A stretch of DNA of 64,000 nucleotides from positions 19,721 to 83,720 of the forward strand of contig CAMJXE010000003.1 in assembly GCA_946409645.1 (NCBI GenBank). The letters run 5' to 3'. The position numbers and the translations under genes are program-made. Position 1 is the first letter of the stretch; every line of letters starts with the position of its first letter. Under the pieces are notes generated by a model that worked only from the letters and a program-made list of their open reading frames with translations, had not been told where the DNA came from and did no database searches. Source of the DNA: an uncultured Bacteroidales bacterium (GTDB lineage Bacteria; Bacteroidota; Bacteroidia; Bacteroidales; WCHB1-69). Positions 1-64,000 of this stretch are shown here, piece after piece.

Positions 1-274
1 CTTTGCCACCTTTGGAGATGCTGGTCGCATGTCAAGCCTCTTCAGAAACAATGATAGACAAGGCTTTGCGTTTAGGGTTGGTAAGGCGACATTTCCCACG
101 AGGGAAGAAGTCGACAACTATTGATATACCGTTTTTCGCAACGGATCAAGTGGTGTGGAGTTGTTCCACATCACTTTTTTTGTGCAATTTCCGCCCTTTT
201 CATGACATCAAATGCAGAGACAACAACGAGGATTATAGCTATTCCATTATAAAAACCAAATAAATTAAAGAAAT

Positions 275-1966
275 ATGAAAGTAACAGACATTCTATTGAT
301 TATCATTAATTTCGCGGGTTCGTTGGCGCTTTTTCTCTTCGCCATGAAAGTAATGAGCGAAGGACTTCAAAAGGCGGCGGGAAGCCGCATGCGGTCGGTG
401 TTGGGCCGAATTACGGGCAGGCCGTTGAGCGGCATCTTTACCGGAATGGCAGTGACGGCGGCCATACAGTCGTCGAGTGCCACCACGGTGATGGTTGTGA
501 GCTTCGTCAATGCCGGTCTGTTGTCATTGAGCAGTGCGGTGGCAGTCATCATGGGCGCTAACATTGGCACCACAGTCACCGCTTGGATTATCACACTGTT
601 GGGACTTGGGGAAAGCTCTGGTTACTTCAGCTTGCCCCTCTTCATTGCCGCTGCCAGCCTTTTGTTCTTGTTCAGGAAACATGACAAGATGAAATCAGTG
701 GGGCAAACGATTATTGGGCTGTCGTTGCTGTTGGTAGGCATGTCGTTTCTGAAGGAAGCCATGCCCAATTTGGGAGATTATCCCTCGCTTCTGCACGGAA
801 TTGCCTCCTTGGGTGACCATGGGTTCTGGTCGGTGATGCTTTTCGTGCTCATCGGAGCCGCTCTCACCTGTCTGGTACAGGCATCGGCGGCCACGATGGC
901 CATCACCCTGTTGATGCTCCATAACGGTTGGATAGGTCTTGACATGGCTGTGGCGTTGGTGATGGGCGAAAACATCGGAACAACCATCACTGCAAACATC
1001 GCCGCAATGGTGGCCGGGACAGCTGGAAAACGCGCTGCCAAAGCCCACCTGGTGTTCAACGTCATCGGTGTTTTGCTGACCCTGATACTTTTCCGCCCCG
1101 TTTTGTCGTTAGTGCAATTTGTATTCCCGACCAATGCACCGATGGCACTTTCTTTCTTCCACACCCTGTTCAACGTCATGAATGTCGGAATACAGTCATG
1201 GTTCATACCGCAAATCGTGAAAATAGTAACCTTTATGGTGCCTGAAAAAGCGGAGGATTCCGACAGCAACGACTACAAACTGACCTATATCAGCCGCGGC
1301 CCTGTCAGCACGGCAGAACTCAATCTGCAAAATGCCAAACATGAGATTAAGCTTTTCTCGAAGCAGGTGCTGTGCATGTATGCCATGTTACCCGAACTAC
1401 GGAAAGTGAAAAATACCGAAGAGATGGATGCTGCTGTGGGGCGTATAGAACGTTATGAACAGCTGACTGACCGCATGGATATGGAGTTGACAAGGTTTCT
1501 CGTCGCTGTTGGCGGTGCCGGCATCAGTGACAGCGGTTCAGAACGCATTGGTTCGATGATACGGATCAGCGACAATTTGGAGAGCATTGGGGATAGCATT
1601 TTGCAGATCGCCCTGACCAGAAAGAACAAATACGCCGACGCAGTGCATTTCAGCGACACACAAAACGCCCGTTTGGCTGAAATGAGCGATCTGGTGGAAA
1701 AGGCACTTCTGGTCATGGACGACAACCTTGCCGAATACGACCGTACCGACCAGGTGACGAAGGAGGGCATTCAAGCCGCAGAGGACGCCGAAAGAGAAGT
1801 TAATGCCTGTCGCGACCGTCTCCGTGTCAATCACATTGAAGCGCTCAAGCAAGGAAAATATGGCTACGACATAGGGAACGCCTACAGTAGCCTTTTCGCC
1901 CAATACGAAAAATTGGCTGACTTCATCATAAATGTCAGTGAGGCCGCCGTCTGCCGTGGGCTTTAG
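275..1966 (+). CDS. Na/Pi cotransporter family protein with PhoU-like C-terminal domain
   Basis: 563 aa; duplicated QSSSATT / QASAAT motifs and GANIGTT / GENIGTT repeats typical of NptA/PNaS family; helical C-terminal PhoU-like region. Confidence 0.9.
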   Translation: MKVTDILLIIINFAGSLALFLFAMKVMSEGLQKAAGSRMRSVLGRITGRPLSGIFTGMAVTAAIQSSSATTVMVVSFVNAGLLSLSSAVAVIMGANIGTTVTAWIITLLGLGESSGYFSLPLFIAAASLLFLFRKHDKMKSVGQTIIGLSLLLVGMSFLKEAMPNLGDYPSLLHGIASLGDHGFWSVMLFVLIGAALTCLVQASAATMAITLLMLHNGWIGLDMAVALVMGENIGTTITANIAAMVAGTAGKRAAKAHLVFNVIGVLLTLILFRPVLSLVQFVFPTNAPMALSFFHTLFNVMNVGIQSWFIPQIVKIVTFMVPEKAEDSDSNDYKLTYISRGPVSTAELNLQNAKHEIKLFSKQVLCMYAMLPELRKVKNTEEMDAAVGRIERYEQLTDRMDMELTRFLVAVGGAGISDSGSERIGSMIRISDNLESIGDSILQIALTRKNKYADAVHFSDTQNARLAEMSDLVEKALLVMDDNLAEYDRTDQVTKEGIQAAEDAEREVNACRDRLRVNHIEALKQGKYGYDIGNAYSSLFAQYEKLADFIINVSEAAVCRGL

Positions 1967-2048
1967 GAGCTAAAAAAATGTATTTTTGCCGCCTGATTTT
2001 CGTTCACTATTCACTATTCTCAAGTTTCAATAACCAATAATCATTCAA

Positions 2049-3395
2049 ATGAAAATCATCAACATCTGTGTCAACTTAGTGCAAAAATATCTACCGGAGC
2101 CGTTTGTGCTGGCCATTTTGCTTACGATAATAGCTGCGCTCACCGCCATGCCGGTGTGTCATCAGACTCCAGTGGAGGTCATCGAACATTGGGGCAATGG
2201 TGTGTGGGGGCTGTTAGCTTTCTCCATGCAGATGTCGCTGATTTTGGTCTGCGGCGCGACCTTCGCTGGTGCACCCGCCATCAAGAAGGGCATCCGTAAG
2301 ATTGCTGCGCTTCCGAAGACGCCTGCGTCCGCCATCGCCACGGTGACGTTAGTGTCGGCCATCGCATGTTGGATCAACTGGGGGTTCGGGCTCATCGTGG
2401 GAGTCATCCTCGCCAAGGAGATCGCCCGCGACTGCAAAGGCGTGGACTACAGACTTTTGATCGCTTCCGCCTACAGTGGTTTTGTGGTGTGGCATGCCGG
2501 ACTTTCCGGTTCCATCCCGCTGACCATGGCCACCGCTGGCGAAGCGCTCACCAAGGCCACCAACGGTGCGCTTGCCGAGCCGGTGAGTGTCTCCGCCACG
2601 CTCTTCGCGCCGCAGAACCTCGTCATCGTGCTGCTTGTCATCATCGCCATCACGGTGGTTAATACATTGATGCACCCAAAAGACGAGCATGTGGTCACGG
2701 TGGACCCGCAGCTGCTTTACGAGCCCGAGGAAGTACCCACGAAAGAGGACAGTTCTCCGGCAGCCAAGTTAGAGCAGAGTTACCTTATCTCAGGGATAGT
2801 TGCGTTGTTAGGATTTAGTTTCTTGGTTATCAAGCTTTTTGTGCGAGGTGGTTCGTTGGATCTCAATGCCGTCATCATGCTGTTCCTGTTTACGGGCATT
2901 TTGTTTCACGGGACGCCTTTGCGATATGTCCGCGCTTTCACGAAGTCGGCGGGTAGTGCGGCGGGAATCATCCTGCAGTTTCCGTTTTATGCGGGCATTA
3001 TGGGCATCATCACTGGGGTAGGGGAGTCGGGTATATGTTACGGCACGGTCATCAGTGACGCGTGCATCGGAATCTCCACGCCGACGACGTTCCCGTTGTT
3101 GACGTTCTTGTGTGCGGCGGTGTTGAACCTGTTCGTGCCGTCTGGCGGCGGTCACTGGGCCATCCAGGCGCCGGTGTTTTTTACGGCGGGTGCCGACTTG
3201 GGTGTCGATCCCGGTCTCACGGGCATCGCCATCGCCTGGGGCGACGCGTGGACCAACCTCATCCAGCCCTTCTGGGCGTTGCCCGCGTTGGCTATCGCCA
3301 AGCTCAACGCCAAGGATATCATGGGCTTCTGCCTCATCGATTTGGCAATCACCGGATTGATTATCTGCGGGGGATTGCTGGTGTGGGCGATGTGA
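2049..3395 (+). CDS. Short-chain fatty acid transporter (AtoE-like)
   Basis: 448 aa multi-TM; FVPSGGGHWAIQAP and LIQPFWALP motifs of the AtoE family. Confidence 0.88.
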   Translation: MKIINICVNLVQKYLPEPFVLAILLTIIAALTAMPVCHQTPVEVIEHWGNGVWGLLAFSMQMSLILVCGATFAGAPAIKKGIRKIAALPKTPASAIATVTLVSAIACWINWGFGLIVGVILAKEIARDCKGVDYRLLIASAYSGFVVWHAGLSGSIPLTMATAGEALTKATNGALAEPVSVSATLFAPQNLVIVLLVIIAITVVNTLMHPKDEHVVTVDPQLLYEPEEVPTKEDSSPAAKLEQSYLISGIVALLGFSFLVIKLFVRGGSLDLNAVIMLFLFTGILFHGTPLRYVRAFTKSAGSAAGIILQFPFYAGIMGIITGVGESGICYGTVISDACIGISTPTTFPLLTFLCAAVLNLFVPSGGGHWAIQAPVFFTAGADLGVDPGLTGIAIAWGDAWTNLIQPFWALPALAIAKLNAKDIMGFCLIDLAITGLIICGGLLVWAM

Positions 3396-3479
3396 TCCCG
3401 GAACATAAAACCGTCATATTGAAAAACGGGTATCGACAGTAATGCCGGTACCCGTTCTTTATCAATTTTCAATTATCAA

Positions 3480-4730
3480 TTAGATCAATGAGAACAGTAC
3501 GAACAGCCAGTGGGCGGAGATGCCGGCAATAAGGCCGCCGACGGTGTGGGAAGCGATGGCCTTGGAGATGAGTTTCCGGTATCCGAGAGAGTCCAGCATA
3601 CCAGTGTGCGTGCTCAGGAAGCCACTCCAGCACATGCCCATGGCGGTGAATACCGCGATGGCGTTGCCGTCGATGAGACCGGAGGCGTCGAAGGCGGGCA
3701 CCAGACCGATGGCTGCGCCCACCGCGCCCAACGCTGTGATCGGGAAAGCGATTAGCTCGGGATGCGCGAAACCGAAGAGCCACTTGAAGACAAAGTCGAT
3801 CTTGCCGGCTAACCACGGCAGCAACGGCACACCCTCGTAGGCGGCACCCGTGTAAGTGCCGTTCAAAGATGCACCGAAGGTCACCATCATCACGATGGTG
3901 GAGATGATGAGCACGCCGGGAATGATGGAGAGACCGATCTCCACACCGCTCTTGCCGCCGTCAAGCATGGCGTTCAAAGTGCGCAAAAACGCCCCCTTTT
4001 TTTCCTCCTCCTCTATCTTCATAGCCGCTCCTTCCGTCTCGTTGACCACTTCTTTCAGGGGTTTCTCCTCCACGACGGAGTCTGGCATCGGGGAGTCCAA
4101 TTCGGGATAAGCCTTAAGGGTCAGTTTCTGCATCATGCGCGTGGTGACGATGCTGCCGATGAATGCGCCCGCCAGGCCGATGAGGGCACCGCTTCCGTAG
4201 CCGCGCCCCGTCATGAAGGCGACAACCACAAGTCCCATGCCGAATGAGGTGCCGAAGTTGGTCAGAGAGGCGATTTGGTACTGCTTGAAGTAGCGGCGGA
4301 AAGTCTTGTCTTTCGACAGCGTAATGATGGCCGGGTTGTCGCTCAGGAAGGTCATCACCGCGCCGAGCGAGGCCACGCCGGGAAGGTTGTAGAGCGGCTT
4401 CATCAGTGGCTTCAGCATCTTCTCCAATAACACCACCACGCCGAATTCCACGAACAGCTTGCTGATAGCTCCCGTCATCACTGTGATGGCCATGATGTAG
4501 AACACCGTATCTATCAGTAGTTTATAGGCCGTGTTCATGAAGGTGTTCAGCATGTTCGGCAACGTCATCTTGATGGACAACCCGATGAAGAAGCCAAAGA
4601 ACAGAATCAAGAAGATGATTAACTCGCTACGGCGGTTAAAAGCCCGATACATGTAACGCACCACGTTGTTACGCGACATGCGCGAAACCTGATGCAGGAT
4701 GTTGTTGGTTTTGAAATGGAATATTGGCAT
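3480..4730 (-). CDS. Nucleoside-recognition (Gate) domain-like multi-pass membrane protein
   Basis: 416 aa; LSDNPAIITLSKD and GxSFGMGL TM segments; family call from overall pattern. Confidence 0.65.
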   Translation of the reverse strand: MPIFHFKTNNILHQVSRMSRNNVVRYMYRAFNRRSELIIFLILFFGFFIGLSIKMTLPNMLNTFMNTAYKLLIDTVFYIMAITVMTGAISKLFVEFGVVVLLEKMLKPLMKPLYNLPGVASLGAVMTFLSDNPAIITLSKDKTFRRYFKQYQIASLTNFGTSFGMGLVVVAFMTGRGYGSGALIGLAGAFIGSIVTTRMMQKLTLKAYPELDSPMPDSVVEEKPLKEVVNETEGAAMKIEEEEKKGAFLRTLNAMLDGGKSGVEIGLSIIPGVLIISTIVMMVTFGASLNGTYTGAAYEGVPLLPWLAGKIDFVFKWLFGFAHPELIAFPITALGAVGAAIGLVPAFDASGLIDGNAIAVFTAMGMCWSGFLSTHTGMLDSLGYRKLISKAIASHTVGGLIAGISAHWLFVLFSLI

Positions 4731-4834
4731 GGGGCGGTTTAGGGTTTAAGGTTTGGGGTTTAGGGTAAGATTAAAGGTTTGAAGGTTAATAGGTTAAGAG
4801 TTGTTGTTCTTAGCGAATAGACAAAAGCCGATAG

Positions 4835-6037
4835 CTAATTTTTCAATTTTTCGGGTAAGAATTTCATGAAGTCGAGGCGCCAGGTGACACCGACGTTGGC
4901 GGTGAGTTGCATGTTCTCCCAGTTATAGTCGCCGTCGGTTCTGGGGAAATTGGTCATCGTGCTGTTGGCGACGTATGCGTGTAAGCGCAGGTCGGGATAA
5001 ATGCGCGGACGGTACTCTACACCGAGACCATAAAAGTAGTAGGCCCTGTCGTTGGGCATCATCATGTCCACATCCACGTAGGGGTTGTCATCCATTGTGT
5101 AATAGTAACCGGTGGAATTCTGCTCATAACCGCCTTTTGCAAAAAGGTTCACGCTCGGAGAGACGTGCCAGTCGAGACGGCTTACCAAAGAGAAATCCTG
5201 GAAGAATTTCTTGAAATGGGCGGCACGGTTGACCCAATCGACATAGATGGACCATTTGTCGAATTTCAGCTGGTTGCCTAAGGCGATGTAGTTGATGAAC
5301 TTGCCGCGCTGGTATTCCATCATGTTCACGGAGTAGAGGGTGTGGAACGGACCGTAGTGGCCGGCCCAGTAGAGGTTGTAAGAGAGCAGTCCGGATTTCC
5401 AGGAGTTGGAACCGTATTTCACGTATGGCGAGTTGGCCACTTGGAACGCAATCTTGTTTTTGCCGCTTTTGTCGGTGTACGCGACGGATGCTCCGATGTG
5501 GAAGCAGGCGAACTCACCCCAGTAGTGGGTGTAGTAATAGACGTCGATGGGCGGTGCATCGTATTCAAAACCACCGACATAGAGTGCGTCCTTGCCCAAA
5601 CGGACAGACCATTGGTCATTGAACTTGTATTGGATATAAAGGAAATCGGTGTTGTCGAAAAGTTCCTTATAGCCTTTGACGGGGATAATGCGTTGGCGGA
5701 GGAAGTAGGAGATATGGTCGCCGATCTCACCGCCGAGCAGGAAGTTGAAATAGTCGCCGCGGAAACCGTAGTTGTGTTGCTCCGATTGTCCCGAATTCGG
5801 GATGCCTATCGGAGAAGCGTCAATGGCGGTGGAATGCCATTTGAGGAGGTCATAGTTGTATTCGAAATCCGCGCGCGCCTCCAAATGGAAGGTCGTGAAC
5901 TTGTGCTTGAAGTTCGGTTTCACCTCCTTTTTCTCCTTCTTTTTCTTCTCCTTTTTCGCGCTCTCCTCCTGCGAGATGGCAGAAAACGGCAGAAGAATGC
6001 ACAAAAACAATCCAATTACGGTATATAATTTTCTCAT
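4835..6037 (-). CDS. Outer-membrane beta-barrel / phosphate-selective porin-like protein
   Basis: 400 aa with signal peptide, alternating aromatic beta-strand pattern, RLGKDALYVGGFEYD. Confidence 0.6.
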   Translation of the reverse strand: MRKLYTVIGLFLCILLPFSAISQEESAKKEKKKKEKKEVKPNFKHKFTTFHLEARADFEYNYDLLKWHSTAIDASPIGIPNSGQSEQHNYGFRGDYFNFLLGGEIGDHISYFLRQRIIPVKGYKELFDNTDFLYIQYKFNDQWSVRLGKDALYVGGFEYDAPPIDVYYYTHYWGEFACFHIGASVAYTDKSGKNKIAFQVANSPYVKYGSNSWKSGLLSYNLYWAGHYGPFHTLYSVNMMEYQRGKFINYIALGNQLKFDKWSIYVDWVNRAAHFKKFFQDFSLVSRLDWHVSPSVNLFAKGGYEQNSTGYYYTMDDNPYVDVDMMMPNDRAYYFYGLGVEYRPRIYPDLRLHAYVANSTMTNFPRTDGDYNWENMQLTANVGVTWRLDFMKFLPEKLKN

Positions 6038-6121
6038 TATCTGATATTTATGAATATGTATATTGAAAGTGCAAATGTATATTTTTTACGGATATTAGCA
6101 AATGAAAACACCCCCCTCCCC

Positions 6122-6149
6122 GTAGAGACGTTGCGCGCAACGTCTCTAC
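6122..6149. repeat. 28-bp perfect palindrome GTAGAGACGTTGCGCGCAACGTCTCTAC
   Basis: Read directly; identical copy at 28571-28598. Confidence 0.95.
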
Positions 6150-6383
6150 AACGGAAAACGGAGGGTCGAAGCCCTCCGTTTTCCAATCAACAACAACCAA
6201 TTTTTATATATTAAATCATGACAAATTCTCTCTGATTTTCACGATGCAAAGAAACAATCTTTCACGCACGTGCCCTATCCCCATTTCGCGTGTTTTTTTT
6301 CAAGGGTAATCACTATTTTTGGGGAGAATGGCCGTGAATCGAATTAAATTTATTATCTTTGCCGCGTGAAAAAATAATCAGAA

Positions 6384-7487
6384 ATGTATAATAACGATAA
6401 TCGAATTGTGATCACTCTGGATGCTGGCGGCACCCATTTCCGTTTCTCGGCGATGCGTGGCTGCGAGGCGATTACTGACACTTTTGAGTTGCCCACCCAT
6501 CCCAATGACATCACCCAGCTGTTAGAGGATTTGCGAATGGGCTTCCAGCATATCATTGACCAGTTGCAGGAGAAGCCGGTGGCCATCAGTTTCGCATTTC
6601 CGGGTCCTGCTGACTACCCTAACGGTGTTTTCCCCAGCCGACTCACGAATTTTCCTTGCTTTGAGGGCGGGGTAGCGTTGGGCGACTATCTCAAGTCACA
6701 ATTCGGTCTGCCTGTTTTCATTAACAACGATGCCGACCTTTTCACATACGGTGAGGCGTTGGCGGGCGCGTTGCCGATGTTGAACGAGAAAATACGCAAT
6801 GCCGGTGGTGTGAAAGAGTACCACAATCTTATTGGTTTTATTCTCGGAACAGGCTTTGGTATAGGTATAACTTCTCATAATCAGATGTTTATGGGAGATA
6901 ATTGTTGCTCGGAAATTTACTGTACACCCAGCAAATGGGGACAGGATTTGATTGCGGAGGAGGGTATATCTCTCCGCGCTGTTTTACGTTACTACCGCGA
7001 ACTTGCCAAGGATGGGAAAGCAACAGAATATACGGATTCATACGACATTTACCGCATCGCGGACGGTGAACTTGCAGGCGATCAGGAAGCAGCGAAGAAT
7101 GCCTTCGCACGCTTCGGCGAAGCAGCCGGCTACTCCATCGCTTACGCTGCCTGTATGTTGGACGGCATCATCGTCTTGGGCGGCGGGGTCAGCAAGGCTG
7201 CGAAATTCTACTTGCCAGCCTTGCTCCAGGAGGTGCGCACTACCATGCACACCCTCAACGGAAACACACTGCCGCGCGTGCCGTCCTTCATCTATAACCT
7301 TGAAGATCCTGACGAATTCGAGCAGTTCCTGAAGGGACAGACGAAGGAAATTGAAGTCTATGGCACAGGCAAACGCCTCCGCATTGACACGCAGAAACGA
7401 CTGGGCATCACGTTATCGCAGCTCGGCACTTCCCGCGCTACCGCCATCGGTGCCTACTGCTTCGCACTCCACGCGTTAGATAATTAG
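6384..7487 (+). CDS. ROK family sugar kinase-like protein
   Basis: TLDAGGTHFRFS, FPGPAD, NNDADL, ILGTGFGIGI motifs. Confidence 0.85.
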   Translation: MYNNDNRIVITLDAGGTHFRFSAMRGCEAITDTFELPTHPNDITQLLEDLRMGFQHIIDQLQEKPVAISFAFPGPADYPNGVFPSRLTNFPCFEGGVALGDYLKSQFGLPVFINNDADLFTYGEALAGALPMLNEKIRNAGGVKEYHNLIGFILGTGFGIGITSHNQMFMGDNCCSEIYCTPSKWGQDLIAEEGISLRAVLRYYRELAKDGKATEYTDSYDIYRIADGELAGDQEAAKNAFARFGEAAGYSIAYAACMLDGIIVLGGGVSKAAKFYLPALLQEVRTTMHTLNGNTLPRVPSFIYNLEDPDEFEQFLKGQTKEIEVYGTGKRLRIDTQKRLGITLSQLGTSRATAIGAYCFALHALDN

Positions 7488-7631
7488 CAATTGATAATTG
7501 ATAATTATTGGGGTAGTACAGTTCTCTCCCTCAAACCTTTACCCTTTACCCTTAAACCTTAAACCTTTACCCTTAAACCTTAAACTTCTAACCTCCTAAC
7601 CGATTAATAATAATAACCAAATATCACCAAT

Positions 7632-9353
7632 ATGACAAAAGACTTAACCCAGCAGTACATCGACGCATGGTTGAATGGAAACTATGACGAGGATGTAAAG
7701 AAGGAAATTAGGAAAATGCAAATGAATGACCCGGAGGCTTTGTCGGATGCTTTCTACAGAACCCTTGAGTTCGGTACCGGTGGTCTGCGCGGCATCTTAG
7801 GTGTCGGTACCAACCGCATGAACAAATACACGGTGGGCTTTGCCACCCAAGGTTTAGCCAACTACCTGATAAAGTGTTTCAGCAAGAATATCAAGGTGGC
7901 CATCTCCTTCGATTCGCGCAATTTCAGCACGGAATTTGCCCAGATTGCAGCTAACATATTGGCAGCCAACGAAATTCAAGTGTATCTCTTCGATTCGTTG
8001 CGCCCCACGCCGGAGCTTTCGTTCGCAGTACGCCATCTACAGTGCAACGCAGGCATTATGATTACCGCTTCCCATAACCCAAAAGAGTACAATGGATACA
8101 AGGTCTATTGGAATGACGGAGGTCAGTTGGTGCCTCCGCATGACAAAAACGTCATCGCTGAGGTCAACAAGATCAAGGAGGTGGATCAAGTGAAGTGGGA
8201 CGGCCGTCCTGATTTGATTCGCTCCATCGGTAAAGACATCGACAATGTATATTTGACGATGATTCGTCGTCTCTCGTTGCATCCTGAAGCTGTTGCCGAG
8301 GCGAAACAATTCTCGATCGTCTATACACCGCTGCATGGCACCGGCATTTCTGTGGTGCCGCAAGCCCTTTCTGATTTTGGATTTAAAAATGTGCATATTG
8401 TCGAAGAACAGGCTGTTACAGACGGAAACTTTCCGACAGTGAAATCTCCGAATCCAGAAGAACATGCCGCTTTGGAGTTGGCGATCAAGAAGGCCAAGAA
8501 GGTCAAGGCGGATATCGTTTTGGCCACAGACCCCGATGCCGATCGCGTGGGTATCGCTGTTCGCCGTGAAGATGGTGAATATCAGTTGTTTAACGGCAAT
8601 CAAACAGCAACGCTGTTGTTCCATTATATGCTCTCTCAGTCGAACATCAGTTTGGAAAACAACCTCTTTGTGGTGAAGACTATCGTCACGACCGACTTGA
8701 TTGATCAGATTGCTACAGACTACAATGTCGAGTGTTTCAATGTGCTGACCGGTTTCAAGTATATTGCCGAGAAGATTCGAGAGAACGAAGGCAAGAAGCA
8801 GTTCCTCGTGGGCGGCGAGGAGAGTTATGGATACCTTGTGGGCGATTTTGTACGCGATAAGGATGCCGTTTCCGCATGCTGTCTCATTGCCGAGATGGCT
8901 GCATATTACAAGACGGAGTTCAATAAGAGCCTTATCGATCAGTTAGGCGACCTCTATCGTCAGTACCAGTATTACAAAGAAGACATGGTTTCGCTGACAG
9001 AGCCTGGCGAGGCTGGTATGCAGGCTATTCAGCAGCGCATGAGCGACCTTCGCGAACAATTCCCGAGAGAACTGGGTGGTCAGCAGGTTGTCAGGGTCCA
9101 CGATTACAAGACCCAACATACCTGTAACATGATTTCCACTACCGACGACCGAATCGAGTTACCAGTCTCCAATGTGTTGCAGTTCCTTACAGCCGACGGC
9201 AGCAAAGTGACTGTACGCCCGTCTGGCACGGAACCCAAGATCAAGTTCTATTTCAGCGTGTGTGAAGCGATGGAACCCGAGCAGACCCTCGAAGAGGTGG
9301 ACAAAATCTTGAAAGAGCGCATTGAAGCGTTGAAAAAGGACTTGGGTCTTTGA
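7632..9353 (+). CDS. Phospho-sugar mutase (phosphoglucomutase/phosphomannomutase)
   Basis: TASHNPKEYNGYKVYW active site, DPDADRVGIAV metal site, GGEESYGY, RPSGTEPKIKFY. Confidence 0.95.
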   Translation: MTKDLTQQYIDAWLNGNYDEDVKKEIRKMQMNDPEALSDAFYRTLEFGTGGLRGILGVGTNRMNKYTVGFATQGLANYLIKCFSKNIKVAISFDSRNFSTEFAQIAANILAANEIQVYLFDSLRPTPELSFAVRHLQCNAGIMITASHNPKEYNGYKVYWNDGGQLVPPHDKNVIAEVNKIKEVDQVKWDGRPDLIRSIGKDIDNVYLTMIRRLSLHPEAVAEAKQFSIVYTPLHGTGISVVPQALSDFGFKNVHIVEEQAVTDGNFPTVKSPNPEEHAALELAIKKAKKVKADIVLATDPDADRVGIAVRREDGEYQLFNGNQTATLLFHYMLSQSNISLENNLFVVKTIVTTDLIDQIATDYNVECFNVLTGFKYIAEKIRENEGKKQFLVGGEESYGYLVGDFVRDKDAVSACCLIAEMAAYYKTEFNKSLIDQLGDLYRQYQYYKEDMVSLTEPGEAGMQAIQQRMSDLREQFPRELGGQQVVRVHDYKTQHTCNMISTTDDRIELPVSNVLQFLTADGSKVTVRPSGTEPKIKFYFSVCEAMEPEQTLEEVDKILKERIEALKKDLGL

Positions 9354-9462
9354 TAATTCAGAATTCAGAATTCAGAATTCAGAATGGCTATTGTAGAAAT
9401 GCAATCATAGCGTCTCTACAATCAACCTTTAACCTTTAACCGTTAAACCTTAAACTAATAAT

Positions 9463-11535
9463 ATGATAAATCCCAAATTATTAAACCCCCAAAGCATCGT
9501 GATATGCGGTGCATCAAGTGATATTCACAAACCCGGCGGAAAATCGCTGAAAAACCTTTTGGAGAGCCCCTTCAAGGGTCAGATTTACGCTGTTAACCCA
9601 AAAGAAACGGAAGTGCAAGGCGTGAAATGCTACACCAAAGTGGAAGATCTACCACAGGTAGATTGTGCCATTCTCTGCATTGCAGCCAAGTTCTGCTCAC
9701 AAACGGTCGATGTGTTGGCCAAGGAAAAGGGCTGTAGAGGCTTTATCATTGTCAGTGCCGGCTTCTCCGAGGAGAGTCACGAAGGCGCTGAGATTGAGCA
9801 ACATATCGTTGATACCATCAATAGTGTTGGTGGATCGCTCATTGGCCCTAACTGCACCGGCTTCCTCAATGTGAACTATGCTGGCTGCTTCGACACGCCC
9901 ATCCCGAGCCTTGACCCTCATGGTGTCGATTTCATCACGGGATCAGGTGCTACGGCCGTGTTTATCAAGGAATACGGTATTAGCAACGGACTGAAATTCA
10001 ATAGTGTATGGGCAGTGGGCAACAGTGCTCAGTTAGGTATTGAGGATGTTCTCGAACATTTGGACGAGACTTTCGATCCCGAGAAGTCTTCACGCGTTAT
10101 CATGCTCTACATGGAAAAGATTGGAGATCCGCAACGACTGCTCAAGCATAGCCGCAGCCTTATCAACAAGGGATGCCACATCGCCGCCATTAAGAGTGGT
10201 GGCAGTGCCGCTGGCTCTCGTGCCGCATCGTCGCACACAGGTGCTTTGGCCACCAACGACGCTGCTGTGGATGCACTTTTCCAAAAAGCAGGAATCGTGC
10301 GCTGCCACAACCGTCAGGAACTGACTACCGTATGCGCAGTCTTCATGCATCCTGAGCTCAAGGGCAAACGTTGCGCTGTTATCACCCACGCCGGCGGTCC
10401 TGCTGTTATGCTCACCGATGTGTTGTCAAACGGCGGCATGGAAGTGCCCCCCCTCAAGGACCATCCTGCCAGCCCTGCCCTTTTGGCGAAACTGTTCGGC
10501 GGCTCTTCTGTGGGCAATCCCATCGACTTCCTCGCCACCGGTACTGCCGAGCAACTTGGCTATATCATTGATACGGTTGAAAATGAATACGACGAAATCG
10601 ATTTTTCTGTGGTTATCTTCGGCTCACCCGGATTGTTCAGCAACAAAGAGGTTTACGACCTTTTGGACGAGAAGATGAAGACTTGCAAGAAGCCTATCTT
10701 TCCGGTGCTTCCGAGTATTATCAACGTAAAGGATGAAATCAACGATTTCATTGCCAAAGGTCGCATCAACTTCCCCGAGGAGTGCGTCTTGGGTAACGCC
10801 CTTGTGAAAGTTTATAATACTCCCAAACCCCAACCCGAACATGTGGAGCTGCCACAGATCGACGTGGCACGCATCCGCGCTACCGTGGATCGCTGCAAGG
10901 ACGGTTACATGGAAATCGCTGACTATAACGAGCTTTTAGACGCTGCTGGTATCAGTCGCAAAAAGAGCGTTGAGGTTTCCAAGAAGGAAGATGCGTTGGC
11001 ATTCGCGAAAGAAGTGGGTTGCAGCAAGGACGTGCCGTTGGTGATGAAGGTTGTAGGGCCGTTACATAAGAGCGATGTGGGTGGTGTTACCTTGGGTGTC
11101 AAGGATTTAGACACTGTTGCTAAAGAATTCGACCGCCTGATTGTTATCCCAGAAACGTACGCTGTGGAGATGTATCCGATGTTGGACGGTACGGATGTCT
11201 ATATCGGTGCAATCCGCGACCCGAAATTCGGTCATCAGATATTCTTCGGTCTGGGCGGTATTTTCATTGAGGTGTTGAAAGACGTTCAGAGCGCTTTGGC
11301 ACCCATCACCGCTGCCGAGGCCAAGGAGATGCTCACCAAGCTGCGTGGTTACAAGATTCTCCAAGGCGTTCGCGGACAGGAACCAGTGAATCTGGATTTA
11401 TATGCCGATCAGGTCGCCCGCGTGAGCGCGTTGGTGCAGGCCGCCCCCGAGATTGCGGAGATGGACCTCAACCCGCTGTTGGGTAATCCGCGCTACGTCA
11501 CCGCTGTCGATGCGCGTATCCGTCTCGAGAAATGA
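9463..11535 (+). CDS. Acetate--CoA ligase (ADP-forming) family protein, fused alpha/beta subunits
   Basis: N-terminal CoA-binding domain (GASSDIHKPGGKSLKNLL), GPNCTGFLN, SSHTGALA, C-terminal ATP-grasp region. Confidence 0.9.
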   Translation: MINPKLLNPQSIVICGASSDIHKPGGKSLKNLLESPFKGQIYAVNPKETEVQGVKCYTKVEDLPQVDCAILCIAAKFCSQTVDVLAKEKGCRGFIIVSAGFSEESHEGAEIEQHIVDTINSVGGSLIGPNCTGFLNVNYAGCFDTPIPSLDPHGVDFITGSGATAVFIKEYGISNGLKFNSVWAVGNSAQLGIEDVLEHLDETFDPEKSSRVIMLYMEKIGDPQRLLKHSRSLINKGCHIAAIKSGGSAAGSRAASSHTGALATNDAAVDALFQKAGIVRCHNRQELTTVCAVFMHPELKGKRCAVITHAGGPAVMLTDVLSNGGMEVPPLKDHPASPALLAKLFGGSSVGNPIDFLATGTAEQLGYIIDTVENEYDEIDFSVVIFGSPGLFSNKEVYDLLDEKMKTCKKPIFPVLPSIINVKDEINDFIAKGRINFPEECVLGNALVKVYNTPKPQPEHVELPQIDVARIRATVDRCKDGYMEIADYNELLDAAGISRKKSVEVSKKEDALAFAKEVGCSKDVPLVMKVVGPLHKSDVGGVTLGVKDLDTVAKEFDRLIVIPETYAVEMYPMLDGTDVYIGAIRDPKFGHQIFFGLGGIFIEVLKDVQSALAPITAAEAKEMLTKLRGYKILQGVRGQEPVNLDLYADQVARVSALVQAAPEIAEMDLNPLLGNPRYVTAVDARIRLEK

Positions 11536-11561
11536 TAACAAACCTGCAGTCATTTTGAACT

Positions 11562-11601
11562 AGTGCGGGAATCTTCATTTTGAGGGTACCCGCACTTTCT
11601 T
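11562..11601 (+). terminator. Intrinsic terminator
   Basis: AGTGCGGG...CCCGCACT stem followed by TTCTTTT. Confidence 0.7.
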
Positions 11602-11706
11602 TTGATAACACAATATCTTTAATAAAAAATATTGAAAAAAGTGTAGTGTTATTTGAAGAAAATTTGTATCTTTGCGCCTTGGAAAATAATGTAAAATAAT
11701 ATAAGT

Positions 11707-12792
11707 ATGAAAAGTAACTTTTCCTCAATCAAATTGGTCGCGGCGATTGCTTTAATTGTTTGCTTTACAATGAGTTATGCGCAGTGCGACAAAGGTAATG
11801 TGTATGGTCAGAAAGGCCAAAAGTCGGGCATCGCTATTGTCAAGGCCGACTCTAACGGACAGCATGTTGTGCCCACTTCCGCTTTGACTCTCCCCACATT
11901 CAAGGGTGGTAACAAGGCTATGTGCCGCTACATCAACAAGACGAAAAAGTATCCGGTCAACTTGAAGAACCAGAAAATCTCCGGCACTACTTTGGTGCAA
12001 GCCAAGGTTTTAAAGGATAGTACGTTGACAGACATTGAGGTGGTTGAAAGCTCTGGCTATCAGGAATTCGACGACGAGGCTGTACGCGTAGTCAAGTCTT
12101 TCCCTCACATGATTCCTTCTACCCAAAGTTGTGAAGCACAAGACATGATTGTCCAAATCCCGGTTGTTTTCAACTATGAGGACGAGGTCGCTGCCGAAAA
12201 GAAGAAAGCCGAGATGGAAGCCGCCAAAAAGGACATACTCAAACCCATTACCCTCTATTTCGAGAATGACCGTCCGGATCCGCGTACCAGACAAGAGACT
12301 ACCAATACCGAATATGTAGGTCTGTACAACAACTACATGGCTGCCAAGAGCAACTATGTGAACAATGCAGGCAAGGGCCTCACGGGAGCACAAAAGACCA
12401 ATGCTCAACAAACCATGGAGTCCTTCTTCAACGATTCCATCCAGACAGGTTATGACCGCTTGGTGAAGCTCACCAAATTTGTGGTTGATGCTTTGAAGGA
12501 TGGTCAGCAAGTGGAGTTCACTATCAGCGGTTTTGCTAGCCCGGTAGGTGGCAGCGATTACAACAAACTGCTCTCTGCACGCCGTATCCAAAGCGTCATC
12601 AACTATATGTCTCAAGCCCACGGCGGTTATCTGGCTCAGTACATTAACGGCTCCCGCCCGGGTCTTACCATCCATCGTGACCCCGAAGGCCAAGTTGGTA
12701 GCTTCAACACCACAGCTGTCCGCGAAACGGTTTATGGCCTCAAGGCATCCAAGGACAGAAAGATTACCATTCATAAGATTTCTATCAAATAA
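11707..12792 (+). CDS. Secreted protein with TonB C-terminal-like domain and OmpA-like C-terminal region
   Basis: Signal peptide; GTTLVQAKVLKDSTLTDIEVVESSGYQEFDDEAVRVVKS is TonB-C-like; GFASPVGGSDYNKLLSARRIQSVINY is OmpA-like. Confidence 0.7.
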   Translation: MKSNFSSIKLVAAIALIVCFTMSYAQCDKGNVYGQKGQKSGIAIVKADSNGQHVVPTSALTLPTFKGGNKAMCRYINKTKKYPVNLKNQKISGTTLVQAKVLKDSTLTDIEVVESSGYQEFDDEAVRVVKSFPHMIPSTQSCEAQDMIVQIPVVFNYEDEVAAEKKKAEMEAAKKDILKPITLYFENDRPDPRTRQETTNTEYVGLYNNYMAAKSNYVNNAGKGLTGAQKTNAQQTMESFFNDSIQTGYDRLVKLTKFVVDALKDGQQVEFTISGFASPVGGSDYNKLLSARRIQSVINYMSQAHGGYLAQYINGSRPGLTIHRDPEGQVGSFNTTAVRETVYGLKASKDRKITIHKISIK

Positions 12793-12817
12793 TATATATA
12801 CAATAATTATATATATA

Positions 12818-12847
12818 AAGGGGAGGCGGGATGTCTCCCCTTTTTTC
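12818..12847 (+). terminator. Intrinsic terminator
   Basis: AAGGGGAG...CTCCCCTT followed by T-run. Confidence 0.75.
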
Positions 12848-12987
12848 GTTTCTAACCATACATTGCAGTTGTTTTTTTCTCTATTCGTTTCGTTTCCATA
12901 ATAATGTTTTATTCATTATCAATTGTCAATTAATCAAATAGTTACATCGAAGGATGTCTTTTTTTGGAAAAAAAAATCAACACCTGA

Positions 12988-13016
12988 TTGGGGATAAAGA
13001 AAAAAGTGTATTTTTG
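12988..13016 (+). promoter_or_regulatory. Bacteroidota-type promoter upstream of the L30 operon
   Basis: TTG-N18-TATTTTTG. Confidence 0.6.
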
Positions 13017-13223
13017 CAAGCTTTTTGAAGTGGAATGCAAAAGCGGGTAGGAGAGAGGTGTTTGAACCGCGTAACTATTTGATTTCACGGACTGTAATGA
13101 ACATAGAGTATGGTGGAGGAGTTGGTTTTTTATGGTTGCGTTTATGAAAATAGTTGCATTTTTCTTTCGAAAATGGACTATTTTTTTTTTGAATATTAAT
13201 AATGTAAAATAAATTTTGAAGGG

Positions 13224-13403
13224 ATGAAAAAGATTAAAATCACACAAGTCAGAAGCGCGGTTGACAGACCCGCACGTCAGAAAAGATCTTTAGTAGCATT
13301 AGGCATTCACAAGATGCATCAAACGGTCGAACACGAAGCCACTCCCCAAATCTTGGGTATCGTGGAATCTGTGAAGCACTTAGTCAGCGTTGAAGAATTA
13401 TAA
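13224..13403 (+). CDS. rpmD: 50S ribosomal protein L30
   Basis: Not in ORF track; reads MKKIKITQVRSAVDRPARQKRSLVALGIHKMHQTVEHEATPQILGIVESVKHLVSVEEL*. Confidence 0.95.
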   Translation: MKKIKITQVRSAVDRPARQKRSLVALGIHKMHQTVEHEATPQILGIVESVKHLVSVEEL

Positions 13404-13432
13404 TTTTTAATAACCAATTGAATATCAAAGAG

Positions 13433-13897
13433 ATGAATTTACACAATTTAAAACCGGCAATAGGATCAACACACAGAGAACGCAGAATTGGTAGAGGACA
13501 AGGTTCCGGAAAAGGCGGCACATCCACACGTGGACACAAAGGCGCTCAATCCCGCTCCGGTTACAGCCGTAAGATCGGTTTCGAAGGCGGCCAAATGCCT
13601 ATTTACAGAATATTGCCCAAGAGAGGTTTCAAGAATATCAACCGTGTAGAGTACAACGCTATCAATGTCAGCACTATCCAAAAACTCGTTGAGAAGTGCA
13701 ATGTTGACAAAATCGACCGCGATTTGCTCGTGAAGAACGGTTTGGCCAAGAAGAACGACCTCATCGCCATCCTCGCCAAGGGCGAACTTACTGCTAAGGT
13801 GCATGTGGTGGCTGACAAGTTCTCGGCAAAAGCCAAGTCTGCGATCGAACAATGCGGCGGTACGGCAGAACTCGTTAACGCTCCCGCAGCTGAGTAA
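13433..13897 (+). CDS. rplO: 50S ribosomal protein L15
   Basis: MNLHNLKPAIGSTHRERRIGRGQGSGKGGTSTRGHKGAQSRSG; ATG at 13433 preferred over TTG at 13418. Confidence 0.95.
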   Translation: MNLHNLKPAIGSTHRERRIGRGQGSGKGGTSTRGHKGAQSRSGYSRKIGFEGGQMPIYRILPKRGFKNINRVEYNAINVSTIQKLVEKCNVDKIDRDLLVKNGLAKKNDLIAILAKGELTAKVHVVADKFSAKAKSAIEQCGGTAELVNAPAAE

Positions 13898-13918
13898 TCT
13901 TATTAAAAAGTCGTTACA

Positions 13919-15283
13919 ATGAAAAAATTCATAGAAACCATTAAGAACATTTTCAGGATTGAGGATTTGAGAAAACGTATTCTCTACACCCTCTTCATCA
14001 TCCTGATCTACCGCTTCGGTGCGCATGTGGTGCTGCCGGGTATCAATCCCGCCGCCCTTTCCGCTTTCAGCAGTGCCGCACAGAAAGGTCTTCTCGGCAT
14101 GTTGGACCTCTTCTCTGGCGGTGCTTTCTCTAATGCTTCCATTTTCGCGTTGGGTATCATGCCTTACATCACCGCATCCATCGTGGTGCAGCTGCTTACC
14201 CTCGCAGTTCCCTATTTCCAGAGATTGGCGAAGGAAGGTGAAAGCGGTCGTACGAAAATCAACCAGATTACCCGTTATCTGACCGTCGCCGTTCTCGCGG
14301 TGCAGGCTCCCGCCTATATCGCGCAACTCACGGGTCAGTTCCCCGGTGCTGTGGCTCCCTCTATGTTGGAAACCCGTATCCTCGGATTCTCCGCATTCGC
14401 CATCTGCGCGTTCATCCTGTTGATTTCCGCAACCCTGTTCATCATGTGGCTTGGTGAGCGTATTACCGACAACGGTATCGGCAACGGTATCTCTATGATC
14501 ATCATGATCGGTATTATCGCCCGTCTGCCTTTCGCATTACAAGCTGAATTCACAGCTCGTATTACTGAGATGAACGGTGGTCCTATCATTTTCATCATTG
14601 AAATCATCCTTATGATGATTATCATCGGTCTCTGCATCCTGTTGGTGCAAGGAACTCGCCGCATTCCGGTACAATACGCAAAGCGCGTGGTGGGCAACAA
14701 ACAGTACGGCGGTGTCCGTAACTATCTGCCCCTCAAAGTGAATGCTGCAGGTGTTATGCCCATCATTTTCGCCCAGGCTTTGATGTTTATCCCCTTGACA
14801 TTCGTGAATATCTCCCAAGAAACCACTTCCGGCTTCTGGAGCAGTTTTATCGATTATAACCGTTTGGGCTACAATGTGGTGTTCTTCTTGCTCATCATTG
14901 CCTTCACTTATTTCTATACGGCAATTACCATCAATCCGCAGCAAATTGCAGAGGATCTCAAGAAGAACAACGGTTTTATCCCTGGTGTGAAACCTGGCAA
15001 GCAAACCGCAGAGTATATCGACAAGATCATGTCCCGCATAACCCTGCCCGGTTCCATCTTCTTGGGTATTGTGGCTATCCTTCCCGCTGTTGTGCGCCTG
15101 TTTGGTGTCAACCAACAGTTCGCTCAGTTCTTCGGCGGCACATCCCTGCTGATTATGGTCGGCGTGGTGTTGGATACGTTGCAACAAATCGAAAGTCATT
15201 TGCTCATGCGTCACTATGATGGTCTGACAAAGTCTGGCCGTATCAAGGGTCGTACTGGCGGTGGTATCTACGGAGCTCGCTAA
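13919..15283 (+). CDS. secY: Preprotein translocase subunit SecY
   Basis: 10-TM SecY; GIGNGISMIIMIGI, QYAKRVVGNKQYGG. Confidence 0.97.
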   Translation: MKKFIETIKNIFRIEDLRKRILYTLFIILIYRFGAHVVLPGINPAALSAFSSAAQKGLLGMLDLFSGGAFSNASIFALGIMPYITASIVVQLLTLAVPYFQRLAKEGESGRTKINQITRYLTVAVLAVQAPAYIAQLTGQFPGAVAPSMLETRILGFSAFAICAFILLISATLFIMWLGERITDNGIGNGISMIIMIGIIARLPFALQAEFTARITEMNGGPIIFIIEIILMMIIIGLCILLVQGTRRIPVQYAKRVVGNKQYGGVRNYLPLKVNAAGVMPIIFAQALMFIPLTFVNISQETTSGFWSSFIDYNRLGYNVVFFLLIIAFTYFYTAITINPQQIAEDLKKNNGFIPGVKPGKQTAEYIDKIMSRITLPGSIFLGIVAILPAVVRLFGVNQQFAQFFGGTSLLIMVGVVLDTLQQIESHLLMRHYDGLTKSGRIKGRTGGGIYGAR

Positions 15284-15317
15284 TATAATGGTATATATCG
15301 TAGAGAGATAAGAAAAG

Positions 15318-16115
15318 ATGTTCAGAAGAGTGAAATACAAGTCGGAAGCCGAGTTCGCAAAGCTCAAAGCCAGTGCGAATGTCGTGGCGGTGACCTTGGC
15401 CGAAGTCGCCAAGTACATCAAGCCGGGCGTGCCGCTCACCTATCTCGACCAGATTGGTGAACAGTGCATCCGCGACCACCATGCAGTTCCCTCATTCAAG
15501 GGTTACGAAGGCTATCCGGCTGCTCTCTGCCTCTCAGTGAATGATGTGGTTGTACACGGTATTCCCCGTCCTGGCATGTACCTTCGTGACGGCGATATTA
15601 TCTCCGTTGATTGTGGAGCTCTTTTGGACGGCTACCACGGTGATTTTTGCTACACTTTCGAGGTGGGCGAGGTTTCCAAAGAGGTGCATCAACTTTGCCA
15701 ACGCACCAAGGAGTCGCTTTACAAGGCGATTGAGGTGGCCAAGGCAGGCAACACAATCGGCGACATCGGTTACACGGTGGAAAAGTACGTGACTCAGTTC
15801 AACTATGGCGTAGTCAGAGAGCTGTGCGGTCACGGCATCGGTAAGGACATGCACGAGAAGCCCGATATCACCAACTATGGTAGCAAGGGCGCGGGTATGA
15901 AGATTTCAGCCGGCATGTGCATCTGTATAGAACCGATGATCAACATGGGAAGCCATAAGATTGTGATGGACAATGACGGTTGGACCATTCGCACCCGCGA
16001 CCACAAACCTTCGGCACACTATGAACATCAATTGATTATCACAGAGCGCGGTACGGAGGTCATCTCTACCTACAAACTGCTTGGCGAAGTGATTGGAACA
16101 GAAGAATTATATTAA
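15318..16115 (+). CDS. map: Type I methionyl aminopeptidase
   Basis: SVNDVVVHGIP, DCGALLDGYHGD, GHGIGKDMHEKP. Confidence 0.96.
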   Translation: MFRRVKYKSEAEFAKLKASANVVAVTLAEVAKYIKPGVPLTYLDQIGEQCIRDHHAVPSFKGYEGYPAALCLSVNDVVVHGIPRPGMYLRDGDIISVDCGALLDGYHGDFCYTFEVGEVSKEVHQLCQRTKESLYKAIEVAKAGNTIGDIGYTVEKYVTQFNYGVVRELCGHGIGKDMHEKPDITNYGSKGAGMKISAGMCICIEPMINMGSHKIVMDNDGWTIRTRDHKPSAHYEHQLIITERGTEVISTYKLLGEVIGTEELY

Positions 16116-16127
16116 AATATTGAAGAT

Positions 16128-16349
16128 ATGGCAAAACAAGCAGCAGTTGACATTGATGGTGAGGTGATCGAAGCCCTGGGCAATGGACAATATCGTGTCC
16201 GCTTGGAAAGCGGCCATGAAATCCTGGCTCATCTCTCCGGCAAAATGCGGATGCATTACATCAAGATCATCCCCGGTGATCGTGTCCAGGTGGCGATGTC
16301 TCCCTATGATTTAACCAAAGGTAGAATCACCTACCGCCACAAAAATTAG
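16128..16349 (+). CDS. infA: Translation initiation factor IF-1
   Basis: IF-1 S1-fold: [43 protein letters not shown]. Confidence 0.96.
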
Positions 16350-16421
16350 GAAGTTCGTTTGAGTCCGTTGTGACAAAAGCTCGGTAGAAAAATTTAGAAA
16401 TAATAATAAAACAATAAAGCA

Positions 16422-16538
16422 ATGAAAGTAAGAGCATCAGTTAAGAAAAGATCAGAAGATTGCATCGTGGTAAGACGTCATGGTGTGGTGTATGTGATAA
16501 ACAAAAAGAACCCTAAATTCAAACAACGTCAGGGTTAA
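16422..16538 (+). CDS. rpmJ: 50S ribosomal protein L36
   Basis: Below ORF-track size cut; [38 protein letters not shown]. Confidence 0.95.
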
Positions 16539-16582
16539 TAGAGAAAATTTAATAATTAATCATCATAAAAACATAAAGTAAT

Positions 16583-16957
<375 letters not shown>

Positions 16958-16989
16958 TAATTAATCACGGATAGAAGAAAATTATCAGT

Positions 16990-17379
16990 ATGGCAAAAAA
17001 TACAAAATCAACGAAGAAGAGAGTTGTTAGAATCGAGGCTCAAGGTAAGGCTTTTATCTATGCTTCTTTCAATAACGTGATCGTTTCCCTCACCAACAAC
17101 GACGGTCAGGTGATTTCCTGGTCTTCAGCTGGTAAGATGGGATACAGAGGTTCCAAGAAAAACACTCCCTACGCAGCCCAGATGGTGGCACAAGACTGTG
17201 CAAAGGTCGCCTACGACCTCGGTCTGCGTAGAGTGAAGGTTTACGTTAAAGGTCCGGGACAAGGCCGCGAGTCTGCCATCCGCTCCATCAACACCACGGG
17301 TATCATCGTGGAAGAGATCACGGATGTCACTCCGTTGCCACACAATGGCTGCCGTCCTCCTAAACACAGAAGAGTATAA
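16990..17379 (+). CDS. rpsK: 30S ribosomal protein S11
   Basis: C-terminal [18 protein letters not shown]. Confidence 0.97.
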
Positions 17380-17411
17380 TTATTTCAATCATCATCGAAA
17401 AAATTTAGATT

Positions 17412-18017
17412 ATGGCAAGATATACAGGACCCAAAACGAAAATCGCAAGAAAATTCAAGGAACCTATCTACGGTCCCGACAAATATTTCGAGAGAAAGAA
17501 CTATGCTCCGGGTCAGCATGGTCAATCTCGCAGACGCGCAAAACTCTCCGAGTACGGTATGCAGCTACAGGAGAAGCAGAAAGCGAAATACACCTACGGT
17601 ATTTTGGAACGTCAGTTCCGTAAACTGTTCCAACAGGCTTCTCGCATGAAAGGTATCACCGGTCAGAACTTGATGCAACTCATCGAGTCCCGCCTTGATA
17701 ATGTGGTGTTCCGTTTGGGCATCGCTCCGACCAGAAACGCCGCTCGTCAGCTCGTCACTCACCGCCACGTCACCGTCAATGGAATCATCACCAACATCCC
17801 TTCCATGTTGTTGAAACCCGGTGATATCGTGGAAGTTCGCGAACGTTCCAAATCTCTGGAAGTCATTGAGAACTCCCTTAGCGGCAAAGCCATGAATTAT
17901 GCATGGCTGGAGTGGGACGGAAACCTAAAAGTTGGTAAATTCATGCAATATCCTCAACGCGAGGAGATTCCTGAGACTATCAACGAGCAGGCTATCGTCG
18001 AGTTGTATTCCAAGTAA
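17412..18017 (+). CDS. rpsD: 30S ribosomal protein S4
   Basis: [16 protein letters not shown]4 domain [31 protein letters not shown]. Confidence 0.97.
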
Positions 18018-18128
18018 GGTTTGAGGTTTAAGGTTTAGGGTTTAAGGTTTAAGGCAACCTGATAACCATAAACCATAAACCATAAACATTAAACATTAAA
18101 CCAAAAGATAACTAAAAAACAAACGAAA

Positions 18129-19124
18129 ATGGCAATTTTAACATTTCAGAAACCCGATAAGGTCATCATGAATGAGGCCGACGATTTTCACGGCATATTT
18201 GAATTTCGTCCCCTGCAACAAGGCTTTGGTGTTACAGTCGGTAATGCTCTGCGCCGCGTGTTGCTCTCATCATTGGAAGGCTATGCCATTACCTCTGTGA
18301 AGATCGAAGGCGTTGCACAAGAGTTCTCTTCCATCCCTGGCGTGATGGAGGATGTGCTGGACATCGTGCTCAACCTCAAGCAGGTGCGCCTCAAAAATAA
18401 AGTAGAGGGTTACACCTCTGAGAAGGTTTCTGTCGTCATTAGCGGTCAGGAAACTTTTACCGCCGGCGACATGAACCGCTTCCTCAACTATTTTCAGGTC
18501 TTGAATCCGGATTTGTTGATCTGTCGCATGGAACCCAACGTGCGCTTGAACATGGAGATAACCATCGACAAGGGTCGTGGTTATGTTCCCGTGGAGGACA
18601 ATCGCCAGATTCATGATGGCATCGATGTGATAGCCGTGGATTCCACCCACACTCCTATCCGTAACGTGAAATACACCATCGAGCCTTATCGCGTCGAGCA
18701 AAAGACCGACTTCGAGAAACTGATTCTGGAAATAGAGACCGACGGTTCCGTTCATCCGAAAGACGCCATCCAAGAGGCTGCGAAAATCCTTATCCAGCAT
18801 TTCGCGCTGCTTTCAGATGAGAATATCGCCCTTGATGCACAGGAACAACCCGACAGCCCTGAAGTGATGCAGGACACAGAGAAGAATATTCGTCAGATAC
18901 TCCAAGCCAAGTTGATTGACATGGATCTCTCAGTCAGAGCTTTGAATTGTCTGAAATCCGCCGAGCTGGAAACCCTGGGTGATCTGGTGGCATTCCACAA
19001 GACTGATTTGCTCAAATTCCGTAACTTTGGCAAGAAATCCCTCGCTGAACTCGAAGCATTGGTGCATAACAAGGGTCTGGAATTTGGTATGAATGTAGAA
19101 AAGTATAATATAGATAACGAATAG
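18129..19124 (+). CDS. rpoA: DNA-directed RNA polymerase subunit alpha
   Basis: [27 protein letters not shown]; alpha-CTD at C-terminus. Confidence 0.97.
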
Positions 19125-19128
19125 AACA

Positions 19129-19620
19129 ATGAGACACGCTAAGAAAATTAACCATTTAGGAAGAAAAGATGCACACAGAAAGGCCATGATGTCCAATATG
19201 GCGACCTCTCTGATTATGCATAAAAGAATCAGCACTACTTTGGCTAAGGCAAAAGCGTTGAGAACATACGTGGAACCTATCGTGACCCGTTCCAAGGAAG
19301 ACACGACCCACTCACGTCGTATGGTTTTCTCCGAATTGCAGAATAAGTATGCTGTGACTGAGCTGTTCCGCGAGATTTCCCCGAAAATCATGGATCGTCC
19401 GGGCGGTTATACCCGCATTCTGAAGACCGGTTTCCGTAAGGGTGACAACGCCGAGATGTGCATTATCGAGTTTGTAGATTTCAACGAAACCTACACGGTT
19501 GAGAAATCCAAGAAGAAAGCCACCCGCACTCGTCGTAGCAGCAAGAAATCCGCTACTCCTGTTGAGGGTGTGGCTACCGAAGCTCCGGCCGCAGAAGTGG
19601 AGACTCCCGCAGCCGAATAG
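19129..19620 (+). CDS. rplQ: 50S ribosomal protein L17
   Basis: [29 protein letters not shown]; low-complexity KK/APAAE tail. Confidence 0.96.
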
Positions 19621-19647
19621 TATTCGAAAAATCGTAAAAGTAAAGAG

Positions 19648-19678
19648 ACGCGATATCCAAAAGATGTCGCGTTTTTTT
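19648..19678 (+). terminator. Intrinsic terminator after rplQ
   Basis: ACGCGATATC-caaaa-GATGTCGCGT stem (10 bp incl. one GU) + T-run. Confidence 0.85.
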
Positions 19679-19760
19679 ATGAAAGCTGCCGTGTGAAGAT
19701 GGCCCCAAAGCGTTGTTAACAACTCTTGTTAATATTGTTGAAAAAAAAAATCGTAAGGTG

Positions 19761-19790
19761 TTGATTATATGCAAAAAAAGACTATTTTTG
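19761..19790 (+). promoter_or_regulatory. Bacteroidota-type promoter for the rplV-rpsE transcription unit
   Basis: TTG-N19-TATTTTTG. Confidence 0.75.
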
Positions 19791-19887
19791 CCGCCAATTT
19801 GATAATGTACGCAAAAGAGGTACGTTTTAAAGGGTTAAGTAGTTGAATATTAGATAAATATAAAAATAATAAAAGTCTAAAATAACA

Positions 19888-20334
19888 ATGAGTGTAAAAC
19901 AGAAAAACGCAGCAAACGCGCGTAAAGAAGCAATGAAAACGGTGTACGTGGCCCGATTAGTGGATAATCCGACCTCACCGCGCAAGACCAGAATTATGGC
20001 CAACGTGATTCGTGGCAAGAACGTAGATTACGCCATGAATGTGTTGAAATACTCTCGTAGAGAGTCATCCGAGAAGTTGTTGAAGCTGTTGAAGTCAGCT
20101 ATCGCCAACTGGCAAGTGAAAAATGAGGGCAAGCGTCTCGAGGATGCCGACCTTTACATCAAGACCATCATGGTGGATGGTGGCAGAATGCTGAAGCGCA
20201 TCCGCACCGCCCCCCAAGGCCGTGCAGCCCGCATCCGCAAGCGTTCCAATCATGTGACCTTGATTCTCGGCGACCGTAACGAAGAGAACGTGCAAGTGGA
20301 AAATATGGAAAATATAGAAGAATCACAAAAATAA
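19888..20334 (+). CDS. rplV: 50S ribosomal protein L22
   Basis: ARLVDNPTSPRKTRIMANVIRGKNVDYAMNVLKY; RAARIRKRSNHVTLIL. Confidence 0.96.
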   Translation: MSVKQKNAANARKEAMKTVYVARLVDNPTSPRKTRIMANVIRGKNVDYAMNVLKYSRRESSEKLLKLLKSAIANWQVKNEGKRLEDADLYIKTIMVDGGRMLKRIRTAPQGRAARIRKRSNHVTLILGDRNEENVQVENMENIEESQK

Positions 20335-20345
20335 TAAAGTAAAGT

Positions 20346-21101
20346 ATGGGTCAAAAAGTTAATCCTATCGGCTTGCGCCTCGGTATTGTAAGAGGCTGGG
20401 ACTCTAATTGGTACGGCGGCAAAAATTTCGCCGGTAAAATCGTCGAAGATGACAAAATTAGAAAGTATTTAAATGCTAAGTTCTCAAAAGCCGGCATTTC
20501 GAAAATCTACATTGAGAGAACCTTAAAACTCGTCACCGTCACCATCAGCGCAGGCCGTCCCGGTGTGATCATCGGCAAAGGCGGAGCTGAAGTGGACAGC
20601 GTGAAGGAAGAACTGAAAGTGATCACCGGCAAGGAGATCCAAATCAACATCAACGAAGTCAAACGCCCTGACCTTGACGCACAGCTGGTGGCTCAGAACA
20701 TCGCCCGTCAAATCGAGGGTCGTGTCACCTACAAGAAAGCCGTCAAGACCGCAATCGCTGCAACGATGCGTGCACAGGCCGAGGGTATCAAGGTGACAGT
20801 TGCTGGTCGTTTGGGCGGTGCAGAAATCGCTCGCGCCGAGCACTTCAAAGATGGTCGTATCCCGTTGCATACGCTTCGTGCCGACATCGACTACGCTCCC
20901 GTTGAGGCTCACACCACCTACGGTTGCATTGGTGTCAAAGTATGGATCTGTCGTGGCATCGTCTATGGCAAGCGTGATCTTTTCGCCAACGAGGCAGCCA
21001 AGGAGCAACGTCCTTCAGGCGGCGGCAAGAAGATGTTCCGCGGACCTCGCAGAGACCGCGACAACCGCAATCGTAACAATAACAGAAATCACAATAATTA
21101 A
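20346..21101 (+). CDS. rpsC: 30S ribosomal protein S3
   Basis: [36 protein letters not shown] motif. Confidence 0.97.
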
Positions 21102-21151
21102 ACCGACGCCAAGATGCCGGTAATATCAAATAATTAAAAACATCAAAAGCA

Positions 21152-21577
21152 ATGTTACAACCGAAAAAACTCAAATACAGAAGGCCGCAGAAAGGCAGAA
21201 TGAAATCCATCACCAAGCGTGGTTCCGAGATTTCATTCGGCTCATTCGCGCTGAAAACATTGGATGCTTATTGGATCACCGCTCGTCAAATCGAGGCAGC
21301 CCGTCAGGCTATCACCCGTGAGATGAAGCGTCAAGGTAAGCTCTGGATCCGCATTTTCCCCGACCGTCCCGTCACTGCTAAGGGTTTGGGTGTTCGTATG
21401 GGTAAAGGTAAGGGTACTCCTGAGTACTATGCCGCCCGCGTAAGCCCCGGCCGCATTCTTTTCGAAGCAGACGGCATTCCGTTGGAGGTCGCTCGCGAAG
21501 CTATGCGACTCGGTGCCCAAAAGCTCCCGGTCCATACCAAATTTATTGTCAGAAGAGATTATTCAGAAGAAATCTAA
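21152..21577 (+). CDS. rplP: 50S ribosomal protein L16
   Basis: [40 protein letters not shown]. Confidence 0.97.
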
Positions 21578-21592
21578 AAGGAGGAACATAGT

Positions 21593-21793
21593 ATGAAACA
21601 AAAAGAAATCAACGAATTGACCACTCCCGAAATCCGGGAAAGACTGGCTACGGAAAAAGACAGACTGGTTACGATGCGCTTGAATCATGCCATCTCTCCT
21701 CTGGAAAATCCCCAACTGATCAAGTCTCAGCGCAGAGATATCGCCCGCCTTATGACGGAACTGCGCAAACGCGAAATGAACGAAAATAAATAA
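21593..21793 (+). CDS. rpmC: 50S ribosomal protein L29
   Basis: L29 helical hairpin; position between L16 and S17. Confidence 0.95.
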   Translation: MKQKEINELTTPEIRERLATEKDRLVTMRLNHAISPLENPQLIKSQRRDIARLMTELRKREMNENK

Positions 21794-21813
21794 CCTATCA
21801 CTGATAAAGCATT

Positions 21814-22068
21814 ATGGAAAGAAATAACAGAAAAGTCAGAGAAGGCATTGTCGTGAGCGACAAGATGGACAAGTCTATCGTCATCAAGGTCGAGCGCAAG
21901 ATGAAACACCCCATTTATGGTAAGTTCCTGAAACGTTCCACCAAATTCATGGCACACGACGAGAAGAACGAGTGCCGCATCGGTGACAGAGTGAGAATTA
22001 TGGAAACCAGACCTTTGTCCAAGAACAAATGCTGGCGTTTAATTGAAATCGTAGAAAAGGCTAAATAG
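21814..22068 (+). CDS. rpsQ: 30S ribosomal protein S17
   Basis: [29 protein letters not shown]. Confidence 0.96.
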
Positions 22069-22073
22069 TAATT

Positions 22074-22442
22074 ATGATACAGCAAGAATCCAGATTAGCA
22101 GTTGCGGATAACAGCGGCGCCAAGGAAGTGCTCTGCATCCGCGTATTGGGCGGCACAAAGAAGCGTTATGCACGCGTGGGCGACAAAATCGTCGTAGCCA
22201 TCAAGAGTGCCATCCCTTCCGGCCAGGTCAAAGCCGGCACCGTGTCCAAGGCAGTGGTGGTGCGCACCAAACGCCACGTCCGCAGAAACGACGGCTCCTA
22301 CATCAAGTTTGATGACAATGCCGTGGTTCTGCTGACCGCATCCGATGAGTTGCGTGGCACCCGTATCTTCGGACCTGTTGCCCGTGAATTGCGCGAGAAA
22401 CAGTTCATGAAAATCGTGTCTTTGGCCCCCGAAGTGTTATAA
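22074..22442 (+). CDS. rplN: 50S ribosomal protein L14
   Basis: [27 protein letters not shown]. Confidence 0.97.
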
Positions 22443-22510
22443 TCAAGTCAATAAATCATTTATTATACAATTGACAAAGACCAATTGACAAACATTTAAA
22501 CAAAAAAGGA

Positions 22511-22825
22511 ATGAAACTGAAAATTAAAAAAGGCGACACTGTAAAAGTGATTACCGGTGAGTACAAAGGAACTCAAGGTAAGGTGCTGGAAGTCTTCCCC
22601 AAGGAAAACAAGGCTATGGTGGAAGGCTGCAACATGGTGTCTAAGAGCACTAAACCGAGCGCTGCAGCACCTAACGGCGGCATCATCAAGAAAGAGGCCC
22701 CCATGCACATCTCCAACCTCATGTTGGTTGACGCTAAAGGAAACGCTACCCGCGTGGGTAGAAAGTTGAACGAGAATGGCAAATTAGTCAGATATTCTAA
22801 AAAGTCAGGAGAGGAGATTAAGTAA
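22511..22825 (+). CDS. rplX: 50S ribosomal protein L24
   Basis: [25 protein letters not shown] (KOW). Confidence 0.96.
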
Positions 22826-23379
22826 TGTACACACCGAGATACAAAGAAAAATATCAAAATGAGGTTCTTCCCGCTCTGAAAGAACAATTCGGATTCAAAT
22901 CCGTCATGCGCGTGCCCAGAATCACCAAGATATGCCTTAACCAAGGTCTTGGTAAGTTCGGCATCGCCGATAAGAAACTCATTGACGCTGGCGTCCAGGA
23001 AATGACCCTCATCGCCGGTCAGAAAGCTGTTCCCACCAAATCCAAGAAGGATATTTCAAACTTCAAGTTGAGAAAAGGTATGCCCATCGGCGTGCGCGTG
23101 ACCCTTCACGGCGACCGCATGTATGAGTTCCTCGACCGCCTTGTCACCGTCTCCATCCCTCGTATCCGCGACTTCCGCGGTATCAGCGACAAAGGCTTCG
23201 ACGGACGCGGCAACTATACGCTCGGTATTCCCGAACAGATTATCTTCCCCGAAATCGATATCGATAAAGTGCTCAAAATTAACGGTATGGACATCACTTT
23301 CGTGACGACTGCTCAGAACGACAAGGAGTGTCTGGCCCTGTTGAAAGAATTTGGCTTACCCTTTAAAAATCAAAAGTAA
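22825..23379 (+). CDS. rplE: 50S ribosomal protein L5
   Basis: [23 protein letters not shown]; start overlaps rplX stop by 1 nt. Confidence 0.97.
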
Positions 23380-23385
23380 GTAATC

Positions 23386-23685
23386 ATGGCAAAGGAATCT
23401 TTAAAAGCAAGAGAAATCAAAAGAGCGAAAATGGTCGCTAAGTACGCGGCAAAACGCGCAGAACTGAAGAAAATCATGAAAGGCGATGATTACGAGGCCA
23501 AGAGAGCCGCTGATATCGCGCTTCAGAAATTACCCCCGAACTCTAACCCTATCCGTATGCACAACCGCTGCAAGCTGAGCGGCCGTCCGAAAGGCTATAT
23601 GCGCCAGTTCGGTCTCTCCCGTATCGACTTCAGAGAGTTGGCACTCGCAGGTAAAATCCCCGGAGTTAAAAAAGCTAGTTGGTAA
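23386..23685 (+). CDS. rpsN: 30S ribosomal protein S14
   Basis: [39 protein letters not shown]. Confidence 0.96.
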
Positions 23686-23707
23686 ACCTAAAGAAGAAGA
23701 TTAAATT

Positions 23708-24106
23708 ATGAATACCGATCCCATTTCAGATTATTTGACTCGTTTGAGAAACGCTATCCGCGCTCATCACGAAGTGGTCGAAATCCCCGCTTCCAACGAG
23801 AAGAAAGCTATAACCAAGATCCTTTTCGACAAAGGTTATATCTTGAACTATAAATTTGAGGATGAAACCATGCCCAAAACGATTAAGATCGCTTTGAAAT
23901 ATCATCCTGCAACCAAACAGTCTGCCATCAGCGAGATCAAGCGCGTTAGCCGCCCTGGTCTTCGTAAATACGTGGGCGCCAAGGAAATGCCCTCTGTGTT
24001 GAACGGCCTCGGCATCGCTATCGTCTCCACTTCCCACGGCATGATGACCGATAAGGAAGCCAAAGCTCAAAATGTTGGCGGCGAAGTTATTTGTTACATC
24101 AGTTAA
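23708..24106 (+). CDS. rpsH: 30S ribosomal protein S8
   Basis: MNTDPISDYLTRLRNAI; GLGIAIVSTSHGMMTDKEA. Confidence 0.96.
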   Translation: MNTDPISDYLTRLRNAIRAHHEVVEIPASNEKKAITKILFDKGYILNYKFEDETMPKTIKIALKYHPATKQSAISEIKRVSRPGLRKYVGAKEMPSVLNGLGIAIVSTSHGMMTDKEAKAQNVGGEVICYIS

Positions 24107-24121
24107 TAGGAGGAGAAAGTT

Positions 24122-24682
24122 ATGTCAAGAATAGGAAAATTACAAATCGCTATCCCCGCTGGGGTTGAAGTGAAAAGAGACGAAAAGTCGAACATCGTGA
24201 CTGTCAAGGGCCCGAAAGGCGAACTGCAACAGTATGTCGATGAACGTATTACTTTCGAAATTGAAGACGGACACCTCCATGTGAAACGCCCCTCTGACTC
24301 CAAACGTGACCGTTCCATGCACGGCCTCTATCGCGCCCTGCTGAACAATATGATCGTCGGCGTGTCTCAAGGCTTCACCAAGAAGATGGAAGTGATCGGC
24401 GTCGGTTACAAAGCTGAAGCTAAAGGCGACCATCAACTTGACATGGGTCTGGGCTATTCCCACAACATCCTGTTCGATTTCCCCAAGGAAATCACCGTGC
24501 AGACCATCAATGAGAAAGGTAAAAACCCTGTTATCATTCTGAGCTGCATCGACAAACAGCTGTTGGGTCAGGTGGCTACCAAAATCCGTTCTTATCGTAA
24601 ACCCGAACCTTATAAAGGTAAAGGTATTCGCTTCGAAGGTGAATATGTTAGAAAGAAAGCTGGTAAATCGGCTGAAAAATAA
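24122..24682 (+). CDS. rplF: 50S ribosomal protein L6
   Basis: MSRIGKLQIAIPAGVEV; RKPEPYKGKGIRFEGE. Confidence 0.97.
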   Translation: MSRIGKLQIAIPAGVEVKRDEKSNIVTVKGPKGELQQYVDERITFEIEDGHLHVKRPSDSKRDRSMHGLYRALLNNMIVGVSQGFTKKMEVIGVGYKAEAKGDHQLDMGLGYSHNILFDFPKEITVQTINEKGKNPVIILSCIDKQLLGQVATKIRSYRKPEPYKGKGIRFEGEYVRKKAGKSAEK

Positions 24683-24700
24683 TCGTCAAAATTTGTTATT

Positions 24701-25060
24701 ATGGCTTACAATAAAAAAGAATATAGAAGAAAAAGGATTAAAAACCGCATTCGTAAGATCGTTAGCGGTACCCCGGTTCGTCCCAGAATGTCCGTCTTCA
24801 GAAGCAATCGCGACATCTATGTGCAAGTTATTGACGATGAAGCCGGTGTTACTTTGGTCTCCGCATCCTCAAAGTTACCCGATATCGCTTCTCAGAAAGT
24901 GACCAAATGCGAGAAATCCAAACTCGTGGGCAAGGAAATCGCTTCCCGCGCTATCGCAGCTGGCATCAATGAAGTGGTGTTCGACCGTAATGGATATCTG
25001 TATCATGGTAGAGTAAAATCTTTGGCTGATGCAGCCAGAGAAGGTGGTCTTAAATTTTAA
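24701..25060 (+). CDS. rplR: 50S ribosomal protein L18
   Basis: [42 protein letters not shown]. Confidence 0.96.
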
Positions 25061-25071
25061 TTATCAGTACT

Positions 25072-25590
25072 ATGGCTAACGAAAATATCAAGAAAGTAAA
25101 AGCAGCTGACCTCGAACTCAAAGAGCGCGTGGTCGCCACCAACAGAGTGACGAAAGTGACCAAGGGTGGTCGAATCTTCAGTTTCGCCGTCATCGTGGTC
25201 GTTGGTAATGAGAACGGTATCGTAGGCTATGGTCTGGGTAAGGCCCGCGAAGTCTCGACCGCCATTTCCAAAGGCGTGGAAGATGCAAAGAAGAACCTCA
25301 TTCAAGTGCCCATCCTCAAAGGTACAATCCCTCATTCAGGTGAAGGTAAGTACAGTGGCGCTAACGTTTTCATGAAACCCGCAGCTCCTGGTACCGGTGT
25401 CATCGCCGGCGGTGCTATGCGTGCCGTGTTTGAGAGCGTGGGCGTGAAGAACGTGCTCGCCAAGTCTAAAGGCTCCTCTAACCCGCATAGCGTGGTGAAA
25501 GCCACTATCGGTGCCCTCGCCAAAATGCGCGACGCCTACACCGTGGCCCAAGTGCGCGGAGTCAGCCTCGACAAAGTGTTCAACGGTTAA
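25072..25590 (+). CDS. rpsE: 30S ribosomal protein S5
   Basis: [72 protein letters not shown]. Confidence 0.97.
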
Positions 25591-25616
25591 TTCGATTTTA
25601 CATAAATCGTTATATG

Positions 25617-25647
25617 AAAGGGATTTCCGAAAGGGAGTCCCTTTTTT
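25617..25647 (+). terminator. Intrinsic terminator after rpsE
   Basis: AAAGGGA...TCCCTTTTTT stem-loop with T-run. Confidence 0.75.
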
Positions 25648-25756
25648 GTTGTAAGGCAATAGGCAACAGGCATTAGGCAAAAGATCGATCCACAAAAAAA
25701 TTGCCTTTTGCCTAAAAATTAGTATCTTTGCACGTTGAACTTCAAAACAATTTATT

Positions 25757-28246
25757 ATGACCGATGAAAATTTAAAACAAACAAAATCCTTTGTCAATCA
25801 GAAACTTAATTTTGTGGAGGATTTGGTGCTGCACACGGATGCGCACATCTTTCTCACAGGAAAGGCGGGTACTGGAAAAACCACTTTTCTGAAAAGTTTG
25901 CCATTAAAGACTCATAAACGCATGGTGGTAGTGGCTCCTACGGGCGTGGCGGCCATCAATGCAGGCGGACAAACCATCCACTCGTTTTTCCAGCTGCCAT
26001 TTGGACCGCAACTACCTGAAGGGGCGCAGATTCATTCTTCGCAGAACAAAAAAGAGGTGGCCGCGCAGTTCCAGAAAATGCGCGGTACGAAGCTGAAGAT
26101 TATCCGCACCCTCGACCTTCTCGTCATCGACGAAATCAGTATGGTGCGTGCCGATGTCCTGGACGCGGTGGATGCCGTGTTGCGTCGCGCTCGCCGCTCC
26201 TCCCGACCTTTCGGTGGAGTGCAAGTGCTCATGATCGGCGACGTGCATCAGCTTGCACCTGTGGCGAAACCTGAAGAATGGGAGGTTCTTGCGCCCTACT
26301 ATAAGACGGTCTATTTTTTCGGCAGTCACGTGTTGCAGAAAACAGAATATATCTGCGTGGAACTGGAGCACATTTACCGACAACAGGACCGCGACTTCAT
26401 CACGTTGCTCAACAAGGTCCGCCACAACCAAATGGATGCCGAGTGCATACGGTTGCTGAATACGCGGTATATTCCCGATTTTAAGCCATCAGATGGCTAT
26501 ATCACACTGACGACACATAATGCGCAGGCTGATGAAATCAATGAGTCGAGGCTTCGGGCAATCGAACAGAAACGTCTTCTTTTCCGATCGGAGGTCAAGG
26601 GCATTTTCCCATCGCACATCTATCCGACAAAGGAGGAATTGGAGTTGAAAATCGGGGCGCAGGTGATGTTCGTGAAGAACGACCCAAGTCCTGAGAAGGC
26701 ATATTACAACGGTAAAATCGGGCAATTGACCGGCTATGATGGAGATACGGGTGAGTTGGAGGTTGTGTGTGGTGACGAACGCATCAAAGTGCTGCCAGTC
26801 GTATGGCAGAATATGGATTATACCCTTAACGAAGATAATCAGCAAATCGAGGAAAAAGAGATTGGCAGTTTCACGCAGATTCCGTTGCGACTCGCGTGGG
26901 CCGTGACCATCCATAAAAGTCAGGGACTTACTTTTGACAAGCTGGTCGTAGATGCGCAGCAAGCTTTCGCACACGGGCAGGTCTATGTCGCGCTCAGTCG
27001 CTGCACCTCCCTCGAAGGGCTCGTCCTCAAAACCCCAATCACTTCGGAAGCACTCATCAATGACGGTCTCGTGGATTATTTCGTGGAAACAATGCCTGAA
27101 AGGGAGCCATCGCAAGAGAAAGTGATCCTTCTCAGAAGCGAGTATGAGTTAACCACTATTTTGGAACTGATTGATTTCCAAGAGATATATCGTACAATTG
27201 GAAAGTTGGCCAAAGTGGTGTTAGACAATCGGTCATTGTTTGAAGGTGAAATGGTACAAGAACTTGTCGGGCTTCGCGACAGTTGCAGTAAAGAGCTCGT
27301 GGGTGTGGGGAAAAAGTTCGAAATCCAAATCTGGCAATTGCATCAAACGGCACTTTATGAAGACAATTCCATGTTGCAAGAGCGTTTGCAAAAAGGGACG
27401 AATTATTTCAAGGAGCATCTGCAAGTGATTTCCGACAAATTACAAAGGCTTCCTTACAAAACGGACAATAAAACTGTGAATGAGCAGATTACGGATATTT
27501 TGAAACAGTTGAGAGACGAATGCTTTGTGAAGATGGCTTGTTTGGCGAATTGTGAGAAAGCTTTTAGCGTGGAAGAGTATTATAAAACAAAGTCTATCAG
27601 TTTTTTAGAGGCAGAGAAGTTGTCTAAATCCAAGAGTTCGATCAGGGAGGGTTTGATGGAGAAAAGCACCTTGTATGCCGCTTTGAACGCTTGGCGTGCC
27701 GACAAGGCGGAGGAAGAAGATGCAGAGCTGTACAATATCATTCCGAGCAAAACTTTAAAGGCTATTTCGAAAGAAAAACCGGTCACTATTGCTGATCTCA
27801 AGCAGATCGAGGGTATAGGTCCGAAACGTATCAAGGCCTTCGGGCGAGAGATTGTCAACATTGTGAGGGTTTATTCGGGAATGGAAATGCTTGATAATGA
27901 ATCAGCTGAAATGGATTTGTCGGGCGATAAGCCTGCTAAACCGAAAAAGCCGAATGGAGAAACCTACCTGATTACGAAGAGAATGCTTGACAAGGGGATG
28001 ACGGCGGAGGAGATTGCTGCGGAGCGAGGGTTGGCTGTCTCTACCATATATGGTCACATTGCGCGATTCGTGGAGCATGGCGATTATGAGGCTACTGATT
28101 TCGTTGATAAGGAGAAATGCGACATCATGGAGGAGTATTTCCGCGACACCGAAGATAAGTCGTTGAATGCGGCGCGGGAGGTTTTAGGCGATGATTTCGA
28201 GTTCTGGGAATTGCGTATGGTTTTGGCGGGGATGGCTGATACTTGA
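25757..28246 (+). CDS. Pif1/RecD-like AAA helicase with C-terminal HRDC and helix-turn-helix domains
   Basis: Walker A FLTGKAGTGKTTFLKSL, LLVIDEISMV, TIHKSQGLTFDKLVVDA, C-terminal LKQIEGIGPKRIKAFGREI and HTH. Confidence 0.9.
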   Translation: MTDENLKQTKSFVNQKLNFVEDLVLHTDAHIFLTGKAGTGKTTFLKSLPLKTHKRMVVVAPTGVAAINAGGQTIHSFFQLPFGPQLPEGAQIHSSQNKKEVAAQFQKMRGTKLKIIRTLDLLVIDEISMVRADVLDAVDAVLRRARRSSRPFGGVQVLMIGDVHQLAPVAKPEEWEVLAPYYKTVYFFGSHVLQKTEYICVELEHIYRQQDRDFITLLNKVRHNQMDAECIRLLNTRYIPDFKPSDGYITLTTHNAQADEINESRLRAIEQKRLLFRSEVKGIFPSHIYPTKEELELKIGAQVMFVKNDPSPEKAYYNGKIGQLTGYDGDTGELEVVCGDERIKVLPVVWQNMDYTLNEDNQQIEEKEIGSFTQIPLRLAWAVTIHKSQGLTFDKLVVDAQQAFAHGQVYVALSRCTSLEGLVLKTPITSEALINDGLVDYFVETMPEREPSQEKVILLRSEYELTTILELIDFQEIYRTIGKLAKVVLDNRSLFEGEMVQELVGLRDSCSKELVGVGKKFEIQIWQLHQTALYEDNSMLQERLQKGTNYFKEHLQVISDKLQRLPYKTDNKTVNEQITDILKQLRDECFVKMACLANCEKAFSVEEYYKTKSISFLEAEKLSKSKSSIREGLMEKSTLYAALNAWRADKAEEEDAELYNIIPSKTLKAISKEKPVTIADLKQIEGIGPKRIKAFGREIVNIVRVYSGMEMLDNESAEMDLSGDKPAKPKKPNGETYLITKRMLDKGMTAEEIAAERGLAVSTIYGHIARFVEHGDYEATDFVDKEKCDIMEEYFRDTEDKSLNAAREVLGDDFEFWELRMVLAGMADT

Positions 28247-28381
28247 TTCGGAATTACTAAGGAGCGCGGCAGAAACGTTACGTCCTTTTTTTATGCAAAG
28301 GCCTTATTTTTTTTCACACCAACACTCCGAAACACAAAAAATGTTATCTTTGCAGTGTCGTTTTGTCCGAAGCCCAAGGGG

Positions 28382-28427
28382 GCGACGCTTCCAAGCGTCG
28401 CAATACAACCGACGTTGAAAACGTCGG
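28382..28427. repeat. Two adjacent hairpins GCGACGCTTccAAGCGTCGC and CCGACGTTgaaAACGTCGG
   Basis: Inverted repeats read directly; related hairpin at 54422-54439. Confidence 0.8.
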
Positions 28428-28570
28428 CCCATAGACGGGTTCGCGGGCGGGAGACAGACATATAAAAAGGCGTTGAGTCAACGTCTTATCTGCGGCTTGT
28501 TCGAATCTCGCAAATTCAAATCCATCCGCAAGGTAGGGCAATGTTCAATGTCCATGATTTGTATATTTCT

Positions 28571-28598
28571 GTAGAGACGTTGCGCGCAACGTCTCTAC
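28571..28598. repeat. 28-bp perfect palindrome, identical to 6122-6149
   Basis: Read directly. Confidence 0.95.
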
Positions 28599-28697
28599 AA
28601 TGCGGATTTTCCAAATAATCCGTTTTCAATATACATTACTGCGTGGGCTTCGGCATTGCTTATCCTCGGATGGAAGGCAATGCGAGAGCCTGAACAA

Positions 28698-28737
28698 GCG
28701 GGATGAGCGATGAGTTCAGATTCCCGCGCTTTTTTTA
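28698..28737 (+). terminator. Intrinsic terminator-like hairpin with T-run, no annotated gene upstream
   Basis: GCGGGA...TCCCGC followed by TTTTTTT. Confidence 0.5.
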
Positions 28738-28803
28738 TATGGTCTTTGTGTAGCCAATGGTTAGCTCTGCTTGGGAATCGGGAGCATATAAAGAGTGAAT
28801 GAT

Positions 28804-29292
28804 ATGAAACAGATTCCTTTGTTAATCGCCTTCCTTGCTGTTTTCAGAATAGCAGTAGATGCGCAAACCGCCATCGTCCCCGTTGGCGGTGATGCACAGA
28901 GTAGTTATGGCAGTGTCAGTTACACGGTCGGGCAGATTGCGACACAGACATTTTCCAATACCAATGGCTCCATATCCGTGGCCGAAGGCGTGCAGCAACC
29001 CTACGAGATTATGACCGTCGGGGTGGACGAATATCCCCAGATCGTCCTGAATGCCGTTGTCTATCCCAATCCGACGCAAAACATCGCACATTTGCGGCTC
29101 AACGGCTTCGAGATTCCCTCCGACGGCCTACGCGCCATACTCTACGACGGCAACAGCAAGCAATTGCAATCTTTTGCGGTTACCGACGACCTCACTGTGC
29201 TCCAGATCGGACAATACGCCACGGGGACCTATGTTCTGGAACTGCTCGATGGGAAACGGGTGTTGAAAACGTTCAAGATAGTGCGGCGATGA
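28804..29292 (+). CDS. Secreted protein with T9SS type A-like C-terminal sorting domain
   Basis: Signal peptide; VYPNPTQNIAHLRL ... GTYVLELLDGKRVLKTFKIVRR* typical type A CTD. Confidence 0.75.
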   Translation: MKQIPLLIAFLAVFRIAVDAQTAIVPVGGDAQSSYGSVSYTVGQIATQTFSNTNGSISVAEGVQQPYEIMTVGVDEYPQIVLNAVVYPNPTQNIAHLRLNGFEIPSDGLRAILYDGNSKQLQSFAVTDDLTVLQIGQYATGTYVLELLDGKRVLKTFKIVRR

Positions 29293-29360
29293 ATCGGAAT
29301 GGTGCTGCCCTGATTGTTAATTCTATTCCAAGAGGGCTGCAGGCCCGACACGTGTCAACC

Positions 29361-29445
29361 CAGGGTGAGCGCAGCGAGCCCTGGGCCATCCGGGGTGAGC
29401 GCAGTGAGCCCTGAGCCATATAGGGTGAGCGCAGCGAGCCCTGGG
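29361..29445. repeat. Three tandem copies of imperfect palindrome GGGTGAGCGCAGYGAGCCCTG
   Basis: Copies at ~29361-29383, 29392-29413 and 29422-29445. Confidence 0.85.
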
Positions 29446-29483
29446 GATATCCAAAATAATACTATTCACCAAATATAAATCGT

Positions 29484-32400
29484 ATGAAGAAACTAATTAC
29501 AATGACAATCATGGTGCTGGTCGTTTCGGTGGTGATGGCGCAGTCACCGGAGAAATTCAGCTATCAGGCGGTGGTGCGCAACGCGAGCAACAGTCTGGTG
29601 GTAAACGCGCCAGTTGGTGTGCGCGTGAGCGTGCTGCAGGGCACAGCCACCGGTAGCCCGGTGTATGTGGAAACCCATACGGTCACCACCAACGTCAACG
29701 GACTGGTGACCTTGCAAATCGGTGCAGGCAACGCCACGATGGGCTCCCTTGCGACGGTGAACTGGGGTGAAGGTCCCTACTTCCTGAAATCGGAAATCGA
29801 CCCCAACGGCGGAACCGACTACACCATTGTGAGTTCCCAGCAGCTGATGAGTGTGCCGTATGCACTGTACGCCTCCGAGGCAGGCAATGTACCTGTATTC
29901 GCCGTCACCCCGACGGATTCCGGCTATGTGCTGACGCTGACACCCGCCGAGGGTCCTGCCCAAACCTATATCTTGCGCAACGGCGTTGACGGAGCACAAG
30001 GTCCGCAGGGACCTGCAGGTCCGCAGGGAGCCGCTGGCGTGAACGGCAACGATGGTCGGGGCATCCAGAGCATCACCGCGACCTCAACGGTGGGAAATAT
30101 CGATATCTACACCATCACCTACACTGACGGGAACACTTCCACGTTCACTGTGACTAACGGCGTAGCAGGTCCGCAGGGACCGCAAGGCGAAACCGGTTCG
30201 CAAGGTCCTCAAGGTGAACAGGGTTTGCAGGGTCCTCAAGGTGAAACTGGCGCGAACGGCCTCTCCGCGTACCAGATTTGGCTGAATGCCGGAAATGTCG
30301 GCTCGGAGGCTGACTTTTTAGAGGCGATCAGAGGCGCGGACGGCGTGGATGGAAGTGACGGTGCGGACGGAAGCGACGGCTTCTCGCCTCTCGTGAGCAT
30401 GAACACGGTGGATGGCACGGGCACTTACGTCACCATCACGGACGCCACGGGCGACCACACCTTCCTGATTCCCGAGAACTCCGCGAGCAGCGAGCTGACC
30501 CAACTGCCCGCCAATTGGGCGGAGAACGATCCCTACAGCCCGCAGTATATCATGAACAAACCGACGCTCTTTAGCGGCGACTACAACGACCTGACCAACA
30601 AGCCGATACTGTTTGATGGTGATTACAATTCATTAAGCAGCAAGCCAGTTCTCTTCGACGGCAACTATAATTCATTGACCAACAAGCCGAATTTGGCAAC
30701 GGTGGCCACGACCGGCAACTACAACGACTTGACCAACAAGCCCACCATCCCGACGGTGAACAACGCCACGCTAACCATCCAGAAGAACGGCTCCAACGTG
30801 GGCACCTTCACGGCCAACCAGAACACGAACCAGACCGTGAACATCACTGTACCGACCTCGACCGACCAACTGACCAACAACAGCGGCTACATCACAATCA
30901 GCGACGTTCCCGCGCAGGTGAATGCCGACTGGAACGCCACCTCCGGCGCAGCAGAAATCCTCAACAAACCGGAGATTCCGACAGTGCCGACGAATGTGAG
31001 CGCCTTCAACAATGATGCGGGCTACATCACGGCTGAACAGATGCCGGCGAGTATGTCGGGTACCCAAACGGGCGACATCATGTACTGGGATGCGACTACG
31101 GCCACATGGATTATGATGCCGGCAGGAAGCGCGGGCCAGGTGCTGACCATGGAGAACGGGGTTCCCGTGTGGGCGAACCTTCCGGACCACATCACGATGA
31201 ACATGCCGCCTACCGTCATCACCTCCGCTCCTTTGGAAGTGACACAGTCGTCGGCTTTGTGCGGCGGTGAAGTAACCAGCGACGGCAGTGTGCAGCTCAC
31301 CGCCTGCGGTGTCTGCTGGAGCACACACCATTTCCCGACCATCGCGGATGCGCATACGGAGAACGACTTGAGTGTGGGTGCGTTCACGTCGCATGTCACA
31401 GGCCTTGCCCACCACACCACCTACTATGTGCGGGCATACGCCACCAATAGCATAGGCACCACCTACGGCGCGGAGATGACCTTCACCACGGCGGACATTC
31501 CCTCTGGCAGCGTGACCATGCCCGATCCTTGCTCGGTGGACACCAACACCATTTGGCATCCGACTCTCGGTCCCGGCAGCACCCTCTGCGCTGGCACCGA
31601 CAGCGTGGAACTCACCCTGAACAACTACCAGTACGGCAGCATCCAGTGGCAGTATTCCTCCGACACTGTCTCTTGGTTTAACATCCCCGGAGCCATTGAC
31701 ACGCTGTTGGTTTACAAACCCGAGCAGACGCAATACGTCAGAGCTTCGGTTTCGACTGCCAATTGTCCTCCAGAGTATTCGCCGGTGAAGCTGTTGCTGA
31801 AGACTCCTGCCGCATACGCAGGCATCTCGCGCACGGCTAATGTTGGCGACACAGTGCGTCTGCAAGCCAACAAGGAAGAGAGAGCGACGGGCAGCTGGCA
31901 GATTCTGCAAGGCACTGGCGGTTTTCTTTCTAACCCAAATGAAGATTACACGAAGTTCTACGGCACCGACTCGCTCTACCGCTTGCGTTGGACTCTTACC
32001 AACAATTGCGGATCCAGTTCCGATGACATCAGCGTGCGTTATGTGCAGACGGTCGTGAGTGACAAAGTGGTGATGGTGGATACTACGGACATCATTTTCA
32101 GTGATTCGGCGCAGATGGCACAGGGTTATTATGTGATTTCTTTCAGCGACCCGAATATCGTGATTGGTGACTCCACTATTTTGGTCAGCCTGATTAACGG
32201 CGGTTTCCTGCGCATGGTCGATTCTTGGTCGATGGCCAACGATTCCACGTATGCTATGTACACCTCTCAGGCCTCGTTGTACGATGTGTTGGAGAGCGGT
32301 GTGATACAGTTTGATGCCATAATTGGAGAAAATGATGCCGACAATCCGTCTCCCCAAGAGTCGCAGGTGCGGAGAGTGGAGTACCTTGATCACATTCCCA

Positions 32401-34676
32401 CCCGGCGTGAATTGCGCGACAATCCGGAGATGTTCAGGGCAGAAAAAGTCTATCTTCTTCCCACGAACTTGGGAGGCGCAAATGGCGGTATTTCACCAGG
32501 TTCTTCTTTGCGGGGTGGAAGCACGCAACACAGAGGGTATAATGCGGACAGCACTTTAAAATGGTTAGTACCTGAATGGGCACCTGACTTCAGCTATAAA
32601 CTTGAAAATGTGGAATTCTGGCTGGATGCCAACCCAATGCTTGAATTAAACAGGGAAATCCGCTGTTTAAAATTCGGCATTTATGGTGCAAGGCTCCATC
32701 TGAAAGCGGATTTTATACCTAAAATAACCGCAGCCGGGGAGTTTACCGGAATTGAATGGAAACCCATCAACCTCGAAGTGCCTTTTGCCGTCCCTGTCGG
32801 TCCGGTGGTGATTCCGTTCACGGTGGATTGCGGAATCACGTTGTCTGCCAAAGGCACTATAGAGGTTTCAGAAGAAGTTAAATACAAGATAGAAGCCGAT
32901 GCCAATTTTACCAGAGGAGTCAGTTATTGGGGAAAAAGTAACACATTTTCTGTTGACAGGTCCCAGACAGGAGAATTTAAAGTGGAGAAAGTTACTGATA
33001 ATCTTGTGGCATCGATAGATTTGACTCTTTCAGCAGCCTGTTATATGAATGTGAAGTTAGCCGCAGTGGTAGGGCCTCGCGTACAGGCGGGTTTCAAGGC
33101 AAAAATGAAAGGTTGCTGGGGTCTGAACGACAATCAGGGCTGGCAGGTAGGATTCAAAGGTGAATTATATACGAAATTGGATATCAAAGCAACCAAATTC
33201 GTGGATAAGTTTATCCCTGACAACTGGTCAAGCGAGATTTCCTGGCCTTTCTTGGATCATTCATTTCCTGATACCATGCACATGTTCAAAGGTAATAACG
33301 AAACCGTTTCACACACTCAGTCAAGCAATATAGTGAAGGTAAAAGTATTGGGGAAAGGCGGCAAGCCTATCCGTAACGCTCTTGTTTATTTTGAACCGAA
33401 AAGCGGCCTTGTCACTGCAACATCATCATTCACGGACACTAGCGGTGTGGCTCAAACTATATGGAGTCCTGCTTCGGGTTTGGGTTATGACATCCACCAG
33501 CTTTACGCATACGTGTACGATTGTGAGCAGAAGCCCATAAAAGGTGCGCCTGTGGTATTTACCGCATACGAGTACACAGGGTGTTCCAACTCCACTTTGA
33601 ATATGAAATACATCCTCAACGGGAACAATCTGACGTTGCAGGCATCTGGCGGTGTGCCACCATACACCTATTCCGTGGATGGTGAGAATTTTGTGGCTTT
33701 GAACGAGTTGCCTACAGTTTCAGCTTTAGCCTCACATGTGCTGTCGGTAAAAGATTGCAACGGCTGTGTGCGCAGCATCACATACGGTTATTCTGGGAAC
33801 ACGAATTGCGACTGGTCAGGCCTCGACATTGATGTGACATTCAGCGGCGGCACGCTGCAGCTTCAGGGTACGGGCGGCAATCCTCCTTACAAATATTCTA
33901 TAGGCGGCATTTCCTATTCCACGGACAATGAGTTTTCCTCCTTATCGCCCGGTGAATATACCGTTTATGTGCTTGATGGTTCTGGATGCGTCTTCAGCAA
34001 AGATATCACCATTGAGGAGAATGATTTTTTGGATCTTTCCGAGTACAATGTACAGCCATGTGGCGGCGCGGAAACGGTCACCGACTACGACGGCAATGTC
34101 TATCCTACGATACAGATCGGGCAGCAGTGCTGGATGAAGGAGAACCTCCGCACCACACACTATGCCGACGGTGAAATCATTCCGATAGGGTCTGCGTGTT
34201 ACTATCCCAACGGCAATGCCGGCAACAGGGCGCAGTATGGACTTTTGTACACGTGGTATGCGGCCACGCAGAATGTCTCCAGTGGCAGCAACCCCAGTGG
34301 TGTTCGGGGTGCCTGCCCATACGGCTGGCACGTGCCGAGCGATGACGAGTGGAGCCAACTTCTAAGCCAGCCCCAGTTGATGGTCTGCCCGGCCAAAGCA
34401 TTGGCTACGAAGTTCGGCTGGAATATCTCCACCACTCCTTGCTCTCCCGGTTTTGAGAACTGGTATAACAATGGCAGCGGATTCAACGCGGCTCCTGCAG
34501 GTCTATACAACAATGGTTACGGCGATTTCGGTTCGGTTGCGTGGTTCTGGAGTGCTACCGAGAGCAGCAACAACTACGCGTGGAACCGTAACTTGAGCTA
34601 CGACGGTACGGGAGTGGTCCGCGACAACAGCTGCAATAAGGCGCGCGCCTATTCTGTCCGCTGTCTCCGCGATTAA
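29484..34676 (+). CDS. Large mosaic surface protein: collagen-like GPQ repeats, YNDLTNKP repeats, Ig/FN3-like and SprB-like repeats, C-terminal FISUMP domain; DGR variable protein
   Basis: 1730 aa with signal peptide; GPQGPQGETGSQGPQGEQG, repeated DYNDLTNKP, GGVPPYTYSVDG / GGNPPYKYSIGG, ENLRTTHYADGEIIP ... YGWHVPSDDEWSQL ... YSVRCLRD*. Confidence 0.92.
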   Translation: MKKLITMTIMVLVVSVVMAQSPEKFSYQAVVRNASNSLVVNAPVGVRVSVLQGTATGSPVYVETHTVTTNVNGLVTLQIGAGNATMGSLATVNWGEGPYFLKSEIDPNGGTDYTIVSSQQLMSVPYALYASEAGNVPVFAVTPTDSGYVLTLTPAEGPAQTYILRNGVDGAQGPQGPAGPQGAAGVNGNDGRGIQSITATSTVGNIDIYTITYTDGNTSTFTVTNGVAGPQGPQGETGSQGPQGEQGLQGPQGETGANGLSAYQIWLNAGNVGSEADFLEAIRGADGVDGSDGADGSDGFSPLVSMNTVDGTGTYVTITDATGDHTFLIPENSASSELTQLPANWAENDPYSPQYIMNKPTLFSGDYNDLTNKPILFDGDYNSLSSKPVLFDGNYNSLTNKPNLATVATTGNYNDLTNKPTIPTVNNATLTIQKNGSNVGTFTANQNTNQTVNITVPTSTDQLTNNSGYITISDVPAQVNADWNATSGAAEILNKPEIPTVPTNVSAFNNDAGYITAEQMPASMSGTQTGDIMYWDATTATWIMMPAGSAGQVLTMENGVPVWANLPDHITMNMPPTVITSAPLEVTQSSALCGGEVTSDGSVQLTACGVCWSTHHFPTIADAHTENDLSVGAFTSHVTGLAHHTTYYVRAYATNSIGTTYGAEMTFTTADIPSGSVTMPDPCSVDTNTIWHPTLGPGSTLCAGTDSVELTLNNYQYGSIQWQYSSDTVSWFNIPGAIDTLLVYKPEQTQYVRASVSTANCPPEYSPVKLLLKTPAAYAGISRTANVGDTVRLQANKEERATGSWQILQGTGGFLSNPNEDYTKFYGTDSLYRLRWTLTNNCGSSSDDISVRYVQTVVSDKVVMVDTTDIIFSDSAQMAQGYYVISFSDPNIVIGDSTILVSLINGGFLRMVDSWSMANDSTYAMYTSQASLYDVLESGVIQFDAIIGENDADNPSPQESQVRRVEYLDHIPTRRELRDNPEMFRAEKVYLLPTNLGGANGGISPGSSLRGGSTQHRGYNADSTLKWLVPEWAPDFSYKLENVEFWLDANPMLELNREIRCLKFGIYGARLHLKADFIPKITAAGEFTGIEWKPINLEVPFAVPVGPVVIPFTVDCGITLSAKGTIEVSEEVKYKIEADANFTRGVSYWGKSNTFSVDRSQTGEFKVEKVTDNLVASIDLTLSAACYMNVKLAAVVGPRVQAGFKAKMKGCWGLNDNQGWQVGFKGELYTKLDIKATKFVDKFIPDNWSSEISWPFLDHSFPDTMHMFKGNNETVSHTQSSNIVKVKVLGKGGKPIRNALVYFEPKSGLVTATSSFTDTSGVAQTIWSPASGLGYDIHQLYAYVYDCEQKPIKGAPVVFTAYEYTGCSNSTLNMKYILNGNNLTLQASGGVPPYTYSVDGENFVALNELPTVSALASHVLSVKDCNGCVRSITYGYSGNTNCDWSGLDIDVTFSGGTLQLQGTGGNPPYKYSIGGISYSTDNEFSSLSPGEYTVYVLDGSGCVFSKDITIEENDFLDLSEYNVQPCGGAETVTDYDGNVYPTIQIGQQCWMKENLRTTHYADGEIIPIGSACYYPNGNAGNRAQYGLLYTWYAATQNVSSGSNPSGVRGACPYGWHVPSDDEWSQLLSQPQLMVCPAKALATKFGWNISTTPCSPGFENWYNNGSGFNAAPAGLYNNGYGDFGSVAWFWSATESSNNYAWNRNLSYDGTGVVRDNSCNKARAYSVRCLRD
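34527..34673 (+). repeat. DGR variable region (VR)
   Basis: 147 bp, 9 mismatches to 35003-35149; 8 of 9 at positions where TR has A; located at the 3' end of the FISUMP gene. Confidence 0.95.
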
Positions 34677-34689
34677 AAAATCAGATTCA

Positions 34690-34728
34690 ATCAAATTTCC
34701 CCAGCCCGATAGGGCAGGGAAATTTGAT
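34690..34728. promoter_or_regulatory. Candidate DGR target-site hairpin/cruciform downstream of VR
   Basis: ATCAAATTTCCC / GGGAAATTTGAT 12-bp stem enclosing GCCC-GATA-GGGC, 16 nt after VR end. Confidence 0.7.
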
Positions 34729-34742
34729 CACCTTGTGAAAAA

Positions 34743-34767
34743 CCGCCCTGCGCGATAGCGCGGGCGG
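34743..34767. repeat. Second hairpin with GATA loop
   Basis: CCGCCC-t-GCGC-GATA-GCGC-GGGCGG. Confidence 0.7.
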
Positions 34768-34885
34768 AAAGCAGAAAAAAGAAATAAAAAAAACAACCCC
34801 TGTCAGCCAGAGTTTTGGATTCCTACGGGAACTAAAAGAGTGCATCACAAAAAAAATCATATCGGGCAGCCCGGTTCAATAGGAG

Positions 34886-34907
34886 TCCCGCGCTTTCCAG
34901 CGCGGGA
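34886..34907. repeat. Hairpin upstream of TR
   Basis: TCCCGCGCT-TTCC-AGCGCGGGA perfect 9-bp stem. Confidence 0.6.
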
Positions 34908-35002
34908 AAAGCAGAGAACTCCAGAATTTGTTGGACCAATTAAAATGCTGGGTCATCACGTTTGTGGGGGCGAAGGCAACATTTGAGCGGCTGCGAAAAA
35001 GC

Positions 35003-35149
35003 TTCGGTTCGGTTGCGTGGTTCTGGAGTGCTACCGAGAACAACAACAACAACGCGTGGAACCGTAACTTGAGCTACGACGGAACGGGAGTGGGACGCGA
35101 CAACAACAACAATAAGGCGCGCGCCTATTCTGTCCGCTGTCTCCGCGAT
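35003..35149 (+). repeat. DGR template repeat (TR)
   Basis: Matches VR at constant offset 476; A-rich AAC runs at the variable positions (gagaacaacaacaacaacgcg, gacaacaacaacaataag). Confidence 0.95.
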
Positions 35150-35182
35150 ATAATTAGACAGGGGTTTTATTTTTTTGAAAAA

Positions 35183-35896
35183 ATGAGAATTGCAGACATT
35201 TACAACTTGGAGAAAGATAACCGGTCGTCTATCTTTTTGATTCGGGACGGGAATTTCTATCGGGCATACGAGCATTCGGCGTTGCTGTTTTCAGAGAACA
35301 TCGCGGACTATCACCTGATGAAACGACTCTATAAGGTGATCAACACGGAGATGGTCTATCTCGGTTTTCCACAAACTGCATTGCCCAAAATATTGAAGGA
35401 TAAAGGGTTGCTGGTCCAGAGCGATACATCTCAGTTCGTGGTGTTGTCGCCGTTTGAGTCAAAGCAGGATTTTGAGTTGTGGAAAGCCTCTGTGCCATGC
35501 CATGCGAGGGAGGAGGGCGAACTGCTGCTTCTTGCACAGGAGCGTGTGCTTCCGCGCTTCACCGACAACCATCCGCTGCATGTCTATAAAACAGGGTACG
35601 ACTGTATGGTATCGGTGTATAAGCTGGTGGAGAACATGAAGCGCGGGTACAAGTATTCTGTCGGTGAGGAGTTGAAAAAGGACGCTTTCCAGCTGGGCCT
35701 GATTGCTTTCCGTATTGCGCAAGGTGGGAGAGGCAGCTCTGTTGTGAAATTGTATGAGAAAGCGTTCCTGCAGGTGGATGTGGTACGGCTCCGGCTGCGT
35801 CTTCTTCAGGATTTGCACCAGCTCACAATACCCGCTTTCACACGGGTGAATACCCAGATAGAGTATTTCGTAAAGCAGCTGGAGAAAGGCTGTTGA
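35183..35896 (+). CDS. DGR accessory protein: MutS domain I-like N-terminus fused to Avd-like four-helix bundle C-terminus
   Basis: SSIFLIRDGNFYRAYEHSALLF...VYLGFPQTALPKILKDKGL resembles MutS-I; C-terminal YDCMVSVYKLVENMKRG...VDVVRLRLRLLQDLHQLTIPAFTRVNTQIEYFVKQL follows the Avd pattern. Confidence 0.75.
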   Translation: MRIADIYNLEKDNRSSIFLIRDGNFYRAYEHSALLFSENIADYHLMKRLYKVINTEMVYLGFPQTALPKILKDKGLLVQSDTSQFVVLSPFESKQDFELWKASVPCHAREEGELLLLAQERVLPRFTDNHPLHVYKTGYDCMVSVYKLVENMKRGYKYSVGEELKKDAFQLGLIAFRIAQGGRGSSVVKLYEKAFLQVDVVRLRLRLLQDLHQLTIPAFTRVNTQIEYFVKQLEKGC

Positions 35897-35899
35897 TGA

Positions 35900-37096
35900 A
35901 TGCTGTCAACCATGCCGGAACAATTGTCTTTGTTTGACGAACCGAGGCTGTTGGAAGCTCTCTATAAGTCCTGGGTTGATGCGCGGCGTCACAAGCGCAA
36001 CACGATAAACGCCCTCAAATTCGAGTTGGACCTCGAAAGGAACATCTATCAACTGTATGAGGAAATATTATATGGCACATATAAAGTCTCACCGTCCATT
36101 TGTTTTATAGTTGATAAACCTGTCAAGCGGGAGATTTTCGCCGCCAACTTCCGTGATCGTGTTGTGCATCACTATGTCATCAACCAGCTGATGCCCGTTT
36201 TTGAGAACCAATTCATCCACGACACCTATTCCTGCAGGGTGGGGAAGGGTACGCTATTTGGCATCCGGCGTCTACAGAAGTTCATTCGCAGCTGCACCGA
36301 CAATTACCGCAAGGAAGCCTTTGTGCTGAAATTGGATATCCAAGGATTCTTTATGAATATCCGGAAACCTTTGCTTCTCGGAAAAGTAGATTCTCTGATT
36401 GAACGTAAGTACTCAGGATGGGACAAGTCGTGGCTTCGATTTCTTGTGCGTCAGATTATTTTGAACGACCCAACGGAAAATTGTATTATGAAAGGAAACC
36501 TTTCGGACTGGAAAGGGTTGCCAGCGAACAAAAGTCTGTTCACCACGCCGCGAGATTGCGGACTGCCCATCGGGAACCTGACCAGCCAGATATTTGCGAA
36601 CGATTATCTTGCCGATTTCGACCGTTTCATGAAAGAAACCTTGAAGTTGAAATATTATGGACGTTACGTGGATGATTTTTTCGTGGTACATGAGGACAGG
36701 AATTATTTGAAGTCCTTAGTGCCTGTAATCAGGGATTACCTCGACAACACAGTGTGTGCCATACTTCACCCTTCCAAGGTGTATTTGCAGTCGTGTCACA
36801 GGGGCGTTTTGTTCGTGGGTGCGTATATTGCTCCTTACAGGACATACCCTTCCAAGAGAATACGCCATAATTTCAGAAAAGCTATGAAAGAGCTTTCCCT
36901 GCAATTTTCATCGGATCATGAGGTGCATCCAGCACAAAGTTTGAATAAAACAAGGGCACGGGTCAATTCATATCTCGGTTTTTGCAGGCACTTCCGAGCA
37001 GAACGGATGTCTAGCTCAGTGTTGGCAACGATGCCACATGAATTTTTCCGTTGGTTTTTGATAGGGGGTCAATGTGCGAAAGTGGAAAAGATATAA
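35900..37096 (+). CDS. DGR reverse transcriptase
   Basis: 398 aa; FRDRVVHHYV, LKLDIQGFFMNI, GLPIGNLTSQIFANDYLADFD, YGRYVDDFFVVH; starts 4 nt after accessory gene stop. Confidence 0.96.
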   Translation: MLSTMPEQLSLFDEPRLLEALYKSWVDARRHKRNTINALKFELDLERNIYQLYEEILYGTYKVSPSICFIVDKPVKREIFAANFRDRVVHHYVINQLMPVFENQFIHDTYSCRVGKGTLFGIRRLQKFIRSCTDNYRKEAFVLKLDIQGFFMNIRKPLLLGKVDSLIERKYSGWDKSWLRFLVRQIILNDPTENCIMKGNLSDWKGLPANKSLFTTPRDCGLPIGNLTSQIFANDYLADFDRFMKETLKLKYYGRYVDDFFVVHEDRNYLKSLVPVIRDYLDNTVCAILHPSKVYLQSCHRGVLFVGAYIAPYRTYPSKRIRHNFRKAMKELSLQFSSDHEVHPAQSLNKTRARVNSYLGFCRHFRAERMSSSVLATMPHEFFRWFLIGGQCAKVEKI

Positions 37097-37148
37097 CGTG
37101 TCTATTTCATTTTGCTGGCCAATATTGCAAACACGCGCACCATCCGCT

Positions 37149-37440
37149 AAATCTTGCGAAATTGAAAAACAATATTAACAATTAATTGTTAAATAATTAC
37201 AATACAAAAACACAACGCATTGATTTTCAGTTTGTAAAAAAAATATTCCAAAAGTCTTGACAGAGGTTGAATTTTGTAGTATATTTGCAGCCTGAAGATA
37301 AAAGATTATGGGAAAGAAAGATCCTATTGAAGAAGCCCGGAGATACGTGGCCAACGCCGAAGAGGTCATCAAGAAAGCCAATTATGACCCGGAACTGAAA
37401 AGCTACACAGACAGTAAGTACATTAAGGCAGCCGGAGACT
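37149..37440 (+). repeat. Copy 1 of tandem duplication (promoter region plus 5' part of gene)
   Basis: Near-identical to ~37901-38190, offset 750-752. Confidence 0.9.
37257..37287 (+). promoter_or_regulatory. Promoter of first tandem copy
   Basis: TTG-N20-TATATTTG. Confidence 0.7.
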
Positions 37441-37709
37441 ACCTTTGGAAGGGTTGTCTCATCGCTCTTGAAACGGTTTTTCACGTGCGGACGGGTAAAG
37501 GCCGCCCATCTATTGACAAGTACAGAAATGCTGTCGCTAAACGCGACAAAAAACTGCTGAATTCCGTGAATATAGGCTATGAGACCATGCATCTTGTCAT
37601 GGGCTACGACGGCAACAGAAGCAAACGAATCTGCGACACGGGTTTCGAACTCGCCAATGACATCATCGACCATTGCGCGACGCTGCTGCCGAAGGTTGTC
37701 TGCGCGTGA
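37308..37709 (+). CDS. Small alpha-helical bundle protein (DUF5618-like), copy 1
   Basis: 133 aa MGKKDPIEEARRYVANAEEVIKKANYDPELKSYTDSKYIKAAGDYLWKGCLIALE; family name from recall. Confidence 0.6.
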   Translation: MGKKDPIEEARRYVANAEEVIKKANYDPELKSYTDSKYIKAAGDYLWKGCLIALETVFHVRTGKGRPSIDKYRNAVAKRDKKLLNSVNIGYETMHLVMGYDGNRSKRICDTGFELANDIIDHCATLLPKVVCA

Positions 37710-37900
37710 GCAGTTAGCATGCAGTTGGTAGATAGAAGTTAGCGCGGTTTTGGGCGTGGCCGGGGCTGCGCCCTTTTTAATCATGAATGATGAATATTTG
37801 TGGGTGTTCATGGTTGATTTGTGGAGATTTGCGTGGCTGAGGTGTTAGCGTACGTTACGGTTACACGCGGTCAAATTCACAAACACTCACAACGGGTGCC

Positions 37901-38190
37901 AAATCTTGCGAAATTGAAAAACAATATTAACAATTAATTGTTAAATCATTACAATACAAAAACTCAATGCATTGATTTTCAGTTTGTAAAAAATATTCCA
38001 AAAGTCTTGACAGAGGTTGACTTTTGTAGTATATTTGCAGCCTGAAGATAAAAGATTATGGAAAAGAAAGATCCTATTGAAGAAGCCCGGAGATACGTGG
38101 CCAACGCGGAAGAGGTCATCAAAAAGGCGAACTATGACCCGGAACTGCAAAGCTATACGGATAGCAAATACATCAAGGCGGCAGGAGACT
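37901..38190 (+). repeat. Copy 2 of tandem duplication
   Basis: aaatcttgcgaaattgaaaaacaatattaacaattaattgttaaat... repeated with few substitutions and a 2-nt poly-A indel. Confidence 0.9.
38007..38037 (+). promoter_or_regulatory. Promoter of second tandem copy
   Basis: TTG-N20-TATATTTG. Confidence 0.7.
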
Positions 38191-38459
38191 ACCTATGGAC
38201 AGGTTGCTTGATTGCCCTCGATGCTTTGTTTGGCATATCCAAACGCAAAGGACGTCCCGACATTCGAAAATACAAGGAAGAGGCCGGCAAGCGCGACCGA
38301 AAGCTGCTTAATTCTGTAAATATAGGCTACAATACCATGCATCTGTCCATGGGCTACGATGGAAACAAGGACAAAAGAGTCTGTGATGCCGGTTTCGCCA
38401 ATGCCAACGACATCATCAATCACTGCGCCAGGCTGATGCCCGCACCCGTGTGCGCATGA
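38058..38459 (+). CDS. Small alpha-helical bundle protein (DUF5618-like), copy 2
   Basis: 133 aa paralog of 37308-37709; N-terminal ~60 aa nearly identical, middle diverged. Confidence 0.6.
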   Translation: MEKKDPIEEARRYVANAEEVIKKANYDPELQSYTDSKYIKAAGDYLWTGCLIALDALFGISKRKGRPDIRKYKEEAGKRDRKLLNSVNIGYNTMHLSMGYDGNKDKRVCDAGFANANDIINHCARLMPAPVCA

Positions 38460-38667
38460 TTGTTTGCAATTTGCGATTTAAGGCTTGCGAAGAGCGAGGT
38501 TATGAGGAGTAGGGGCAAATAATCATTCGCCCCTACGGACATCGCAAACCGCAAATCGCAAACCGTAGATCATCGGTGAACGGTCAACGGTGAATTGCAA
38601 ATGTTTTGCGTTTTCAAAAAAAAATTATCGAATAATGTTTTGATATTAAAAAAAGTGTATTTTTGCA

Positions 38668-38727
38668 ACGACAGTTTCCACCACGCTACAAGACGTAAGT
38701 CCAGCGAACCAGGGTGGAACTTTTGTT
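38668..38727 (+). ncRNA. Compact structured RNA upstream of AbiF-like gene (abiF RNA motif candidate)
   Basis: Just after TATTTTTG box (38658-38665): TTCCACC / GGTGGAA, CGCT / AGCG, GAC-GTAA-GTC nested stems, then TTTTGTTT. Confidence 0.7.
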
Positions 38728-38760
38728 TATAATCACCAGAAAAACAAACTATTATACAAT

Positions 38761-39675
38761 ATGATATACAACAAACAACCTTTGAGCATAGAGTCCCAAA
38801 TTTCGCAATTAAAAGAACGTGGACTGATTATTGAAAATGAAATAATTGCGGCAAAAGTTTTGTCCGTTATCAGTTACTTTCGCTTTGCAAATTATCTGCG
38901 ACCATACGAGGCGGACAAAACGAACCATATATTTAAACCTGGGAAATTGTTTGGCGATGTCGTGAAACTATACTATTTTGATAAAAGTTTGAGAGGAATC
39001 GTCTTCTCAGCCATTCAGTCTGTGGAAATTGCGTTGAGAACAAGCATTATACAAAATTTCTCTATAAAGTATGGCCCGTTTTGGTTTATGGACGCCAGCC
39101 TTTTCAAGAATATTCAAATCCACGAAGAATGTGTCCACAGCATTCAGGCTGAATTGTCAAGGACCAAAGAGGATTTCATTCAAGAGCATTTTGACAAATA
39201 TGACAGTCCAAATATGCCGCCCGCATGGAAAACTCTTGAAGTGGTATCATTCGGCACGTTGGGCAAACTCTTCAGTAATTTCAAGGACAACCCTGTCAAA
39301 AAAGCGGTGGCGAGAGGTTTTAATGTGCCGCAACATGTTTTTCTTGAGAGTTGGATAGCAAGTTTGTCTGCATTGCGCAACTGTTGTGCCCATCATGCAA
39401 GGGTTTGGAATAGAGTTTATCCCATAAAACCACAGTTACCGAAATCAAAAATGATGCGTTCTTCTTGGATAGATAATTCCAATATCTTCCCCAATCGTCT
39501 GTATGCAATATTATGTTGTCTTCTGTACTTGACAAACAATATCTCCTCAGATAATTCATTAAAAACAGATATAGTTGGTCTTTTGCGAAATAATTCTATC
39601 GTTGATGTTGCCGCCATGGGTTTCCCGCACGATTGGGAGGAGGAACCGCTGTGGTGCTCCTCTTCGGTTTCGTGA
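38761..39675 (+). CDS. Abi_2/AbiD-AbiF family abortive-infection protein (HEPN)
   Basis: 304 aa; AKVLSVISYFRFANYLRPYE, VEIALRTSIIQNFS, RNCCAHHARVWNR (HEPN Rx4H). Confidence 0.9.
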   Translation: MIYNKQPLSIESQISQLKERGLIIENEIIAAKVLSVISYFRFANYLRPYEADKTNHIFKPGKLFGDVVKLYYFDKSLRGIVFSAIQSVEIALRTSIIQNFSIKYGPFWFMDASLFKNIQIHEECVHSIQAELSRTKEDFIQEHFDKYDSPNMPPAWKTLEVVSFGTLGKLFSNFKDNPVKKAVARGFNVPQHVFLESWIASLSALRNCCAHHARVWNRVYPIKPQLPKSKMMRSSWIDNSNIFPNRLYAILCCLLYLTNNISSDNSLKTDIVGLLRNNSIVDVAAMGFPHDWEEEPLWCSSSVS

Positions 39676-39684
39676 TGTTTTTCT

Positions 39685-39706
39685 TGTCCGCTGCCTCCGC
39701 GATTAA
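39685..39706 (+). repeat. Remnant of a FISUMP gene / VR 3' end
   Basis: tgtccgctgcctccgcgattaa vs VR end tgtccgctgtctccgcgattaa, 21/22 identical, encodes VRCLRD*. Confidence 0.7.
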
Positions 39707-39861
39707 CCAATTCAGAATTCAGAATTCAGAATGAATGGGCTTGGCAGTGGGGCTGCGCCCGTTTGATGTGAATAAAAGACCTGCGCGTGCGAGACCGTCA
39801 AATTTCATTTTTAAACCAATCCCCATTTTTTCTATCTTTGCAGTCGAATAATAGTAATGTA

Positions 39862-40458
39862 ATGAAACGGAAATATTGGATTATGTTAGCAGCAAGTGTT
39901 GCAGTGCTAATGGTCGCATTGCTCTGGCCGGTGAAGAAACCGGAGAAGGTGATGCCGCAGAAAAGCGAAATCCTCGGCGTACTGCAGTCGCAGTCGCAGA
40001 TTGCCACCACCGAGGTGACCATCCGCAAGATGGGTGTCTATGATTCCGAGACTCACATTGCCTCGCTGAACCCTTCCAAATGGAAACTCGGTAAGCGGTT
40101 GGCCGTGATTCCCGTGGATGTGACTATCCGCTATGGTATTGACCTTAACGAGCTGAAAGAGAGTGATATAACGTTCGTTGGAGGTGATTCCGTGCAGATA
40201 CGTCTGCCCAAACCGAAAATCATAGACAAATCCTATAACCCTGTCACTAACTCCGACGAAATTGTCACGCTTTCCACCGGTTTGCGCGACAAAGTGGGCG
40301 AAACCACTATCCAGCAGATCAAGAGCATGGCTTTTGAGGATGTCCTCAACCAAGAGAAAGAGCTCCAGCAGCAACTCGCCAACGAACTCACCCATAACAC
40401 CGAAGCCGTCTTCACCTCCCTCCTCACCGCCATCGGACTACACCCCATATTCATTTAG
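39862..40458 (+). CDS. DUF4230-like membrane-anchored protein
   Basis: N-terminal TM; SEILGVLQSQSQIATTEVTIRKM...PVDVTIRYGIDLNEL. Confidence 0.6.
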   Translation: MKRKYWIMLAASVAVLMVALLWPVKKPEKVMPQKSEILGVLQSQSQIATTEVTIRKMGVYDSETHIASLNPSKWKLGKRLAVIPVDVTIRYGIDLNELKESDITFVGGDSVQIRLPKPKIIDKSYNPVTNSDEIVTLSTGLRDKVGETTIQQIKSMAFEDVLNQEKELQQQLANELTHNTEAVFTSLLTAIGLHPIFI

Positions 40459-40465
40459 ATATATT

Positions 40466-40571
40466 CCTTGAGCAGCCTCGGAGAGGCAAGACGCGCAAAG
40501 CGCAATTAACCCCACACAAGCGAAGCGCAGTGTGGGGAACGAACAAGCCACACAAGCGAAGCGCAGTGTGG
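40466..40571. repeat. Interspersed repeat element with CCACAC...GTGTGG palindromes, + orientation copy
   Basis: ttgagcagcctcggagaggcaagacgcgcaaagcgcaattaaccccacacaagcg... matches the reverse complement of 50929-51005. Confidence 0.85.
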
Positions 40572-40594
40572 GAACAAACAAAACGAAAGAAACA

Positions 40595-41185
40595 ATGGAC
40601 AAAAAATACATCAAATATGCCATCCTCGTCATCCTGCTCATCGCGGGAGTGACGCTTTTCAGCAAAATCACGCATAAAACCGACAGCGAAGAACTCACCC
40701 TCAAGGACACTCCAGCGGTTATTGAGGCCACGCGTCCCATCGGAGTGTTGTATCTATATACCACAGTCACAGAAGATTACGCGAAAGATGCTTTCTATGG
40801 CAGCGGCATCGGTAGTTCTGTGTTAGGTCATAATAACGGACTCTTCAAACGCAAACATGACTGTGTGCAGATTCTCCGTCAACAGGTGAGTCTCACTATG
40901 GATCTCGACAAAGTGCAGTATCATCCCATTGAAGGCACCGATACTGTACAGGTTTGTCTCCCCGATGTCGAATTTACCCAGTCCACCCTCTCATCGTGGT
41001 TCAAGTCGGACAGCGAGACCGAGGAAAATGCTGTGCAGTTCGATGCTAAACCGTTGATACAAAGGGTGGAGAATAAGATAAAGCTGCGTTATAACACACC
41101 TGAAAATCGAAGCAAAGCTGAAAAGAAAGCCAAGGAAACCATCACGGATTTTCTGAAACAATGCGGCAAAGTGGCCGTTTTCTGA
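40595..41185 (+). CDS. DUF4230-like membrane-anchored protein
   Basis: N-terminal TM, same size class and neighbour; ATG 40595 preferred because the upstream ORF extension lies in a repeat. Confidence 0.55.
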   Translation: MDKKYIKYAILVILLIAGVTLFSKITHKTDSEELTLKDTPAVIEATRPIGVLYLYTTVTEDYAKDAFYGSGIGSSVLGHNNGLFKRKHDCVQILRQQVSLTMDLDKVQYHPIEGTDTVQVCLPDVEFTQSTLSSWFKSDSETEENAVQFDAKPLIQRVENKIKLRYNTPENRSKAEKKAKETITDFLKQCGKVAVF

Positions 41186-41308
41186 TTAGGCTTTCTTCCA
41201 TTGTCATTGACGGTTGATAAAATGTGTATAACAAGAGGACAAAGTTACATTAAAAATATTGTATTTTTGCCCTCGTGTTTTTATGAGTTTAATTTTAAAT
41301 CTGTTTAT

Positions 41309-42955
41309 ATGAAAAAATTATCCACCATTATGGTTATGCTTGCCTGCATCGCCCTGTTTGCTTCATGCAAGAACAAAAAATCGGAAACCCCCAATGAGGA
41401 ATCGAAGAGTGAACTCCAGCAGAAAGTGGAGGAATATGCCTACTTCGACCTTACTGCGGATCTTTCCAAACTGACCGACAGTGAGCGGAAACTGCTTCCC
41501 ATCTTCTTTGAGATCGGACAAATCATGGACGACCTTTTCTGGGAACAGACTTTTGGAGACAAGAGCATCCTCGACACCATTTCCGATCCGTGGATGAAGG
41601 ATTATGCGATGATCAACTACGGTCCGTGGGATCGTCTGGACGAGGAGAAACCTTTCGTGCCGGGCTTCGGCGCGCGTCCCGTAATGGGCAAGTACTATCC
41701 GCAAGATATTACGAAAGAGGAATATGACGCTTTCGACGATCCGTTGAAATCCTCTCATTATACTGTTCTCAAACGTGACGAGAATGGAAAATTGATCACT
41801 GTCGGCTATTATGAGGCTTACAAAGAGAAACTCGACAGAGTGTGCGAGCTGCTCGACCAGGCTATTGAAATCGCCGACAATCCCACTATGAAGAAATACC
41901 TCGTGGAGCGCAAGAAATCGTTGCAGACCAACGATTATTATCCCAGCGACATGGCTTGGATGGATCTTCGTGGCTCCAATATAGACTTCGTGTTCGGTCC
42001 TATCGAGAACTACGACGATGGTTTTAACTCCGTGAAGACCTCTTGGGAGGCTTTCGTCCTCGTGAAAGATGTGGCGGCCAGTACCAAGCTCGACAAGTTC
42101 GTGCAGATGTTGCCGCAGTTGCAACGCGAACTGCCCTGTGACCCTGCACACAAACAATATGTCCCCGGCACTTCCAGCGACATGAATCTCTATGATGTGG
42201 TGTTCTATGGCGGCGACTGCAACGCGGCAGGCAAGACCATCGCCATCAACTTGCCCAACGACGACAACGTGCAGGCCAAGAAGGGCTCCCGCCGCTTCCA
42301 GCTGCGCAACGCCATGCAGGCCAAGTTCGACAAGATCATGAAGCCCATCGGCGAAATCATCATTGAGCCCTCTGAGCAGAACCACATCACCTTCGACGCT
42401 TTCTTCTGGAATGTGACTTTCCACGAAGTGGCACACGGCTTGGGCGTGAAGCAGACCATCAACGGCAAGGGCTCTGTGGACGAAGCTATGCAAACCGAAA
42501 ACTCCAGCTGGGAAGAGGCTAAAGCCGACATCGTGGGCCTGAACCTCGTGCTGAACCTCATTGACAAAGGCGAAATTACCGATATTTCTGTGGAAGACGC
42601 CATCACCACCTATATCGTCGGTTTGTTGCGCTCCGTGCGTTTCGGCGCTTCCGAGGCCCACGGTATCGCTAACATGATGTGTTACAACTACCTCTTCGAA
42701 AACGGTGCGTTCACCCGTAACGGCAACGGAACTTACCATATCAATTACGACAAGGCTCGCAAGGCTATGGAAGGCTGGATCGCGCTGATTCTCAAGACCC
42801 AGGCGGAAGGCGATTTCGAGTTCGCCGCCCAATATAGCAAAGACAACGGCATCATCAAAGCCGACCTTCAGAACGACCTCGACCGCATCAACAAGTCCGG
42901 TATCCCGAGAGACATTCGTTTCAATCAGGGACTGGATGTGTTGGGACTGAAATAA
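41309..42955 (+). CDS. Lipoprotein zinc metallopeptidase, M49 (dipeptidyl peptidase III)-like
   Basis: Lipobox LFASCKNK; FHEVAHGLG and EEAKADIVGL. Confidence 0.8.
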   Translation: MKKLSTIMVMLACIALFASCKNKKSETPNEESKSELQQKVEEYAYFDLTADLSKLTDSERKLLPIFFEIGQIMDDLFWEQTFGDKSILDTISDPWMKDYAMINYGPWDRLDEEKPFVPGFGARPVMGKYYPQDITKEEYDAFDDPLKSSHYTVLKRDENGKLITVGYYEAYKEKLDRVCELLDQAIEIADNPTMKKYLVERKKSLQTNDYYPSDMAWMDLRGSNIDFVFGPIENYDDGFNSVKTSWEAFVLVKDVAASTKLDKFVQMLPQLQRELPCDPAHKQYVPGTSSDMNLYDVVFYGGDCNAAGKTIAINLPNDDNVQAKKGSRRFQLRNAMQAKFDKIMKPIGEIIIEPSEQNHITFDAFFWNVTFHEVAHGLGVKQTINGKGSVDEAMQTENSSWEEAKADIVGLNLVLNLIDKGEITDISVEDAITTYIVGLLRSVRFGASEAHGIANMMCYNYLFENGAFTRNGNGTYHINYDKARKAMEGWIALILKTQAEGDFEFAAQYSKDNGIIKADLQNDLDRINKSGIPRDIRFNQGLDVLGLK

Positions 42956-42985
42956 TTTGTAATTAGAAATTAGTAATGAGTAATT

Positions 42986-43013
42986 GTAGAGACGCAAAAT
43001 TTTGCGTCTCTAC
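42986..43013. repeat. 28-bp perfect palindrome GTAGAGACGCAAAATTTTGCGTCTCTAC
   Basis: Read directly. Confidence 0.9.
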
Positions 43014-43037
43014 TTTCTTAACCCTTAACCCCTCTCT

Positions 43038-44132
43038 ATGTACCTCAAATCCATACAACTCACCAATTTCAAATCCTACACTGAAGCCTCCTTCGCGTTC
43101 AACAGCAACGTGAACGGCATCGTGGGAGCGAACGGCAGCGGAAAGACCAACCTGCTGGATGCCATTCATTATCTGTCGTTCGGGAAGAGCTGCTTTTCGG
43201 CTAAGGATGTGAGTTCGGTGCAGTTGGGGACGGATTTTTTCGCGCTGCACGGCGATTTTGCCGACGAGGAATCGGGGAACAGCACGCAGGTGAGCTGTGT
43301 CTATAAGAACGGGGCAAAGACGTTGAAGGCTAACAAGAAGGAATACGAACGGCTGAGCGACCACGTGGGGCTTTTCCCCGTGGTGATGGTCTCGCCTTAC
43401 GACAGCGACATCATCAACGATGGCAACGAGGTGCGACGGAAGTTTTTCGACAAAATCATCTCGCAGTTCGACAAGATTTATCTCCAGCATCTGATCCATT
43501 ACAAAAAGTTGCTCTTGCAACGAAATGCCGTTTTGCGCCAACAGATGGAGATTCGTCATGCGGATCTTTCTCTTTTACAGGTGATTGACTACCAGTTGAT
43601 GGCGGATGGCGTGCAGCTTTATGAACGGCGCAAACAGTTCATAGAAGACATCCGTCCAATGTTTCTGGAGCATTATCGGCGCTTGTCGGGTGGGGTGGAG
43701 GAGGTCGATATCCGCTACAATTCGGCGTTGTTAGAGACTGGTTATGAGGAGGGTTTGTCGAAGAGTTTTCCTGTGGATTCGAAGTGCGGGTTCACGACTT
43801 TCGGGGTGCATAAAGACGACTATGATTTCACTATAGATGGTCAGCCAGTGAAGCATTTCGGTTCGCAGGGACAGCAGAAGTCGTTCTCGTTGGCATTGCG
43901 GCTGTCGCAGTTCGATTACGCCTTCGCCTACAACAAGCGCAAGCCGATCTTGCTTTTGGATGACATTTTCGACAAATTGGATCGATTGCGTATCACAGAG
44001 CTGCTGAACATGGTGGGGAATGAGCATTTCGGGCAGGTGTTCATTTCCGACACGGACGAGACGCGCGTACGATCGATTTTGGGGGAACATGGGATTGAGC
44101 ATCAGATTTTCGAAATCAAAAAACAAACATGA
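43038..44132 (+). CDS. recF: DNA replication/repair protein RecF
   Basis: LTNFKSYTEASFAFNSNVNGIVGANGSGKTNLLDAIHYLSFGKS; LLLDDIFDKLD. Confidence 0.95.
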   Translation: MYLKSIQLTNFKSYTEASFAFNSNVNGIVGANGSGKTNLLDAIHYLSFGKSCFSAKDVSSVQLGTDFFALHGDFADEESGNSTQVSCVYKNGAKTLKANKKEYERLSDHVGLFPVVMVSPYDSDIINDGNEVRRKFFDKIISQFDKIYLQHLIHYKKLLLQRNAVLRQQMEIRHADLSLLQVIDYQLMADGVQLYERRKQFIEDIRPMFLEHYRRLSGGVEEVDIRYNSALLETGYEEGLSKSFPVDSKCGFTTFGVHKDDYDFTIDGQPVKHFGSQGQQKSFSLALRLSQFDYAFAYNKRKPILLLDDIFDKLDRLRITELLNMVGNEHFGQVFISDTDETRVRSILGEHGIEHQIFEIKKQT

Positions 44133-44328
44133 TAGGGGCGCATCGCATACGCCCGCCCGAATCGCATGCCTACAATGCGAAAGAAAATGCGTAAATATGC
44201 GAAAAAAATGCTTGTAAAAAGGATTGTTTTGGCGCCGCGTGTTGTAATTTATTGATTATAAGTGCTATAAAATTGACTTATAGAAAAGGCTGGATTCAAA
44301 AAAAAATGTACTTTTGCAGCCTGAAAGA

Positions 44329-44403
44329 CGGGATATAGCGTAGTCCGGTTATCGCGCCTGCTTTGGGAGCAGGAGGTCGCAAGTTCGAATCTTGCTATCC
44401 CGA
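44329..44403 (+). tRNA. tRNA-Pro (TGG)
   Basis: CGGGATA/TATCCCG acceptor, loop TTTGGGA, TTCGAAT T-loop; CCA not encoded. Confidence 0.93.
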
Positions 44404-44419
44404 CAAGGCGGAAGCCTAT

Positions 44420-44493
44420 GGTTCCGTAGCTCAACTGGATAGAGCAGCTGCCTTCTAAGCAGCAGGTTTTGCGTTCGAGTCGCAACGGAATCA
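44420..44493 (+). tRNA. tRNA-Arg (TCT)
   Basis: GGTTCCG/CGGAATC acceptor, loop CTTCTAA, GTTCGAG T-loop; CCA not encoded. Confidence 0.93.
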
Positions 44494-44499
44494 CGTGAA

Positions 44500-44529
44500 A
44501 AGACAGTGCCTGGACACTGTCTTTTTTTT
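44500..44529 (+). terminator. Intrinsic terminator after tRNA pair
   Basis: AAGACAGTG-cctgga-CACTGTCTT + T-run. Confidence 0.85.
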
Positions 44530-44623
44530 ATTCTCGTACACAGTGGACGGGATATATCAAAAAATTGTATTTTTGCATTTTTATAAGTTGTTGTTTTCTG
44601 TGTAGGAATTCATAAAAATCATT

Positions 44624-45055
44624 GTGATGCGCAAATGGCTCGAAAAAATATTTATGAGTGAGACGGATAGCCTTTTAATACAGCTGTTCAGATATGGTTT
44701 TGTAGGTGGTGCCGCTTTTGTGGTGGATTATGGGGTGCTGGTGTTGCTCACCGAGGTTTTCGGTGTTCACTATCTTGTTTCCGCTACTATCTCGTTCATT
44801 TTGGGATTGATTACCAATTATTTGCTCAGTATTTCATGGGTCTTCAATAAACGCACGATGGGTAGCCGATGGGCGGAATTCATCGTGTTCGCGGCTATCG
44901 GGGTTATCGGTCTCGGTCTCAACGCCTTGATTATGTATCTCTGCACGGATAAAATGGGCATTCACTATATGCTTTCCAAGATTATTTCCACAATAATCGT
45001 CTTCTTTTGGAATTTCTTCGCCAGAAAATTCTTACTGTTTAAAGCCAATAAATAA
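44624..45055 (+). CDS. GtrA family membrane protein
   Basis: [21 protein letters not shown] ... [11 protein letters not shown]. Confidence 0.9.
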
Positions 45056-45063
45056 CAATCGAT

Positions 45064-46626
45064 ATGAAAAAAGCCATCATTGTCGGCGGAGGCCCTGCTG
45101 GTCTCACAGCCGCATACGAATTACTCAAACATTCTGACATCCACCCTGTAGTTTATGAAATGGAGGGAAATGTGGGCGGTATTTCACAGACAGTCAACTA
45201 TAAAGGAAACAGAATGGACATAGGCGGCCACCGTTTCTTTTCGAAAAGTTCGGTCGTCATGGATTGGTGGAACGAGGTGATGCCGTTGCAGGGCTCTCCC
45301 TCGTTCGATGACATCATGTTGCACAAGCAAAAGGAGTTAGCCGCTCAGGGTCCCGATCCGGAGAAGGAGGATCGTGTGATGTTGGTCCGCGAGCGTGTCT
45401 CCCGCATCTTTTTCTTGCGCAAGTTCTTCGATTATCCCATATCTTTGAAGTTCCAGACATTTGCCAATATGGGCCTTTGGCGTACCATCAAGGCAGGTTG
45501 CGGATATGTAAATGCATCTCTGTTTAAGAAAAAGGAGGACTCGTTAGAGAATTTCTATATCAATCGCTTCGGAAAACCTTTGTACAGTATGTTTTTCGAG
45601 GATTACACGGAGAAGGTATGGGGCGTTCATCCTTCCAAGCTCGGCGCCGATTGGGGGTCACAGCGCGTGAAAGGGCTGTCTGTGGCGGCTGTTCTCAAAG
45701 ATATGATTACCAAGCGGTTTAAGTCTTCCAAGGATATTTCCCAAAAGGAGGTGGAAACCTCTCTCATAGAGCAGTTCATCTATCCGAAGTTCGGCCCCGG
45801 ACAACTTTGGGAGACCGTGGCTCAAGATGTGCAAGACAAGTCTGGCGAGGTGGTCCGCAACAGCGAAGTGACCAGTGTGTATGTGGAAAACGGGCGTGTC
45901 GTTTCCGTGGATGTATGCAAAGATGGTGTGACGGAGAATCAGCCCTGCGACTATTTCCTCTCCTCCATGCCGATCAAAGATCTTGTGGCCGCCCTGCGAG
46001 GCATTGAGGTGCCGCAAGATGTGGCAAAAATTGCTGCCGAATTGCCATACCGCGATTTTATCACTGTCGGATTGCTGGTTAAAAAGTTGAAGATCAAGAA
46101 CCAGACAAAAATCGCTACCTACAACAAACGTGTGCCCGATACGTGGGTTTACATCCAGGAACGTGATGTGAAGGTGGGACGCTTGCAGGTCTTCAACAAC
46201 TGGTCGCCTTACATGGTCTCCGACTTTAAAAACACCATGTTCATAGGACTGGAGTATTTTTGCTCAGAAGGCGATGAACTTTGGAGTATGAACAAGGAGG
46301 ATTTCATCAAAATGGCCATTGACGAGATGGTGAAGATTGACATTGTTGACCGTGAGGATGTGATTGACGCTACCCAAGTGAAAATCAAGAAGGCTTATCC
46401 CTCATACTTCGGCACATACTATCAGCTCGACCAGGTGAAGGAATTTCTGAACGGGATTGAGAACCTATATTGCATCGGTCGTAACGGACAACATCGTTAC
46501 AACAATATGGACCACTCCATGTTGACGGCTATGGAGGCGGTGAACAATATCGTGAAAGGCATTCCGTCCAAGGATAATATCTGGGCGGTGAACACAGAGG
46601 AGGAGTATCATGAAGTCAAAAAGTAA
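45064..46626 (+). CDS. FAD-dependent amine oxidase-like / NAD(P)-binding protein
   Basis: [52 protein letters not shown]. Confidence 0.85.
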
Positions 46627-48562
46627 AAACACAGGGAGAAAGACAGTGAATTCTTCTCCCAAAACGAATTTTTGGCAGCTAATCGACAAGTTTTCCCAGA
46701 GCAAATGGGTGCTTGGCGCGATGTTGGTGATTATTTCGTTCGTCTATAATCACAATTATTCTGCCCTTTATGACAGAAAAATTGACCTGAATGGAGACAA
46801 TATTTATTATTACTCATTGGGACAGGCGCTGAGCCAGGGTGAAGGATATACCAACATTATCAATCTTAAGAAATCACCGCATTCTCACTTCCCGCCGGGT
46901 TATCCTTGGTTTATCTCCAAGGTGATTAAAGTTTTCCCGGCTACCACCCAGACGGTCAAGAAAACCAATGGCTTTTTGATGTATCTGAGCGTGGTTCTGT
47001 TCTTCTTTGTGATATATATCACCACAAAAAATTCCATTCTTGCCTTTCTCTCGGCCATATTGGTGTCTCTGCATAAGGAGTTGCTCCGTATTGCCACTAT
47101 TATGATGAGCGAGTCGTTGTTCATTTTCCTATCAATGTTGGCCATTTTTCTGGCCTTGCTGGTTCTGAAAGATATTGTAGGCGCGAAAAGGCGTTGGATG
47201 GTTTGGGTTGTGATTTTTGTATATGGATTGCTTGTTGCCTATACCTACTTGGTGCGCACAATAGGTCTCTCCCTGATTCTGGCGATGGTCGGTTGGTTGG
47301 GCATTCTTGCATTGCGCGATCTGATTCGTTGGAGAAAAGCGGTGAAAAACCAGGATGTAGAGGCGGTGGACACTTCAAAATGGCATTTTTTGAAGGCTGC
47401 TCTGCTCTGTCTGATAACCATTGTCGGGGTCGGCACAGCCAAAATGTCATGGGATGCACGTAACCGTCATTTGAATATTGATGCGGATAATTACAAGACA
47501 AACTTCATGAAGAAGACGAATAATGAGGATATGGAGGGTGTTGCAGACTGGAAAGTTCGAATCAAAAGCAACACCTCTAATTTCATCACCAGATGGATTC
47601 CGGAAGCTACATACATGAAGGCGCCAGTGGACAAAGAGTCGAAGATTTCGCCCAAAGAGTGGATTTTAGGTATTTTGCTCATCGTGTTGATGATCGGCGG
47701 TTGCCTCTATCTGAAGATTGGCCGGTTGTTGATGCTGTTCTATGTGGGACTAACTGTAGGAGTGCTGATCTTATATCCTGAACAGTTCGGTGGAATTCGC
47801 TATATTGTGCCGATAATCCCATTTTTTATCTTCTTGTCTTTGAACGGTATATCAGCTATTATAGAGGGTGTGTATAAACTCTTGAAGTTGTCGCATCCTC
47901 CGTTCTTGGCACAAAGTGTTGTTCTGTTGGTCATAGTGCTCGGCGTTGCTGCTCCCAAATACATAGAGGCACAAACCGATTACAAGAAGCTTGCTAAAAT
48001 GAAATCCTGGATGTCCACAACCGATTTGAACAGCCTTCATTTCTTAGAGGCCGCAAAATTCTGCAGCGACAGTTTGGAGGAAGATGCGAGAGTTGTCTGC
48101 CGCAAACCGGAATTGTTCTATATGTTCTCAGATTATCATCCATCCAATGGATTTCCTCATTATGCGGATCCTGACACCATATACAACATCCTATGCCGAG
48201 ACAGCATTGACTATATCATTGTGGACACGTGGTTCCGCCACGCGTATGTCACCTTGTGGCCGTGTGTGCAGAAGTATCCTGAGAAGTTCAAGCAGGTGAA
48301 AAAATTTGGCGATGTTGACACGGTGAAAAAGCTCAATCCGACGTTTATTTTCCTGTTCAATGACGAGTGGGGCTATCATGGCGAGATGAAAGACGGGGTC
48401 CGTCAGGGACAAGGCGAAATGAACATGCAGGATGGTCGTTCCTACAAAGGGACTTTTGCCAACAATCTGCCCAACGGCTACGGCACCCTGTATGATGCCG
48501 AAGGAAAGAAACTGGTTTCCGGTATCTGGAAGGACGGAGCTTTGGTACGAGTGACCCAATAA
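46610..48562 (+). CDS. GT39-like multi-pass membrane glycosyltransferase with C-terminal MORN repeats
   Basis: [23 protein letters not shown]...[12 protein letters not shown]-terminal [46 protein letters not shown]; overlaps previous gene by 17 nt. Confidence 0.75.
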
Positions 48563-48570
48563 GGCTGAAA

Positions 48571-48602
48571 AAAATCCCCTCTCGAGCGAGAGGGGATTTT
48601 TT
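48571..48602 (+). terminator. Bidirectional-type intrinsic terminator
   Basis: AAATCCCCTCTCgagcGAGAGGGGATTT + T-run. Confidence 0.8.
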
Positions 48603-48640
48603 CATTTATAAAGTTGCAAAGCAAGGTGTCATTACATGGT

Positions 48641-49573
48641 TTATACGTAATAATGCGACGATATTGACGTGTTGTCTTCGACGCTAAGGATGATTTCGGA
48701 CAGCAGTTTGGCCACGGAGATGACCTTGACTTTCTCGCAGGGGCGTTTCAACGGGATGGTGTCGGTGACGAGCACTTCGTCGAGCACGGAGCGATCGATT
48801 TTCTCCAGCGCATCTCCGGAGAAGAGGCCGTGGGCGCACATGGCGCGGACACTCTTCGCACCCATTTCCTTGATGCGGGCAGCGGCTTTGCAGAGTGTAC
48901 CGGCAGTGTCGATAATGTCATCGACCAGAATCACGTTCTTGTCTTTCACATCGCCGATGATCTGCAGGGAGGCCACTTCGTTCTGCTTCTCGCGCTGTTT
49001 GTAGCCGATGGCCAACTCGCAGTTGAGAGCTTTGGCGTAGGTGGAAGCACGTTTCGTGCCGCCCGTGTCAGGCGATGCGATGCTGATGTTGTCCCAACCG
49101 GAATTCTTCACCAAGGGGATGAAGACATTGGATGCAAACAAGTGGTCCACAGGTACTTCGAAGAAACCTTGGATTTGGTCGGCGTGCAGATCCATGGTGA
49201 TGACGCGGCTGACACCGGCTGTGGTGAGCAGGTTGCACATCAGCTTGGCACCGATAGAGGTGCGGGGCTTGTCTTTGCGGTCCTGACGGGCATAGCCGAA
49301 ATAGGGGATCACGGCGATGATGCTGCGTGCGGAGGCGCGCTTGGCGGCATCGATGGCAATCAGAAGCTCGATGATGTTGTCCGCAGGTGAGAAGGTCGGT
49401 TGGATGATGAACACATCGCGTCCGCGGATGCTCTCGTTGTAATAGACTTGGATCTCACCGTCTTTGAATTGCAGGATATCCACGGAAAGGAGGGGCTTGT
49501 GCAAACAGTCGGCAATCTTTTTCGCCAGCTCAGGATTGGACCGACCGGCAACCAATACGTAATCGTGATTCAT
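48641..49573 (-). CDS. prs: Ribose-phosphate pyrophosphokinase
   Basis: LLSVDILQFKDGEIQVYYNESIRGRDVFIIQPT; YFGYARQDRKDKPRTSI; start MNHDYVLVAGRSN preferred. Confidence 0.95.
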   Translation of the reverse strand: MNHDYVLVAGRSNPELAKKIADCLHKPLLSVDILQFKDGEIQVYYNESIRGRDVFIIQPTFSPADNIIELLIAIDAAKRASARSIIAVIPYFGYARQDRKDKPRTSIGAKLMCNLLTTAGVSRVITMDLHADQIQGFFEVPVDHLFASNVFIPLVKNSGWDNISIASPDTGGTKRASTYAKALNCELAIGYKQREKQNEVASLQIIGDVKDKNVILVDDIIDTAGTLCKAAARIKEMGAKSVRAMCAHGLFSGDALEKIDRSVLDEVLVTDTIPLKRPCEKVKVISVAKLLSEIILSVEDNTSISSHYYV

Positions 49574-49711
49574 AAATAATTGATATTTAACGTTTTGAAT
49601 TTCATAAAATGAGAATACAAAAGTAATTACTTCTTTCGGAAATGCCAAAAAAAGATATTATTAGTTATGAACAATGGGAGGGAGGGGAGGGGAGACCGCC
49701 CCGAGGATGGG

Positions 49712-50308
49712 TCACTCTCCTAACTGTTCCTCGATAGCCTCTTCCACTTTCGCCATGTCGTAGCCGGAACTGAATCGGTTCACCACCTCGCCGTTGCGGT
49801 TGATGAGGAATTTGGTGAAGTTCCACTGGATTTTGCCGGGCTTTTTGCTCTTCAGCCACGTGTAGAGCGGCGATTCATTGGCGCCGTTCACGTCGATTTT
49901 GGCGAACTGGGGGAAGGTGATGTGGTAGTTGCCGGTGCAGAAACCGTGGATGTCGTCGTAGGATCCGGGGGCTTGTCCGCCGAACTGGTTGCACGGGAAG
50001 TCGAGGATCACGAAACCGCGGTCCTGGTAGATCTCGTACCATTTCTGCAGCTGGGTGTATTGCGGGGTGTATCCGCATTGGGTGGCGGTGTTCACCACCA
50101 ACAGCACCTTGCCGCGATATTGTGCCAGGGAGACGCTGTCGCCGTTGCCGTCGAGCACCGAGAACTGGTAGATTTTGTCTGTGTCATCCACCACAGTGGT
50201 GTCCTCTTCCGGTGTCGGGGGCTGGGGTTCAATGGGATCGGGTTTGTTGCAGGCGCAGAACATGGCCAGCATCAAGGTCATAAGGGTCAAAATTCGGATA
50301 CTTTTCAT
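49712..50308 (-). CDS. Glutathione peroxidase-family lipoprotein
   Basis: FCACNKPD lipobox; NTATQCGYTPQYTQLQ, FPCNQFGGQAPG, WNFTKFLINRNG. Confidence 0.9.
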   Translation of the reverse strand: MKSIRILTLMTLMLAMFCACNKPDPIEPQPPTPEEDTTVVDDTDKIYQFSVLDGNGDSVSLAQYRGKVLLVVNTATQCGYTPQYTQLQKWYEIYQDRGFVILDFPCNQFGGQAPGSYDDIHGFCTGNYHITFPQFAKIDVNGANESPLYTWLKSKKPGKIQWNFTKFLINRNGEVVNRFSSGYDMAKVEEAIEEQLGE

Positions 50309-50330
50309 ATTGATTTAGGTAAAACGATGG

Positions 50331-50909
50331 CTATTGCTGTCCTTTCGCCAACTGCTCCTCGATTTCGGCCTCTGTTTTCCCCAGCAGCGTGAGATATTGC
50401 TGGAACACAGGCGTGAGGGAGTCGTTGGGGTAGCGGTTGATGAAGTCGCGGTATTCGCTTTCGGCGCTGCGCCAGTCGCCGAGGATGTCGTCATAGACGA
50501 TGGCGCGCTGCCAGTAGCAGAGGCGCGCCTGGTCCAGTTCGGGATACTGCTCCTGGAACTGGTTGAAGATGGCAAGCGCCCGTTTCGCGTTCCGCGCCCG
50601 CGCCTCCATGTTGCCCTTCCGGTCTGCCGATTTCGCCAGGATCATGCTGCCCACGCCGGCACGGAAAAGCATATCGGCCGCCAAAGAGTCACCGGGATGC
50701 TTTTCAGCATACGCGATGGCACGGCTGATGAAGTTTTGGAACGCCAGCGTATCGATACGCCCGCAGGCAGCGTAAAGAGAGTCGGCGTAGTGATAGGAGG
50801 TCAACATGGAATCTGCCTCCAACTGCGCATTCTTCTGTTCGGCACGCTTGCCTCCACCACAGGAAGCTAATATCAGAGCGGTGATTGCTATTGGGATTAC
50901 TCGTTTCAT
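50331..50909 (-). CDS. TPR-like lipoprotein
   Basis: LILASCGGGKRAEQKN lipobox; helical repeats. Confidence 0.6.
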   Translation of the reverse strand: MKRVIPIAITALILASCGGGKRAEQKNAQLEADSMLTSYHYADSLYAACGRIDTLAFQNFISRAIAYAEKHPGDSLAADMLFRAGVGSMILAKSADRKGNMEARARNAKRALAIFNQFQEQYPELDQARLCYWQRAIVYDDILGDWRSAESEYRDFINRYPNDSLTPVFQQYLTLLGKTEAEIEEQLAKGQQ

Positions 50910-50928
50910 TGTCGTCAGTTGTTACAGT

Positions 50929-51005
50929 CTCACACTGCGGCTCACGCCTTGTGTGGGGTTAATTGCGCTTCGCGCGTCTTGCCTCTTCGAGGCTGCTTAA
51001 GGATA
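50929..51005. repeat. Interspersed repeat element, inverted relative to 40466-40571
   Basis: cacactgcggctcacgccttgtgtggggttaattgcgcttcgcgcgtcttgcctcttcgaggctgctt. Confidence 0.85.
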
Positions 51006-51074
51006 ATATTTCGTATCAACACAACACCATTCCAGCCGACGATAGGGGGCCGGAATCTCAGACTCGCATGTGCA

Positions 51075-51623
51075 TTATCGTTTCGTTTTGTAAGCTGGGT
51101 GGACTTTGCCGGCGGCGATGTCGTTGAGCTGGCGTTTGAGCACCATTTTCTTGATTTGCGAGAGGTTGTCGGTGAAGACTTTGCCTTCGAGGTGGTCGTA
51201 CTCGTGCTGGATGATACGGGCTAAGATGCCGTTGATGTCACAGTCGTGGTATTCGCCCTTCTCGTCGTGGTAGGTGATGTGGATGTCGGATTTGCGGATG
51301 ACATCCTCGTTGATCTTCGGGAGACTGAGGCAGCCCTCCGCGAAAGGAACGTCGTCACCGAAACGGTCGGTGATGGTCGGGTTGATGAAGGCGCCCTTGA
51401 ACGGCTCATGGTCAGGGTAGATCTCTTTGTATGGGGTTGAGTCAACCACAAACACGCGCACGGACTTACCTACTTGCGGGGCGGCCAAACCAACGCCTTC
51501 CGCATGGTACATGGTCTCGAAAAGGTCGTTGACGAATGTCTTCAGCATTTCGTCGTTGAGGTCAACTTCCACGGCGGTTTTGCGCAACACCGGGCTTCCA
51601 TATAATACAATAGGTAATATCAT
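51075..51623 (-). CDS. def: Peptide deformylase
   Basis: GVGLAAPQVGKSVRVFV, EGCLSLP, IIQHEYDHLEGKVF. Confidence 0.96.
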   Translation of the reverse strand: MILPIVLYGSPVLRKTAVEVDLNDEMLKTFVNDLFETMYHAEGVGLAAPQVGKSVRVFVVDSTPYKEIYPDHEPFKGAFINPTITDRFGDDVPFAEGCLSLPKINEDVIRKSDIHITYHDEKGEYHDCDINGILARIIQHEYDHLEGKVFTDNLSQIKKMVLKRQLNDIAAGKVHPAYKTKR

Positions 51624-52072
51624 TGTTCTGAATTTCTTAAATTTATCATATCCTGTTGCTCCAGATAGGATTGCAGAATGATGGCTGCACTCATCTTATC
51701 GACCAACGATTTGTCACGTCGGTCTTTCTTCTTCAACCCGATGTCGATCATGGTCTGGAAGGCGATCCGAGAGGTGAATCGCTCGTCGATGCGGGCAATG
51801 TCGGTGCCAGGGGAGATTTTCGGTAGCTCCTTGCGCAACCGGTTGACGAACGGCTCTATGTAGCGACACGACTCCGACGGTGTGTTGTCCAGTTGCTTGG
51901 CTTCGCCCACGACCACCACATCGACCTTCTCCTTACCGAGGTAGTCTTTCAGGAAGTCGAAAGCCTGCGCCACGGGGACGGTTTCCAAGGCGTGCGCGCA
52001 GATGCGAAGCTCGTCGGTGACGGCAAACCCCACGCGTTTCTGTCCGTAATCAATGGCCATTACTCTACCCAT
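51620..52072 (-). CDS. ruvX: Holliday junction resolvase-like RuvX/YqgF
   Basis: MGRVMAIDYGQKRVGFAVTDELR; DERFTSRIA. Confidence 0.92.
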   Translation of the reverse strand: MGRVMAIDYGQKRVGFAVTDELRICAHALETVPVAQAFDFLKDYLGKEKVDVVVVGEAKQLDNTPSESCRYIEPFVNRLRKELPKISPGTDIARIDERFTSRIAFQTMIDIGLKKKDRRDKSLVDKMSAAIILQSYLEQQDMINLRNSEQ

Positions 52073-52313
52073 TATCTGGATTATTTTTCGGGGCGCAAAG
52101 ATACTATTTTTTTCGGCTTACAGCCTTAGGGGCTTACAAGTTTACCGGTTTAGGGATTAGGGAGGAATGGCAGGTTGTGTGTCAAAATGGCAGTTTCTTT
52201 TCTGTTGAAAACCATAGACATGTTTTTTGGCACAGTTGTTGCAAAGAGTGAACGCGTTCGATTGCGAACTGTGTAAAAATAAATGAAGTAATATTAATTA
52301 AAATCATACAAAA

Positions 52314-54251
52314 ATGGGTAAAATCATAGGAATAGACTTAGGAACTACCAATTCATGCGTTGCGGTGATGGAAGGCAATGAGCCAGTCGTCATCCCCAAC
52401 AGCGAAGGCAGAAGAACCACGCCGTCCATCGTGGCGTTCGTGGGCGACAACGAAAGAAAGGTCGGTGACCCTGCAAAACGTCAGGCTATCACCAACCCCA
52501 CAAAGACCATCTTCTCCATCAAGAGATTCATGGGCGAGACTTACGACCGCGTGACCAACGAGATCAGCCGCGTGCCCTACATCGTGGAACGCTCCTCCAA
52601 CAACATGCCAAAAGTGAAGATCGACGACCGTTCTTACACGGCTCAGGAGATTTCCGCCATGATTCTGCAAAAGATGAAGAAAACGGCAGAGGATTATCTC
52701 GGTCAGGAAGTGACGGAAGCCGTCATCACGGTGCCCGCTTACTTCAGCGACTCTCAACGTCAGGCCACCAAGGAGGCCGGCGAGATCGCAGGTCTGAATG
52801 TGAAACGTATCATCAACGAGCCTACCGCAGCCGCTCTGGCTTACGGTTTGGACAAGAAGAAGTCCGACTCCAAGGTGGCCGTCTTCGACCTCGGCGGCGG
52901 TACCTTCGATATCTCCATCTTGGAACTCGGCGACGGTGTCTTCGAGGTGAAATCCACTAACGGCGACACACACCTCGGCGGCGACGACTTCGACCACAAG
53001 ATTATCGACTGGTTGGCCAACGAGTTCATGAAGGACTACAATGTGGATTTGCGCAAAGACGCTATGGCTCTGCAACGTCTGAAAGAGGCTGCCGAGAAGG
53101 CCAAGATCGAGCTCTCCAGCTCCAACTCCACGGAAATCAACCTGCCGTACATCATGCCGATCGACGGTGTTCCGCAACACTTGGTGCGCACTCTCACCCG
53201 TGCTCAGTTCGAGCAACTGTGCGACGACCTGATCCGCGCCACCATCGAACCTTGTAAGAAGGCTCTGGCCGACGCCGGTTACAAGACCTCCGATATTGAC
53301 GAGGTGATCCTCGTGGGCGGCTCCACCCGTATCCCCGCCATCCAGAAGGTGGTGGAAGACTTCTTCGGCAAAGTGCCCTCCAAGGGCGTCAACCCCGACG
53401 AAGTGGTGGCCATCGGTGCTTCCATCCAAGGCGGCGTGCTGAGTGGCGACGTGAAAGACATCCTCTTGCTGGATGTGACCCCGCTGTCACTCGGTCTGGA
53501 AACCCTCGGCGGTGTGATGACCAAGCTCATCGACGCCAACACCACCATCCCGACCAAGAAGTCACAGGTGTTCACCACCGCAGCCGACAACCAGACCTCT
53601 GTGGAGATCCACGTGCTGCAAGGCGAGCGTCCCATGGCGGCTCAGAACAAGAGCATCGGCCGTTTCCACCTGGATGGCATTCCGGCAGCTATGCGCGGCA
53701 TCCCGCAAATCGAAGTCACCTTCGACATCGACTCCAACGGTATCCTCAACGTGACGGCTCACGACAAGGCTTCCGGCAAGGAACAGAAGATTAGAATCGA
53801 GGCTTCCTCTGGCTTGAGCGACGACGAAATCAAGCGCATGAAGGCCGAAGCTGAGGCTAACGCCGATGCCGACAAGAAGGCCAAGGAAGAGATCGACAAA
53901 CTGAACAACGCTGACTCTTTGGTGTTCAACACCGAGAAACAGCTCAAGGAGTTCGGCGACAAGATTCCCGCTGACGACAAGGCCAAGATCGAGGCTGCGG
54001 CAGCCAAGCTGAAGACCGCGCACGACAACAAGGACTTCGCCACCATTGACAGCGCAACGGCAGAGTTGCAGAGTGCTTGGAACGAGGCATCCCAGAAGAT
54101 GTACGCCGCACAGGGCGGTGCCCAACAGCCTGGCGCCGACTTCAACGGCGGCTTCAACCAACAGGCCGGTCCGCAAGGCCCGCAAGGCGGTGCCAACAAC
54201 GGCGGCAGCGACCCTGAGGTGCAAGATGTCGATTTTGAGGAGGTGAAATAA
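52314..54251 (+). CDS. dnaK: Molecular chaperone DnaK
   Basis: [47 protein letters not shown]. Confidence 0.98.
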
Positions 54252-54276
54252 TCCCCCACATACCGAATACCCCAAC

Positions 54277-54316
54277 GCGGGTGCCGATGAGGAATCGGCA
54301 CCCGCGTTTTTTTGTT
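54277..54316 (+). terminator. Intrinsic terminator after dnaK
   Basis: GCGGGTGCCGATgaggAATCGGCACCCGC + T-run. Confidence 0.85.
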
Positions 54317-54421
54317 GTGCGTGGCGGGGTGGCGCCCGCGATTGACCGCACCCCTACAACCGAACAACAATGCTTGCTGCTACCTTCCAGATACTGCTCA
54401 GCTACTGCTCAGATACGGGAT

Positions 54422-54439
54422 GCGACGCTGGAAGCGTCG
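54422..54439. repeat. GCGACGCTggaAGCGTCG hairpin
   Basis: Same family as 28382-28401. Confidence 0.7.
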
Positions 54440-54443
54440 GCCC

Positions 54444-55197
54444 CTATCCTGACAACACCTCGTCCGCTGGAATTTCCATCCTACTGAACGCGAACAGCTT
54501 CTTCCACAGGTCTTTGAGGGACGCGCCGAGGTGATAGACGGTGTCGTCGAGGATGAGGAAGCGGTCGTGGTAGCGTCAGCAGCACTGAATCGTCGATGTA
54601 GTTGTCGATGAGGACAATGCGTTTGCGTGCCGACCGGATCAGGTCCGCCGCGAAGGCGTACGCGTCGAAGATCTGCCCATCGTAGAAGACACCCTCGACC
54701 GGTGGCAGGGCGGTGCGCACGAAGAAATCAACCTTGTCTTGAAGAGAGTGAATCTGTTCGGAGTGTTCTTGAAGCTGTCTGTCGATCCGTTGTTCCGCTT
54801 GCTGGAAATGTTGGTTGATGGTGCACCCTCGTAAAAGATGCTCTTTTAATGTTTTTGTAGCCCAACGCCTAAAGATAGTGGCATTCTTGCTGTTGACGCG
54901 ATACCCGACAGATAATATTGCGTCAAGATTGTAATACGTTGTATGATAGAGCCTTGTCCCATTTTGTCCCATGTGTTCCAAAATGGAACATGTGGTCTCT
55001 CTCTCGATTTCACCACTTTTGTAAATGTTGTTCAGATGCTTTGTGATAGCTGCTCTCTGTGTTCCGAACAGCACCGCCATCTGTGCCTGCGTGAGCCATA
55101 CAGTGTCCTCCTCCATTCGTACTTCCAACCGGATGCTGCTGTCGGGTTGGTAGAGGATGATTTCGCCGTTTTGTGCCAAAGGTTTGTTTTCTTCCAT
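54444..55197 (-). pseudogene. RhuM-family protein, internally deleted and frameshifted
   Basis: Intact RhuM-like N-terminus to IVLIDNYIDDSVLLTL; +1-shifted tail YHDRFLILDDTVYHLGASLKDLWKKLFAFSRMEIPADEVLSG* with the middle of the C-terminal domain missing. Confidence 0.75.
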
Positions 55198-55606
55198 AAT
55201 GGTTGTTTTTTCGTTTTGCGGTTACTGAATCTTTGTCCGCAAAGATACAACAAAAAACCTTGCCTGTCATGGATTTTGTGAGATTTTGGTTGCTTTTGGA
55301 AACCAGAAGATTGTGCTTGCCGTTTAACAATTCGGTTGACCAATTGTTAAATTGCGGGGCATGTTTTTCGCAGATTATCGTCTTTGCGGTCGCAGCTGCG
55401 TCGCGAAACCGCGTAGCCCGCTGGCCGCGCGCGTGCCGGAGGCACGCTACTGAGACGATGTGCAGTAGATCTGTAATCGTCGGCGCGGAAATCAGTGCCG
55501 GGGTGACTGACACGAGGTGTCACTTGCAGTTTTTATTGCGTTTTCTGCCATTTTCATTTGCAAAATTGCTATTTTTGCAGATTAATTTGCCACTAATAGA
55601 AAGCGT

Positions 55607-57343
55607 ATGTCAACCGAAGAATTGCAGAAACGGACGACCGTCAATATACAGGAGAAAGCGAACCTCATTTGGGCTATCGCCGACAAACTCGTAGGCACTT
55701 ACAAGCCCCACGAATACGGCAATGTGGTGCTGCCGATGTGCGTTATCAAGCGTTTCTCTGATGTGCTGGCACCGACCAAGCAGAAAGTGCTCGACACCAA
55801 CGCCCAACTCGACAAGCGGGGTCTCGCCGTGAAAGCGGGGTTCCTCACCCAAGCGTCAGGTTTCGACTTCTACAACCTCTCGCCTTTCACTTTGGAGGGG
55901 TTGCTGTCGGATGCCGAGAACATCGCCGACAACTTCCGCTCCTACCTGAACCACTTTTCCAACAATGTGATTGACATCTTGGAAAAGTTCGACTTCGACA
56001 AGGAGATTACCAAATTGGACAACAACGGCATTCTCTACAACGTGATACAGGAGTTCTGTTCCAAGAAGGCGTATATGGGGCTGGATGCCATCACCGCCGT
56101 CGATATGGGCTACATATTCGAGGAGTTGGTTCGGAAATTCTCTGAATCATACGACGAGCAGGCGGGAGCGCACTTCACCGCACGCGACATTATCTACCTG
56201 ATGGCGGAACTGTTGGTTGCGCCCAAGAAAGCGCACCTGCAAGACGAGGGTATCACCGCCACAATGTACGATATGGCGATGGGGACTTCACAGATGTTGG
56301 ACTGTCTCTCCGAGAAACTCCACGAGATAGACCCCGACGCAAGTCTAACCGAATTCGGGCAGGAGTTGAACGAGCAGACCTTCGCCATTGCCAAGGCGAA
56401 TATGCTGATAAAAGGCGGCGATGCCGAGAATATGAAGCACGGCAACACGCTCTCCAACGATATGTTCGAGGGCTTCACCTTCGACTACATCATCTCCAAT
56501 CCGCCATTCGGCATCGAGTGGAAGAACGAGAAGGCGAAGGTGGAGGAAGAACACAAGAAAGGTGATTACGGTCGTTTCGGTGCGGGGCTTCCTGCCATAG
56601 GCGACAGCCAACAACTGTTCGTGCTGAACGGGGTCGCCAAACTGAAGGACAACGGGCGTATGGCCATCATTCAGAACGGCTCCCCATTGTTCAAGGGTGA
56701 TGCAGGCAGCGGCGAAAGCAATATCCGGGGGTATCTGCTGGAGAACGATTGGTTGGAAGCGATTGTCCAGATACCTAACGATATGTTCTACAACACGGGC
56801 ATTGCTACATACATTTGGGTGATTACCAAGGACAAGTCCGCCGAGCGTGCGGGCAAGGTACAGTTGATTGACGCGAGCAAGTGCAGCGTGAAGCGCAGGA
56901 AACCGTTAGGCAACAAGCGCAACGAGTTCGACGAAACCTGTATTGCCTTGATTACAAAAGCATACAACGCCTTCACGGATAACACCTACACAGATGGAGA
57001 TTTGGTGGTGGAGAGCAAGGTGAAGGACAACGAGGATTTCAAATACCGCAAGGTGACGGTGGAGTTTCCATCCGACAAGCAGACCGACAAAAAGGCGAAG
57101 CCCGAAAAGGACACCGAGATTATCCCGTGGACGGAAGACGTGCAGGCGTATATGGAGAAAAATGTGCTGCCGTTCCAACCCAAGGCGAAGATAGTGGAGA
57201 AGCAGACCAAGATAGGGTATGAAATTCCGTTCACGAGGGAGTTCTACAAGTATGTGCCGTTAGAGGCAAGTGAGAAAATCTTTGCACACCTCAAAGAGTT
57301 GGAGGCAAAGGAAACCGAGTTGATGAACAAGATTTTGGGATAG
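55607..57343 (+). CDS. hsdM: Type I restriction-modification system methyltransferase subunit
   Basis: GAHFTARDIIYLMAELL, FDYIISNPPFGIEWK (NPPF). Confidence 0.96.
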   Translation: MSTEELQKRTTVNIQEKANLIWAIADKLVGTYKPHEYGNVVLPMCVIKRFSDVLAPTKQKVLDTNAQLDKRGLAVKAGFLTQASGFDFYNLSPFTLEGLLSDAENIADNFRSYLNHFSNNVIDILEKFDFDKEITKLDNNGILYNVIQEFCSKKAYMGLDAITAVDMGYIFEELVRKFSESYDEQAGAHFTARDIIYLMAELLVAPKKAHLQDEGITATMYDMAMGTSQMLDCLSEKLHEIDPDASLTEFGQELNEQTFAIAKANMLIKGGDAENMKHGNTLSNDMFEGFTFDYIISNPPFGIEWKNEKAKVEEEHKKGDYGRFGAGLPAIGDSQQLFVLNGVAKLKDNGRMAIIQNGSPLFKGDAGSGESNIRGYLLENDWLEAIVQIPNDMFYNTGIATYIWVITKDKSAERAGKVQLIDASKCSVKRRKPLGNKRNEFDETCIALITKAYNAFTDNTYTDGDLVVESKVKDNEDFKYRKVTVEFPSDKQTDKKAKPEKDTEIIPWTEDVQAYMEKNVLPFQPKAKIVEKQTKIGYEIPFTREFYKYVPLEASEKIFAHLKELEAKETELMNKILG

Positions 57344-57347
57344 GTCT

Positions 57348-58586
57348 ATGGGAACGAAGTATAAAGACAGCGGCATCCCGTGGATTGGAGAGATTCCAAG
57401 TGATTGGGAAGTTCGCAGAGCAAGAAATTCGGTTTCTATTATTAGAGGTGGTTCACCAAGACCTATCGAAGATTATATTTCAGACAATAATGAAGGATAC
57501 AATTGGATAAAGATTGGTGATACCATTAAAGGCAGTAAATACATAGTTTCCACCAAAAGTAAAATCATTAAAGAAGGATTGAGCAAAACTCGGTTGGTCC
57601 ATAAAAATGATTTGATTCTGACAAACTCTATGAGTTTTGGGGAACCATATATTCTTAAAATAGATGGTTGTATTCACGATGGTTGGGTCGCTTTTTCAAA
57701 TTATAAAGGTATTACCAAAGAATTTTTGTATTATCTTCTTATCTCACCATTATGTAGATTACAATTTGAACAACAAGTGGCAGGCGGAGTTGTCCAAAAT
57801 TTGAATATTGACAAAATTGGAACCACACTAATTCTTCTTCCCCCTCTCCCTACCCAGCAGCGCATTGCCGACTTTCTTGACCGCAAGTGTGCCGAGATTG
57901 ACGAACTTGCCGCTTTGCAGGAGACGATGATTACCGAATTGAAACGCTATAAGCAGTCTGTTATTACCGAGACCGTCACCAAAGGACTTGACCCCAATGT
58001 GCCTATGAAGGATAGCGAGGTAGAATGGATTGGGGAGATACCTGAAGGGTGGGATAAAATACGATTGAAATTCTTGTGTACTATCCAGACTGGCAATCAA
58101 GACACGCAAGATGCGATAGCAGATGGAGCATATCCGTTTTATGTTCGTTCACCAATCGTTGAGCATAGCAATAAGTTTTCATTTGAAGGTGAAGGAATAT
58201 TAATGGCGGGGGATGGTGCTGGTGCTGGAAGAGTCTTTCATCACGTTTATGGGAAATACGCCGTACACCAGCGAGTATATAGACTTGCCAATTTTGTCAA
58301 TATCAATTCTGACTATTTGTTCTACTTTTTAAGTAGTCTGTTTTGTATGGAAATGGATAGAGGGAGTGCCCAGTCAACAGTTCCTTCTGTTCGATTGCCT
58401 ATGTTACAGAACTTTCACATTTGCATACCTCATCTTACCGAGCAGCGTGCTATTGCCGACTACCTTGACAAGAAGTGCGCCGAAATTGACGAACTGATCG
58501 CCATAAAACAGCAGAAGATTGAGGCGTTGAAAGAATACAAGAAATCTGTTATATTTGAATATGTGACGGGGAAACGAGTTTTATAA
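57348..58586 (+). CDS. hsdS: Type I restriction-modification specificity subunit
   Basis: Two TRDs with LPPLPTQQRIADFLDRKCAEIDEL / IPHLTEQRAIADYLDKKCAEIDEL conserved regions. Confidence 0.95.
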   Translation: MGTKYKDSGIPWIGEIPSDWEVRRARNSVSIIRGGSPRPIEDYISDNNEGYNWIKIGDTIKGSKYIVSTKSKIIKEGLSKTRLVHKNDLILTNSMSFGEPYILKIDGCIHDGWVAFSNYKGITKEFLYYLLISPLCRLQFEQQVAGGVVQNLNIDKIGTTLILLPPLPTQQRIADFLDRKCAEIDELAALQETMITELKRYKQSVITETVTKGLDPNVPMKDSEVEWIGEIPEGWDKIRLKFLCTIQTGNQDTQDAIADGAYPFYVRSPIVEHSNKFSFEGEGILMAGDGAGAGRVFHHVYGKYAVHQRVYRLANFVNINSDYLFYFLSSLFCMEMDRGSAQSTVPSVRLPMLQNFHICIPHLTEQRAIADYLDKKCAEIDELIAIKQQKIEALKEYKKSVIFEYVTGKRVL

Positions 58587-58606
58587 TTTTTTAAAAGAAA
58601 AATAAT

Positions 58607-59410
58607 ATGGAAAGTTCAAAAAGTATGCTAATAAAAAGTAAAAGCGAAGTAGAAAAGGCAATCAGTGATTATATCACTAAAGGTAATCATCTTCTTCGGT
58701 TTTTCAACGAAGATGATTTTAATAGTTGGCGTTCTTATATGAGTGAATTTTTGAAACAAGCATTTGATAACCCCGATAATGAATATAGAAAGTCTTTTGA
58801 TGAAGCAGGAGTTCCAATAATGTACACTAACCTCACAGATTTCCATCAAGTTGCTGTTGACGAATTAAATGCAAAGATTTTGAATTTAAGCAATTTAAAA
58901 CAAAAATTGGAACTTATTCCGTGTGAGGTAAAAGAAGATATGAATACCGTTATTAAATGTGATTCAAAAAGGATTTTTATTGTACACGGTCACGATACAG
59001 CATTAAAAGAAACTGTCGCACGCATATTGGAAAAATTAGACTTGAACCCCATAATTCTCCACGAACAAAAGAATAACGGTAAAACAATTATTGAAAAATT
59101 CGAGAGTAATGCAGATAATTGCGGTTTTGCTGTTATCCTATTGACTGCTGACGATTGGGGATATCCCATAGAAAAAAATGACAATTCAAAAAGACATCGT
59201 GCAAGACAGAATGTTGTTTTTGAGATGGGCTTTTTTATGGGGAAACTTGGTCGTGATAGAGTGTTCCTTTTGTTGGATAACGGTGTAGAAAAACCTGGCG
59301 ATTTGGATGGCATTATATATCATCCCACAGATAACGAAACTTGGAAATATGATTTAGTGAAGGAGTTGAAATCAAGCGGATATAGTGTTGATGCAAATAA
59401 AATAATATAA
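58607..59410 (+). CDS. TIR-like nucleotide-binding domain protein (PF10137-type)
   Basis: RIFIVHGHDTALKETVARILEKLDLNPIILHEQKNNGKTIIEKFE...AVILLTADDWG...RARQNVVFEMGFFMGKLGRDRVFLL. Confidence 0.88.
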   Translation: MESSKSMLIKSKSEVEKAISDYITKGNHLLRFFNEDDFNSWRSYMSEFLKQAFDNPDNEYRKSFDEAGVPIMYTNLTDFHQVAVDELNAKILNLSNLKQKLELIPCEVKEDMNTVIKCDSKRIFIVHGHDTALKETVARILEKLDLNPIILHEQKNNGKTIIEKFESNADNCGFAVILLTADDWGYPIEKNDNSKRHRARQNVVFEMGFFMGKLGRDRVFLLLDNGVEKPGDLDGIIYHPTDNETWKYDLVKELKSSGYSVDANKII

Positions 59411-59449
59411 TTCTATCATATACATATTCAACCTCAACGAAAAAAATAA

Positions 59450-60739
59450 ATGACGGAGAAGCAAACATATTATGGTCGTTGGTTTTTTCCAACAGGTGTC
59501 TCTTCCGAGGATATCATGCAGTATGAGGGTACGTTGAAGATTGATGAGGACAATCATTGTGTTTTAACCATACAAGGTGAGTTGAGAGTAGGAGGCAACT
59601 TGTTAGAACAAATTGATGTGTCATGGGGTATAGACAAACGAGGTAACAAGTACACCCTTTTGGGCCTTTATATGAGTAGGTGGAATGTTGGGGACCAAAT
59701 GGAATATAACGCCAAGTATATTATAGTCGGGGCTCACATTAATTCTCTAGATGAACCATTTTTCAATGAGTGCAATGTGAAATTTCCATATCTTCAAAAT
59801 TGGACAGAAGCTTCTATGATAGCAATTCCACACGACTATAATAAGGGTGTGATCACCATTGATTACAATCAGGAAAATGTGTTTCTCCAGGGTGAATTGG
59901 ACGATGGGATACGTTATAAAGTTGTAGATAGAACTGTATGTAAACTAAACCAATTAGAACTTTCAGCGAAGAAAGCGACCAGGTATGATATTGTTTCAGA
60001 AAGGCTTTTGTCCATTAGTGAATTTAGCAACTACATTCAAGAATTTGCACAGTTTTTGTCTTTGGCATTGTTTAGCAAACAGCAACCGACTGCAATAACT
60101 TTTCGCAAAAAAGGTGAAGATAGTGTTATCCAAATGCTCTTTGTTGCTTCATCGTCTCATAAGCCAGGCACAACGCCTTTGATCCCCATAACAACACTTA
60201 AAGAAAGAATCCCCATTTTTATTAAGAGATTCCATTCTATATATGATAAAATAGAAACTCTAACGAGATATCTTATTACATCATTGCATGTAGGAGATTT
60301 TGATGCGCCTATCTTTATTATTGTTGCTCAAGCGCTGGAGGGATACTATCAACGCTTTCTTAAGGGTACCGCTGGAGTAAGTAACAAGAAATGGGAGGCC
60401 TTGATCAATCGTTTTAAAGACATCGAAGCCGTGAAAAATTGTACCATGAATGCTGATTTGATTAAAGATACAAGAGACAAATACTCTCATTTATATGATG
60501 ATGAACCGAAGGAACATAATATACCAACAGGAAAAGATTTGCTTTATCTTACTCAGAAGTGCAAAATTTTGCTCACATGTTGTATCATGGAACAAATTGG
60601 CATGACCCACGATGAGATTAATACCAGTATAAATGGAAGTGAGGTGCGTTTTATAGAGTACAATGTGATGAAGTATGAAACACAAAAAAAGATGAAAATA
60701 GTGTATAATGGAAACCAAGGAAAAAAACTTCGAGGCTGA
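59450..60739 (+). CDS. ApeA-like HEPN-domain defence protein
   Basis: YYGRWFFPT... N-terminal beta domain and C-terminal RDKYSHLYDD (Rx4H HEPN). Confidence 0.7.
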   Translation: MTEKQTYYGRWFFPTGVSSEDIMQYEGTLKIDEDNHCVLTIQGELRVGGNLLEQIDVSWGIDKRGNKYTLLGLYMSRWNVGDQMEYNAKYIIVGAHINSLDEPFFNECNVKFPYLQNWTEASMIAIPHDYNKGVITIDYNQENVFLQGELDDGIRYKVVDRTVCKLNQLELSAKKATRYDIVSERLLSISEFSNYIQEFAQFLSLALFSKQQPTAITFRKKGEDSVIQMLFVASSSHKPGTTPLIPITTLKERIPIFIKRFHSIYDKIETLTRYLITSLHVGDFDAPIFIIVAQALEGYYQRFLKGTAGVSNKKWEALINRFKDIEAVKNCTMNADLIKDTRDKYSHLYDDEPKEHNIPTGKDLLYLTQKCKILLTCCIMEQIGMTHDEINTSINGSEVRFIEYNVMKYETQKKMKIVYNGNQGKKLRG

Positions 60740-63725
60740 CATTGAGCATTATTTGCTCAACTACGGTGGCTATATCAAGGGCGACCAAAGCACCTACGAT
60801 AAGAAGCGGGCGATTGATATGCCCGTTCTGTTGCAGTTTATTCAGACCACGCAACCGAAGGTGTGGCAACGCTATCTGAACCTGTACGGTGACAAGTCGG
60901 CAGACCAACTCTACAAGGTATTCCAAGCCGATGTCGCCCATTACGGATTGGTTCACGTGCTGCGCAACGGAATCAAAGACAGAGGTGTCGCCATCAAGTT
61001 CTGCTACTTCAGGCCGAGCAGCAACCTCAATCAGGATTTGGTTGACCGATATAATGCCAACATCCTGCAATGCACACGGCAGTTCGCCTATTCCACAGAC
61101 AACCACAACACGATTGATATGGTGCTGTCGGTGAATGGCATTCCCGTGGTCGCCTTGGAATTGAAAAACCAACTCACGGGTCAGAGCGTTGCCAACGGCA
61201 AGCACCAGTTTATGTACGACCGCGACCCGAAGGAACTGATTTTCAATTTCAACACCCGCATCCTTGCCTACTTCGCTGTTGACCTTTACGAAGTGGCAAT
61301 GACAACCCAACTGCAAAGAGACAAGACGCGGTTTTTGCCGTTCAACCAAGGCAGTAACGGGGCGGGCAACATTGGTGACGGCGGCAACCCTGAAAATCCT
61401 GACGGCTACCCGACATCTTACCTGTGGGAGCGTGTGCTGAACCGCGAGATGCTGCTTTCCCTGTTGCAACGCTATATCTCCAAGATTACCGAGGAGAAGA
61501 TTTCGCTCGTGAACGGCAAGCAGGTGAAAAAGAAAAGCACCTACCTCATATTCCCACGCTACCACCAGTTGGATGTGGTGGAGAAACTGATTTCCGACAC
61601 CAAGGCGAGGACAGAGGGCAGGAACTACCTTTTGCAACATTCGGCGGGCAGCGGTAAGAGCAACTCTATCGCTTGGTTGACCTACCGCCTCGCCTCCCTG
61701 CACAACGACCTCGATAAGGAGATGTTTCAAACCGTGTTCGTGGTGACTGACCGCCGTGTGTTAAATGCCCAATTGCAAGCCACCATTCTCGGCTTTGAAC
61801 ACCTTGAAGGACAGATTGAAACCATTACCGACAAGGACAATTCGTCCAAACTGAAGGAAGCAATCAACGACAAGAAGCGAATCATTATCACCACGCTTCA
61901 CAGATTCCCGCTCATATACAAGGAATTGGACGCTCATATTGGCAAGAACTTCGCCATTATCGTCGATGAGGCGCACAGTTCCCAATCGGGCAAGAGTGCC
62001 GAGAAACTGAAAGCGGCGTTGGCGGACACCGACGAGGCGTTGCGGGAAATGGCAGAGATTGAGGAAAAGACCGAGGCAGAACTGAAGGACGAAATGGATG
62101 TGATGATGGAGACCTTGCTTACACAAGGGCAGCACAAAAACCTATTCTTCTACGCATTCACCGCCACACCGAAACCCAAGACCTTGGAGACCTTCGGCGA
62201 CAAGACCGCCAATGGCTACGACGCTTTTCACCACTATTCTATGCGGCAGGCTATTGACGAGGGTTTCATATTAGATGTCCTGCAATTCTATACCACCATA
62301 GAGACAAGTTACGAGATTGCCAAGTCTATCGAGGACAACCCCGAATATGAAGAGCCGCCCGCCACAAGAGCGGTCAAGGCGTACCACGACAGCCACGAGT
62401 TTGTCATCAATCAGATTGTGGAGGTGATGGTGGAGAAATTCCGTGAAATCACCCTTCACAAGATAAACGGTCAGGCAAAGGCTATGGTGGTGTCCCCGTC
62501 ACGGGCGCACGCCGTCCGATTCTACTTTGCAATGAAGGAATATTGCAAGAAGAAAGGGTATGACGAGGTGAAACCATTGGTGGCATTTTCGGGAACGGTG
62601 AAGTACAACGAGACCGAGTACACCGAGAACCAGATCAACTCTGCGGACGGTCAGAAGATAACAGAAGGCAAACTGCCGTTGTTCTTTGCTTCCGAGATGT
62701 ACAATATGCTGATTGTCGCCGACAAATACCAAACGGGCTTTGACGAGCCATTGCTGCACACGATGTTCGTCAACAAGAAACTGCAAGGTGTCAAGGCGGT
62801 GCAAACCCTATCACGGTTGAACCGCAGTCACGAAGGCAAGGTGGACACCTATGTCTTGGATTTCGTCAACGACGCGGACAGTATCAAACAGTCGTTCCAA
62901 CCCTTCTTTGAGGACACCGTGTTGGAGGAAGGCGTGGATATCAATATGGTGTACCGCTACTTGAACGACATTCAGCAGTACCACCTGTGGAACAGCGACG
63001 ACGAGGAGAAGGTCTATAAGATATACTCCACCAGCAAGCAGAGCAGCACCGATATGGGCAAGTTGGCGAGCGCGTTCAAGAACACAATGGCTGCATACGA
63101 GACCTTGCCCGTCGAGGATAAGTTCAAGGTGCGATTCCTTGTCCGCAACTTCAACCGCTTTTACGCTTATATGGCGCAGATTGTTCGTACCTTTGATAAA
63201 GAACTCTACAAGACATACGTCTATACCGAACTGCTCTACAAACTGTTACCCAAGAATCCGCACGAGAAGGTGGATTTGACCAACAAGATTGCCCTTATCA
63301 ACAACAAACTGACCGAGACCTTCAGCGGCAGTATTCAGTTGGAACACGGGCAGAACAAGGTCAAGGCGGAAAAAGGCGGTGATGGGGCGTTTAAGGAGGA
63401 AAAACGCGACCTGCTGGCGAACATTATCGACAAGATAAACATTATGTATGCGGGCAAGTTCACCGAGGCTGACCGTGTGATTGTGGAGACCATCTATGAC
63501 AAGATGAGCAAAGGCAGTGCCGCCCTGAAGAAGCAGGCGAAGAACACAGATGCCGCTATGTTCGCTACGGCTATCTTCCCCAAGGCGTTCCAAGAAATCG
63601 CCCAAAAGTGCTATATGGAGCAGATGGACGCATTCGCCAAGTTATTTGAAGACCCGCAATTCTACGAGCGGGTGATGAAGGAGATGGCGGAGGCGATGTA
63701 TTTGAGGTTCAGGAACGGGAAGTGA
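60708..63725 (+). CDS. hsdR: Type I restriction endonuclease subunit R
   Basis: GIPVVALELKNQLTGQS nuclease motif, HSAGSGKSNSIAWL, IIVDEAHSSQSGKSA; overlaps preceding ORF by 32 nt. Confidence 0.96.
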   Translation: METKEKNFEADIEHYLLNYGGYIKGDQSTYDKKRAIDMPVLLQFIQTTQPKVWQRYLNLYGDKSADQLYKVFQADVAHYGLVHVLRNGIKDRGVAIKFCYFRPSSNLNQDLVDRYNANILQCTRQFAYSTDNHNTIDMVLSVNGIPVVALELKNQLTGQSVANGKHQFMYDRDPKELIFNFNTRILAYFAVDLYEVAMTTQLQRDKTRFLPFNQGSNGAGNIGDGGNPENPDGYPTSYLWERVLNREMLLSLLQRYISKITEEKISLVNGKQVKKKSTYLIFPRYHQLDVVEKLISDTKARTEGRNYLLQHSAGSGKSNSIAWLTYRLASLHNDLDKEMFQTVFVVTDRRVLNAQLQATILGFEHLEGQIETITDKDNSSKLKEAINDKKRIIITTLHRFPLIYKELDAHIGKNFAIIVDEAHSSQSGKSAEKLKAALADTDEALREMAEIEEKTEAELKDEMDVMMETLLTQGQHKNLFFYAFTATPKPKTLETFGDKTANGYDAFHHYSMRQAIDEGFILDVLQFYTTIETSYEIAKSIEDNPEYEEPPATRAVKAYHDSHEFVINQIVEVMVEKFREITLHKINGQAKAMVVSPSRAHAVRFYFAMKEYCKKKGYDEVKPLVAFSGTVKYNETEYTENQINSADGQKITEGKLPLFFASEMYNMLIVADKYQTGFDEPLLHTMFVNKKLQGVKAVQTLSRLNRSHEGKVDTYVLDFVNDADSIKQSFQPFFEDTVLEEGVDINMVYRYLNDIQQYHLWNSDDEEKVYKIYSTSKQSSTDMGKLASAFKNTMAAYETLPVEDKFKVRFLVRNFNRFYAYMAQIVRTFDKELYKTYVYTELLYKLLPKNPHEKVDLTNKIALINNKLTETFSGSIQLEHGQNKVKAEKGGDGAFKEEKRDLLANIIDKINIMYAGKFTEADRVIVETIYDKMSKGSAALKKQAKNTDAAMFATAIFPKAFQEIAQKCYMEQMDAFAKLFEDPQFYERVMKEMAEAMYLRFRNGK

Positions 63726-64000
63726 TAAAAATTTCTTCCAAATTATTTTCGTATTCAAATTTATTGTATTTTTGCTGCGCATTTGTAAGGACAAATTATT
63801 GTCTTTGATACATAAGAAATGACACGGTTTTATCCGTTCAAACGATATCAGTACCCGTTTGCATACCATAAGAACTGCCTGCGGGTCATTTTTTTTAAGC
63901 ACGTCTTCACCCCCAACTCCTATTTTGAAGATGTGGTGGAAAAATCTGTCTTGCGCTGAAAAAAGTTGACACAAGCGTCAACAAAAATGAGCAAAGAAAC

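Follow-up and report, generated by a model that had tools for sequence, protein, structure and literature searches.

The AbiF cassette and its surroundings

The window, by which we mean the whole stretch of 64,000 nucleotides analyzed here, comes from a gut- or rumen-type Bacteroidales genome of 3.09 Mb. On its forward strand, a TAnnTTTG promoter box, a nested hairpin RNA, and an Abi_2/HEPN gene, all read directly in the window, form one cassette (positions 38618 to 39691, as delimited by blastn against the related locus L002). The Bacteroidota-type −7 box TATTTTTG (38658 to 38665) is present where the original prediction had placed it, and this type of box is general among relatives, standing upstream in 69 of 72 Bacteroidota RNA-bearing loci versus about 8.5 expected. 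Downstream of the box lies an AbiF-associated structured RNA with putative ends at 38670 and 38728, which our covariance model R1 (see below) matches at 38667 to 38732. It closes with a U-rich 3′ tail (38720 to 38728; the stretch TTTTGTTT occupies 38721 to 38728) that is conserved in relatives and could be a leaky terminator; a sigma-70/terminator scan did not find a standard terminator at this tail. The abiF gene (38761 to 39675, 304 amino acids), by homology that of a ribonuclease toxin, begins with an ATG 32 nt past the T-tract, a spacing that had earlier been given as 34 nt.

The encoded protein is a member of the Abi_2/AbiD-AbiF HEPN family. The Pfam model Abi_2 matches it with 180.4 bits (cut-off, 25.6; E = 5.5e-53), and PADLOC names it AbiD (257 bits, E = 6e-77); AbiD, AbiD1, and AbiF have been handled as a single group (PMC12373285). 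PDB entry 8vz6, the PbAbiF-ncRNA complex, matches the window protein by sequence (E = 5.7e-60), the two proteins being 38 to 40% identical, and the same entry (“PbAbiF dimer bound to ncRNA”) is the sole significant PDB fold match of the AlphaFold model of the window protein (pLDDT, 90; E = 1.1e-22; TM, 0.87/0.89). The sequence RNCCAH (residues 206 to 211, positions 39376 to 39393) conforms to the HEPN R-φ-xxx-H motif, its R and H are invariant in our protein alignment (A3), and R206 and H211 align on R210 and H215 of PbAbiF in 8vz6, where the double mutant is inactive (PMC12373285). With Pfam, PADLOC, and both the sequence and the fold of 8vz6 in agreement, the earlier reading of this ORF as an AbiF-type protein stands; toxicity and RNase activity are predicted for it. 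No relative of the window AbiF was found in the viral contigs searched.

Upstream of the cassette, the window contains a diversity-generating retroelement (29484 to 37096) with a reverse transcriptase (35900 to 37096), a template repeat near 35003 to 35149, and a variable repeat (34527 to 34673) at the 3′ end of the gene for a 1,730-amino-acid Fib_succ_major/collagen protein. The repeats are identical at 138 of 147 positions, and 8 of the 9 differences fall on an A of the template. Between the reverse transcriptase and abiF are two adjacent copies of a DUF5618 protein (37308 to 37709 and 38058 to 38459). A link between abiF and the retroelement was considered and rejected, as the examined stretches of G026, G039, G031, and G019 contain no reverse transcriptase close to abiF. 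In G039 and G031, two other genomes of the genus, genes resembling the target of the window retroelement are located directly upstream of an abiF cassette (L228, 13855 to 16854, and L229, 2671 to 6444); a reverse transcriptase was not found in the stretches examined.

A structured RNA upstream of abiF

The RNA is a nested hairpin whose named arms, together with the mini-hairpin at its tip, all lie at the places given for them in the original prediction. In the outer helix, TTCCACC (38676 to 38682) pairs with GGTGGAA (38713 to 38719), with compensatory change on both sides in all 7 pairs; in the inner helix, CGCT (38684 to 38687) pairs with AGCG (38703 to 38706), with such change in 3 of 4 pairs. 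The mini-hairpin GAC-GTAA-GTC (38692 to 38701) occupies the apical loop, and the inner 3′ arm is followed by an internal bulge, AACCAG (38707 to 38712), whose C at 38709 is invariant in 50/50 best matches. Folded as a single sequence, the RNA is moderately better than its shuffles (z = −2.5 for 72 nt and −1.8 for 59 nt), values too modest for folding alone to prove an RNA, so that the proof has to come from comparison.

The leaders of abiF homologues from other Bacteroidales show the same hairpin with altered sequence. A plain MAFFT alignment of 24 such leaders, folded with no structure given, recovered the outer and the inner helix, 6 of 10 pairs showing compensatory change, and a direct count on this alignment gave both-side change in 7 of 11 pairs. 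Paired cells amounted to 90.9%, compared with 33 to 44% when the partner was slid and 80.9% in shuffles (0 of 500 shuffles as high), and there were 25 double-change cells versus 9.1 in shuffles. A model-based alignment of 83 matches (82 distinct), which leans toward the structure because it was fitted to it, had 94.8% of cells paired, both-side change in 10 of 11 pairs, and 153 double-change cells versus 35 in shuffles. Covariation in homologous loci, named in the original prediction as a check, is therefore strongly positive in both kinds of alignment, and a structured RNA kept by compensatory change lies beside abiF, as in AbiF-ncRNA systems. The mini-hairpin is a subclade insertion confined to the window and its nearest relatives (L002, L003, L005, and L044), and since it hardly varies, it has no covariation support.

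A second check named there, the Rfam abiF covariance model, came out negative: RF03085 (cut-off, 37 bits) has no match in the window or the whole genome at E values up to 10, and by covariance-model score the window RNA is not a member of this family, while its topology (helix, 1 nt, short helix, loop, and 6-nt bulge, upstream of abiF) is that of RF03085. We built our own covariance model, R1, from the 24-leader MAFFT alignment. R1 matches the window RNA with 55.2 bits (E = 1.7e-13), a score that is not independent because the window and its close relatives were among the source sequences of the model. This match is the sole significant one in the window and across the 3.09-Mb genome, where nothing else falls below an E value of 0.1. 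The other R1 matches in the window, at 48565 and 63844, are weak and at chance level, and Rfam scans of the window returned two tRNAs, all other matches being chance ones that stayed under the gathering score. In a set of 100 relative genomes, RF03085 scored above its cut-off in 11, and R1 gave 22 matches below an E value of 1e-4, at different places.

The two models are bridged by hybrid RNAs of the CGCCUCU type, which match both RF03085 and R1 (42.6 and 60.5 bits, respectively, for L046; 42.0 and 56.3 for L105; 40.1 and 61.6 for L100; 38 and 39.5 for L013) and thereby connect the window class with the RF03085 class; L046 and L100 adjoin the closest RF03085-positive AbiFs. We attribute the negative RF03085 result to this model describing another sequence class of the same RNA. 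The modest z-scores and the missing RF03085 match would be compatible with a hairpin that folds by chance because the leader is AT rich and has nothing to do with AbiF function, but the strong covariation, the genome-unique R1 match, and the linkage across genera described below contradict this idea, to which we give practically no weight. The same three observations bear out the earlier claim of a dedicated upstream structured RNA.

Linkage, RNA classes, and RNAs without abiF

A search of 393 Bacteroidales genomes with R1 yielded 64 matches at an E value of 0.001 or better, of which 40 lie just upstream of a whole or partial abiF on the same strand, with a median gap of 27 nt; unlike the score of the window RNA, this linkage in other genomes is independent evidence. 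The remaining 24 have no same-strand abiF called nearby. Some of these are clearly remnants, and others are unexplained or false; palindromic matches on both strands of G405:C86 and a short match in G339 are probably false. Viewed from the protein side, the combined lists hold 49 abiF matches of more than 780 nt; 31 of these have an R1 RNA, and the other 18 have mostly RNAs of the RF03085 class or of other classes. A small number of full-length AbiFs, L034 in G044 among them, have no recognizable RNA upstream. When the window is compared with its 90%-identical copy L002 (G026), blastn similarity extends over 38618 to 39691 at 91% and then stops, the flanks being unrelated; with L003, it covers 38611 to 39638 at 71%. 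Homology between genomes thus ends at the cassette borders: the promoter, the RNA, and abiF move together as a single unit. At some loci (L047, at 1178 to 1248 and 1423 to 1493; also L113 and L118), a single abiF is preceded by a tandem pair of abiF-type hairpins, an arrangement also seen in RCd22 of Clostridioides difficile.

At least four sequence classes, which share one scaffold, can be distinguished among the leaders: the window class (CACGCUUCCC...AGCGNACC, also written CACGCU...AGCGAACCAG), the RF03085 class (AAGCCUCU...AUGCUCAAA), and the classes CCCCGC and GCAUACC. Placed on a tree of 85 AbiF proteins, the RNA classes require 15 label changes, compared with 49.3 for shuffled labels (0 of 200 shuffles as low); classes were assigned by simple patterns, so that some sequences labeled “none” (L103, L119, and L127) are missed members. 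RNA class and AbiF clade are inherited together. A separate Abi_2 clade with the motif RN.CAHG (L038, L039, L223, and L262) has a different conserved leader RNA upstream of abiF, AGUGCCRG...ACAAGC...UGCACU.UAA.A.GGA; after it comes a terminator hairpin with a stem that varies in sequence yet stays paired. Rfam gave no match to this leader, which is possibly another AbiF-linked RNA family.

The RNA can also outlive its gene. In L172, the first 19 abiF codons are fused to a C-terminal stub, with promoter and RNA intact; other abiF remnants lie beside an intact RNA in L202, L203, L206, L215, and L219, and a short one was recognized by eye in L214. In L009, the sole RNA-less copy in the close group of the window, one deletion took the RNA along with the abiF start codons. 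The RNA of G091 is encoded on the strand opposite abiF, tail to tail, so that its 3′ end directly adjoins the stop codon of abiF; being convergent, it cannot act as the leader of that gene, which has no recognizable RNA upstream. AbiF-type RNAs also occur as orphans, with no intact abiF nearby and in several cases with a promoter box, at L169, L173, L174, L211, L213, L214, L216, L217, and L218, and at L211 the neighboring genes resemble phage packaging genes. A search for an alternative effector gene beside the orphans turned up no recurring gene; at some six or more of these loci, there is instead a deleted abiF. Retention of the RNA after loss of abiF, together with the tail-to-tail locus, argues for action in trans.

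These patterns bear on two other ways in which the RNA could work. If it acted in cis alone, it would hold down abiF expression as an attenuator or leaky terminator, with no protein binding. For this it would be well placed in the abiF 5′ leader with its U-rich end, and RCd22 also acts through premature termination (PMC12373285). Such a role, which we consider improbable, would leave unexplained why unpaired bulge and loop positions are invariant, why RNA classes track AbiF clades, why RNAs persist without abiF, and why one of them is convergent to abiF; nor did the scan find a standard terminator. Still less probable is a sensor or activator that switches AbiF on, for instance by pairing with phage RNA as an early guide. 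Cas13, in which the RNA has become a guide, is held to descend from AbiF (PMC12165695, PMC12737573), and loops differ between clades, but within the window class the loop is largely conserved and holds no spacer-like variable segment, retention of the RNA after toxin loss fits an antitoxin, and both studied systems are inhibitory.

Proposed mode of action and relation to known systems

We interpret the cassette as a type III-like toxin-antitoxin module whose RNA silences the AbiF dimer by binding to it, a reading to which we assign a probability of roughly 85%. From our own data it draws on the protein family and fold, the RNA covariation, the linkage, the joint inheritance of class and clade, the survival of the RNA after toxin loss, and the convergent locus; transcription, binding, neutralization, toxicity, and a phage trigger are carried over from studied relatives. 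The relation to AbiF-ncRNA toxin-antitoxin systems proposed earlier holds, given the 8vz6 match and the RNA linkage (PMC12373285, PMC12737573). A mobile cassette of this kind would produce from its single Bacteroidota promoter a structured RNA of roughly 58 nt, and the abiF mRNA would arise by read-through past the U-rich tail. AbiF would dimerize through its HEPN domains into an RNase with R206/H211 as the active site. In the resting cell, abundant RNA would bind the dimer, its bulge blocking the active site; if this balance were upset, e.g., by phage infection, free AbiF would cut RNA and growth would stop.

Judged by RCd22-AbiFCd and PbAbiF, the most likely role of the window RNA is to cap AbiF. 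AbiFCd is toxic, and its abiF-motif RNA binds it directly and neutralizes it both in cis and in trans, an effect that requires an intact stem (PMC12373285). PbAbiF is a HEPN dimer with one RNA per monomer, and C32 and U38 in the single-stranded bulge of PbAbiFr inhibit the nuclease (PMC12737573). In the RF03085 class, the bulge after the inner helix reads CAAAUGU, with its first C and its last U at a distance of six positions, like C32 and U38, and by analogy the window bulge AACCAG, with its invariant C at 38709, may correspond to the nuclease-silencing bulge of PbAbiFr. The closest available relatives of PbAbiF, L070 and L071 (88 to 89% identical), carry RF03085-class RNAs (AAGCCUCU...AUGCUCAAAU), which suggests that the solved complex (8vz6) is probably of this class. 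More tentatively, and with the odds somewhat against so broad a statement, Bacteroidota AbiF RNAs could form several specificity classes, each coinherited with an AbiF clade and just one of them covered by RF03085, in which the bulge (NACC[A/C]G in the window class versus CAAAU) silences the own AbiF and the many stand-alone copies that remain after toxin loss guard the host against newly arriving AbiF cassettes of their class.

To the AbiF-RNA toxin-antitoxin family, from which Cas13 is proposed to have arisen, the cassette adds an RNA class not captured by the standard model. Its classes, hybrids, tandem copies, orphans, and convergent locus offer natural material on how antitoxin RNAs recognize AbiF, and also on how such an RNA could have become a guide RNA.

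The system itself is of an already known kind; what is added is the RNA class missed by the public model, which may have been described earlier, along with the mini-hairpin as a subclade insertion and the several patterns in favor of action in trans. With PbAbiF-AbiFr of a Prevotellaceae bacterium (8vz6; Zilberzwige-Tal et al. 2025, as cited in PMC12373285 and PMC12737573), the window shares a Bacteroidota AbiF, its fold, the catalytic Arg/His, and an ncRNA partner of the same topology. Compared through the close relatives of PbAbiF rather than the AbiFr sequence itself, the RNAs differ in class, RF03085 there versus CACGCU...AGCGAACCAG with an apical mini-hairpin in the window. RF03085 RNAs have in common with the window RNA the outer helix, one unpaired nucleotide, short inner helix, apical loop, and 6-nt 3′ bulge, but the sequences of inner stem, loop, and bulge differ, and the window loop is 4 nt longer and holds the mini-hairpin. 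AbiFCd-RCd22 of C. difficile phi027/phiC2 (PMC12373285) likewise combines an Abi_2/HEPN toxin with a structured RNA directly upstream; its HEPN motif is RNQCAH instead of RNCCAH, the phiC2 copy is about 30% identical to the window AbiF, and RCd22 contains two abiF motifs of the RF03085 class plus a separate terminator, in contrast to the one motif of another class in the window. The lactococcal AbiD, AbiD1, and AbiF are also Abi_2 proteins, but they are plasmid borne in Lactococcus with demonstrated antiphage activity, which is putative for the window protein. Type III systems such as ToxIN resemble the cassette in their RNA antitoxin, RNase toxin, and cotranscription (the latter presumed for the window), but the ToxIN toxin has an unrelated fold, and ToxN processes an RNA made of tandem repeats to units of 36 nt, whereas the window RNA is a single copy.
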